Below, piece by piece: positions 1-41,218 of a stretch of 41,218 bases of DNA. How positions within the stretch are numbered: position 1 is the stretch's first letter; the number at the start of each line of letters is the position of its first letter. The translations under genes were made by a program, and so were the position numbers. The notes under the pieces are model-generated. The model did no database searches and was not told where the DNA came from. It worked only from the letters and a program-made list of their open reading frames with translations. The DNA lies in assembly GCA_017451025.1 (NCBI GenBank), contig JAFSSM010000025.1:1-41218 (forward strand), given 5' to 3'. This stretch comes from Synergistaceae bacterium. Lineage in GTDB: Bacteria; Synergistota; Synergistia; Synergistales; Aminobacteriaceae.

Positions 1-69
1 CCCGCCAGCTACGACAAGAGAGCCGGAGATCCTCTCTATTACTCCTTTAATTTCTTTCTTCTCAGGCAT
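1..69 (-). CDS. ntpA: V-type ATPase catalytic subunit A (5' end only)
   Basis: Only the first 23 codons are inside the window; the rest lies beyond base 1. The reading starts at ATG 67-69 and begins MPEKKEIKGVIERISGS, then LVVAGG, which resembles the N-terminal beta-barrel of V/A-type ATPase subunit A (a G-x-I-x-x-I-x-G-x-x-V pattern). Subunit A carries the ATP-hydrolysing site in the soluble V1 head. It follows ntpG by 22 bases on the same strand, which is the usual place for A in bacterial V-ATPase operons. The call rests on a short stretch plus strong context. Confidence 0.82.
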   Translation of the reverse strand, partial: MPEKKEIKGVIERISGSLVVAGG

Positions 70-91
70 TTAATATCTCCCGCCTCCTAAT

Positions 92-424
92 TTACCGTTC
101 CGCAAAAATATCCATACCTACGGCCTTTTCCACACTGCCCCGTATTGAGGCTAACCCTGCGCCAGTTGCTCCCGAAGGCCCGGGCACAGGCAGGACGCTC
201 GTATGATACTTGTCATTAATCTCTTCGACTTTGCTCGTGAACTCCACAAACAAATCTTCCTGTATGAACACGACTGCGTAATCTTCACGCGCTAACTGCT
301 CAAGTGTAGCCTCGAACGTCCCCCGTGTCTCAGGGGTAAGCACTACACTCCGAATGCCCACAGCCTGGAAGGGTAACGCCATCTCGTAGCTTCCTACAGC
401 CGCCATCGGTCTGCTATCTGCCAT
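92..424 (-). CDS. ntpG: V-type ATPase subunit F (E. hirae NtpG type)
   Basis: A 110-residue protein, about normal for this small central-stalk subunit that sits at the V1 rotor. It starts MADSRPMAAVGSYEM and keeps the family's early alternation of hydrophobic strands (AAVGSYEMALPFQAVGI) and the middle AVVFIQEDLF segment. The open frame extends 18 codons further upstream, but ATG 422-424 is preceded by AAGGAGG at ideal spacing, so I start there. It overlaps the end of ntpC by 11 bases, indicating translational coupling. In archaeal naming this is subunit F; E. hirae calls it NtpG. Confidence 0.88.
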   Translation of the reverse strand: MADSRPMAAVGSYEMALPFQAVGIRSVVLTPETRGTFEATLEQLAREDYAVVFIQEDLFVEFTSKVEEINDKYHTSVLPVPGPSGATGAGLASIRGSVEKAVGMDIFAER

Positions 425-1424
425 TGCTGAGAAGCCTCCTTCCAAATTCACGGTCAAGTCCTCCAGCAACGCACACAAGAGCTACGCGCATGTTCCGGGC
501 TTCTGCTTCCTTCGTGAGCAGATAGAGCAGGACATTCGCCGGAGCATCCATCGAGTACTTCGCGCTCTCTAACACCTTCAGCAGGTAGTCATCGAGGGCT
601 TTCGACACATCGGACAGCGCGGCCTTCATGTCGTTCTGTTCACCCAGAGCACCGAGCACAGCTCCGATGTCCGTGTACGACAGAATGCGTCCCCAAGTCT
701 CCTGAGGCTCAGCCAATAACTTGGCCATGTCGTCAGCCCTTATAGTCCCGCCATCGTGGAAGAATGGCAGTGCTTTAGCAGGGTCATACTTTATACGCGC
801 AAGCCTTACCGCACTTCTGAGGTTCTCCGCGTCAATCTTGCACTTCACCCAGTGAACAACGTCGGACATGTTCAGACCTTCCGCAACATTGAGCATTGCC
901 CTGAACATCTGATGGTCTATCAGCAGTTCAACGGCCTGTGCGTTCTTGCTTGCGTCCCAGAGCTGCCAGCACTGGGGGATTAAGTCCGTCAAGCCATAGG
1001 GCAGGAATCCGTATTCCTCAGTCTCGATTGCGTTGGTGAGTTCATCAACATCAATCGTGCCTAACTTCGAGAGAAGATCATACCTTCTGCCTTCTGACTC
1101 ACCGCCCCTGACCTTGAACAGTCCCTTTAACAGAACCTTCACGTTGTGGAAGTCGTAAGGCAGCCTGAAAATATCCAGCAGTCCCTTATCAGGCACAAAT
1201 GACTCAAGCTCCGTGCAAGTCGCCAGAATCTCCGAGTCTATGGCCTTGTCGAAATTGCTGTTTGCCCCAGAAATCCACTGTGAATATGACGTTTCGCCCA
1301 GTGCCTTCACTGCGTCGTCAATCCCTGCGCTGTCCATAAGGCGCGAGAAAAATGCCGTGTCCAGTATGTGATTTTCCATACCCCGCAAACGTGCTACGGT
1401 GTATACGTAACTCACACCCAGCAC
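414..1424 (-). CDS. ntpC: V-type ATPase subunit C (d-type rotor adaptor)
   Basis: A 336-residue protein starting MLGVSYVYTVARLRGMEN. The Y-x-Y-x-x-A-R-x-R-x-x-E opening is characteristic of the subunit C/d family, the funnel-shaped adaptor joining the central stalk to the membrane K ring. The length is typical of the family and the protein is mainly helical with no membrane segments. It lies between ntpE (4 bases upstream) and ntpG (11-base overlap). The identity is supported by the opening motif and by position in the operon. Confidence 0.88.
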   Translation of the reverse strand: MLGVSYVYTVARLRGMENHILDTAFFSRLMDSAGIDDAVKALGETSYSQWISGANSNFDKAIDSEILATCTELESFVPDKGLLDIFRLPYDFHNVKVLLKGLFKVRGGESEGRRYDLLSKLGTIDVDELTNAIETEEYGFLPYGLTDLIPQCWQLWDASKNAQAVELLIDHQMFRAMLNVAEGLNMSDVVHWVKCKIDAENLRSAVRLARIKYDPAKALPFFHDGGTIRADDMAKLLAEPQETWGRILSYTDIGAVLGALGEQNDMKAALSDVSKALDDYLLKVLESAKYSMDAPANVLLYLLTKEAEARNMRVALVCVAGGLDREFGRRLLSNGR

Positions 1425-1428
1425 CCCC

Positions 1429-2013
1429 TTACGCCAGCAGCCGCTTCACGACTTCGGTCTCAATGTCTGCGCGGGCATCCTCAATGAGCATGTCCCACGA
1501 GCAATTTGTGTCAATGCGGTCGTTCCTCAGCACAAAACCTCCGGTTATCGGGAGTCTTTCAGGGCTGAGTGTCAATGATGTGCTGTGCGAAGCGTTGTAG
1601 CCGTCAAGCCATCTCTGGTCGAGGTGCTTTTCGTTTTTGCCGACAAACACAACCTCTTTGCCGGTAACTACTGCAGCCGCCATCAGCTTATCGGCGAACT
1701 TCACGTACTTATCCGGAGCCATCTCCGCAAGCTGCTTCAATGAGGCTTCGAACGCTTCAGTAACGAGTCTCTGACGCACACCGAGATCTATTCTTTTTGC
1801 GTCAAGTTCTGCTACGATCTCACGCCTCTTCAGAACTTCAGGCTCTTCTTTCGCCAGACGCGACGCATACGAATCCTGTACTGCCTTAATTTCGGCGTTG
1901 ACCGAGCGGCTTATCTCCCGGACTTTCGCGTCGTTCTCGGCTTCGAGTGCCTTGATCTGTGCCTGCGATTCGGCCTTTATTTTTGCTTTTATGTCTGCAA
2001 GTGCCATCGTCAA
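1429..2013 (-). CDS. ntpE: V-type ATPase peripheral stalk subunit E
   Basis: A 194-residue protein. The first ~85 residues are a charged Ala/Lys/Glu-rich helix (ADIKAKIKAESQAQ...LEAENDAKVREISR), as in the long coiled-coil arm of subunit E, which pairs with the NtpF/G-type subunit. The C-terminal ~100 residues are a mixed domain, including GGFVLRNDRIDTNCSWD. G-G-(F/V)-x-L-x-x-x-x-x-I-D-x-x-(F/W) near the end is the recognisable subunit E feature, contacting the head. The ATG lies 12 bases after ntpK. Confidence 0.9.
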   Translation of the reverse strand: MTMALADIKAKIKAESQAQIKALEAENDAKVREISRSVNAEIKAVQDSYASRLAKEEPEVLKRREIVAELDAKRIDLGVRQRLVTEAFEASLKQLAEMAPDKYVKFADKLMAAAVVTGKEVVFVGKNEKHLDQRWLDGYNASHSTSLTLSPERLPITGGFVLRNDRIDTNCSWDMLIEDARADIETEVVKRLLA

Positions 2014-2025
2014 ACACCTGCCCGT

Positions 2026-2514
<489 letters not shown>

Positions 2515-2538
2515 TTACACGTTCCTTTCACGAAAAAT

Positions 2539-2601
2539 ATAGTGCTTAGTGTCTAGTGTTTAGGGTTTAGGCTAATCCCTAGCCCCTAACACCTAGCTCC
2601 T
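2539..2601. repeat. Degenerate 7-nt tandem repeat forming an inverted repeat between ntpI and ntpK
   Basis: The plus strand reads as nine consecutive 7-nt units: ATAGTGC, TTAGTGT, CTAGTGT, TTAGGGT, TTAGGCT, then AATCCCT, AGCCCCT, AACACCT, AGCTCCT. The first five are TTAG-rich and the last four are close to their complement. The element therefore folds into a stem (GTGTT-AGGG-TAGG arms between 2556 and 2592). It overlaps the ntpI stop codon (2593-2595) and fills most of the gap before ntpK. It has no T-run after the stem, so it is not a classic terminator. It may be an intergenic repeat, an RNA processing or stability element, or a partial attenuator. Confidence 0.7.
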
Positions 2602-4590
2602 CACATTTACATATTCCTGTGAGAGCGTCAACGGGGTAAACGGTTCTCCGCCTCCCGTGTAAAATTTGCCGAAAAATTCTACATACTGAAGCCTTAACGG
2701 GTGAACGAATGACCCCAGAATGTTTATTGCTATGCTGAAAATATGTCCGCCGATTATCACGACTACAGCGATAAGCCAGCCGATATAGGGAATATCTGCC
2801 GCCAGACCTCCCAGAAGGTTAATCACCATTCCGATAACTGCCGAGCCGAACCCTAACGCCAACAACCTGCTGTAGCTGAGAATATCGCCCAGATATGACG
2901 TTGAACCGTAAAGCGCAAGGAAACCGTTGATGATTTTCTTGAACCAGTTAGGCTCGCCCTTGCCAGCATAGATGAAAATTATCACAGCTCCGAGTCCTGC
3001 CATTCCGCCGCCGACCTGTATGAAATGAGGAGGAAGCATTCCGCCGAGTCCTACACCGTACAGGCACAAGCCCACAATCAGCAGGAACCACGACAGATCA
3101 TTTCCCAGTGCGTCGATGAACTCTCCGTGCCTGAGCTTGTCGTAACACGCAATCAGCAATCCGAACATCAGGTGAATTACTCCCAGCAATAACGATATGC
3201 CGAGTACCTGCATCGGGTTGGTCATCGGGTCAACGAGCATCAACGCATTCTTCAGAGGAATCAACGGAGGAAGGAAGCTGTCGATGAAATTTCCGAAGAA
3301 CGACCCGGAAATTACTCCGTATATGAACGTCGACACCGAGCAGAACAGGAACAGCTTGATGAAGTCCTTAACGCCCGGAGCAATCTTCTTGTACTTCCTG
3401 AACACCCACAGAATCGTCCCGCACACAACCAGCGCGTACCCTGCATCACCTAAGCACATTCCGAAGAATATCCAGAAGAACGGCGCAAGTAATGGTGTCG
3501 GGTCAATCCCTCTGTACTTCGGCGAGGAATAAAGCTCCGTCAAAATGTTGAACGGCCTGACTGTATCACCGTTGTTGAGCAGTGAAGGAGGCTCTTCGTC
3601 CGGAGCTGGTGCTGAATACGTCAGCTCAATATCCGTGCCGATTGCCTCGATGCTCTGGCGCAATGAGTCTGCCTTCTCCGCCGGCACCCAGAACTTCGTC
3701 AGCATTGTGCTGGCTGTCTCGTCGCTGGAGGCCATTCCGTTATAGCGGTTCGCAAGGCTGTTGTAGTAGTCCGAGAGTTTCTGCACCGTCGGAACATTAG
3801 CCTGTGCAATCTCTGCCATCTTACGGCCAAGTTCAGCCTCTTTCGCTTCAAGCTCACTTACTGATGCTGTGAACTTCTCCTTTTCCTCGTCGGGTGTTCC
3901 TGTCAAACTTGCGGGGATTTCGACGAGTGAGAGTCCGTTTTTCGCGCAAACTTCCCGAATTTCCGGCTCAATTGCGCGTGAATAAATTACTGCGGCGTAT
4001 ACATCTTGAGCCTTCTCGTCGTAAGGAGCAATAATCAGTTCCGAGTCGTCCTTATACTTCGAGAAATCCCCAAGTGCTGCCTTGAACCCGCTTATGTTTG
4101 CGGCCTTAATGGTACCTGTCAGGCCCGTAACTGTACGAGTTCCTTCCGTAATGACTGACAGGGGATAAGGGAAGAACGAGAGCGCAGAAAGAAGGGATAC
4201 GTTCATTCTGGCTTCAGAGAGCTTCACACGAACATCTCCTGTCTCGCGTTCGGTCTCGCGGGTTTTCTCGCAGACCGCCTTCAAATCCGTTTTGGCCGCC
4301 AGCTCCTCAAGTTCTGTCATCGTAACGTCAGGCCGTTCACCGAGCATCCTGTCAAGTGCAGGTACAGGATCAACGTAGTGCGGTGTGAGCGTTCTGGTCA
4401 GATAACGTACGTCTGAGAGCTTTTCGTCGGTCTTCGCAATCAGTGCCTCGATGTCAGCAGGAGGCGTAAATGTCTCTTCGGAAGTGCTGATAATCTGGCA
4501 GGCACCAGATTCTTGAAGGACTGCGGCGATTTGTTCATGAACGGATTTGTGATAATACAGTTCTGCCTTCTTAAGCCTGGCTACTCCCAT
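2593..4590 (-). CDS. ntpI: V-type ATPase membrane stator subunit I (a-type)
   Basis: A 665-residue protein with a soluble N-terminal half (to ~345, with coiled-coil parts near 100-130 and 240-290) and a C-terminal membrane half with about seven to eight helices from ~365. The segment LSYSRLLALGFGSAVIG around Arg575 holds the arginine that faces the rotor ring and is needed for ion transfer in this family. The end, EFFGKFYTGGGEPFTPL, is the conserved C-terminal signature. The length is usual for bacterial subunit I. The start ATG 4588-4590 overlaps the end of ntpF by 20 bases. Context and motifs agree fully. Confidence 0.96.
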   Translation of the reverse strand: MGVARLKKAELYYHKSVHEQIAAVLQESGACQIISTSEETFTPPADIEALIAKTDEKLSDVRYLTRTLTPHYVDPVPALDRMLGERPDVTMTELEELAAKTDLKAVCEKTRETERETGDVRVKLSEARMNVSLLSALSFFPYPLSVITEGTRTVTGLTGTIKAANISGFKAALGDFSKYKDDSELIIAPYDEKAQDVYAAVIYSRAIEPEIREVCAKNGLSLVEIPASLTGTPDEEKEKFTASVSELEAKEAELGRKMAEIAQANVPTVQKLSDYYNSLANRYNGMASSDETASTMLTKFWVPAEKADSLRQSIEAIGTDIELTYSAPAPDEEPPSLLNNGDTVRPFNILTELYSSPKYRGIDPTPLLAPFFWIFFGMCLGDAGYALVVCGTILWVFRKYKKIAPGVKDFIKLFLFCSVSTFIYGVISGSFFGNFIDSFLPPLIPLKNALMLVDPMTNPMQVLGISLLLGVIHLMFGLLIACYDKLRHGEFIDALGNDLSWFLLIVGLCLYGVGLGGMLPPHFIQVGGGMAGLGAVIIFIYAGKGEPNWFKKIINGFLALYGSTSYLGDILSYSRLLALGFGSAVIGMVINLLGGLAADIPYIGWLIAVVVIIGGHIFSIAINILGSFVHPLRLQYVEFFGKFYTGGGEPFTPLTLSQEYVNVRS

Positions 4591-4906
4591 ATTTCTTGAT
4601 CACCTCTTCCGTTATGAATGAAGCAGCTGCAGGTATTTTGCTCTTCTGCTTGTCGTAGAACGCCTTAGCGTCGGCCTCGCGCTTCGCCAAAAGAGTTTTG
4701 GCCTTCGTTTCGGCTGCTTCCTCTGCCCTGCGAATCTTGTCCCTGAACTGGCGGGCTGCGTTCTGCCTGGCTTCCTTGAGGGAATTTTCAGCATCCGCAC
4801 CTGCACGGTTCAGCTTCTTGGCCGCGTCCTCTTTGGCTTTCAGCACAGCATTAGCCGCCTGAGTCTCTGCAGCTTTGATCTCGGCTATAGTAGGGTTATC
4901 CGCCAT
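4571..4906 (-). CDS. ntpF: V-type ATPase peripheral stalk subunit (NtpF / archaeal H, G-like)
   Basis: A 111-residue, highly charged, almost purely helical protein (MADNPTIAEIKAAETQAANA, then many K/E/A/R residues, with ITEEVIKKYG at the end). This is what the family of coiled-coil partners of subunit E looks like. The ITEEVI-K-YG tail is typical of the AhaH/NtpF group. It is the first gene of the operon, with AGGAGGTGAG before ATG 4904-4906 and a promoter about 70 bases upstream. Individual family members are poorly conserved, so position carries much of the weight. Confidence 0.85.
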   Translation of the reverse strand: MADNPTIAEIKAAETQAANAVLKAKEDAAKKLNRAGADAENSLKEARQNAARQFRDKIRRAEEAAETKAKTLLAKREADAKAFYDKQKSKIPAAASFITEEVIKKYGSSQA

Positions 4907-4972
4907 AGTATGCTCACCTCCTGCCTATGAATAGGTATGTGAAAAAATTGTAGATATGGATTGAACTGGATA

Positions 4973-5001
4973 ATTATACAAAAATTTCATGCTCATTCAA
5001 C
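4973..5001 (-). promoter_or_regulatory. Sigma-70-type promoter of the V-ATPase operon
   Basis: On the minus strand TTGAAT (5001-4996) is separated by 17 bases from TATAAT (4978-4973). The RNA start would fall near 4966, giving a leader of about 60 bases that contains a small CCTAT/ATAGG hairpin (4924-4935) just before the ribosome site of ntpF. It lies immediately after the terminator that ends the ispE transcript, which supports an independent start. Confidence 0.65.
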
Positions 5002-5018
5002 CAGAAAACAAACGGGCA

Positions 5019-5048
5019 AAAAAAATCCCCCCTGACCTGCAGGGAGGA
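5019..5048 (-). terminator. Rho-independent terminator after ispE
   Basis: On the minus strand CCTCCCTG (5048-5041), a 5-base loop and CAGGGGGG (5035-5028) form an 8-bp stem with one G-T pair, followed by A and eight T (5027-5019). It lies 15 bases past the ispE stop and separates the ispE/ilvE transcript from the V-ATPase operon. Confidence 0.85.
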
Positions 5049-5062
5049 GAATACGTTATCGC

Positions 5063-5851
5063 TCAAAAATAGAGCACATGTTTTACGTAATCCGGCCAAG
5101 TAAAAATCGTTGGCTTATTCAGCACAGCAAAGGCCGCACTTCCTGAGCCGGACACTCCCCAAGCATCTGCACCTGCCCTCTCGAACATCCTGAACAGTTC
5201 ATTATATTTTGGGTGGTCTTTCAGCAGCACTTTAAGGAAGTCGTTGGGCAGAAGTCCGACTTTTCTGCCCGCGTTTGCGTGATAGATGTCCCGCATTTCC
5301 GTCCTTGCCAGCATCGTATCAACACCAAAGCCCATTGCGTCGAGTTCGGCATATGCCTGAGCTGTGTTTGTCTGCCATTCGGGAACTGCTATAACTCCGT
5401 GAGGTTCATGCTCCTTGACGGATTCAATGTGCTCACCTATTCCGGAGACTAGTGCAATATTCAGGAACGAGCACAAAAACGGCACATCAGCTCCGATTTT
5501 TGCGGCGACGCGTTCAGCCCCTAACCACTTAAGGATTGCGGCAGCATTTCCTGACCCTGCACCTAAACCTGAACCTGGCGGAATGCTCTTGTGAATCTTC
5601 ACGTTCAGGTAAGGTATCCTGAATCCCTCTGTTCTGGCAATTCTGAGAGCCTTAGCTACGATGTTTTCGCCGTCAAGCGGAATATTTGCAGTAACTTCGT
5701 CCCTGTTGCCGGAGGCTGGCGAAATATAAAGCACATCTCCCGACGGAATCCGCAGGAATGTTGACACAAGATTATGATACCCGTCCGGCCTCTTGCTGAT
5801 TACGCGGAGAGTAAGGTTAAGTTTTGCGAAAGTCGGCAGAATTACACGCAT
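5063..5851 (-). CDS. ispE: 4-diphosphocytidyl-2-C-methyl-D-erythritol kinase
   Basis: A 262-residue GHMP kinase that phosphorylates CDP-ME in the MEP pathway of isoprenoid synthesis in the cytosol. Visible motifs are the N-terminal FAKLNLTL with active-site lysine, RPDGYHNL, the ATP-binding glycine-rich loop PPGSGLGAGSGNAAA, GADVPF with the catalytic aspartate, and the GVSGSGSAAFA motif near the end. It is slightly short for the family. The frame opens 12 codons earlier, but MRVILPTFAKLNL is the normal N-terminus. Its ATG 5849-5851 overlaps the end of ilvE by 10 bases, implying coupling. A terminator follows. Confidence 0.95.
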   Translation of the reverse strand: MRVILPTFAKLNLTLRVISKRPDGYHNLVSTFLRIPSGDVLYISPASGNRDEVTANIPLDGENIVAKALRIARTEGFRIPYLNVKIHKSIPPGSGLGAGSGNAAAILKWLGAERVAAKIGADVPFLCSFLNIALVSGIGEHIESVKEHEPHGVIAVPEWQTNTAQAYAELDAMGFGVDTMLARTEMRDIYHANAGRKVGLLPNDFLKVLLKDHPKYNELFRMFERAGADAWGVSGSGSAAFAVLNKPTIFTWPDYVKHVLYF

Positions 5852-6906
5852 TCGGTCCACCCGAACGGATCCGGCCTCTTGCCCCACTGAATACCTGTAA
5901 GTTCATCGTAGAGCTTCTGCGCTACCGGCCCGATCTTGAAGTCGTTAACCGTGTATGCCTTGCCGTTGTAGAACAGCTCGCCGATCGGTGAGATTACTGC
6001 TGCTGTTCCGGTCCCGAAGGCTTCCTCAAGCTCTCCGTTCGCCGCCGCGCCCATAAGCTCGTCAACACTAAGGAGTCTTTCTTCTGCGGGAATGCCCCAG
6101 TGTCTCAGGACTTCCAGGCATGATTTGCGGGTGATGCCTCCAAGAATTGAGCCGTTCTCGAGTGAAGGAGTTACCACAGTGCCCTTAATCTTGAACATGA
6201 CGTTCATTGCGCCGACTTCCTCGATGTATTTCCTGTGAACGCCGTCAAGCCACAGCACTTGTGAATACCCCTTAGCGAGTGCACGGTCTCCTGCCCTGTT
6301 GCTGGCCGCGTAGTTGCCTCCGCATTTCGTGTAGCCTGTTCCGCCGCGTACTGCCCTTACGTCTTCGGTCTCGAGCATAATTTTCACGGGCTTGATGCCT
6401 TCAGCAAAATAGCTTGCGCTCGGCGAAGTGATTACGACGAAAATAGCCTTGTGGATCCCGTGCAACGCAAGCTCCTCGTCTGTGGCGAAGATGAACGGCC
6501 TGATGTATAACGACGTACCCTCACTTGAAGGCACCCATGAAGAATCTATCCTGACTAGTTCCCTGACTGCCTCAAGGAACATCTCTTCGGGGACAAGCGG
6601 AAGTCCGATACGTTCTGCTGATACGTTGATGCGCTTGGCGTTCTCGACGGGCCTGAAGAGATGAACGCTTCCGTCCGCCCAGCGGTAGGCTTTCATTCCC
6701 TCGAACACTGTGTTGGCATACTGTATTCCGTCGCCTGATGGCATAAGGGACAGCGGACCGTAAGGAACTATACGGGGATTGTGCCATTTTTCGGAGTCGG
6801 TGTAGTCCATGATGAACATGTGGTCGCTGAACACTGAACCGAAGCCTAATTTGTCCTCAGGGGGCATTTTGCCGGGATTTGTTGTCTTGGTGATACTGAT
6901 CTGCAT
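5842..6906 (-). CDS. ilvE: Branched-chain amino acid aminotransferase (class IV PLP fold)
   Basis: A 354-residue enzyme exchanging amino groups between Val/Leu/Ile and 2-oxoglutarate, needed for synthesis or catabolism of these amino acids. The Schiff-base lysine is Lys194 in GYTKCGGNYAAS. QYANTVFEGMKAYR, FRPVENAKR, YIRPFIFATD and GSILGGITRKS are family blocks of the longer (~350-residue) BCAT subgroup. It starts at ATG 6904-6906 after AAAGGAGAT, 43 bases beyond the MgtC-like gene on the same strand, and it is coupled to ispE by a 10-base overlap. Confidence 0.95.
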   Translation of the reverse strand: MQISITKTTNPGKMPPEDKLGFGSVFSDHMFIMDYTDSEKWHNPRIVPYGPLSLMPSGDGIQYANTVFEGMKAYRWADGSVHLFRPVENAKRINVSAERIGLPLVPEEMFLEAVRELVRIDSSWVPSSEGTSLYIRPFIFATDEELALHGIHKAIFVVITSPSASYFAEGIKPVKIMLETEDVRAVRGGTGYTKCGGNYAASNRAGDRALAKGYSQVLWLDGVHRKYIEEVGAMNVMFKIKGTVVTPSLENGSILGGITRKSCLEVLRHWGIPAEERLLSVDELMGAAANGELEEAFGTGTAAVISPIGELFYNGKAYTVNDFKIGPVAQKLYDELTGIQWGKRPDPFGWTECV

Positions 6907-6949
6907 AATAGATCTCCTTTGTGTAGATAATTATTTGGATGATGGTATT

Positions 6950-7681
6950 TTAGCTCATTTCCTCAATATGGTGAATATAGTCAAGGGAGCGCAGAGCCTC
7001 GATAATGTCCTTGTGCTTTCTGTAGGTCTTGAAGTCGCGCTCGCTTATTGTGATTGAGACGGAATATACGCTAAGGCCGGAATTTGCATAGGCAGGGTTG
7101 GCCTCTATGTCGTCAATCTTTAAGCCTAATCTGCGGATAGTTGCAACGAAGTCCTGAAGGTTATAGCTGTTCTTGAGTTCAAGATGAACCTCGAAGTGAT
7201 TCGACCTGTCCTTAAGGAATGCTTCGATTATTGGCAATTGTGAAATGCACACGAGCAGAGCGATGAACGATATTAACGTTATCGTGTAGAGTCCTGCGCC
7301 GGTAGCAAGCCCTATTATTCCGCTGGCCCAGAGTCCTGCTGAAGTAGTGAGGCCTTTGATCTGGCTTCGGGAGCTGAACAGAATAGAGTTCCCGCTTATC
7401 ATTGCGACAGATACTACGGAAGCGGCGGAGATAGCGGCGAAATTTTCCTTATTGTAGGTCATGATGGACAGGTCGATCATTGCGGCAACAGAAGAGGCCA
7501 TAGAGATTAGGATAAACGTTCTGAGTCCTGCGGAATGCCGTTTGCTGGAACGTTCACATCCGATGAGTGCGGCGAGAGCTACGGCTAAAAATATCCGGAA
7601 CAGTATGGAGTATACATTAATGTATGACGACCAGCTGCCTAAGTACGAGGCTATAGGGTCATCGATAAAGGAATTGCCCAT
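6950..7681 (-). CDS. MgtC/SapB family membrane protein with C-terminal ACT-like domain
   Basis: A 243-residue protein with about five membrane helices in residues 20-155 and a soluble C-terminal ~75 residues. The MgtC core motifs are clear: FRIFLAVALAALIGCER, HSAGLRTFILI, and GLTTSAGLWASGIIGLATG. The tail (HFEVHLELKN...DFVATIRRLGLKI) resembles the ACT-like cytoplasmic domain of MgtC proteins. The family is linked to Mg2+ limitation, acid and survival in hosts, acting in some species by modulating the F-ATPase; substrate transport is not established. The ribosome site AGGAGATGA is somewhat far (about 13 bases) from ATG 7679-7681. Downstream is ilvE. Confidence 0.85.
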   Translation of the reverse strand: MGNSFIDDPIASYLGSWSSYINVYSILFRIFLAVALAALIGCERSSKRHSAGLRTFILISMASSVAAMIDLSIMTYNKENFAAISAASVVSVAMISGNSILFSSRSQIKGLTTSAGLWASGIIGLATGAGLYTITLISFIALLVCISQLPIIEAFLKDRSNHFEVHLELKNSYNLQDFVATIRRLGLKIDDIEANPAYANSGLSVYSVSITISERDFKTYRKHKDIIEALRSLDYIHHIEEMS

Positions 7682-7990
7682 AATAATGAAATCATCTCCT
7701 GAAACATAAATTTGTGATGGCGAGTGCCTGGTGATGCGCAGCCCGAAATTACAAGAATTGATGCCGCTGTGCGGAATTTGCTGCTATTCTACACCAAAAT
7801 AAAAGGCACTTCCCGTGAAATGAGAAATGCCTTCTTGTCTTGGAAAACTTTGTGTTCTCGGAACATCTAGTTCATCAAACTTGGTATCAGTTTGGCTTGC
7901 AACATCTCCTTGTGCGCAAAATTTTTTCGTGCAAATTGTTCACTGTCTCTCGTGGATTGTGCCTGATATTCCGCACCCAAGCTCCATTTC
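7682..7990. other. Intergenic region of about 300 bases
   Basis: It holds the leader of the MgtC-like gene (7682-7794), a minus-strand terminator (7797-7833) and 157 bases (7834-7990) downstream of the PD-(D/E)XK-like gene in which I see no gene. The 61-codon plus-strand frame at 7840-8025 has no ribosome site and runs into the end of that gene. No convincing promoter was found for the MgtC-like gene; TAGAAT next to the terminator is a weak -10 candidate. Confidence 0.5.
7797..7833 (-). terminator. Rho-independent terminator before the MgtC-like gene
   Basis: On the minus strand AAGGCATTTCT and GGGAAGTGCCTT (stem 7833-7803) pair over about 11 bp with a few G-T pairs and a loop of eight or nine bases, then TTTTATTTT. 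It lies 158 bases past the stop of the PD-(D/E)XK-like gene and probably ends its transcript, isolating the MgtC/ilvE/ispE genes. Confidence 0.8.
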
Positions 7991-8752
7991 TCAATAACAT
8001 ATCACTTCGTCCTCTACTGCCCTGATTACTTCTTCAGGAACTTCCTGCATGTCGAGCGTATACATTGCGTTCAAGCGCGGGTTGAAAATTCCCAGCCTGG
8101 TTATTCCCTCGAAAATTTCCTGCCCGGAATGCTGACCCATTATCCAGTACATCAATAACTGCAAAGTCTGCTTGCTAGTCGGCTTGTTCTTCGAGACCTT
8201 GAAGTCCCACAAAGTGTCCGCCGTCAGAAAATCTCCGTCCCCAGCATCAACAGTCAGCGTATACCCGTCAGGCTCAAACGTGAACCCGTACTCCAGCACA
8301 GGCCCGTACTCCTCAACAAACATCCTGCTGCGCTCAACCATCGTCTGAATGTTGCTGATTGTATCGCTGTCAGGATTCATCTCTGCCGTTCCGCCATGTG
8401 TAAGCGGATACATATAATCCCTGTACCACACATCAAAAGCCGCCAGCTTGCACGCACTCACCACTGAATCAGAATCTACCCCGCTTACTCTTCCCAAAAG
8501 CGCACCTGCTGTTTCAGCCTCGCCAGCTATTGCCGCCCCCCGAATGGAAATCTCAAATGACTTCAGGATATTTCCGCTCACCATAAACCTCGTCAGGTAA
8601 TCCACAGCCAACCCCACAATGGAACTGTGAATGTTTTCCTCAGCGTTGAGCGTAATTCCGTCATCAAACGATACCTTCTTGAACATTGACGGCCTGATGT
8701 ATCCTCCATAAGGCTGTTTAACCTGCGAAATCCTCTGAGTAACGCTCGACAT
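7991..8752 (-). CDS. Uncharacterised PD-(D/E)XK-nuclease-like protein
   Basis: A 253-residue soluble protein of a family I recognise only as a conserved hypothetical. Residues 168-203 look like a PD-(D/E)XK core: acidic residues in VDAGDGDF (Asp172/Asp174), then LWDFKVSK with Asp183-x-Lys185, then a helix with QLLMYWIMG (Gln198, Tyr202), the pattern in which a Q-L-x-x-Y helix follows the catalytic strand. The N-terminus has ISQVKQPYGGYIRP and EENIHSSIVGLAVDYLTRF. The start is supported by TAGGAGG before ATG 8750-8752. It is monocistronic, just after a tRNA gene. A nuclease role is inference from the motif; no partner gene reveals its job. Confidence 0.6.
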   Translation of the reverse strand: MSSVTQRISQVKQPYGGYIRPSMFKKVSFDDGITLNAEENIHSSIVGLAVDYLTRFMVSGNILKSFEISIRGAAIAGEAETAGALLGRVSGVDSDSVVSACKLAAFDVWYRDYMYPLTHGGTAEMNPDSDTISNIQTMVERSRMFVEEYGPVLEYGFTFEPDGYTLTVDAGDGDFLTADTLWDFKVSKNKPTSKQTLQLLMYWIMGQHSGQEIFEGITRLGIFNPRLNAMYTLDMQEVPEEVIRAVEDEVICY

Positions 8753-8771
8753 ATTGTCCTCCTATAGAAAT

Positions 8772-8797
8772 AGGTCTCCCGCGTAAACAGGAGACCT
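8772..8797 (-). terminator. Hairpin downstream of the tRNA gene
   Basis: AGGTCTCC and GGAGACCT form a perfect 8-bp stem with a 10-base loop, followed on the minus strand by ATTTCTAT. The T-run is weak. It sits 18 bases past the tRNA 3' end and 19 bases before the start of the next gene, so it could terminate the tRNA transcript or form part of that gene's leader. Confidence 0.45.
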
Positions 8798-8815
8798 CGT
8801 CGTATTCATCATTGT

Positions 8816-8892
8816 TGGTGGGCCCACCTGGACTCGAACCAGGAACCTTCCGGTTATGAGCCGGTGGCTCTAACCACTTGAGCTATGGGCCC
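8816..8892 (-). tRNA. tRNA with CAT anticodon, probably tRNA-Ile2 (lysidine-modified)
   Basis: A 77-nt cloverleaf with encoded CCA. The acceptor stem GGGCCCA pairs with TGGGCCC, the D arm is AGCTCAAGTGGTTAGAGC, the anticodon loop CTCATAA sits on an ACCGG/CCGGT-like stem, and the T arm contains GGTTCGAGTCC. CAT serves Met, initiator Met or Ile2. The first pair is G-C, which rules against an initiator in most bacteria. The C4-G69 and C5-G68 pairs are those known to favour recognition by the lysidine synthetase TilS, so Ile2 is preferred over elongator Met. The existence of the tRNA is certain; the isotype is inference. Confidence 0.9.
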
Positions 8893-8974
8893 CAAAACTC
8901 AATGCATTTTACACGCCGCTTAATTTTGCGTCAAGACCGAAATTTTTTACCCCCCGCGAATCACAATTATGTAT

Positions 8975-8980
8975 TATAAT
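8975..8980 (+). promoter_or_regulatory. Candidate -10 element for the ptsH operon
   Basis: A perfect TATAAT 59 bases before the ptsH start, within an AT-rich stretch. The -35 region, 17 bases upstream, is GC-rich and does not match the consensus. The promoter may depend on an activator or be misplaced. No CRE-like operator was recognised nearby. Confidence 0.45.
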
Positions 8981-9038
8981 CTCACTAACTCCAAACTATT
9001 TTACACACACTCTATCTTCATGAAAGGAAGCTGACACT

Positions 9039-9296
9039 ATGAAGGAATTCAAGTATGTCATCACTGACCCCGTAGGTATTCACGCACGTCCCGCAGGAGA
9101 GCTCGCGAAGGAAGCCAAGACGTTCAAGAGCACTGTTTTTGTCGTCAAGGGCGAGAAAGAAGCGAAGGCAACTGCCCTCATGAAGTTAATGGGAATGGGC
9201 ATCAAGCAGGGCGACGAAGTTACGATCCGCGTTGACGGTGAAGATGAAGAAGCCTGCGCCGCCGCAATGGAGAAGTTCTTCAAGGAGAAGTTCTAG
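9039..9296 (+). CDS. ptsH: PTS phosphocarrier protein HPr
   Basis: An 85-residue protein that carries phosphate from Enzyme I to sugar-specific EII proteins. The phosphorylated histidine is His15 in GIHARPAG. The usual regulatory block KSIMGVMSLG is replaced by T45-A46-L-M-K-L-M-G, so the serine (Ser46) that HPr kinase modifies in Firmicutes is alanine here. The downstream IKQGDEVTI segment is normal. The start ATG 9039-9041 follows GAAAGGAAG. It is one base upstream of ptsI. No EII genes are in the window, so the sugar is unknown. Confidence 0.96.
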   Translation: MKEFKYVITDPVGIHARPAGELAKEAKTFKSTVFVVKGEKEAKATALMKLMGMGIKQGDEVTIRVDGEDEEACAAAMEKFFKEKF

Positions 9297-9297
9297 T

Positions 9298-11040
9298 ATG
9301 CAGACCTTCACAGGTACCAAGATCGTAAACGGCATAGCTATCGGCAAGATTAAGCTGTACAAGCCCGCCGTCTACGAGATCAGCGAGGAACTCGTCAGCG
9401 ACATAGCCGCAGAGATCGCCCGCTACGAGGCCGCCATCGACAAAGTCAAGGAGGATCAGAACGCCCTCTACGAAAAAGAAATGAAGGCAGGCCATAAGGA
9501 CACCGCCGGAATTTTTGAGGCACATGCGCTTATGCTTGACGACGAAGACACCATAATTGACCCGTGCAAGGAAGTTATGGCAGAGGGTCATACGGCAGAA
9601 TATGCAGTGCGTCAGGTGTTCGACGAAGTAGCTAAGGCGTTCAGCGAGATGGAGGACGAGTATTTCAGGGCAAGGAGTGCTGACGTTATCGACCTCAAGA
9701 ACGCTATGCTCGATGTACTGTTCGGTGCTGACACAGCTAACCTTCAGGGCACTGAACCCGCAATCCTCGTCGCTGAAGACCTCGCTCCGTCAGAGACCGT
9801 CAAGCTCGATAAGTCATTGCTGCTCGGACTCGTTACCAGACTCGGCAGTTCCAACAGCCATACCGCAATCCTCGCTCGCTCCATGAACTGGCCGACGCTC
9901 ATTCAGTGCCACGACATCACCGACGACTGGGACGGAAAGTTCGCAATCCTCGACGGCTACAACTCCTGCATTTACATTGAGCCTGACCAGGAAATTATCG
10001 ACAAGCTCAGCGCGAAGCAGAAGGAAGACCGCGAGAAAGAGGCCAAGTTGCAGGAACTCAAGGGCAAGCCGAGCGAGACTAAGGACGGCCAGAAAGTCAG
10101 GCTTTATGCGAACATCGGCGGCCCGAAAGATGTCAAGGCAGTAATTGAGAATGACGCAGAGGGTGTAGGACTCTTCAGGTCAGAGTTCGTCTACCTCAAC
10201 AGCCCGACGGACCCAACTGAAGATCAGCAGTTCGCCGCCTACAAGCAGGTGCTCGAAGGACTTGCACCCCGCCTCGTGGTAATCAGGACTTGCGACATCG
10301 GAGCGGATAAGACCATCGACTACATGAACCTCGATAAGGAAGAGAACCCGGCGCTCGGTTTCAGGGCAGTGCGTATTTGTCTGTCGCGCCCGGACTTCTT
10401 CAAGAGACAGCTTCGCGCATTGCTGAGAGCAAGTGCTTTCGGCAATCTCGGAATCATGTTCCCGATGATTATCAGCAAGTGGGAAGTCGTCGAGTGCAAA
10501 AAACTCCTCGAGGAGTGCAAGAAGGAACTCGAAGCTGAAGGCCAGAAGATCGGCAAGTACGAGATCGGCATTATGATTGAGACACCCGCCGCCGCACTGT
10601 GCGCTGATGAACTGGCGGAGGAAGTCGATTTCTTCTCGCTGGGCACAAACGACCTCACTCAATACACCTGCGCAATTGACAGACAGAGCGCAAACCTCGA
10701 GAGATTCGCTAACACTCATCACCCCGCACTTTTGAGGCTGATCCGCGAGACCATCGAGGCAGGCCACAGACATGGAACATGGGTAGGAATCTGCGGAGAA
10801 CTCGGAGCCGACCCCGAACTGTCAGAGGAATTTATGAAGTGGGGAATCGATGAACTCTCTGTGAACCCGAAGAGCATTCTTCCTCTGCGTGAACGTGTCA
10901 GGAATATGGACCTGTCGAAATTCAAGACTGAATCCCCAAAGCCGGAAGCCAAGCCCGAACCTAAACCGGAAGCACCCAAGCCGGAAGTGAAGGCCGAAGC
11001 TCCGAAGCCGAAGGGATTTTTTGGGAGGTTATTCGGATAA
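9298..11040 (+). CDS. ptsI: PTS Enzyme I (phosphoenolpyruvate-protein phosphotransferase) with charged tail
   Basis: A 580-residue cytosolic enzyme that takes phosphate from PEP and passes it to HPr. The active histidine is His188 in SNSHTAILARS. The PEP-binding TIM barrel shows VVIRTCDIGADK, ENPALGFRAVR, IMIETPAA, SLGTNDLTQYT and catalytic Cys499 in GICGELGAD. The frame opens earlier, inside ptsH, but ATG 9298 follows AAGGAG and gives the standard N-terminus. Oddly, after ~residue 540 there is a 40-residue tail of K/P/E/A repeats (PKPEAKPEPKPE...) ending in KGFFGRLFG, not part of usual Enzyme I. It is followed two bases later by the ROK kinase. Confidence 0.96.
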   Translation: MQTFTGTKIVNGIAIGKIKLYKPAVYEISEELVSDIAAEIARYEAAIDKVKEDQNALYEKEMKAGHKDTAGIFEAHALMLDDEDTIIDPCKEVMAEGHTAEYAVRQVFDEVAKAFSEMEDEYFRARSADVIDLKNAMLDVLFGADTANLQGTEPAILVAEDLAPSETVKLDKSLLLGLVTRLGSSNSHTAILARSMNWPTLIQCHDITDDWDGKFAILDGYNSCIYIEPDQEIIDKLSAKQKEDREKEAKLQELKGKPSETKDGQKVRLYANIGGPKDVKAVIENDAEGVGLFRSEFVYLNSPTDPTEDQQFAAYKQVLEGLAPRLVVIRTCDIGADKTIDYMNLDKEENPALGFRAVRICLSRPDFFKRQLRALLRASAFGNLGIMFPMIISKWEVVECKKLLEECKKELEAEGQKIGKYEIGIMIETPAAALCADELAEEVDFFSLGTNDLTQYTCAIDRQSANLERFANTHHPALLRLIRETIEAGHRHGTWVGICGELGADPELSEEFMKWGIDELSVNPKSILPLRERVRNMDLSKFKTESPKPEAKPEPKPEAPKPEVKAEAPKPKGFFGRLFG

Positions 11041-11041
11041 C

Positions 11042-11944
11042 ATGTTATATGGAGCATTAGAAGCCGGCGGCACAAAAATGATCTGTGCAGTCGGCAATGA
11101 AGAAGGCCAGATACTCGATCAGACTTCTATACCGACAACTACGCCTGAAGAGACTATGCCCAAAATTATTGAGTACTTCAAGGCGAAGCAGGACTCAGCA
11201 GAAACACCCGACGACAAGCTCAAGGCTGTTGGCATTGCGTGCTTCGGGCCGGTAGACGTTCGTCCAAGCTCGAAGACTTACGGAAATATCCTCTACACGC
11301 CAAAAATTCCTTGGCGCAATTTCCCAATGGTCAAGGCTATACGCGAAGCTCTGGACGATATTCCTGTGGGCTTCGATACCGACGTGAACGGCTCACTTCT
11401 CGGCGAAGCAACGTGGGGATGCGCAAAGGGCCTTACTGATGCCGTGTACTTCACAATCGGAACCGGTATCGGTATGGGCGCAATGGCAGGCGGCAATCTC
11501 ATTCACGGAATGCTTCACCCCGAAGCAGGGCACATCATGATGGCCCCCATCGCCGGCGATGAGTACAAGGGACACTGCCCGAATCACGGAACATGCTTTG
11601 AGGGAATGGCATGCGGCCCGGCAATCGAGGCAAGGTGGGGCAAGCCCGGGAAAGAACTCCGCGAGAATCCTGACGTATGGGACCTCGAGGCAAAGTATAT
11701 CGCTCAGGCTTTAACGTCAGTAATTTTCGTCCTCAGCCCGCAGAAAATTATTCTCGGCGGCGGCGTAATGGGACAGTCCCAGCTTTTCCCGCTCATCAGG
11801 AAATACGTCCTCGAGAACGTCAACGGCTACATCGACACGAAGGAACTGCGCAACATCAACGCATACATCACTCCGGCAGCACTCAACGGGAATCAGGGCA
11901 TTATGGGTGCTCTGAAGCTCGCGGAAATGGCTGCTGAGGAATAG
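11042..11944 (+). CDS. ROK-family sugar kinase (fructokinase-like)
   Basis: A 300-residue ATP-dependent sugar kinase. The opening LYGALEAGGTKMICAVG is the ROK phosphate-binding segment. HPEAGHIMM, the zinc-binding block G-H-C-P-N-H-G-T-C-F-E-G and GPAIEARWG place it near the fructokinase/YdhR branch rather than glucokinase. IILGGGVM is the C-terminal adenosine region. ATG 11042 is one base past the ptsI stop, with GGGAGG inside the end of ptsI. Co-transcription with ptsHI suggests a role in hexose phosphorylation beside the PTS. Substrate (fructose, mannose or other) is not determined by sequence alone. Confidence 0.87.
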   Translation: MLYGALEAGGTKMICAVGNEEGQILDQTSIPTTTPEETMPKIIEYFKAKQDSAETPDDKLKAVGIACFGPVDVRPSSKTYGNILYTPKIPWRNFPMVKAIREALDDIPVGFDTDVNGSLLGEATWGCAKGLTDAVYFTIGTGIGMGAMAGGNLIHGMLHPEAGHIMMAPIAGDEYKGHCPNHGTCFEGMACGPAIEARWGKPGKELRENPDVWDLEAKYIAQALTSVIFVLSPQKIILGGGVMGQSQLFPLIRKYVLENVNGYIDTKELRNINAYITPAALNGNQGIMGALKLAEMAAEE

Positions 11945-11964
11945 TAATTACCGGTAAAAATTAT

Positions 11965-11998
11965 GCCTCCCTGTTGATTTTTTCGGCAGGGAGGATAT
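11965..11998 (+). terminator. Terminator after the ptsHI-kinase operon
   Basis: CCTCCCTG (11966-11973) and CAGGGAGG (11987-11994) form a perfect 8-bp stem around a T-rich 13-base loop, followed by ATATTATTTA. The T-run is imperfect but the stem is strong, and it separates the sugar genes from cheW. The same stem sequence occurs in the terminator after ispE. Confidence 0.65.
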
Positions 11999-12037
11999 TA
12001 TTTACCCATAAATCCATGATAAATGAGGTAGAAAACT

Positions 12038-12571
12038 TTGGCTGAAGTACAGAAATTAGACCCGTCGAAGCCCGTTGCTAACAATGACTTCAAGGATATT
12101 GACGTTGAGTCATTAGGCGAAGAGCATATCAACCTTGTCTTCACACTTGGCCGGGAAAATTTCGGCGTTGATGTCAACATCGTGAACGAAATCGTCCGCG
12201 TCCCGTCATTCATCACGAGAGTCCCGAACGCTCCGATGTATATTCGCGGAGTAATTAACCTGAGAGGAACGATTGTGCCGGTGTTCGATATGCACATGAA
12301 GACCGGAATGGCATCGACTCCTCTGACCGATGAAGCCCGAATAGTAGTTATCACGATCAGCGACGTAATTTTCGGAATGATCGTGAACTCGGTGCGCGAG
12401 GTCAAGACTATTTACGACACACAGCTTGAACCCGCCACAAAGTTATCGTCAGCTATTGACCGGCGTTATGTTTTGTGGGTGGCAAAGCCTGCGGACGAAA
12501 GGCTGATACTTCTTCTTGATATACCCAGACTGTTTGAGCTTGACCAGATATTGCAGGAAGATAACGAGTAG
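12038..12571 (+). CDS. cheW: Chemotaxis coupling protein CheW
   Basis: A 177-residue protein linking chemoreceptors to the CheA kinase. INLVFTLGRENFGVDVNIVNEIVR, the hallmark PNAPMYIRGVINLRGTIVPVFD and the C-terminal LILLLDIPRLF fit the SH3-like CheW fold. About 30 extra residues precede the domain. The start is TTG 12038: both ATG codons just upstream run into stops, and GAGG lies 10 bases before the TTG. No other chemotaxis or flagellar gene is in the window; the neighbours are cell-wall and housekeeping genes. Confidence 0.93.
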   Translation: MAEVQKLDPSKPVANNDFKDIDVESLGEEHINLVFTLGRENFGVDVNIVNEIVRVPSFITRVPNAPMYIRGVINLRGTIVPVFDMHMKTGMASTPLTDEARIVVITISDVIFGMIVNSVREVKTIYDTQLEPATKLSSAIDRRYVLWVAKPADERLILLLDIPRLFELDQILQEDNE

Positions 12572-12576
12572 CCCGG

Positions 12577-14424
12577 ATGTTCAGTAAGGTTAAGATATTT
12601 TTGGTCTGCCTGCTGGTTGCAGCATGTGCGTCATGTGCTTTTGCTGATGCCTCACTCTACAGAGGCTCGTCAAGTATCGGCTCTGTGCAGACCATCGAGA
12701 ACTCTTCGGGAGTGTTCGTACCTGTAGAGGACGTAGGACGGATTTTCGGGTTCACGTCCTCTCGTTCTGGCGATGAATTATTGCTCGCGAAGGGCAGTTC
12801 CAGAATAAGGCTCATCACGAAATCTGCGGCGGCCTGGCGCGGAATGTCAATCATACCGCTGTATTCTGAACCGTTCGAGCGCAACGGAAAATTGTGGCTG
12901 GATTCGTCGAGCATAATCACGCTGTTTCAGGCGTTCGCGGGTTCGGGGCAGAACAACAGGCTCCGCTTCAACAAGAATGCGGGCTATCTTGCGCAAAAAG
13001 TTAAGCCTGATGTTGACGTGGAGTACAAGAAACCGGATTACACTCCCACAGCTCCGGCAGTAGTGAGCCTTCCGAAAGCACCGGCCAAGCGCACAAATAC
13101 TCCTGCACCAACAAGCACACCTGCACAGGCAATTTCGGCGATACAGTCTCAGGCAGAACTGCCCGCAGCAATCAGAACTTCAGCACGTACTTCTGACGGA
13201 AGCCAGCCCCGGCTCGAGACGTTCAGGCCCAACGGCAAAAAGACCGAGAAGGGCGAAAATTACAGCGGAACGATTCGAAACATAAGGTGGACAGCTTCGG
13301 GCGGAAGGTACCAGAAGATTCTTGCTGTTGTTGAGACGGACAATAACGCCGACCCGCAGGTGTACATATCCGGCGGAAAAATTCATGCACTCTTCGCGGA
13401 ATGCCCGGATAACGCAGAAGGACTCACATCTCCATACGAGAACGTAAAGACTACCGTTAACCGTAACAGCAAGGGTGTGGAGCTGGTGTTTACTCCTTCG
13501 GGATTCACTAAGGCAGAAAAACTCGTGCTCAACAATCCCAGAAGAATAGCGTTTGATTTCTATTTTCCGTCAAGCGCGAAAATCACCGGCACTTCACAAC
13601 CTTCACAGCCCGCCGTACAGACGCAGAGGCACTCACAGCCGACAGTAACTATTCCGACACCGACAATCCCTACGACTCCGCGCAGAAGGTCTCCGGCAGT
13701 AACTACACCGCCAAGCACGATAACTATTCCGACAACTCCGGCAGGTGTCAGGCGCAAGACTGTCGTGATTGACCCGGGACACGGAGGCAAAGACCCCGGA
13801 GCTTCGGCTAACGGTGTGGTCGAGAAGAACGTTACCCTTGCGATTGGGCTTGAACTGCAGAATATACTTGCGGCGAGAGGCTACAGGGTGGTCATGACGC
13901 GTAATTCGGATACGTACCCGACTCTTCAGGAGCGCACGGACATAGCCAACAGGGAGAACGCGGACTTGTTCGTGAGCGTTCACGTAAACGCATTGCCGTC
14001 CAAAAAATCGATGACAGGCTTTGAGATTTACATTATGGCCCTGCCGACAGACAAGGACGCTATGAACTTGGCCAAGATTGAGAACAGGGAATACATCGAG
14101 GGTAAGGGCATGGATACGGCGAACGTTGACCGCAGGACGGAAATGCTCTTGAAGATTTTGGGAGATATGCAGCAGAACAACAAGATTAGCGAGAGTACGG
14201 ACTTTGCGGCGGCACTCTACAACGCAGGAGCGATTAACGGCCTGCCGATGCGACGAATTGCGCAGGCACCCTTCTTTGTGCTGAGGGGAGCAGGAATGCC
14301 CGCAGTGCTTCTCGAGACCGGATTTGTTACGAACGCCGCAGAATCAAGATTGCTGGCGACCAGAGACTACCAGCAGAAAATTGCTCAGGCTATGGCATCG
14401 GGCATAATGAATTACCTGCGATAA
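12577..14424 (+). CDS. Exported N-acetylmuramoyl-L-alanine amidase (AMIN-like + Amidase_3)
   Basis: A 615-residue periplasmic enzyme cutting the amide bond between peptide stem and muramic acid, used in cell separation. A signal peptide ends near residue 23 (ASCAFA). Residues ~25-125 resemble a copper-amine-oxidase N-like stalk domain; ~230-330 look like an AMIN-type localisation domain (beta-rich, ending RRIAFDFYFP). A Pro/Thr linker with TIPTTP-type repeats follows (~335-392). The catalytic Amidase_3 domain (393-615) shows zinc ligands His402 (DPGHGG), Glu416 (VVEKN) and His469 (SVHVNA), with catalytic Glu580 (LLETGF). It starts 5 bases after cheW. Confidence 0.93.
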   Translation: MFSKVKIFLVCLLVAACASCAFADASLYRGSSSIGSVQTIENSSGVFVPVEDVGRIFGFTSSRSGDELLLAKGSSRIRLITKSAAAWRGMSIIPLYSEPFERNGKLWLDSSSIITLFQAFAGSGQNNRLRFNKNAGYLAQKVKPDVDVEYKKPDYTPTAPAVVSLPKAPAKRTNTPAPTSTPAQAISAIQSQAELPAAIRTSARTSDGSQPRLETFRPNGKKTEKGENYSGTIRNIRWTASGGRYQKILAVVETDNNADPQVYISGGKIHALFAECPDNAEGLTSPYENVKTTVNRNSKGVELVFTPSGFTKAEKLVLNNPRRIAFDFYFPSSAKITGTSQPSQPAVQTQRHSQPTVTIPTPTIPTTPRRRSPAVTTPPSTITIPTTPAGVRRKTVVIDPGHGGKDPGASANGVVEKNVTLAIGLELQNILAARGYRVVMTRNSDTYPTLQERTDIANRENADLFVSVHVNALPSKKSMTGFEIYIMALPTDKDAMNLAKIENREYIEGKGMDTANVDRRTEMLLKILGDMQQNNKISESTDFAAALYNAGAINGLPMRRIAQAPFFVLRGAGMPAVLLETGFVTNAAESRLLATRDYQQKIAQAMASGIMNYLR

Positions 14425-14439
14425 GGAGGACGATGAATT

Positions 14440-15198
14440 TTGCCGACAGTACGCAGAGTTTCACCCCGCAGTGCATCACCAGAAGAGAAAGAGCCGCCGA
14501 AGAATCCGCCTCTCAGGCGCAGGCAGGCAGCGCAGGCTCAGGCAAGACGGCCTGTCCAGAGAACCAGGACACGCACTGATTCCGACGAGAAACGCTCCGC
14601 GCCGTTGTTGCTGAGGATTTTATCGTGGCTGGGAATAATATTGCTGTGTTTTGTGCTCGGGTATCTGGGCACTTCATGGTTTATGGATTTCCTGAACAGG
14701 AAGCTCCTGCTCAAACCGGAGAACAGGATAGAGACTCAGGAGGACTTTACGGAGTTTCAGGAGGCCGAAAACGAGCGCAATATTCAGGAAACATCGAGGA
14801 ATGGTGCAGATGTACAGCAAATCTCCCTGAATCTGTACCATGTGAAGGGAGATACTTTAGCTGAGACCCGCAAAAATTTCGTGTCGCGCACAAAGGAAGA
14901 CAATATCCGTGATGCAGTCGAGGAGATACTTTCCTTGAGCGGTGCACCCAAGATGAAACTGCTCCACGTGTTCAGGAATGATGAGACTGCATTTCTGGAC
15001 ATGCCGGGGCAGTTTGCCTCAGCTATAAGCAGCATGGGCAAGAGGAAGAGCCTGCTTCTGCTTACGGGTCTTGTGAGGACATTGCAGGAGAATTTTTCGC
15101 CGATAACGCAGATACGTTTCCTGATAGACTCTCAGCCTCCGAAGTCCGGCGGCGAGGTTAATCTTGCCGCGCCGTGGAAGATGCCCAAGAAGTCATGA
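14440..15198 (+). CDS. Membrane-anchored GerMN-domain protein
   Basis: A 252-residue protein with an Arg/Pro-rich basic cytosolic head (1-55), one membrane helix (about 58-80, LLLRILSWLGIILLCFVLGY) and an exported GerMN-like domain (~128-240: ISLNLYHVKGD, LLHVFRNDETAFLDM, ITQIRFLIDS). GerMN domains often accompany Amidase_3 enzymes, which fits the gene just upstream. The start is uncertain: TTG 14440 lies 11 bases after AAGGAGG, while ATG 14433 at closer spacing opens a different 48-codon frame. The end overlaps rdgB (ATGA). Function unknown; cell-envelope role inferred. Confidence 0.78.
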   Translation: MPTVRRVSPRSASPEEKEPPKNPPLRRRQAAQAQARRPVQRTRTRTDSDEKRSAPLLLRILSWLGIILLCFVLGYLGTSWFMDFLNRKLLLKPENRIETQEDFTEFQEAENERNIQETSRNGADVQQISLNLYHVKGDTLAETRKNFVSRTKEDNIRDAVEEILSLSGAPKMKLLHVFRNDETAFLDMPGQFASAISSMGKRKSLLLLTGLVRTLQENFSPITQIRFLIDSQPPKSGGEVNLAAPWKMPKKS

Positions 15199-15776
15199 AG
15201 TTCGAGCGGTTAATCATAGCGACAGGCAACGAAGGAAAATTCCGGGAGTTCAGGGAAATTATCGGGGACTTTGCGGGTGAGGCAGTCTTTGCGCCGGAAA
15301 TTGCGAAACTTGTTGTTGAGGAGACCGGAAAAACTTACCGCGAAAACGCAATGCTGAAAGCCTGTGCTTGGGCGGAAAAATCAGGGCTTCCGTGTCTCGC
15401 TGATGACAGCGGTCTTGAGGTTGACGCGCTGGACGGTGCTCCGGGACTGTACTCCGCGAGGGTGATTGCCGGGAAGGACAACGATAAAGTATCGTGGCTT
15501 CTCGGTCAGCTCGATGGCAATTCCAACCGCAGGGCCAGATTCGCGGCATCTCTGGCACTGTGCGTTCCTGGCGAGTACACGCTCATCACTGAGGGCTATT
15601 GCTGCGGAAATATCGCGCATACTCCGGCGGGCAATAACGGCTTCGGCTATGACCCGGTGTTCGTTCCGGACGGATATGCTCTCACTTTCGCGGAATTGGA
15701 CTCTCACATCAAGAACGCTATATCCCACAGAACAAACGCCTTCAGGAAAATTCAAGCCATTGTGCACAACTTGTGA
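15195..15776 (+). CDS. rdgB: XTP/dITP diphosphatase (HAM1/RdgB family)
   Basis: A 193-residue enzyme that hydrolyses dITP, dITP-like and XTP nucleotides so that deaminated purines do not enter DNA or RNA. Motifs are IATGNEGKFREF at the N-terminus, ETGKTYRENAMLKA, the catalytic LADDSGLEVDAL, GAPGLYSAR, NNGFGYDPVF and ISHRTNAF. The ATG at 15195 sits in an ATGA overlap with the upstream GerMN gene, which gives the normal N-terminus; the open frame extends 7 codons more. Standard length. Confidence 0.96.
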   Translation: MKFERLIIATGNEGKFREFREIIGDFAGEAVFAPEIAKLVVEETGKTYRENAMLKACAWAEKSGLPCLADDSGLEVDALDGAPGLYSARVIAGKDNDKVSWLLGQLDGNSNRRARFAASLALCVPGEYTLITEGYCCGNIAHTPAGNNGFGYDPVFVPDGYALTFAELDSHIKNAISHRTNAFRKIQAIVHNL

Positions 15777-16479
15777 TGACATTCTTTATGGCCGGTTAAG
15801 GCTTCTTCAGCCTCAGAACGGCCCGAGAGTTAATCTCGATACTATTTTGCTGTCGGACTGGGTGAAATTCCGCTCAGGCCACACCAGATTCCTCGAGGCA
15901 GGGTGTGCAGCGGGAGCAATCTCGCTTCTTCTCGCCATGAAGTACAGGAATATTCACGTTACTGGCGTGGAGATTCAGGGTGAGCTTGCCGGCTTGGCCA
16001 GAATTAACGCACAGAACAACAACCTAGCTGACAGAGTGAGCATCATTGCCGGAGATATTCGGGACAAGAGTATTCTTCCACGTGAATACTTCGACGTTCT
16101 GGTGATTAACCCGCCGTATGAATCGCAGAGCAGGGGGCGCGTGAGTCCAGATGCTTTGCGCTCAACTGCAAGGCACGAGCTGACGTGTACACCTGATGAT
16201 GTCGGTGAGCTGGCTTTACGTGTGCTCAAGAGCAGGGGGCGAATCTTCAGCGTGTTCACCAGCGCGAGGCTTGACGCGTTTATTTCGACACTGGCCAAGC
16301 ACAGAATTACTCCCAAGAGAATCAGGTTCGTTTATCCTGACGCGGAAAACAGCTCGGGAATATTTTTGTTTGAGGGCATCAAGGACGGAGGAGAAGGCTT
16401 AGAGGTTCTGCCTCCGCTTTTTGTGAGAAATTCTGACGGAGAGTACACGCCGGAAGTTCTGAGGGCATACGAAATTTAG
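15760..16479 (+). CDS. Class I SAM-dependent methyltransferase, TrmN6-like
   Basis: About 240 residues. The N-terminus DDILYGRLRLLQP...VNLDTILLSDWV matches the tRNA1(Val) adenine-N6 methyltransferase group. LEAGCAAGAISLLLA is SAM motif I, GVEIQ motif II, and VLVINPPYES the NPPY catalytic motif for amino-group methylation of adenine. The frame is open far back into rdgB, but the family starts just before the DDIL segment. I use TTG 15760, overlapping the rdgB end by 17 bases; no good ribosome site is visible, so coupling to rdgB translation is likely. The exact substrate is inferred. Confidence 0.8.
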   Translation: MCTTCDDILYGRLRLLQPQNGPRVNLDTILLSDWVKFRSGHTRFLEAGCAAGAISLLLAMKYRNIHVTGVEIQGELAGLARINAQNNNLADRVSIIAGDIRDKSILPREYFDVLVINPPYESQSRGRVSPDALRSTARHELTCTPDDVGELALRVLKSRGRIFSVFTSARLDAFISTLAKHRITPKRIRFVYPDAENSSGIFLFEGIKDGGEGLEVLPPLFVRNSDGEYTPEVLRAYEI

Positions 16480-16491
16480 GAGGAGGAATTA

Positions 16492-17553
16492 ATGTACGAG
16501 CTGTTAGCGTTAGGGACGCAATATTTCGTCTGGAAAAAGCTCAAGGAGGCAGGAATAAGCTCACTCATAAGGTATGCGCTGATTGTGTGGGGGATATTCT
16601 GGGTAGCGGCCGGAATTGTCGCGGGGTATGACTACAGGCACGCCGAGTATAACGTTCTGCCCGGAAGAATCACGGAAATTCTGCGGGCGTTATCGCTGAC
16701 GTGGACAATCATAAGCATTCTGGCGTTCTTTGCGTTTGCGGTGGTGTGGCTGGTCTCCGGCTTCAAGCCCTTTACACACAGGAAAGTGGTCATTGCTGCC
16801 ATGATGACGCTTGCGGGAACTCTGTACTGCATGTTCGAGGCATATTACGTTACGCCCAGATACATAGAGATTCGCTCTACCAAAATCAACGCTGACCGTC
16901 TGCGGCTGGTGTACGTGTCTGACGCGCACGTAGGCGGCCTGTCAACTCACTGGCACTTTGCGCGGATAATGAGGCTCGTTGAAGAAGCACAGCCGGATAT
17001 TTTTGCGCTTGGCGGCGACACGATAGACGGAGTAATGACGTACAGGGATAAGGAGCTTGCGATGTTAGCTGAGACTGCGAAGAAGGCCAAGTACGGAGCG
17101 TTTGCGGTAAACGGCAATCACGAGTACTACTGGCTGCTCGATGAGGATTGCGAGCAGATAATCAGGGATTGCGGAATAACTATGCTCATCAACGAACGTG
17201 CAGAGTGTGCGGGGATTACGATAATCAGCCTCGACGACGACAAACGCGGATGGCTGAAGCCCTATCTTCTGCCCGAGGATTCGGAGCGTTTTGTGCTGGT
17301 GCTGAAGCACAGGCCCGGCCTTCCGTTCGATGCCGGCGAAAAATTCGATCTCCAGGTTTCAGGACATACACACAACGGACAGTTCTGGCCTCTGGGCTAT
17401 TTCAAGAACATGGTGCAGAAGAGTACGCAGGGACTCTCCCAAAAATCAGGAGGCTATGTGTACGTCAGCAGCGGGGCAGGCTTCAACGGTCCGCCTATGA
17501 GACTGTTCACTTGGCCTGAAGTTACGGTGATAGATATTGTGAGGGAAGAATAA
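16492..17553 (+). CDS. Membrane-anchored metallophosphoesterase (YkuE/YaeI-like)
   Basis: A 353-residue protein with three or four membrane helices in the first ~120 residues and a calcineurin-like phosphoesterase domain after it. Metal ligands are seen in VSDAHVGG, GGDTID, GNHEYYW and SGHTHNGQFWP. Domains of this type with the GHTHNGQ motif act on phospholipid-linked or nucleotide substrates such as UDP-diacylglucosamine or sugar-lipids, but substrate cannot be read from the motifs. AGGAGGAATT precedes ATG 16492, 12 bases past the methyltransferase. The stop overlaps the rsmI start (TAATG). Confidence 0.87.
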   Translation: MYELLALGTQYFVWKKLKEAGISSLIRYALIVWGIFWVAAGIVAGYDYRHAEYNVLPGRITEILRALSLTWTIISILAFFAFAVVWLVSGFKPFTHRKVVIAAMMTLAGTLYCMFEAYYVTPRYIEIRSTKINADRLRLVYVSDAHVGGLSTHWHFARIMRLVEEAQPDIFALGGDTIDGVMTYRDKELAMLAETAKKAKYGAFAVNGNHEYYWLLDEDCEQIIRDCGITMLINERAECAGITIISLDDDKRGWLKPYLLPEDSERFVLVLKHRPGLPFDAGEKFDLQVSGHTHNGQFWPLGYFKNMVQKSTQGLSQKSGGYVYVSSGAGFNGPPMRLFTWPEVTVIDIVREE

Positions 17554-18353
17554 TGCTGACTCTTGTGCCGACACCGATCGGGAATCTCGAGGATATTACT
17601 CTGCGTGCATTGAGGGTTTTGCGCGAGGCGGATATTATCGCGTGCGAGGACACCAGAACTTCAAGCATTTTTCTTAGGCACTACGGAATCGACAAGCCCC
17701 TTGTATCATTTCACCTTCACAATGAAAACGAGAAGACTCCTGTTTTGCTGGAAAAACTCCGGAATGGCGAGAATATAGCAGTAATTTCTGATGCAGGGAC
17801 TCCGGGAATTTCCGATCCGGGTTGGATTCTACTGAAGCGTGCACAGGATGAGGGGCTTGACGTTGACGTTCTGCCCGGCCCTTCTGCCGTAATTCCTGCG
17901 GTGCTGTTGTCGGGAATTGCTCCCCAGCCGTTTATGTTCGCGGGATTTCCGCCGGAAAAATCAGGCGAACGCTCAAATATGCTGGCCTCTCTCGCGGAGA
18001 TTCACTGCACCCTTTGCTTCTACATTTCCCCTCACAAGGCAGAAAAGCATATCTCGTCGATGCTTGAGGTTTTCGGAAACAGGAGGGCATCACTTGTTCG
18101 TGAGGTCAGCAAAATGTTTCAGGAAGTAATTCGTGGAAATCTGGGAGAGATTCTTGATAGAGTCAGGGAGGGCGTAAAGGGAGAGCTTGTGCTTGTTGTT
18201 GAGGGAGCAGGCAATGACGAAGAAGAATGTGATTCATGGAAGGTTGAAGCCGAAAAATTGTTCAGGGAAGGTGCAAGCGTAAAAGATATTGTCAACGAAT
18301 TGGCAGGCAGAGCGTCCAAAAATAATGTCAAAAGATTCATACTTGGCTTGTAA
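17553..18353 (+). CDS. rsmI: 16S rRNA (cytidine-1402 2'-O)-methyltransferase RsmI
   Basis: A 266-residue SAM enzyme of the tetrapyrrole-methylase fold that methylates the ribose of C1402 in the ribosomal P site. Motifs include LVPTPIGNLEDITLRAL, ACEDTRTSS, SFHLHNENEK, the SAM-binding SDAGTPGISDPG and LPGPSAVIPA, and LVREVSKMFQEVIRGNL. The start ATG overlaps the preceding stop by one base. Length is a little short of the E. coli enzyme (286) but normal otherwise. Confidence 0.95.
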   Translation: MLTLVPTPIGNLEDITLRALRVLREADIIACEDTRTSSIFLRHYGIDKPLVSFHLHNENEKTPVLLEKLRNGENIAVISDAGTPGISDPGWILLKRAQDEGLDVDVLPGPSAVIPAVLLSGIAPQPFMFAGFPPEKSGERSNMLASLAEIHCTLCFYISPHKAEKHISSMLEVFGNRRASLVREVSKMFQEVIRGNLGEILDRVREGVKGELVLVVEGAGNDEEECDSWKVEAEKLFREGASVKDIVNELAGRASKNNVKRFILGL

Positions 18354-18399
18354 AAGTGTAAAATATACCGTATTCATAAATCAGGAGGAAACGTAGATT

Positions 18400-20748
18400 T
18401 TGGAACAAGAGAAAATTTACTCTGTTGACGTAGGCGACTCGCAGCTCGTCTTCAGGACAGGCAAGCTCGCCAAGCAGGCGAACGGGGCAGTGCTGGCATC
18501 GCACGGCTCTACGGTAATGTTAAGTACGGCGTGTATGACGGATGAGGTCAGGACAGGAATAGATTTCTTTCCGCTGGTTGTGGACTATGAAGAGAGATAT
18601 TATTCGGCAGGGAAAATTCCGGGAGGTTTCATCAAGAGGGAAGGCAAGCCATCAGAATCGGCAATCTTAGGTTCGCGCGTTACGGACAGAGCAATTCGTT
18701 CACTGTTCGCCGACGAAATGCGCAACGATGTCCACGTGGTCAACACTGTTCTTGCTGTGGATCAGGTCTATCCGCCAAATATTTTGGGCATCAACAGTGC
18801 AAGTGCTGCCCTCGCAATTTCTGGCATACCTTGGGGCGGACCTGTAGGAGCTGTGAGAATCGGACTGCTCGGCGGAAAATTGGTCGTCAATCCCACAGAA
18901 AAGCAGATGCTCAATTCAATGCTTAATCTCATTGTTGCCGGGCATGATGACGGTATCACAATGGTAGAGGCTGGTTCTTACGAGGTCTCAGAGGAATTAT
19001 TGGTCGATGCTCTGGAACTTGCGCATTCGGAAATACGGAAGATTATTGCGGTATTGAGGAAAATGAAGGAAGAGGTCGGGAAGCCCGAGATAGCTGTTCC
19101 GATGCCCGAGCATATCCCAGCAATTGAGGACTGGGTTCGCGAAAATCTTGACGGAAAAGTTGACGAGGCAGTACGCATTCAGGAGAAGAAGCCCCGCGAG
19201 AAAAAAATAAACGATGTTAAAGCGGAAGCGGCAGAACATTTCGCGGAACTCATCAAGGAAGAACCGGAGAAGGAAGAGTACATCAAAGCCTATATCGACA
19301 GCCGCGTAAAGGACATAATGCGCGGAATAATTATCAACGAACACATCAGGGTAGACGGCCGCAAGATGAACCAGATCCGTCCGATAACCTGCGAGACCGA
19401 TATTCTGCCCAGAGTTCACGGCTCTGCACTGTTCACGCGCGGAGAGACTCAGTCCCTCGCAATAACCACTCTGGGAATGATCGGTGAGGATGACCAGATT
19501 CTCGACGGTATAAAACTGAATGAACCAGCAAAACGCTTCATGCTACACTACAATTTCCCGCCGTATTCCGTCGGAGAGGTCAGACCTATGCGCGGACCTG
19601 GCAGGCGCGAAATAGGGCACGGTGCGCTCGCTGAACGTGCACTGCTCCCGGTTATTCCCAGCGAAGAGGAGTTCCCGTACGTAATTCGTGTTGTGTCTGA
19701 CATTCTGGAGTCCAACGGCTCAAGCTCACAGGCCAGCATTTGCGGAGGAAGCCTCTCAATGATGAACGCCGGAGTCCCAATCAGATACCACGTTGCCGGA
19801 ATCGCAATGGGTCTCATCAAAGAGGGCGACAAGGTGCAGATTCTCACGGACATTCAGGGCCTCGAGGATCACTACGGAGATATGGACTTCAAGGTTGCCG
19901 GAACAAGAGCAGGAGTTACTGCCTTGCAGATGGACAACAAGGCCGGAGGAATCACGCGCGAAATTTTGGAGCAGGCACTTGGCCAGGCCAAGAAAGCACG
20001 CTTCGAGATACTCGAGAAAATGGAAGCGGCTATTCCTGTTCCGAACCCTGTATCGCAGAACGCACCGCGCATAATCTCGTTCGAGATTGACCCCGACAAA
20101 ATCCGTGAGGTAATCGGCAGCGGCGGTAAGGTAGTCAGAAGCATTACCCAGCGCACCGGCGTAAAGATGAACATTGAGGATAACGGCTTAATCTCAATTT
20201 CCGGGCCGACAATGGCTCAGGTTGAGGACGCAAGAGCTATTGTTATGTCGCTTGTTCACGAGCTGGCCGCAGGTGAAGTGTATTTAGGCACAGTAACGAG
20301 ACTGATTAACTTCGGTGCTTTTGTCGAGTGCCTGCCAGGACGCGAAGGTCTCCTGCACATTTCGGAAGTGTCGGCTCACAGACTGCCGCATATCGAGGAC
20401 GCGTTCAAGCCCGGCGATAAAGTGCTAGTGATGGTGAAGGAAATTGACGATCAGGGACGCATAAATCTCACGAGGCGCAGAGTCCTGGCGAATGAGGAGA
20501 AGGTTCGCGCGGCAGGTCTGGCCTATGCTCTGCCTGATGAACGCGAGCGCGACAACCTGATTGCGACTCTTTCGTCGAGGGATCGCGGTTACGGGACGTT
20601 CTCAATGCGCGACAGGGTAAGCGGTTTTCCGGAGAGGGGCTACTCTTCCAGGCTGGGACGCGGTGATTTCGAGTTCGGAGGACGCAACAGCTACGGACGC
20701 AGCGACAGGGAAGACCGCAGGCGCAATGACCGCAGAAGGGATTATTAG
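18400..20748 (+). CDS. pnp: Polyribonucleotide nucleotidyltransferase (PNPase)
   Basis: A 782-residue 3'-5' phosphorolytic exoribonuclease. Two RNase PH domains (about 1-220 and 310-550, with GRREIGHGALAERAL and IQGLEDHYGDMDFKVAGT, whose aspartates are catalytic), a KH domain (IDPDKIREVIGSGGKVVR) and an S1 domain (YLGTVTRLINFGAFVECLPG). After the S1 domain comes a ~65-residue tail very rich in Arg, Asp, Gly and Ser (GRNSYGRSDREDRRR). The start is TTG 18400, nine bases after AGGAGGAA; this is the normal N-terminus. A TAAAAT near 18358 might be a promoter -10. dut follows at 2 bases. Confidence 0.97.
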   Translation: MEQEKIYSVDVGDSQLVFRTGKLAKQANGAVLASHGSTVMLSTACMTDEVRTGIDFFPLVVDYEERYYSAGKIPGGFIKREGKPSESAILGSRVTDRAIRSLFADEMRNDVHVVNTVLAVDQVYPPNILGINSASAALAISGIPWGGPVGAVRIGLLGGKLVVNPTEKQMLNSMLNLIVAGHDDGITMVEAGSYEVSEELLVDALELAHSEIRKIIAVLRKMKEEVGKPEIAVPMPEHIPAIEDWVRENLDGKVDEAVRIQEKKPREKKINDVKAEAAEHFAELIKEEPEKEEYIKAYIDSRVKDIMRGIIINEHIRVDGRKMNQIRPITCETDILPRVHGSALFTRGETQSLAITTLGMIGEDDQILDGIKLNEPAKRFMLHYNFPPYSVGEVRPMRGPGRREIGHGALAERALLPVIPSEEEFPYVIRVVSDILESNGSSSQASICGGSLSMMNAGVPIRYHVAGIAMGLIKEGDKVQILTDIQGLEDHYGDMDFKVAGTRAGVTALQMDNKAGGITREILEQALGQAKKARFEILEKMEAAIPVPNPVSQNAPRIISFEIDPDKIREVIGSGGKVVRSITQRTGVKMNIEDNGLISISGPTMAQVEDARAIVMSLVHELAAGEVYLGTVTRLINFGAFVECLPGREGLLHISEVSAHRLPHIEDAFKPGDKVLVMVKEIDDQGRINLTRRRVLANEEKVRAAGLAYALPDERERDNLIATLSSRDRGYGTFSMRDRVSGFPERGYSSRLGRGDFEFGGRNSYGRSDREDRRRNDRRRDY

Positions 20749-20750
20749 CG

Positions 20751-21197
20751 ATGCCTCAGCATGAAATTACGGTGAAGATTTGGCGCGAAGCCGCAACGAT
20801 AAAGATTCCGGAGTACGCAACGCCAGGAAGTGCAGGTGTTGATCTGTGCTCGATGAAGTACTGCATCATCAAGCCAGGTGAATTGACGATGATCCCTACA
20901 GGGATTCGTCTCGCCATTCCGGAAGGCTACGAGGGACAGATAAGGCCAAGAAGCGGCCTTGCCCTCAATCACAGAATAATTATTCCCAACGCCCCGGGCA
21001 CGATTGACTCGGACTACAGGGGCGAAATCATGATTATGCTCATGAACATGGGAGAAGACCCGTTCTCGATCAGCTTCGGGGACAGGATCGCGCAGTTAGT
21101 GTTTGTGCCTGTGGCTCATGCAAACTTTGAGCCGGTCAAGCAGCTTGACGCAACTCAAAGAGGAAGCGGCGGCTTTGGCAGTACAGGCATCAAATAG
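20751..21197 (+). CDS. dut: dUTP diphosphatase
   Basis: A 148-residue trimeric enzyme splitting dUTP to dUMP and PPi, keeping uracil out of DNA and supplying dTMP synthesis. All five motifs are present in order: TPGSAGVDLCS (1), RPRSGLALNH (2), PGTIDSDYRGEI with the catalytic aspartate (3), DRIAQLVFVPV (4) and RGSGGFGSTG (5). ATG 20751 lies two bases after the pnp stop, so the two are co-transcribed. Confidence 0.97.
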   Translation: MPQHEITVKIWREAATIKIPEYATPGSAGVDLCSMKYCIIKPGELTMIPTGIRLAIPEGYEGQIRPRSGLALNHRIIIPNAPGTIDSDYRGEIMIMLMNMGEDPFSISFGDRIAQLVFVPVAHANFEPVKQLDATQRGSGGFGSTGIK

Positions 21198-21212
21198 ATA
21201 GGAGGAATTTTT

Positions 21213-22820
21213 GTGAAGAAAGTATTAGTGTTGTTGCTTTTGGCGGTTATGTGCGTGCCGTCATTGGGTGCAGTTCCGGACAAGGACATCGTGATTCTGT
21301 ACACGAACGACGTGCATTGCGGAGTCGAAGATGCTATCGGCTATGCAGGGCTTGAGTACTACAAGCACGAGATGCAGAAGCTCACACCTTACGTTACGCT
21401 TGTTGATGCCGGAGACTGGGCACAGGGCGCAACGATCGGAATGATCGCTCAGGGCCGCTACATCTTCGAGATCATGAACGCGATGAACTACGACTTGGCC
21501 GTGCCTGGAAATCACGAGTTCGATTACGGCTGGAGCCAGTTCGAGAATTTCGTGAAGAACCTCAAGTGCGGCTTCGTCTCCTGCAACATGAGAGACCTGC
21601 GCACCGGCGAATTAATCTTCAAGCCCTACAGGATATTCACGTACGGAGATGTTAAGGTTGCGTTTGTCGGAGCAACTACTCCTGAAGCAATCACCAAGTC
21701 AACGCCGTCGTACTTCATGGACGATTCAGGAAAGTATATCTATGATTTTGACGGAGAGCAGACTGGCGAAAAGCTGATCGCGTCAATCCAGAAGGCAGTC
21801 GATGACGCAAGGGCTGAGGGTGCGGATTACGTTATCGTTGTCGGGCATTTGGGAGAGTACGAGGACGTTACGGACGTGTGGGCTGTGCCGTTCATTGCTC
21901 CGAGAACGAGAAACATCGACGTGTTCATCGATGCGCATTCACACGAAATTACTCCCGCACTCATATTCAAGAACGCTGACGGGAAAGACGTAATCGTTAC
22001 GCAGACCGGAACGAAGCTGCACAATATCGGCAAGCTCACAATTTCGACGGAAGGCAAAGTTAAGACAGAGCTTGTCTCCGACGCTGGCGGCAAGGATGAG
22101 AAAATCAACGCACTAGTTGAGGACATCAAGGCACGCTTTGAGGACACACTCCGCCAGCATTTGAGCTGGACGAGCTTTGACCTGCGCGCAATGGATGATG
22201 CCGGAGAATGGGTAGTCAGGAACGCGGAAAACGGACTGTGCGATCTCGTGGCCGACTCAATGCTCTATTCTTCGGAGGGTACAGAAACAGGACGTGCAGA
22301 TATAGGTCTGTACAACGCCGGCGGTATCCGCGCAAACATTATGACAGGAGAAATTACGTTCAACAATGCGCTTTCGGTTATGCCGTTCAACAACACGGTG
22401 TGCATTGTCGAAGTAAGCGGCCAGACGATTCTTGATGAGCTTGAACACGGAGTACGCTTAATGCCTGCCAGAAACGGAGGCTTCCTGCACGTTGCCGGAA
22501 TGACCTACAAGGTAGATACCAGCATTCCGACTCCCGTGAAGGTCGACGACAGAAATATTCTTATCGGCATTGAGGGAGAACGCCGCATCAAGGACGCTAA
22601 GGTGAACGGTGAGCCTCTTGATCCCGAAAAGAAGTATAAGGTTGTATCGATAAGCTATGTGCTTACCGGGTTGGGAGACGGGCACGTCTTCAAGGGAGCA
22701 AGGCTGATTGAGCCGGATTACGCTACGGCGAGCGATACGTTTGCTAGATACATGAAGACGTTCGACAGGATTCCGGAACGCTACAGTCATGGCGAAGGCA
22801 GAATGACGGTCATAAAGTAG
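21213..22820 (+). CDS. Exported 5'-nucleotidase / UshA-type metallophosphoesterase
   Basis: A 535-residue periplasmic enzyme that removes phosphate from nucleotides or splits UDP-sugars outside the membrane. The signal peptide is residues 1-19 (KKVLVLLLLAVMCVPSLGA). The metal domain shows LYTNDVHC, VDAGDWAQG, PGNHEFDYG, VVGHLGEYE and DAHSHEI. The C-terminal 5'-nucleotidase domain shows YNAGGIRANI, ITFNNALSVMPFNN and LGDGHVFKG. Start is GTG 21213 after AGGAGGAATTTT, 15 bases past dut. A bidirectional hairpin terminator follows. Substrate is inferred from the family. Confidence 0.93.
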   Translation: MKKVLVLLLLAVMCVPSLGAVPDKDIVILYTNDVHCGVEDAIGYAGLEYYKHEMQKLTPYVTLVDAGDWAQGATIGMIAQGRYIFEIMNAMNYDLAVPGNHEFDYGWSQFENFVKNLKCGFVSCNMRDLRTGELIFKPYRIFTYGDVKVAFVGATTPEAITKSTPSYFMDDSGKYIYDFDGEQTGEKLIASIQKAVDDARAEGADYVIVVGHLGEYEDVTDVWAVPFIAPRTRNIDVFIDAHSHEITPALIFKNADGKDVIVTQTGTKLHNIGKLTISTEGKVKTELVSDAGGKDEKINALVEDIKARFEDTLRQHLSWTSFDLRAMDDAGEWVVRNAENGLCDLVADSMLYSSEGTETGRADIGLYNAGGIRANIMTGEITFNNALSVMPFNNTVCIVEVSGQTILDELEHGVRLMPARNGGFLHVAGMTYKVDTSIPTPVKVDDRNILIGIEGERRIKDAKVNGEPLDPEKKYKVVSISYVLTGLGDGHVFKGARLIEPDYATASDTFARYMKTFDRIPERYSHGEGRMTVIK

Positions 22821-22831
22821 CAGGTATCACG

Positions 22832-22865
22832 AATCCCCTTGCTTAATAGCGAGGGGATTTTCATT
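22832..22865. terminator. Bidirectional terminator between the 5'-nucleotidase gene and manA
   Basis: AATCCCCTTGC and GCGAGGGGATT form an 11-bp stem (one G-T pair) with a 6-base loop (22843-22848). It is followed by TTTTCATT on plus, and preceded by GATAC/GTGATT on the other side, so it is stronger for the plus strand. It lies at the meeting point of convergent transcripts; the last bases overlap the manA stop (22861-22863). Confidence 0.85.
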
Positions 22866-23787
22866 CTGTAATCAGAACTTCAGCATCTCCATCAAACGAG
22901 TAATCGTTCTCGCAGTCCGAAGGCACAAAGACATTCCCGCCCTTCTCAAGCTCACAGCAAAAATCCCCGCACCGTAAGACGCATTTACCCTCAATGCACA
23001 GCATAAACCTGAAGCCATTTCCTCCGGTGTTTCCCGTAAACGGCCCTCTCATCTTCTCCACACGGAACTTGCTGCAATCCACAATCACATTACCCTTGCT
23101 GCCTGGAGGCGTTATGTTCAGCGGAAATGTATTCGCCACATCAAGAGCCTTCGCTATGTGCAGTTCACGGGGCTTGCCGTCCGCACCAACCCTCCCGTAA
23201 TCGTACACCCTGTAGGTTATGTTCGAGTTTTCCTGAATCTCCGCAAGAGTTATCCCTGCACCGATTGCGTGGATTGTCCCTGCCGGAATAAAGTACAAGT
23301 CCCCGTTCTTGACCTCTACCTTGCGCAGAAGCTCAAGCAATGTGTTATCCGCAATGGCCTGCTCAAATTCACGCCTCGATACACTTTTCCTGAAGCCCAG
23401 ATAAATATACGCTCCTTCCTCATGCTCCAGAATGTACCATGCCTCAGTCTTGCCCTTGCTGTTCTCGACACGGCGCGCGTAATCATTGAACGGGTGCACC
23501 TGAATGGATAACGGCTTCTGTGCGTCGATCAGCTTCACCATCAGCGGAAATGTCTCACTTGGCCGGAATTTCGGCGACACGATTTCCGGATATTTCTTTG
23601 CGGCTTCGGAGAGGGTCATTCCCGCAAGTTCTCCGTCAAGAATTACGCTCTCACCGTCAGGGTGTGAAGCAAGCTCCCAGCTCTCAGCAAGTGTCTCCGT
23701 GCCGGGAGTCTTTCCCCATTCTGTGATAAGCCTAGTTCCGCCCCAAAGATAATTTTTGTACGCAGGAGCAAGCCTGAACGGAAGCAT
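22861..23787 (-). CDS. manA: Mannose-6-phosphate isomerase, class I
   Basis: A 308-residue zinc enzyme interconverting mannose-6-P and fructose-6-P, feeding GDP-mannose or mannose use. The start MLPFRLAPAYKNYLWGG is typical of the short Bacillus-like type I class. Zinc ligands are visible in SIQVHPFNDYA (Gln, His), KTEAWYIL (Glu) and AGTIHAIGAG (His), with NITYRVYDYGR conserved near the active site. It follows alr by 6 bases on the same strand, and its stop lies in the terminator region of the opposing gene. Confidence 0.94.
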   Translation of the reverse strand: MLPFRLAPAYKNYLWGGTRLITEWGKTPGTETLAESWELASHPDGESVILDGELAGMTLSEAAKKYPEIVSPKFRPSETFPLMVKLIDAQKPLSIQVHPFNDYARRVENSKGKTEAWYILEHEEGAYIYLGFRKSVSRREFEQAIADNTLLELLRKVEVKNGDLYFIPAGTIHAIGAGITLAEIQENSNITYRVYDYGRVGADGKPRELHIAKALDVANTFPLNITPPGSKGNVIVDCSKFRVEKMRGPFTGNTGGNGFRFMLCIEGKCVLRCGDFCCELEKGGNVFVPSDCENDYSFDGDAEVLITE

Positions 23788-23793
23788 AACTCT

Positions 23794-24954
23794 CTATGCC
23801 CTCAGCTTCCCGTCCTCAATGTATACGCGCGGGACTCTCAGCGAAGGACTGCACACCAGCTCGTGAATTATCGTCCCGGCATTTCGGGCCTCTTCCGCCG
23901 CAAGTTCTCCGTCAAACACCGTCGCAACGTCCCCTGCCTTTACGCCGGGAATGTCCGTAACGTCGACCATAGTCATATCCATGCACACACGCCCAACGTT
24001 CGGGCAAATGGTATCGTGGATTTTCACGCGGAGCTTGTTCGAGAGCACACGGTGTAAACCGTCAGCGTAGCCTATGGGCAAAACAGCGATCACCGAGTCG
24101 CGCTTGAGCGTGTGTGTGCGTCCGTAGCTTATGGCCGTTCCTGCCGGGAGTCTGCGCACTGCCGTAATTCTGCTCTTAACGGTCATCACCGGACGAAGAC
24201 CTAACGTACTTCCGTAGTTGCCGGTCTCGGTTGAAGCGTAGCCATACAGCACAAGCCCAAACCTGCCCATGTCAAGATGTGCCTCCGGGTAATCCAGAGT
24301 GCCGATGCTCGCCGCCGCGTGAGTGATGCTGAAAGTCCGGCCTATCTTCGCTAAATACCTTCTGGCCTCGAGAAGACGGTTGAGCTGGAGGTGAGTGAAG
24401 TCTTTATCGTCGTCAGCGACGGCAAAGTGCGTGAAAATTCCTTCGGCCTCAAGTCCTGGAAGACTGCACAGCTCATCGATCAGGTTGGCGGTCTCATGTT
24501 TCGCGGTTTCATCGTCAGGCCAGTAGAAGCCCGTCCTGCTCATCCCTGTATCTATTTTGACGTGAATGCGGATTTTCTTGTGATTTGCCTCTGCGTAATC
24601 CGAGAGAGCTTTCCCGTTTTCGAGGTCTCCTACTGCCTGAGTAATCCCGTATTCGCACATAAGGGGCGCAAGGCTCGGCTGAGTCTGGCCAAGACATAAG
24701 ATAGGCAGTGTGATTCCGTTACGTCTGAGCTCTGCACCTTCAGGGATTGTCGCGACCGCGAGAAAGTCTGCGCCGCACTCCTGGAGTTTGCGGGCACAGG
24801 GGATTGCTCCGTGTCCGTAGGCGTTGGCTTTGACTACGGCGAGGAATTTTGCGGAAGGGGTGAGTATGTTGCGTAGGGTTGTGTAGTTGTGTGCGAGGTA
24901 ATCTAAATTTATTTCTGCCCAAGTTCTGGACGTAGCAAGCTCTAGGTCTGTCAT
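23794..24954 (-). CDS. alr: Alanine racemase
   Basis: A 386-residue PLP enzyme making D-alanine for peptidoglycan. The PLP lysine is Lys42 in VVKANAYGHGA; the second catalytic residue, a tyrosine, is in AGTAISYGRTHT. GIFTHFAVADD, MGRFGLVLYG and PNVGRVCMDMTMVDV are family blocks. The open frame allows a TTG at 24957, but ATG 24952-24954 fits AGGAGG spacing (8 bases) better. It sits 16 bases after hicA and 6 before manA; it has no space for its own promoter unless it lies within hicA. Confidence 0.96.
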   Translation of the reverse strand: MTDLELATSRTWAEINLDYLAHNYTTLRNILTPSAKFLAVVKANAYGHGAIPCARKLQECGADFLAVATIPEGAELRRNGITLPILCLGQTQPSLAPLMCEYGITQAVGDLENGKALSDYAEANHKKIRIHVKIDTGMSRTGFYWPDDETAKHETANLIDELCSLPGLEAEGIFTHFAVADDDKDFTHLQLNRLLEARRYLAKIGRTFSITHAAASIGTLDYPEAHLDMGRFGLVLYGYASTETGNYGSTLGLRPVMTVKSRITAVRRLPAGTAISYGRTHTLKRDSVIAVLPIGYADGLHRVLSNKLRVKIHDTICPNVGRVCMDMTMVDVTDIPGVKAGDVATVFDGELAAEEARNAGTIIHELVCSPSLRVPRVYIEDGKLRA

Positions 24955-24970
24955 CAATAATTCCTCCTGA

Positions 24971-25177
24971 TTATTTGAGTCCTTCGTTGAAGTTTTCCAT
25001 AGTCATACCTAGTTGCTGCTTTAGAATTTTTTTCCATGTGTTTTTCTCAATCTCGCCGCTGCCTCTGGAGACTCTGATTCTCTTGCCGTTGTAGAGATAA
25101 ACATCATGATTTCCGCCATGCCTTATAAATGTAGCATTACGGTCTAGGAATCTTAAGAGATCCTTCCATCTAGGCAT
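24971..25177 (-). CDS. hicA: HicA-family mRNA interferase toxin
   Basis: A 68-residue protein with the double-stranded RNA-binding-like HicA fold. It starts MPRWKDLLRFLDRN, then FIRHGGNHDVYLYNGKRI with the catalytic histidine in G-N-H, and ends with WKKILKQQLGM, matching the family's L-x-x-I-L-K-Q end. I start at ATG 25175-25177, preceded by AAGGAGG; the frame extends 15 codons upstream. It overlaps the HicB-like gene by 25 bases. In most hic loci the toxin comes first; here it is second. The basic 'KRIRVSRG' patch fits RNA contact. Confidence 0.85.
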   Translation of the reverse strand: MPRWKDLLRFLDRNATFIRHGGNHDVYLYNGKRIRVSRGSGEIEKNTWKKILKQQLGMTMENFNEGLK

Positions 25178-25488
25178 TTTTTCAGTTCCTCCTTTGAACT
25201 CATCATGATTTTTGCGAGCCATTCCACAGATATATTATCCTCCGGCACATCATCCTCATAGATACACTCCGCAATCTCCTTCAGTGCGTCAACGTAATCA
25301 TCCACAGCTTCATTAAAAGTTGTTCCCACTCCGTAAGTCTGAATCGTTCCGGGAATATCGTGCTTAGTCCAGCAGCTCCAGTGTCCGTTGTCTTCCCTGA
25401 CGTACTCCACAGGAATAGTTATGCTCCTGACATTCGTTAGGAATGCCGCTAAAGGTATTGTTCCGTATTCAGCGGTCCGCTGTTCCAT
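25153..25488 (-). CDS. hicB: HicB-like antitoxin
   Basis: A 111-residue protein with a HicB-type partial RNase H fold: ITIPVEYVREDNGHWSCWTKHDIPGTIQTYG, then GTTFNEAVDDYVDALKEI. The aromatic and D-x-P-G turn correspond to the family's beta-hairpin, and the A-x-x-x-x-x-x-A-L-x-x-I helix follows. A recognisable DNA-binding domain is not seen in the tail (SVEWLAKIMMSSKEELKKCL), so autoregulation is uncertain. GGAGTG precedes ATG 25486-25488. Weak similarity makes the family call less sure than for hicA; the adjacent toxin raises it. Confidence 0.7.
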   Translation of the reverse strand: MEQRTAEYGTIPLAAFLTNVRSITIPVEYVREDNGHWSCWTKHDIPGTIQTYGVGTTFNEAVDDYVDALKEIAECIYEDDVPEDNISVEWLAKIMMSSKEELKKCLDGRIS

Positions 25489-25578
25489 TAGTTAATCACT
25501 CCGTTCATTGGGATATTGGATATTCTATCACTCATTGATTTTTATGGCCTCGTGTAAGCGTGAAATAACGAAATGCTA

Positions 25579-25584
25579 TATAAT
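25579..25584 (+). promoter_or_regulatory. Candidate -10 element for fba
   Basis: TATAAT 43 bases before the fba start, in the 139-base space between fba and the divergent hicBA genes. The expected -35 position (about 25556-25561) is not close to TTGACA. A minus-strand TAGAAT (around 25530) may serve hicBA. Both are weak calls from sequence alone. Confidence 0.4.
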
Positions 25585-25627
25585 TACCACATCCACACAA
25601 TAATTATTCAGGAGGGTAAATCTCAAA

Positions 25628-26491
25628 ATGTTAGTAAACGCAAAAGAGATGCTCACAGCCGCTAAGGCCGGACATTACGCAGTCGGCCAGTTCAACATCA
25701 ACAATCTCGAGTGGACAAAAGCAGTCCTTCAGGTCGCCGAAGAACTGAAGTCCCCCGTAATTCTGGGCGTATCCGAAGGCGCAGGCAAGTACATGGGCGG
25801 TTTCCGCACCGTTCAGGCAATGGTCGAAGCAATGGACGCTTCACTCGGTATCACCGTACCCGTCTGCACACACCTTGATCACGGCACCTATGAGGGCGCG
25901 TACAAGTGCATCAAGGCCGGCTTCACGTCAATCATGTTCGACGGCTCGCATTTCCCCATCGACGAGAACGTGGCCAAGACCGTAGAGCTGACCCACGCGG
26001 CACACATGCTCGGCATGACCATTGAGGCAGAAGTCGGAGCAATCGGCGGCGAGGAAGACGGAGTTGTAGGTATGGGCGAATGTGCAGACCCCGACGAGTG
26101 CAAGCGCATTGCAGATTTGGGCGTTGACATGCTCGCGGCAGGCATCGGCAACATTCACGGAGTGTACCCCGCGAACTGGAAGGGCTTATCGTTCGAGACA
26201 CTCGCGGCTGTTCAGGAGAAGACCGGCATTATGCCCCTCGTTCTTCACGGCGGCTCAGGAATCCCCGACGAGATGGTCAAGAAGGCAATCACTCTCGGTG
26301 TCAGCAAGGTCAACGTCAACACTGAGTGCCAGCTTGCATTTGCGGCGGCCACAAGGGCATACGTCGAGGCAGGCAAGGACAAGCAGGGCAAGGGTTATGA
26401 CCCGCGCAAACTCTTGGCACCCGGCGTTGAGGCCATCAAGGAAACAGTGCGCGCAAAGATCCGCCTCTTCGGTTCCGACGGCAAGGCGTAA
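25628..26491 (+). CDS. fba: Class II fructose-1,6-bisphosphate aldolase
   Basis: A 287-residue zinc enzyme of glycolysis/gluconeogenesis splitting FBP to DHAP and glyceraldehyde-3-P. AVGQFNINNLEW is the opening block. THLDHGTYE contains catalytic Asp84 and zinc ligand His85; EAEVGAIGGEED, IGNIHGVYP (zinc His), LHGGSGIP (zinc His) and VNVNTECQLA follow in family order. Length fits the shorter Bacillus-like FbaA. AGGAGGG precedes ATG 25628. kdsA begins 3 bases after it, so they share a transcript. Confidence 0.96.
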   Translation: MLVNAKEMLTAAKAGHYAVGQFNINNLEWTKAVLQVAEELKSPVILGVSEGAGKYMGGFRTVQAMVEAMDASLGITVPVCTHLDHGTYEGAYKCIKAGFTSIMFDGSHFPIDENVAKTVELTHAAHMLGMTIEAEVGAIGGEEDGVVGMGECADPDECKRIADLGVDMLAAGIGNIHGVYPANWKGLSFETLAAVQEKTGIMPLVLHGGSGIPDEMVKKAITLGVSKVNVNTECQLAFAAATRAYVEAGKDKQGKGYDPRKLLAPGVEAIKETVRAKIRLFGSDGKA

Positions 26492-26494
26492 ACC

Positions 26495-27349
26495 GTGAAC
26501 GTCAGAAAGTATTATTTAGACGGTAAGTTTATCGGAGACGGGAGCCTCGCTGTAATTGCGGGGCCTTGCTCCCTTGAAAGCCCGGAACTTGGCCTGCGGG
26601 TCGCAAAGTTTATGAAGAGGCTGTGCGAAGAACGTGGCCTGCTTTACGTGTTCAAGGCCAGTTTCGACAAAGCTAACAGGACTTCAGTACATGCCTACAG
26701 AGGGCCGGGCCTCGAAAAGGGCCTAGAACAGCTCGCAGAGATTAAGAGCATGGCCGGAGTTCCTATTCTCACGGACATTCACGAGAGCGGACAGGCCGCA
26801 CGCGCTGGTGAAGTTGCTGATATTGTCCAGATACCGGCGTTTCTGTGCAGACAGACGGACTTGCTTGTTGCCGCCGCTAAAACCGGAAAAATCATCAACA
26901 TCAAGAAGGCACAGTTCCTCGCACCCGAAGACATGCAGTACGTCGCGGCCAAGTGCAGGGAGTCCGGCAACGACAAGGTGATTTTCTGCGAGCGCGGGAC
27001 GTTCATGGGCTACCACAGGCTCGTCGTGGACATGACCGGCCTCGTGAAAATGCGCGAACTCGGCTATCCGGTGATGTTCGACGCAACGCACAGCGCACAG
27101 CAGCCCGGAGGACTGGGCGGCATGAGCGGAGGAGATTACAGGCTCGCTTTCCCTCTGGCACGGGCAGCGGCAGGCGTAGGTATCGATGCAATTTTCGCGG
27201 AGACTCACCCGAACCCGAAAGAAGCCCTCAGCGACGGCCCCAACATGATACCCTTGAACATGATGGGCGAATTTCTGGATCAAGTGCTGGCAATCCATAA
27301 CGTACGCGGGAATTTTTCTCAGGAACACACAGCGGAGAACGGGAAGTAA
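26495..27349 (+). CDS. kdsA: 3-deoxy-8-phosphooctulonate synthase (metal-dependent type)
   Basis: A 284-residue enzyme joining PEP and arabinose-5-P to KDO-8-P, the precursor of the inner core of LPS. VIAGPCSLES holds Cys25, matching Cys11 of the Aquifex metal-dependent class instead of the Asn of E. coli. The other expected metal ligands are seen: His199 (FDATHSAQQPG), Glu236 (FAETHPNP) and Asp247 (LSDGPNM). VFKASFDKANRTS and IKKAQFLAP are the family blocks. The start is GTG 26495, 3 bases after fba; its ribosome site is weak, so translation is probably coupled. Confidence 0.95.
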   Translation: MNVRKYYLDGKFIGDGSLAVIAGPCSLESPELGLRVAKFMKRLCEERGLLYVFKASFDKANRTSVHAYRGPGLEKGLEQLAEIKSMAGVPILTDIHESGQAARAGEVADIVQIPAFLCRQTDLLVAAAKTGKIINIKKAQFLAPEDMQYVAAKCRESGNDKVIFCERGTFMGYHRLVVDMTGLVKMRELGYPVMFDATHSAQQPGGLGGMSGGDYRLAFPLARAAAGVGIDAIFAETHPNPKEALSDGPNMIPLNMMGEFLDQVLAIHNVRGNFSQEHTAENGK

Positions 27350-27387
27350 TCCGCTGTCCAAACATAACTACGAAAGCTGGTGAAAAC

Positions 27388-28722
27388 ATGAGCGAACTGA
27401 TTGTTTCAAGGTTCGGGGGAAATGCCGCCGCAAATTCCGCCGAAGTAAAGAAGACTCTCGAGATCATAAAGGCTGACAGCGCACGTCGTTTTCTTGTAGT
27501 GTCCGCACCAGGCTCTACATCTGAAAATGTAGGAGTAACAGATTTGCTCTACATGTGTTATTCGAGCTGTCAGAACAACGAAGACTATTCCGTGATGCTG
27601 GGGGCAATATCTGACCGCTACAAGGAAATAATTGACGGTCTGGAAATGGATTTTGACATCGATACGGAGATACTTGCACTCAAGAAAAGCCTCGCTATGG
27701 GCATGGATATTGACTATATAGGTAGCAGGGGCGAATACATCATCGCAAAAATTCTTGCCGCATTTTTGGGGTGGGAGTTCGTCGATGCCTCAAGCATAAT
27801 TTTCTTCAACAGGGACGGAACTCCTGACAGGGAAAAGACCTTCATGACTGCCGACGCAACCCTGAAGAATCTTGACCGCGCAGTAATACCCAGTTTTTAC
27901 GGCTCACTGCCAAACGGCAAGATAAAGACTTTTGTACGCGGCGACTGCGACACTGCCGGAGCACTGGTAGCCTGTTCCGTCAAAGCGGATGTATTCGAAA
28001 AATGGAGCGAGGACGCGAAAATCTACAGTGCTGACCCTGCGGTAATCCCTAACGCCGAAATAATCAGGAATGTAACTTACGCCGAGACCATAGAGATGAA
28101 CTATATAGGCATCAACATAGTGAAGGACAGCGTTGCATTCATGCTCAACGAGTTTGGTATTCCGATGAAGATATGCAGTACGCACACTCCGGAGGAAAGC
28201 ATCATGCTCATCACACCCAAGCTCCCCGAAAATATCTCGCGCGGAATGGTAGCCTGCATAGCCGGACACAATAACTTTACGGCAGTACGCATAAGCAAGT
28301 ACGGAATGAATAAGGTCTTTGGCCTTGACGAAAAACTGTTCGGAGTGTTCTCAAAACACCGCATAGCCTGCCAGCATTATCTGACGGGAATACACAAGAT
28401 GAGCATAATCCTTAAAGACCCTATATTCGACCTGAGACGCGACCAGATAATCAACGACATAAAGGGCGTAGCCAGTCCAGAGTCAATAACTGTGGAAAAA
28501 GGACTGTCATTGATTGCAATAGTCGGCGAAGGAATGGGAACTGTTCACGGGACATTCAGCAAGATATTCGACGCACTGGCAAAAGCAGATATAAAGGTAA
28601 AGATGGTAGACCAGGGTTCTGATGACCTGAACATAATTATCGGGGTGCATGACGAGGATTACGAGAAAGCGATAAAAGCTCTCTACCATTCCATAGTGAG
28701 GCATGAGGAGGATTGGGAATAG
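27388..28722 (+). CDS. Divergent aspartokinase-like protein with two ACT domains
   Basis: A 444-residue protein with an amino-acid-kinase domain (1-290) and C-terminal ACT domains (~300-440, FTAVRISKYGM and LIAIVGEGMG, QGSDDLNIIIGV). IGSRGEYIIAKILAAFLG matches the aspartate-binding S-x-G-E region, and IYSADPAVIPNA the IYTADP motif. But the N-terminal K-F-G-G-T-S is R8-F-G-G-N-A, the G-R-G-G-S-D-T-(S/T) segment is RGDCDTAG, and G-A-K-V-L-H is GINIVKDS. Several ligand residues are thus altered. Its place between kdsA and kdsD is unusual for a lysine-pathway gene. It may be an active divergent enzyme, a regulatory paralogue or another kinase. Confidence 0.75.
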   Translation: MSELIVSRFGGNAAANSAEVKKTLEIIKADSARRFLVVSAPGSTSENVGVTDLLYMCYSSCQNNEDYSVMLGAISDRYKEIIDGLEMDFDIDTEILALKKSLAMGMDIDYIGSRGEYIIAKILAAFLGWEFVDASSIIFFNRDGTPDREKTFMTADATLKNLDRAVIPSFYGSLPNGKIKTFVRGDCDTAGALVACSVKADVFEKWSEDAKIYSADPAVIPNAEIIRNVTYAETIEMNYIGINIVKDSVAFMLNEFGIPMKICSTHTPEESIMLITPKLPENISRGMVACIAGHNNFTAVRISKYGMNKVFGLDEKLFGVFSKHRIACQHYLTGIHKMSIILKDPIFDLRRDQIINDIKGVASPESITVEKGLSLIAIVGEGMGTVHGTFSKIFDALAKADIKVKMVDQGSDDLNIIIGVHDEDYEKAIKALYHSIVRHEEDWE

Positions 28723-29702
28723 CTTTGCTCCGCACTGACAGCGAATTACTGGAAGCCGCGCGTGAACTTATGCGCACAGAAGCCGGCGAGATTCTCTCTG
28801 CTTCCGACCGCCTGACCCCCGACATCGTAAAGGCCGCAAGATTGATTTACTCGTGCAGAGGCCGCGTTGTAGTTGTCGGTCTGGGCAAGTCCGGCCACGT
28901 AGGGCGCAAAATTTCCGCTACGCTGGCATCACTCGGTACTCCGTCGTTCTTCTTGCACGCCGCAGAAGCCTCACACGGAGATCTGGGCATGGTGCGCAGT
29001 GAAGATGTCGGACTGTTCATCAGCAACAGCGGCTCTTCCCCCGAAATGTCCGCACTGCTCCCGCACTTCCGGAGGCTCGGCGCAAAAATGATCGCAATCA
29101 CAGGAGTCATGACTTCTCCGCTCGCAGAGTATTCCGATATTGTGCTGAACGCTCACGTCGAGTCCGAAGGAGACCCTCTCCAGCTTGCACCGATGAGCAG
29201 CACCACGCTTGAACTGGTCATCGGCGATGCACTGGCGACGATAATTACGATTCTGCGCGGGCTTAAACGTGAGGACTTCGCACTGTTTCACCCGGGCGGT
29301 GCACTTGGCCGGAAGCTATTGACCCGCGTTCGCGACGTAATGGGCACAGGAGAAAGCCTGCCGGTTGTGCACGAAGGAGTCAGCGTGAAAGATGCCCTGT
29401 TCGTGATTACCAGCAAGGGGTACGGAGCTGTGTGCATAGTTGACATCGAGGAAAGATTGACGGGAATTTTTACGGACGGAGACTTGAGGAGGCTCATGGA
29501 GCGGCTCGGGACTGGAGCGTTCAACGCAATGATTCAGGACGCAATGACCACAACGCCCAAGACAATATCGCCCGATGCTCTGGCCGCAGAGGCCGTCAGA
29601 ATTATGGAGCAGGAACAGATAAGCGTATTGGTCGCCGTCGAGGACGGAAAACCGGCCGGAATAATACACATTCACGAACTTCTGAAAGCAGGTATAGCAT
29701 GA
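28713..29702 (+). CDS. kdsD: Arabinose-5-phosphate isomerase (KdsD/KpsF type)
   Basis: A 329-residue protein: SIS sugar-isomerase domain (about 45-180: VVVVGLGKSGHVGRK, SFFLHAAEASHGDLGMV, SNSGSSPE) plus two CBS domains (~210-325: GIFTDGDLRRL, GIIHIHELLKAG). It converts ribulose-5-P to arabinose-5-P for KDO. TTG 28713 gives the standard length but is one base after AGGAGG, so TTG 28725 (13 bases) is a rival. The gene overlaps the aspartokinase-like gene by 10 bases and kdsB by 4 (ATGA). Motifs, CBS pair and context all agree. Confidence 0.93.
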   Translation: MGIALLRTDSELLEAARELMRTEAGEILSASDRLTPDIVKAARLIYSCRGRVVVVGLGKSGHVGRKISATLASLGTPSFFLHAAEASHGDLGMVRSEDVGLFISNSGSSPEMSALLPHFRRLGAKMIAITGVMTSPLAEYSDIVLNAHVESEGDPLQLAPMSSTTLELVIGDALATIITILRGLKREDFALFHPGGALGRKLLTRVRDVMGTGESLPVVHEGVSVKDALFVITSKGYGAVCIVDIEERLTGIFTDGDLRRLMERLGTGAFNAMIQDAMTTTPKTISPDALAAEAVRIMEQEQISVLVAVEDGKPAGIIHIHELLKAGIA

Positions 29703-30424
29703 ACATAACAGGAATAATTCCCGCAAGATACAGTTCAACGCGTTTTCCCGGAAAGCCGCTCGCAGATATATGCGGAAAACCGATGATTCAGCACGTGTAC
29801 GAACGCGCAATGAAGGCCAGCTCGCTCGGTGAAGTGCTTGTTGCGACGGACGACGAGCGCATACTGGATTGCGTGAACTCTTTCGGGGGAAAAGCAGTGA
29901 TGACGGATTCGGACCTGCCCAACGGAACAGCAAGGTGCGAACAGGCAATGCGGCTATCCGGAGCAAATCCTGACGCAGTGATAAATATTCAGGGCGACGA
30001 GCCTCTGCTTGACCCAAGAATGATTGACGAGGTTGCGGAGCTTCTCGCTGAGGACGAATGCGCTACTCTGTGCCGTGAACTTGTTGACGAATTGGAAAAC
30101 CCCAACACGGTAAAAGTTGTACTCTCACTCGATGGTCATGCGTTATACTTTTCACGTTCGCTAATCCCCTACAAGCGGAATGTTTCGAGCTTGCAGGTGT
30201 ACCAGCACATAGGCATATATGGCTACAGTGCTGATTTCCTGAAAAAGTATGTATCGCTTCCTGCAACGCCGCTAAGTGATGCAGAATCGCTCGAACAGCT
30301 CAAGATTCTCGAGCACGGTTTCAGAATCAGGGTCAGGGTTACGGGTTGTAAGGGAGCGAGCACAGGGGTGGATACGCCCGAAGATTTAGAGATAGTGAGG
30401 AAGATTATGAATGCCGAAATTTGA
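29699..30424 (+). CDS. kdsB: CMP-KDO synthetase
   Basis: A 241-residue cytidylyltransferase that activates KDO as CMP-KDO for transfer to lipid A. The CTP-binding start IIPARYSSTRFPGKPL, ATDDERI, NGTARCEQAM (the family's G-T-D/A-R region), VINIQGDEPLLDPRMID, and YFSRSLIPYKR, YQHIGIYGYSADFL are seen. The start ATG overlaps the kdsD stop (ATGA), and the end overlaps the ELM1 gene by 14 bases: a tightly coupled KDO module. Confidence 0.95.
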   Translation: MNITGIIPARYSSTRFPGKPLADICGKPMIQHVYERAMKASSLGEVLVATDDERILDCVNSFGGKAVMTDSDLPNGTARCEQAMRLSGANPDAVINIQGDEPLLDPRMIDEVAELLAEDECATLCRELVDELENPNTVKVVLSLDGHALYFSRSLIPYKRNVSSLQVYQHIGIYGYSADFLKKYVSLPATPLSDAESLEQLKILEHGFRIRVRVTGCKGASTGVDTPEDLEIVRKIMNAEI

Positions 30425-31475
30425 ACATATAGTTATAATCAGCGACGGAATACGCGGGCATTATCACCAGTCATTGGGGATTGCGCAGTGGCTGGAGCGT
30501 ATGGGAGGCGGGACTATAGACGCAACGCTGACCGTTCCGAAGCTGTCGGGTCTGGAAAAGATGCTGAAGCTGAAAGTTTTTGTGCACGGCCTCGCAGTCC
30601 ACGACAGCACATATGCCAATGGATGGCTCAGATCAGCGGGAATGCCGGCCTACGAATATAATCCTAATACGCTGTTCATTTCGGCAGGAAGTTCTGCCGC
30701 TCCGTTCTGCCTGGCACTCGCAAAATCCACCGGCAACAAGTCCGCAGTAGTTATGACCCCTTCAGTTTTGGGCACAAGACCTTTTGATTTCGCAATAATC
30801 CCCGAACACGACAGGCACGACCCTAAAGCCAGGAATATCCTTGCGACGCTCGGAGCACCCAATCACATTTACCAGCCGGAGCTTGAACTTGTAGGTTCTA
30901 ACTTTTTCGCTGGACGTGATTTCGGCGGCAAGAAGATAGTCGCTGTTCTTGTCGGAGGGAGCGACTCGAACTACAAGCCTAATCCTGCGTGGGCAGAAGA
31001 GGCATTAGGGCCGTTGAGGTACATGGACGGGATAAAGATTCTGCTTACTACATCGAGGCGTTCAGGCCAGGCACTTGACGAAGCTATAGAGAAAATTTTC
31101 GGAAATACACCATCGCTCGGTTATATGCTGATTCTCTCGAAGAAGCCCAGAGTAAACGCATTGACGGCAATGATGGGCAAAGCGACTCATGTTCTGGCGA
31201 CTGAGGACTCGGTATCTATGGTCTCTGAGGCAATAACTGCGGGGTTCAAGGTAGGTCTGCTTAGGGTTCCGAGAAGTACTGACCCGCTGAAGAGTGCATT
31301 CGGAGGAGGCCCGAAGAAGTTTGATGTTCTGTTCGACAAGATGCGCAGAAAGAAATTGCTGGTGGATTTGGGCAGCGCACCAGACTACACGGAATTTCTC
31401 TCACTGCCTGAACAGAAACATAATCAGGACTTCAACGAGGCCAAGCGTGCCGCAGAATGGATACTACAATTCTGA
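30411..31475 (+). CDS. ELM1/GtrOC1-family protein (putative envelope-glycan glycosyltransferase)
   Basis: A 354-residue protein resembling the mitochondrial-fission ELM1 family, which in bacteria is found beside KDO and lipid A genes. IIPEHDRHD-like AIIPEHDRHDP, TTSRRSGQALDEAI, VLATEDSVSMVSEAI and KVGLLRV are the recognisable GT-B-like blocks; the core is a two-domain Rossmann-like protein with no membrane helix. ATG 30411 is inside the end of kdsB. The gene ends convergently, overlapping the GT4 gene by 12 bases. The acceptor/donor are unknown; LPS-core assembly is inference from context. Confidence 0.78.
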   Translation: MPKFEHIVIISDGIRGHYHQSLGIAQWLERMGGGTIDATLTVPKLSGLEKMLKLKVFVHGLAVHDSTYANGWLRSAGMPAYEYNPNTLFISAGSSAAPFCLALAKSTGNKSAVVMTPSVLGTRPFDFAIIPEHDRHDPKARNILATLGAPNHIYQPELELVGSNFFAGRDFGGKKIVAVLVGGSDSNYKPNPAWAEEALGPLRYMDGIKILLTTSRRSGQALDEAIEKIFGNTPSLGYMLILSKKPRVNALTAMMGKATHVLATEDSVSMVSEAITAGFKVGLLRVPRSTDPLKSAFGGGPKKFDVLFDKMRRKKLLVDLGSAPDYTEFLSLPEQKHNQDFNEAKRAAEWILQF

Positions 31476-32546
31476 CAGGATTTTTGTGTAGACGCTGAGA
31501 GTCTTTGCCGCCGCAATTTCAGGAGTGAAGTTTTCCTGAACTGTCCGCAGTGAATCATCTGCGCATTCTTTCCGCCCGTCTTCCCCAAGTTCCAGCATAG
31601 CCGTCATTGCAGATGCCAGGCTTTGGGGATTGTCTTTCTCAAAAACAAGACCTCTGCACTTTTCAGGGCCGATTATTTCCGTGAACGGCTCAATGTTGGA
31701 CACGATTGCAGGCAGTCCTGCCGCAAGTCCTTCCAGAAGAGCAATGCTGAAGCCTTCTTCACGTGAGGGCATGACCAGAACGTCGGAAGCCCACAGCCAG
31801 TTTCGCACATCGTCAACGAATTTTTCCGGCATGATGACTTCCACGCCCAAAGAATCCGCCAGCGCAGAATAGTTATTCTTCATTCCAGGTTCACCTTCAC
31901 CGCCGACAAGTGCAAGCCTCGCGTTTCCCCAAAGTTTCCTTATTTCTGCGAAAGCCCTAATCAGCACGTCGAAGCCCTTGCGTTTAACGTATATCCCCAC
32001 TCCCGAAAACAGAACATCGTCATCACTCAGACCGAGAGACCTACGGAATGATTTGCGTACAGCGTCATCACGCGTGAATTTTGCGGCGTTGACGGGGTTG
32101 TGTATAACGGTGATTTTTGCGGGGTCGATTTTCTGTACGCTCACCATGTAATTCCTGAGCCACTCTGCGCAGGATATACAGTGCGAAGCGTTAAGGTAGT
32201 ACTTGGCCTTAGCGGGCTTGTCGAAAGTCGAGACTACCGGCACTCCCAGCGATTTGCTCCAGTAACCGGCAATAAGGGCTGCGGACGATAATCTTGTGTG
32301 GATTATGTCGGGCGCAAAAGCTCTGACTTTGCGGGCGAATCCCCAGTCCAAAAACGGAAGTCCTGAAACCGCAGGGCTGTACGTTACTGTGAGTATGCCG
32401 TTGTCCCGCGCAAAACTCTCCATCATTCCGCCAGGCCGGCACATAAGAGCCTGCTCAATGCCTGACACTTTTAGCGAGAGTATGTGCTCAACGTAGGGCT
32501 TGAGCCACGAAATATTTTCCGCGTCAACGTAATGCAGTACTCTCAT
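31464..32546 (-). CDS. GT4-family glycosyltransferase (first of a pair)
   Basis: A 360-residue GT-B glycosyltransferase. It begins MRVLHYVDAENISWLKPYVE; the donor-binding region has VMPSREEGFSIALLEGLAAGLP with the E-x7-E motif of family 4, and LVFEKDNPQSLASAM at the end. FSGVGIYVKRKGFDVLIRA marks the domain junction. The gene overlaps the next upstream GT4 gene by 23 bases and ends overlapping the ELM1 gene on the opposite strand. It likely adds a sugar in surface-glycan synthesis, but sugar and linkage cannot be read. Confidence 0.88.
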   Translation of the reverse strand: MRVLHYVDAENISWLKPYVEHILSLKVSGIEQALMCRPGGMMESFARDNGILTVTYSPAVSGLPFLDWGFARKVRAFAPDIIHTRLSSAALIAGYWSKSLGVPVVSTFDKPAKAKYYLNASHCISCAEWLRNYMVSVQKIDPAKITVIHNPVNAAKFTRDDAVRKSFRRSLGLSDDDVLFSGVGIYVKRKGFDVLIRAFAEIRKLWGNARLALVGGEGEPGMKNNYSALADSLGVEVIMPEKFVDDVRNWLWASDVLVMPSREEGFSIALLEGLAAGLPAIVSNIEPFTEIIGPEKCRGLVFEKDNPQSLASAMTAMLELGEDGRKECADDSLRTVQENFTPEIAAAKTLSVYTKILSEL

Positions 32547-33543
32547 TCAGCACCTCACGGTAGAACTCTTCAATCTTTTGCGCAGTCTCCTCAAAAGTTG
32601 TGAGCCTGTCCGCACGAAGAGGACTTGCCGCCTTGCCGTTGATGACGTTCCTGATTGCTTCAGTCCAAGCGTCAACATCACCTTCCGGAACGAGCGCACC
32701 GTCAGCCAGCGGACGAAGCGGCTCAATGTCCGACGCAAGAACCGGCAGACCTACAGCCAGAGCCTCGTTGACCGTGAGAGGGAGTCCTTCCTGGTGTGAA
32801 GGGAACAGCAGGCACGATGAACGGCTCATGAACTCTTCAGCGTCATCACGGAAGCCCCAGAACTTCACGCGTTCGGACAGGCCAAGCTCAACACACATCT
32901 TCTCGAACTCCTCCCTGTGCGAGCCGTCCCCCACAACGTCAAGGCTCCAGTCATACCCGGTTAAGCGGCCAAGTGCCTGCAGAGCGACATCGAGTCCCTT
33001 GCGTTTCGAGAGGTAGCCAACGTACAGGAATTTTCTGCGATCGGGAAAATACTTCCCATCCCACGAGAAGCGGGGTTTTCGTACACCGTTGGGGATCGTA
33101 ACAGTTCGGGGCGGCAGGTAAGGCGTAAGGCTGTCCCTGACGGATTCGGAGACGCATATTACTCCGGCGGCGTGCCTCATAGGAAGTATTCCGATGTTCA
33201 GCGAGTAGGGGGCATGAGCCGTCATGATGAAGGGAATACCTGTCCGCGACGAAGTTATCCAGCCAATCCACGCCGGGACTCTGGAGTGAACGTGAATTAT
33301 GTCCCAGCAGTTCATTACTGAAAGTTTGCGGGCAGAGTAGAAGCCGGTGAAGAGGTTCTTGCGCTGAACGGGCAGATGAAGCACGCTTACGCTCGCGGGG
33401 AGCAATTTTTCGAGCTTGCCTCCTGCTGTTGCGAGGGTGATTGTGTGTCCGCGTTTTGCCTGTTCGTGGCACAGCTGAACTACATAGCGTTCTACTCCGC
33501 CTTCCTCGAACTCTGGGACTATGTGAAGAATTTTCGTAAACAT
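32524..33543 (-). CDS. GT4-family glycosyltransferase (second of a pair)
   Basis: A 339-residue GT-B enzyme. LHIVPEFEEGGVERYVVQLC is the classical N-terminus with the acceptor GG-x-E-R motif; FLYVGYLSKRKGLDVALQALG and LFPSHQEGLPLTVNEALAVGLPV (E-x7-E) are donor-site features. The frame extends 20 codons further, but ATG 33541-33543 (or 33547-33549, six bases earlier) gives the family N-terminus; the ribosome site AGAAAGA is weak. It overlaps the next GT4 by 23 bases. The start is divergent from the GT2 genes. Confidence 0.88.
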   Translation of the reverse strand: MFTKILHIVPEFEEGGVERYVVQLCHEQAKRGHTITLATAGGKLEKLLPASVSVLHLPVQRKNLFTGFYSARKLSVMNCWDIIHVHSRVPAWIGWITSSRTGIPFIMTAHAPYSLNIGILPMRHAAGVICVSESVRDSLTPYLPPRTVTIPNGVRKPRFSWDGKYFPDRRKFLYVGYLSKRKGLDVALQALGRLTGYDWSLDVVGDGSHREEFEKMCVELGLSERVKFWGFRDDAEEFMSRSSCLLFPSHQEGLPLTVNEALAVGLPVLASDIEPLRPLADGALVPEGDVDAWTEAIRNVINGKAASPLRADRLTTFEETAQKIEEFYREVLNESTALR

Positions 33544-33591
33544 TGTCATTCTTTCTGTGTTTGATTTGGCTCTAAGGGTACACCCAAATGC

Positions 33592-33597
33592 TATAAT
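33592..33597 (+). promoter_or_regulatory. Candidate -10 element for the GT2 operon
   Basis: TATAAT 27 bases before the ATG of the first GT2 gene, in the 80-base gap between divergent glycosyltransferase operons. The best -35-like TTGGCT is 20 bases upstream, so the match is incomplete. The gap also contains GGGTACACCC (about 33576-33585), a partial inverted repeat. Confidence 0.45.
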
Positions 33598-33623
33598 CTG
33601 CAAAATTCCAGCGAGGTGCTTTT

Positions 33624-34628
33624 ATGTCAGAACAACTTGTGAGCGTAATTATCCCGGTACACAATGCGGAGGCACATGTTGCGCGGACTCTTGAGTCGGT
33701 TCTTCAGCAGGATTACGCGCGGCTGGAGATTATCGTTGTGAACGACGCATCTACGGACTCGACCAGAAATATTGTGCAGGCTCTTCTTCAGGAGGGCGGA
33801 AGGACATTCAGGATAATTGACCTCGCGGAAAATCTCGGAGTGTCTGCTGCGCGCAACACCGGTCTTGCTTCGGCTTCAGGTAAATACGTATGGTTCTGTG
33901 ACGGTGATGATATAGCAGAAAGTAACCTGATCTCTGAGCTTTGCGGCATAGCGGAAAAATTTGACAGCGATATTGCGTTTGGCGGAATAGCCGACAGATT
34001 CGAGGACGGAAGGCCTGACGAACTGCACAGGGTAACCCTGAAGGACTCACAGCCTCTTGACGGGGAATACGCACTGTACATGAGAATGCAGAGACCGATA
34101 GCTCCGCACCTGTGCTGTATGCTGTTCAGGAAGAGTCTTCTCGATGAAAATGATATTCGCTTCACGGAAGGGTGCACGGCTTTCGAGGATATAGAGTTCC
34201 AGATGAAGGCATTTTGCCATGCGGATAAAGTCTCTTTCTCGCCGGAATGCATGTATGTGTACGTTCACAGCTCGGAGATGGGGTCTGTCCGCGACAACAA
34301 CACGCCGGAAAAACGCCTCAGCCGCTACGTAGACAGTTCGGAAGCGCACCGCAGGACAGCGGAATATTTGCTCAGGAATGCCCCATCCAAACGCACAAGA
34401 TACCTCGCCGAAAATATGCTCATGCCCGAAGCAATGATACGGAGCTTCACAGTTTGTGCGAGGGCTGGCGACAAGAAAGGCTTTGACGCTCTCCTGAACG
34501 ATGCAAACGTGAGGAGAAGCCTGCTGTCATCACGTAAAGTTTTCCTGAAAAAGCCGGAGATTTTCGCGAAGGCACTTGCGATTCTGTGCGCACCCGGCCT
34601 GTATTTCCGAATGAGGAGGGAAAAATAG
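33624..34628 (+). CDS. GT2-family glycosyltransferase, paralogue 1
   Basis: A 334-residue GT-A enzyme. LVSVIIPVHNAEAHVARTL is the N-terminal nucleotide-sugar strand, IIVVNDASTDST follows, AARNTGLASASGKYVWFCDGDD ends in the metal-binding D-x-D region, and EGCTAFEDIEF holds the catalytic-base ED. The C-terminus carries a helical region and KKPEIFAKALAILCAPGLYF. GAGGTG precedes ATG 33624. A one-base stop/start overlap joins it to the second GT2, which has the same domain layout. Substrate unknown; O-chain or capsule assembly is inferred. Confidence 0.9.
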   Translation: MSEQLVSVIIPVHNAEAHVARTLESVLQQDYARLEIIVVNDASTDSTRNIVQALLQEGGRTFRIIDLAENLGVSAARNTGLASASGKYVWFCDGDDIAESNLISELCGIAEKFDSDIAFGGIADRFEDGRPDELHRVTLKDSQPLDGEYALYMRMQRPIAPHLCCMLFRKSLLDENDIRFTEGCTAFEDIEFQMKAFCHADKVSFSPECMYVYVHSSEMGSVRDNNTPEKRLSRYVDSSEAHRRTAEYLLRNAPSKRTRYLAENMLMPEAMIRSFTVCARAGDKKGFDALLNDANVRRSLLSSRKVFLKKPEIFAKALAILCAPGLYFRMRREK

Positions 34629-35614
34629 TGAGTGAGCCTCTCGTGAGCATAATTATTCCCACGTACAACGGGGAAAAGCGTATAGCCCGGACACTAGGGT
34701 CAATAATTGCGCAGGACTATGCGAATCTGGAGATTATAGTTGTTGATGACGTTTCAACTGACGGCACGGTGAAGGCGGCCCGAAAAGTTCTTGAGAATAG
34801 CGGACGGAAATTCACGATGCTTCAGCGCAAGGAGAACGGCGGGCAATGTGCGGCACGCAACACCGGACTTGAAGCAGCTACGGGAGAATACGTGATATTC
34901 TTTGACCACGACGACTTGGCCGCAGAAAATTTCGTGAGTGTATTGTGCGGAAAAGCTCAGGCCAAGAAATCCGATATAGTCTTCTGCGGAATGAAGCACT
35001 TCTACGAAGATGAAGGCCGGTATGTCTCCGAGACGTTCACCCTTCCAGACAATGCTTCTTTGCTTGAGGCATGGACGGAACGCAGAATATTTTTCTGGAG
35101 TGTCTGGAACTTCATGTTCAGGCGGGATTTCCTAGTGAACAACTCCCTGAAATTCACCGAAGGCTGTATGCTCGGCGAGGACACAGAATTTGTGATGAAA
35201 GCCTTAGTGCTGACACACCGGGTATCTTTCGTGAGGGATGAGCTGTATATTTACGTGCATCATGGCGGACAGACATCGAAGGCACATCGTGAGGCCGCCA
35301 TGTTCCACGCAATAATTATGTCGAGGTTTAGGCTCGGAAGGTTCATCGCCAGAAACACCGACAGCCCTAAAATCAGGGAATATGTCCTGAACTTCTACAT
35401 GCCTGATACCATAGTGAAGCAGTTCACGGAATGCGCAAAACTTGGAGACAAAGAACGATATGCGCGTTTAACCCAAACACTAAGGCACAGGAAAATCCGG
35501 GAGCTTCTGCTGTCGTCGGTGAAGTTCGTCCTTAAAATGCCGGAACTGTTCCTGAAGTCGATTATCCTGCTCTATGCACCTGGACTGTATTATCTGTTAA
35601 GGAAGGGGAGGTAG
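34628..35614 (+). CDS. GT2-family glycosyltransferase, paralogue 2
   Basis: A 328-residue GT-A enzyme closely parallel to the gene before it: LVSIIIPTYNGEKRIARTL, IVVDDVSTDGT, AARNTGLEAATGEYVIFFDHDD (D-x-D), and EGCMLGEDTEF. The tail KMPELFLKSIILLYAPGLYYLL mirrors the other copy's end. I start at GTG 34628 rather than the ATG at 34586, since GAGGAGGG lies 8 bases before and it gives the normal N-terminus; the stop of the first gene is TAGTG. Tandem duplication followed by specialisation is likely. Confidence 0.9.
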   Translation: MSEPLVSIIIPTYNGEKRIARTLGSIIAQDYANLEIIVVDDVSTDGTVKAARKVLENSGRKFTMLQRKENGGQCAARNTGLEAATGEYVIFFDHDDLAAENFVSVLCGKAQAKKSDIVFCGMKHFYEDEGRYVSETFTLPDNASLLEAWTERRIFFWSVWNFMFRRDFLVNNSLKFTEGCMLGEDTEFVMKALVLTHRVSFVRDELYIYVHHGGQTSKAHREAAMFHAIIMSRFRLGRFIARNTDSPKIREYVLNFYMPDTIVKQFTECAKLGDKERYARLTQTLRHRKIRELLLSSVKFVLKMPELFLKSIILLYAPGLYYLLRKGR

Positions 35615-35617
35615 AGT

Positions 35618-36529
35618 GTGCGGAGGATAAGGCTTTTGCGGGAATTCGGGCTGAAATTGGCGGCGGCGGATTTCCTTGCGTCGAACGTCAGGATTCCGGG
35701 ACTGACTGCCCGCCTGAAGGATAGAGTGATGCTCTCGTACTTGAAGGAAAATTATGGTTACGTGATTGCGCGGCACAAGAACGCGAAGAAGCCCGAAGTT
35801 TTGGGTGAGGTGCCTGCGCCGGTGTGGAGCATGTGGTGGCAGGGGGAAGGGAATTTGCCGGAAGTAATAAGCCTGTGCTTCAGGAATATTCGCAGATATT
35901 GCGGAGAGCACCCGTTCAGAATAATTACCCGCACGAATTTCGAGGAGTATGTGAGTCTTCCCGGCTATATTATTGACAAATTCAGGGCAGGGATAATCTC
36001 TCTGACGCACTTATCTGACATAATCAGGGCATATCTGCTCACGAATTACGGGGGGATGTGGCTTGACGCTACGGTGCTGACGACGCGGAATATCCCCGAA
36101 GAAATTTTCGCACACGAATACTTCACGGTACGCAGGGCTTATGATTCAGGAGAGTATAACGTTTCGGCCAAGAGGTGGACAATTTGCGTTCAGGGAGCGA
36201 AAAGGGGATGCAGGCTGAGTGATTTTGTGCTGGATATGTGGCTGGAATACTGGCGTGATAAGAATTTTCTGGCGGACTATGTTATGACTGACTACTTCAC
36301 TGCTCTGGCATATGAAATGCTTCCTGAGTGCAGGGCTATGCTGGAAGCTGTGGCGTTAAGCAATCCTGCGTTCGATGACTTGCAGCCCGTGCTTGATGAT
36401 GAGTTTGACCCGGAAATGTGGGATAGATTGACGAACGGGACTCAGTTCTTCAAGCTGACATACAAGCACGAATACATGAAAAAAGTGTGCGGCCGCAATA
36501 CGTTTTACGGCCACGTTCTCAGGCTCTAG
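35618..36529 (+). CDS. Caps_synth/GT32-like glycosyltransferase
   Basis: A 303-residue protein. The block VWSMWWQGEGNLPEVISLC, then HLSDIIRAYLLTNYGGMWLDATVL, with Asp150 of the D-x-x/DAT motif for metal and donor, matches capsular-polysaccharide synthesis proteins of the GT32-related DXD group. The N-terminus is basic. Start is GTG 35618 after GGAGG, four bases past the previous gene. The TAG stop (36527-36529) shares CTAG with the opposing gene's stop. Acts presumably at the cytosolic side of the membrane in surface-glycan assembly. Confidence 0.85.
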   Translation: MRRIRLLREFGLKLAAADFLASNVRIPGLTARLKDRVMLSYLKENYGYVIARHKNAKKPEVLGEVPAPVWSMWWQGEGNLPEVISLCFRNIRRYCGEHPFRIITRTNFEEYVSLPGYIIDKFRAGIISLTHLSDIIRAYLLTNYGGMWLDATVLTTRNIPEEIFAHEYFTVRRAYDSGEYNVSAKRWTICVQGAKRGCRLSDFVLDMWLEYWRDKNFLADYVMTDYFTALAYEMLPECRAMLEAVALSNPAFDDLQPVLDDEFDPEMWDRLTNGTQFFKLTYKHEYMKKVCGRNTFYGHVLRL

Positions 36530-38391
36530 CTGTTCTTGAACAGTAACGCCATCAGCTTCATCACTTCGGCTCCCTTATCCTTAGGGGACTTCTTCATGTC
36601 CTGCGGAGAAATTTCCTCTGACTCCCTCAGTCCAAGATATTCACATAGTATCGAGTTCACCTCAGGATTTCCACCAAAGCCAGGCATAAAGCTAACAGCA
36701 TCAAGCACCAAATTCCTCACAGCTTTTCTCTCCGGCTCAGACAGCCACGAACACATGAACTCCCCATAAAAATCCGGCCCGTACTGCGTCGGCAAATCAA
36801 GGGGCTTCTGCGCTTCAAGCCTGATGTTGTCCTCCTCACTCAGCGGGAAAAAGTCATTCATCCTCTGTCTTAGCGGTTCAAACACCCTGTCCTCGTCCGC
36901 CGCAATCGACGCACAGATAAACTCCAGCATGAACGACGCAACACGATAGCTGTGCGGAAGCAGAGTACCGGGCGCAAGCTCAAGGAATAATATCCTGTCC
37001 GCCCAGTTATATTCGCGGCCAGACACACCCAGGTCCGGGATAATCTGCCACCCTTCAACCTGCGCGGTGTCAACGACAGATTTGCGCTCCTTGCCGGTCA
37101 ATTTAGTGCCGGGCGAAGTGTCAAACCGCATCAGCTTTCCGACATCGCCGAGCGTCGCAATCAGCGGAAGGTCGCTTCCCTCAGGGCGCAAAGTCTCTAT
37201 GAATCCCTCGAAGTCCGGACGTTCCGAAATATCGGCCAGGTCAGGAACAGGCTCATCCTTTTTCTTGGCCGTCAGGAAAACTTCCCACGAATCTACAAGC
37301 GTCTTGAACACCGACAAGTCAGCAAAGAAATCAGGCACTTCCACCGGCTCGCTGTCCTTTTTGCTGAGTTTTATTGACGGGTTAGAGGGAGTGTAGGGAA
37401 TCTTCAGTGTCTCAGCGGGTTTTATGAGCACAAGTCCTCCCTTGCACAAATCCTTGTAGATCGGCGTAAACGTCTTCAGGTCTTCGTCGGAGTGAGGGAT
37501 TCGCGGGTCATCTGGCCTGTGGAGTTTTTCCGAAGTGCGCACCAGCGTGAAAGCAACTGCTGACGGAAGAGGCAGCATCGAGTTCGCGTAAGAGTTCAGC
37601 ATAATATCAAGCAGGCCTTCAGGAACAACGCTTAACCTCTTGCAGAAGCCTAACAGGTCCTCATCAGGAAGCCATACCTTAATTGCCAGCCAAGTGATGA
37701 ACGTGATTAATTTTTCCTTGAGTACATCCCAGCGCAGAAGGGGCAATAGCCGGAAAGATTCGCTTATGCACATAGGCAGGTCTAGCTTGTCCACGATTGT
37801 ACGTCTCTCGATTCCGTAGAGCCAGATTGCGGGATAGCACATGTGAAGCGGGGGCTGTATTCTTGCTCCTGCAAGCCACGTTAGATATATTCCGCGCTGA
37901 AGAGGGGTCATTGAGGCATAGGACTCTGCTCCTTCCGCCGGAAGAGGCTCTTCCTGTTTCGGGAAACTCACCGGAAGAGTTACGTCAATGCACGACGGTT
38001 CATGAGTCGCTGCCTCGCCGTTGGACCAGTACGTTACGGGATTGGAGACGGTGATGTTCTCGAGCTGGATATTCCCTGAGCGTCCGCACCACCTGAGGAG
38101 ATTTGCGGCGGCCTGTGCCTGCTTTTTGGGTTCGGACGAGCGGCCATAAGGCGACTCTTCTCCGGCTGGAGCATGGGCGGAATACGTTGCTCCAGAGGCA
38201 AGTTCTGGTGAGGTTACTGGTTTCGCGGCAGGTATGAATATTTCATTGCCGTCATACTCGGAGACTTCGGCTTCAGGGATCTCCACAGTTTCAGGCGATT
38301 CTTCTTTGGGCGGCTCAGAAATTCGGGACTGCTGTCTCAGGAATGCTCCGACGGCAACAGCAACAATTACGCCGATAACTAGAAATATCAT
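36526..38391 (-). CDS. Membrane-anchored TerB_N/TerB-like domain protein
   Basis: A 621-residue protein. One N-terminal helix (2-18) anchors it; 20-95 is a low-complexity Pro/Glu linker. Residues ~98-205 match TerB_N: SCIDVTLPV, MTPLQRGIYLTWLAGAR (161-177) and IWLYGIERRTIVD (189-201). At 447-470 GWQIIPDLGVSGREY resembles the G-x-E-P-D-x-x-x-G-G segment seen in TerB_N proteins. Residues ~482-530 (ICASIAADEDRVF...LRQRMNDFFPLSEED) look like a TerB-type helical domain with acidic metal-binding residues. TerB-family proteins belong to tellurite-resistance/stress complexes; the partner genes are not here. It follows the DUF2156 gene by 17 bases. Confidence 0.72.
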   Translation of the reverse strand: MIFLVIGVIVAVAVGAFLRQQSRISEPPKEESPETVEIPEAEVSEYDGNEIFIPAAKPVTSPELASGATYSAHAPAGEESPYGRSSEPKKQAQAAANLLRWCGRSGNIQLENITVSNPVTYWSNGEAATHEPSCIDVTLPVSFPKQEEPLPAEGAESYASMTPLQRGIYLTWLAGARIQPPLHMCYPAIWLYGIERRTIVDKLDLPMCISESFRLLPLLRWDVLKEKLITFITWLAIKVWLPDEDLLGFCKRLSVVPEGLLDIMLNSYANSMLPLPSAVAFTLVRTSEKLHRPDDPRIPHSDEDLKTFTPIYKDLCKGGLVLIKPAETLKIPYTPSNPSIKLSKKDSEPVEVPDFFADLSVFKTLVDSWEVFLTAKKKDEPVPDLADISERPDFEGFIETLRPEGSDLPLIATLGDVGKLMRFDTSPGTKLTGKERKSVVDTAQVEGWQIIPDLGVSGREYNWADRILFLELAPGTLLPHSYRVASFMLEFICASIAADEDRVFEPLRQRMNDFFPLSEEDNIRLEAQKPLDLPTQYGPDFYGEFMCSWLSEPERKAVRNLVLDAVSFMPGFGGNPEVNSILCEYLGLRESEEISPQDMKKSPKDKGAEVMKLMALLFKNS

Positions 38392-38408
38392 CGCAAAAAC
38401 TCTCCTGG

Positions 38409-39290
38409 CTATAAAATTTCCATCTGGTATTTCTCCAGCATAATTGTCGGATTATAGGACAGCTTTGCTTCACGCAGGCCGGGTTCTCCCATATCTTCCT
38501 CTCTGTTTGCGAACTTGTAGCCTGAGCCGTGATTTTTCAGGAACATGTAATTTATGGCCTGATAGCTTCCTGCATATTCGCCGAATGCTTTTTCGAAGCG
38601 AATATCCAGATTTTCGGGGTCAAGTTCTTCTGCGATTGTGTAGGCAATTATTCTGCCGTCTACGCGCAGCAATCCTCCGGCAAAACGGAAATCATTCCAC
38701 TTGTCCAGAGCGTTGCGTATGGCCTTGTCCTCGTCGTCCAGAGAGACAGCTTCTTCTGGAGTCATTGTGTCTTCTCTGTGGATGCGCCAGCTGTCCTGAA
38801 ATTCCAGTATCTCGCCGAAAATTTCGGGCCTCAGTTCCTCGTAGTCCCATTCGTAGCCGTCAAGGAATGCGCGTACACGGTTGCGTTTGTGTGCGTAGGC
38901 TTTTCCCTTGAGGGAAATTAAGTCCTTCACCGAGTAGACATATTCGGCCTGGTCCCTGTCAATGGTGAAGCGGAGATTTTCGCGGCCTGCAAGTATGTCC
39001 CGGACTTTTGCGGGAACGTCATGGATGATGTCGCCGGACTTGAAATGCGCAAGTGCTTTGTCCCAGTCGGTTACAGCGTCCCAGTTGCCAGCGGGGCCGA
39101 AGATTCCGGGAAGGGGGCCGCCTGATATGAGCCAGCATAAATTTTCGTCGTAGGCAATTTCGAGGGGGTAAGCGTGAAGCCAGGCCCACAGCCCGAAGAA
39201 GGAATATTCGGCATAATGCACGGGCGAGGCCTGAAAGAACGATGTATAAGTATCTTTGTCCTGCCAGGAGAAGGGGCGGAAGTTGAGCAT
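38409..39290 (-). CDS. DUF2156 family protein (phosphatidylglycerol lysyltransferase C-domain-like, acyltransferase fold)
   Basis: A 293-residue cytosolic protein. FRPFSWQDKDTYTSFF, YAEYSFFGLWAWLHAYPLEI and DLISLKGKAYAHKRNRVRAFLD are typical of DUF2156/LPG_synthase_C proteins (tandem GNAT-like fold); the last ~60 residues have FEKAFGEYAGSYQAINYMFL, the conserved Y-x-x-x-N stretch. Substrate is unknown for many members. The frame allows TTG 39302, but ATG 39288-39290 gives the family start; GAAAGGA is rather far (12-13 bases). It is 17 bases upstream of the TerB_N gene, likely one transcript. Confidence 0.82.
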   Translation of the reverse strand: MLNFRPFSWQDKDTYTSFFQASPVHYAEYSFFGLWAWLHAYPLEIAYDENLCWLISGGPLPGIFGPAGNWDAVTDWDKALAHFKSGDIIHDVPAKVRDILAGRENLRFTIDRDQAEYVYSVKDLISLKGKAYAHKRNRVRAFLDGYEWDYEELRPEIFGEILEFQDSWRIHREDTMTPEEAVSLDDEDKAIRNALDKWNDFRFAGGLLRVDGRIIAYTIAEELDPENLDIRFEKAFGEYAGSYQAINYMFLKNHGSGYKFANREEDMGEPGLREAKLSYNPTIMLEKYQMEIL

Positions 39291-39324
39291 GAGTATAGTC
39301 AATCCTTTCGTGATGGTTAATGCA

Positions 39325-39360
39325 CAAAAAAGCGGCTGGTCTGAAACAGTCAGAAGCCGC
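39325..39360 (-). terminator. Rho-independent terminator after hup
   Basis: On the minus strand GCGGCT-TCTGA, a 5-base loop and TCAGA-CC-AGCCGC form an 11-bp stem with a 2-base bulge, followed by six T. It lies 28 bases after the HU stop and before the DUF2156 start; it should largely end the HU transcript, leaving DUF2156/TerB_N to read-through or an unseen promoter. Confidence 0.88.
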
Positions 39361-39387
39361 CTTTACGTCAGAAAAAAGTCTGCGCGG

Positions 39388-39678
39388 TTAGTGAAGCTCT
39401 ACGTTAACTACTGCGTCTTTGAGGTCTTTGCCTGGCCTGAAGACAGGGACTTTCTTAGCCGGTATGACGACGACCTTAGTGGGATCCTGGGGGTTGCGTC
39501 CTTCTCTGGCGGCTCTTTCCCTGACTTCGAACACGCCGAAGCCGACGAACGTGCATTTGTCGCCTTTGCTGAGAGCGCCCTGAATTTCTGCGAAGACTTC
39601 ATCTACGACGGGGGCGACATCTTTTTTGCGCATGGCGAGTTTGGCAGTGATAGCGTCAATAAGTTCTGCTTTAGTCAT
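39388..39678 (-). CDS. hup: DNA-binding protein HU
   Basis: A 96-residue histone-like protein that bends and compacts DNA. MTKAELIDAITAKLAM, the VGFGVFEVRERAAREGRNPQ arm (the flexible beta arm with the intercalating N-P) and PAKKVPVFRPGKDLKDAV are all standard. AGGAGG precedes ATG 39676-39678. It has its own promoter and a strong terminator, so it is an independent, probably highly expressed unit. Confidence 0.97.
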   Translation of the reverse strand: MTKAELIDAITAKLAMRKKDVAPVVDEVFAEIQGALSKGDKCTFVGFGVFEVRERAAREGRNPQDPTKVVVIPAKKVPVFRPGKDLKDAVVNVELH

Positions 39679-39709
39679 GAGTTACACCTCCTAGCGGGAA
39701 ATTTTCTGC

Positions 39710-39737
39710 ATTTTATCAGCTTTTATGAATTATGCAA
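39710..39737 (-). promoter_or_regulatory. Sigma-70-type promoter of hup
   Basis: On the minus strand TTGCAT (39737-39732), a 16-base spacer and TAAAAT (39715-39710), about 30 bases before the ATG. The spacing and AT-rich surroundings fit a strong promoter. Confidence 0.6.
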
Positions 39738-39762
39738 TGTTTTTACTGGTATTCTTCTGGGT

Positions 39763-41130
39763 TTAGCAGAGGCCATTGCAAATTTTTGTCCGTCTAGTTT
39801 GAATTGTGAAGGAGGCAACATTATTCTTAATAGTTTGAGCTTTCTCGTTCATGATGATAATAGATATTATCCATATCACCAGGCTATACCACATAAAATC
39901 ATATAAATGCTGTTCAAACATGAAGTAATACATAACTTGCACAAATGATGCTCCAATAGCTCTCTGCAATTTTGTCATTTCTCTCACGTTACGGAAAAAC
40001 ATCATTATTGACAAGGTAAGCGGAATAAAGAATAGGCAAAAACCAACTATTCCTGAACTTATGATGACATTGGCATACATACTGTCCAGATATTTCCCAA
40101 ATCCTAATTTGCTACCCCATTTCAGAAAGCCTTCACCTAAATAATCAATATAGCCATACCCTGTAATTAACTCATCCGCAGACATTTTCATAATAGGCAT
40201 GAAGTTTTGAAGTCTGCCGCTTTGTATTATAAGAAAGTACCAATCTATAGCTATCATAGCAAAAAATGCAACTAGTATTATGCTGACAACTAATAGTGCA
40301 TTTGCTGTAACAGCATTTTTTTTGTACATGCCAAGCAGAAAATACACCATCAAAAACATAGCTAAACTAGTTATAGCTGAGCGTGAGCCTGTGGACATCA
40401 TCATTAGGAATGTTATTATGCATAAAATATAAATATATTGAGACATTAAGATATTTTTATATTGATTGCGGGTTCTAGTCTCTAATGCCATGTTATAAAG
40501 TAAGCTGATAATGATAAAGTAACAACAGGCGATTCCGGCATCATTAGGATGAGTAAAACCATAAGCATTTCTGTATCGTCCATTCGCCAACAAAAGTGAA
40601 CCTATACGTGATATAAAATTTAACCCGTCAAAAAACCTCAAATAGTTTAAAGCAAGGATAGAACCGGTAGCTATAAGAGCAACTCCTAAAAAATATATTT
40701 TTAAGTCATAGGCAATAGTTATTCTTGCTCCAAGAAAAAATATAGCTGTAAGTGCAACACGAGCAGTTATCTTGTATGCAGCACGAAAATCTGTAACTTC
40801 AACAAGTCCTGTAACGTAAGTAAAAATGTACCATGCCATCCAAGCACATGCTCCAAACATTAGCACATAAACAGCCTTCGATTTGAAATATTGCTTTCTA
40901 GGCATAGTATAGTTCACGATTACTACAGTCCCTAACAGGCAAACAGATGAAATATCCCGCAACAATTTTGTATTGTACCCGGCATAATGTGCCGCACTCA
41001 AAAACATGAACAGGCCGCTCGTAAATAAAAACATATACGAATTAAACCGCCTGTTCAACCTCGATATACGACTTCCCAATTTGTTGTACCTCCTGATTTT
41101 TATCGTATTGTCAATTATTTCTGCGCTCAT
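39763..41130 (-). CDS. O-antigen polymerase/ligase-like membrane protein
   Basis: Up to 455 residues, with about 11 membrane helices, matching Wzy/WaaL-type proteins. YRNAYGFTHPNDAG and MSTGSRSAITSLAMFLMVYFLL are the recognisable H-P-N and T-G-S-R-(G/S) blocks, and GYGYIDYLGEG with a later YANVIISSGIVGF fits the large periplasmic loop and following helix. It would polymerise or ligate O-chain repeat units on the periplasmic face. The DNA is visibly AT-rich compared with the rest of the window, a sign of transfer. The start is uncertain: AGGAGG (41094-41089) stands 9 bases before an in-frame TTG at 41079-41077, giving 438 residues starting GSRISRLNRRF; the ATG 41130 has a weaker site. Confidence 0.83.
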   Translation of the reverse strand: MSAEIIDNTIKIRRYNKLGSRISRLNRRFNSYMFLFTSGLFMFLSAAHYAGYNTKLLRDISSVCLLGTVVIVNYTMPRKQYFKSKAVYVLMFGACAWMAWYIFTYVTGLVEVTDFRAAYKITARVALTAIFFLGARITIAYDLKIYFLGVALIATGSILALNYLRFFDGLNFISRIGSLLLANGRYRNAYGFTHPNDAGIACCYFIIISLLYNMALETRTRNQYKNILMSQYIYILCIITFLMMMSTGSRSAITSLAMFLMVYFLLGMYKKNAVTANALLVVSIILVAFFAMIAIDWYFLIIQSGRLQNFMPIMKMSADELITGYGYIDYLGEGFLKWGSKLGFGKYLDSMYANVIISSGIVGFCLFFIPLTLSIMMFFRNVREMTKLQRAIGASFVQVMYYFMFEQHLYDFMWYSLVIWIISIIIMNEKAQTIKNNVASFTIQTRRTKICNGLC

Positions 41131-41191
41131 TAAGCTGCGAAGCCTTCTTGTAAACTACGCAGTTTATGCGGCGGGAAGTAAGTAATGTTCT

Positions 41192-41206
41192 GGGGGGGGG
41201 GGGGGG
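41192..41206. repeat. 15-base G homopolymer near the window end
   Basis: A run of 15 G on plus (15 C on minus), 62 bases upstream of the O-antigen gene's ATG. On the minus strand an ATG lies directly before the C-run. Reading from it at 15 C gives about 32 codons to a TGA, in the wrong frame for the O-antigen gene. A single base added (16 C) gives a frame that ends TAATG right at that gene's ATG. The tract could vary in length, or be a sequencing or assembly artefact at a sequence end. Confidence 0.6.
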
Positions 41207-41218
41207 CATAAATATTTA

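Follow-up and report, generated by a model that had tools for sequence, protein, structure and literature searches.

Two adjacent genes, which we call A and B, raise the question of whether they form a functional pair or are merely neighbours. They lie in a window of 41,218 nucleotides, the whole stretch of DNA analysed here, from a Synergistaceae genome of 2.35 Mb in 62 contigs. A preliminary description of the window had proposed that they may constitute a new two-gene envelope-stress module, made up of a membrane-anchored TerB_N/TerB-like protein (A) and a DUF2156 protein (B). Gene A (positions 36526–38391, minus strand) is an intact open reading frame of 621 amino acids beginning with ATG. 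Gene B (38409–39290, minus strand), also intact and beginning with ATG, encodes 293 amino acids and lies upstream of A on the same strand, with an intergenic gap of 17 bp. When the open reading frames were called again, both genes were recovered at exactly the positions given earlier. A literature search for TerB_N, DUF2156 and TerB in Synergistota returned nothing on point.

The surroundings of the two genes were inspected in the window. Directly upstream of B is a gene for an HU-family DNA-binding protein of 96 amino acids (39388–39678, minus strand), which had been absent from the preliminary description. The HU protein shows 78–97% identity among relatives, and its gene is found upstream of B at most loci of the genus. 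RNA folding revealed a terminator-like hairpin with a U run between HU and B (39325–39363, minus strand), the intergenic stretch as a whole having a fold z of −2.9; this hairpin suggests that HU is a separate transcription unit. A promoter scan around the A/B locus performed no better than on shuffled sequences. Glycosyltransferase, capsule-synthesis-like and Wzy-like genes flank the HU-B-A group (32527–36526 and 39766–41130 in the window), and these polysaccharide-gene flanks differ from species to species.

Hydropathy and flanking charges indicated that A starts with a transmembrane helix (residues 2–18; 38338–38388, minus strand), with no Lys/Arg ahead of it and Arg/Lys behind it. The hydrophobic N-terminal helix was kept in all 28 homologs compared. 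Lys or Arg followed the helix in 28 of 28 and was missing before it in 23; a start codon placed too far upstream may account for the remaining five. According to the positive-inside rule, these charges predict an N-out/C-in orientation with the domains in the cytoplasm. The alignment then showed an acidic, Pro/Glu-rich and variable linker under weaker constraint (residues 19–94; 38110–38337, minus strand), so that both the helix and the linker noticed earlier were borne out.

The linker leads into a complete TerB_N domain with an SngA-type extension (residues 95–378; 37258–38109, minus strand). TerB_N (PF13208) was the sole Pfam match in A, covering residues 129–202 with 36.7 bits against a curated cut-off of 25, and was detected in all 28 homologs (E ≤ 0.01). 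The closest relative of A with a known function, which the preliminary description had missed, was SngA of the Shango system. The PADLOC model of SngA gave a partial match of 34 bits over residues 68–342. For profile comparison, one alignment was built of 28 A homologs from many genera and another of nine SngA-type proteins, three of which (L130, L131, and L133) are annotated beside an ATPase and a helicase. Residues 95–378 of A aligned with the SngA-like proteins in hhalign with a probability of 99.8 and an E-value of 2.9e-29, which recovered the full TerB_N domain, and the collinear alignment extended over residues 95–590 with a probability of 99.9 and an E-value of 8.8e-32, calculated for a single comparison. 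The extension is followed by an SngA-type segment of helices and strands before TerB, defined by hhalign and AF2 (residues 389–478; 36958–37227, minus strand). NCBIfam and PHROGs provided nothing useful for A or B. Sequence searches of solved structures yielded no match with the A profile and only apolipoprotein-type helical noise with the SngA profile.

The C-terminal part of A was less readily assigned. A TerB-like acidic helical region had been placed at residues 482–530; the region is real, but it is longer, spanning residues ~479–602 (36586–36957, minus strand), and it escaped the sequence HMMs while being detected by profile-profile and fold comparison. PF05099 (TerB) matched neither A (E ≤ 1) nor the 28 homologs nor any protein of the same genome. 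The C-terminal part alone aligned in hhalign with the pre-TerB and TerB regions of SngA with a score of 64 and an E-value of 2.2e-8 (single comparison), whereas the maximum among 200 column-shuffled profiles was 22.7 and the reversed profile reached 16.3. The full-length AF2 model was unusable, with a poor TerB_N half (pLDDT < 50); residues 383–621 modelled alone gave a pLDDT of 86.6 and a pTM of 0.84. In VIA-align against 997 PDB chains, the first rank was taken by 2ou3, a COG3793 tellurite-resistance protein (Z 6.9 over 115 residues), and the second by 2h5n (PG1108; Z 5.3), which we take to be TerB-like from fold classifications; the next entry had a Z of 4.4. Foldseek alone found no significant match, the best E-value being 0.5. 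The Z-scores are modest, but they agree with the independent profile alignment, and residues ~479–602 of A are therefore likely to adopt a TerB fold. This domain would be a diverged one, as the ADG-type loops of TerB were absent from all A homologs inspected, which makes classical metal sensing by A unlikely. A TerB_C domain was also considered and rejected, no match being obtained in A or the 28 homologs. Of the domains proposed for an HMM check, accordingly, TerB_N was confirmed by Pfam, and TerB and TerB_C were not.

Shango inhibits several phages in Pseudomonas aeruginosa PAO1 (PMC10250203). Its SngA subunit (PADLOC PDLC03958) shares with A the order of TerB_N, intermediate segment, and TerB. 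In addition, an N-terminal hydrophobic segment followed by Lys/Arg is present, as in A, in SngA from Synergistota and in the one encoded on an E. coli plasmid (L131). Unlike SngA, A has no TerB_C and has lost the TerB ADG loops, and the A homologs scored 33–43 bits against the SngA model while SngA controls scored 199–350 bits. Neither SngB (BrxC/D-like ATPase) nor SngC (helicase) was encoded beside A, which is surrounded in the window by B, HU, and glycan genes, and PF10923, the SngB-type ATPase family, was detected in one of the 43 genomes of the genus and in none of the other 42. Judging from these sequence comparisons, which looked for TerB_C and for an ATPase and a helicase next to A and found none of them, A is not a member of the Shango system; it shares its lineage with SngA and probably works partly like it. 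A complete Shango locus was found elsewhere in the same family (L120 4811–10446, genome G074), with PADLOC scores of 199, 579, and 786 bits for SngA, SngB, and SngC, respectively.

Regarding the distribution of A, none of the 43 genomes of the genus lacked a match to the A profile. Across the phylum, 17 of 63 genera had one, and these 17 belong to a single family. The match was long in 14 of these 17 genera, the genus itself included, so that A is present at full length in 13 further genera. In the remaining three (g16, g20, and g23), the match covered TerB_N only, and the proteins examined were of the SngA type with TerB_C. Some g23 proteins of ~435–447 amino acids (L124 5412–6716, L125 4747–6048, L121 4902–6242, and L128 4594–5895) carry TerB_N and TerB_C, as identified by Pfam in L124, with the intervening TerB region missing. 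The named relatives of A come from metagenome assemblies of rumen Synergistaceae/Synergistales and 'Fretibacterium'. In the A tree, sequences clustered by genus, the genus labels requiring no more changes than the minimum; the tree thus follows taxonomy, as expected under vertical inheritance. The reading frame was open in nearly all genomes and many positions were invariant. The dN/dS ratio in non-saturated comparisons was ~0.06–0.13 for the folded parts and 0.11–0.23 for the linker (residues 23–90). A is under purifying selection.

We then considered B and its relation to A. B matched PF09924 (LPG_synthase_C, DUF2156) with 117.2 bits against a curated 27.5, confirming the family named earlier, and this single domain occupied residues 32–292 of 293 with no other Pfam match. 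The closest solved relative was 2hqy, which aligned over the whole length (E 5e-37); B thus resembles stand-alone PF09924 proteins and differs from MprF-type lipid aminoacyl transferases in lacking their N-terminal integral-membrane part. B adjoined A in 31 of the 43 genomes of the genus, lying less than 200 bp upstream in 27 and ~600 bp upstream in four. It was located elsewhere in five genomes, some of which may be explained by contig ends, and seven A-carrying genomes had no close B, only a distant paralog or none. An inserted open reading frame separated B from A in at least three genomes, the gap having been read in three of the four ~600-bp cases. By eye, the inserted frame is PIN-domain toxin-like, starting with MKIVIDTNVVISG (L071 6044–6672, L072 6919–7517, and L073 1697–2297), and in L071 it is accompanied by an antitoxin-like frame. 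Outside the genus, only four genomes, each from a different genus, had B no more than 3 kb from A (G087, G101, G093, and G084). Of the 20 genera of the family, 19 had B homologs, among them genera without A. At B-less loci (L058, L060, L067, and L069), HU was directly upstream of A. Among other genera, a PF07005/PF17042 sugar-kinase-like gene was downstream of A at 12 of 20 loci; this family occurred in only 21 of the 43 genomes of the genus. A universal partner for A was sought among B, HU, and the PF07005/PF17042 gene, and none of them was universal.

These data can be set against several explanations. B might be a GNAT-type aminoacyl transferase acting on lipid or cell-wall precursors, with A tethering or regulating it at the membrane, in the manner of the envelope module first proposed. 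The short same-strand gap, the proximity of B to A in the majority of its genomes within the genus, the few close pairs in other genera, and the polysaccharide genes nearby are consistent with this idea, and the retention of B near A could mean a functional link. However, B is absent, moved, or split from A in several genomes and is common in genera without A. HU has the same local synteny as B, and hence gene order is by itself a sufficient explanation of the pairing. On these sequence data, the B-A pairing is best read as local gene order rather than a conserved two-gene module; B is probably co-transcribed with A in the genus but not its obligate partner, and we regard an envelope module as unlikely. 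A role in a Ter-type metal or stress response, together with TerD-family proteins encoded elsewhere, appears more doubtful still. It would draw on the seven TerD-family matches in the genome (contigs C58, C35, C62, and C25, some in tandem) and on the TerB-like domain, whose predicted fold A shares with the TerB/COG3793 tellurite-resistance proteins 2ou3 and 2h5n. Unlike those proteins, however, A has neither a PF05099 match nor ADG loops. The Ter system is a cluster of TerB, TerC, and TerD genes, and no such cluster exists at A: as had been noted, the window contains no Ter partners, the TerD-family genes lie on other contigs, and neither TerC nor Pfam TerB was matched in the genome. Furthermore, seven of the 43 genomes carry A without TerD, among them the 100%-complete G020.

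Kinship with SngA allows two further explanations. A may still be anti-phage, either as a single-gene system derived from Shango or with partners encoded elsewhere. Its kinship with SngA, the phage inhibition by Shango, and the occurrence of a full Shango locus in the same family argue for this possibility, but within the genus A occurs throughout and is passed on vertically, whereas Shango, like typical defence genes, is patchy. The rarity of PF10923, the low scores of A homologs against the SngA model, and the missing TerB_C also count against it, and we hold an anti-phage role to be improbable, to about the same degree as the envelope module. Alternatively, A could be a degenerating leftover from a transferred Shango system, having lost TerB_C and the ADG loops and having no SngB-type gene nearby. 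The selection signal on A, together with its open reading frame and invariant positions, strongly disfavours this explanation, which we consider very improbable.

The presence of A in every examined genome of this rumen genus, with neither the other Shango subunits nor a fixed partner, points instead to a core cellular scaffold and away from a two-gene stress module. We therefore favour, with a probability of about 0.6, the reading that A is a core, vertically inherited, membrane-tethered, cytoplasm-facing SngA-like scaffold without SngB and SngC. The protein would be anchored by its single N-terminal helix, with its bulk predicted from the flanking charges to be cytoplasmic, and would most likely serve as a membrane-tethered scaffold or sensor that brings cytoplasmic partners together at the inner membrane. 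Given the absence of the ADG loops, A probably acts via protein contacts rather than metal sensing. More tentatively, and at somewhat less than even odds, a lineage of SngA-like proteins in Synergistota may serve a housekeeping function constitutively at the inner face of the cytoplasmic membrane, independent of phage defence. If this were true, Shango may have recruited its membrane-anchored SngA from a scaffold of this kind, or the recruitment may have gone the other way.

The role of the TerB_N/TerB protein in Shango was left unexplained in the papers we found. A universal SngA relative lacking the Shango ATPase within one family would allow an SngA-type scaffold to be examined in isolation from the other Shango components, and the N-terminal helix common to A and SngA suggests a contribution of membrane tethering to SngA function. 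These comparisons also advise caution in annotation, as proteins annotated with TerB_N, or weakly matching the SngA model, need not belong to a defence system. Lastly, one genome (G118) contained two distant A-like genes, L110 and L111, which formed long branches in the A tree.
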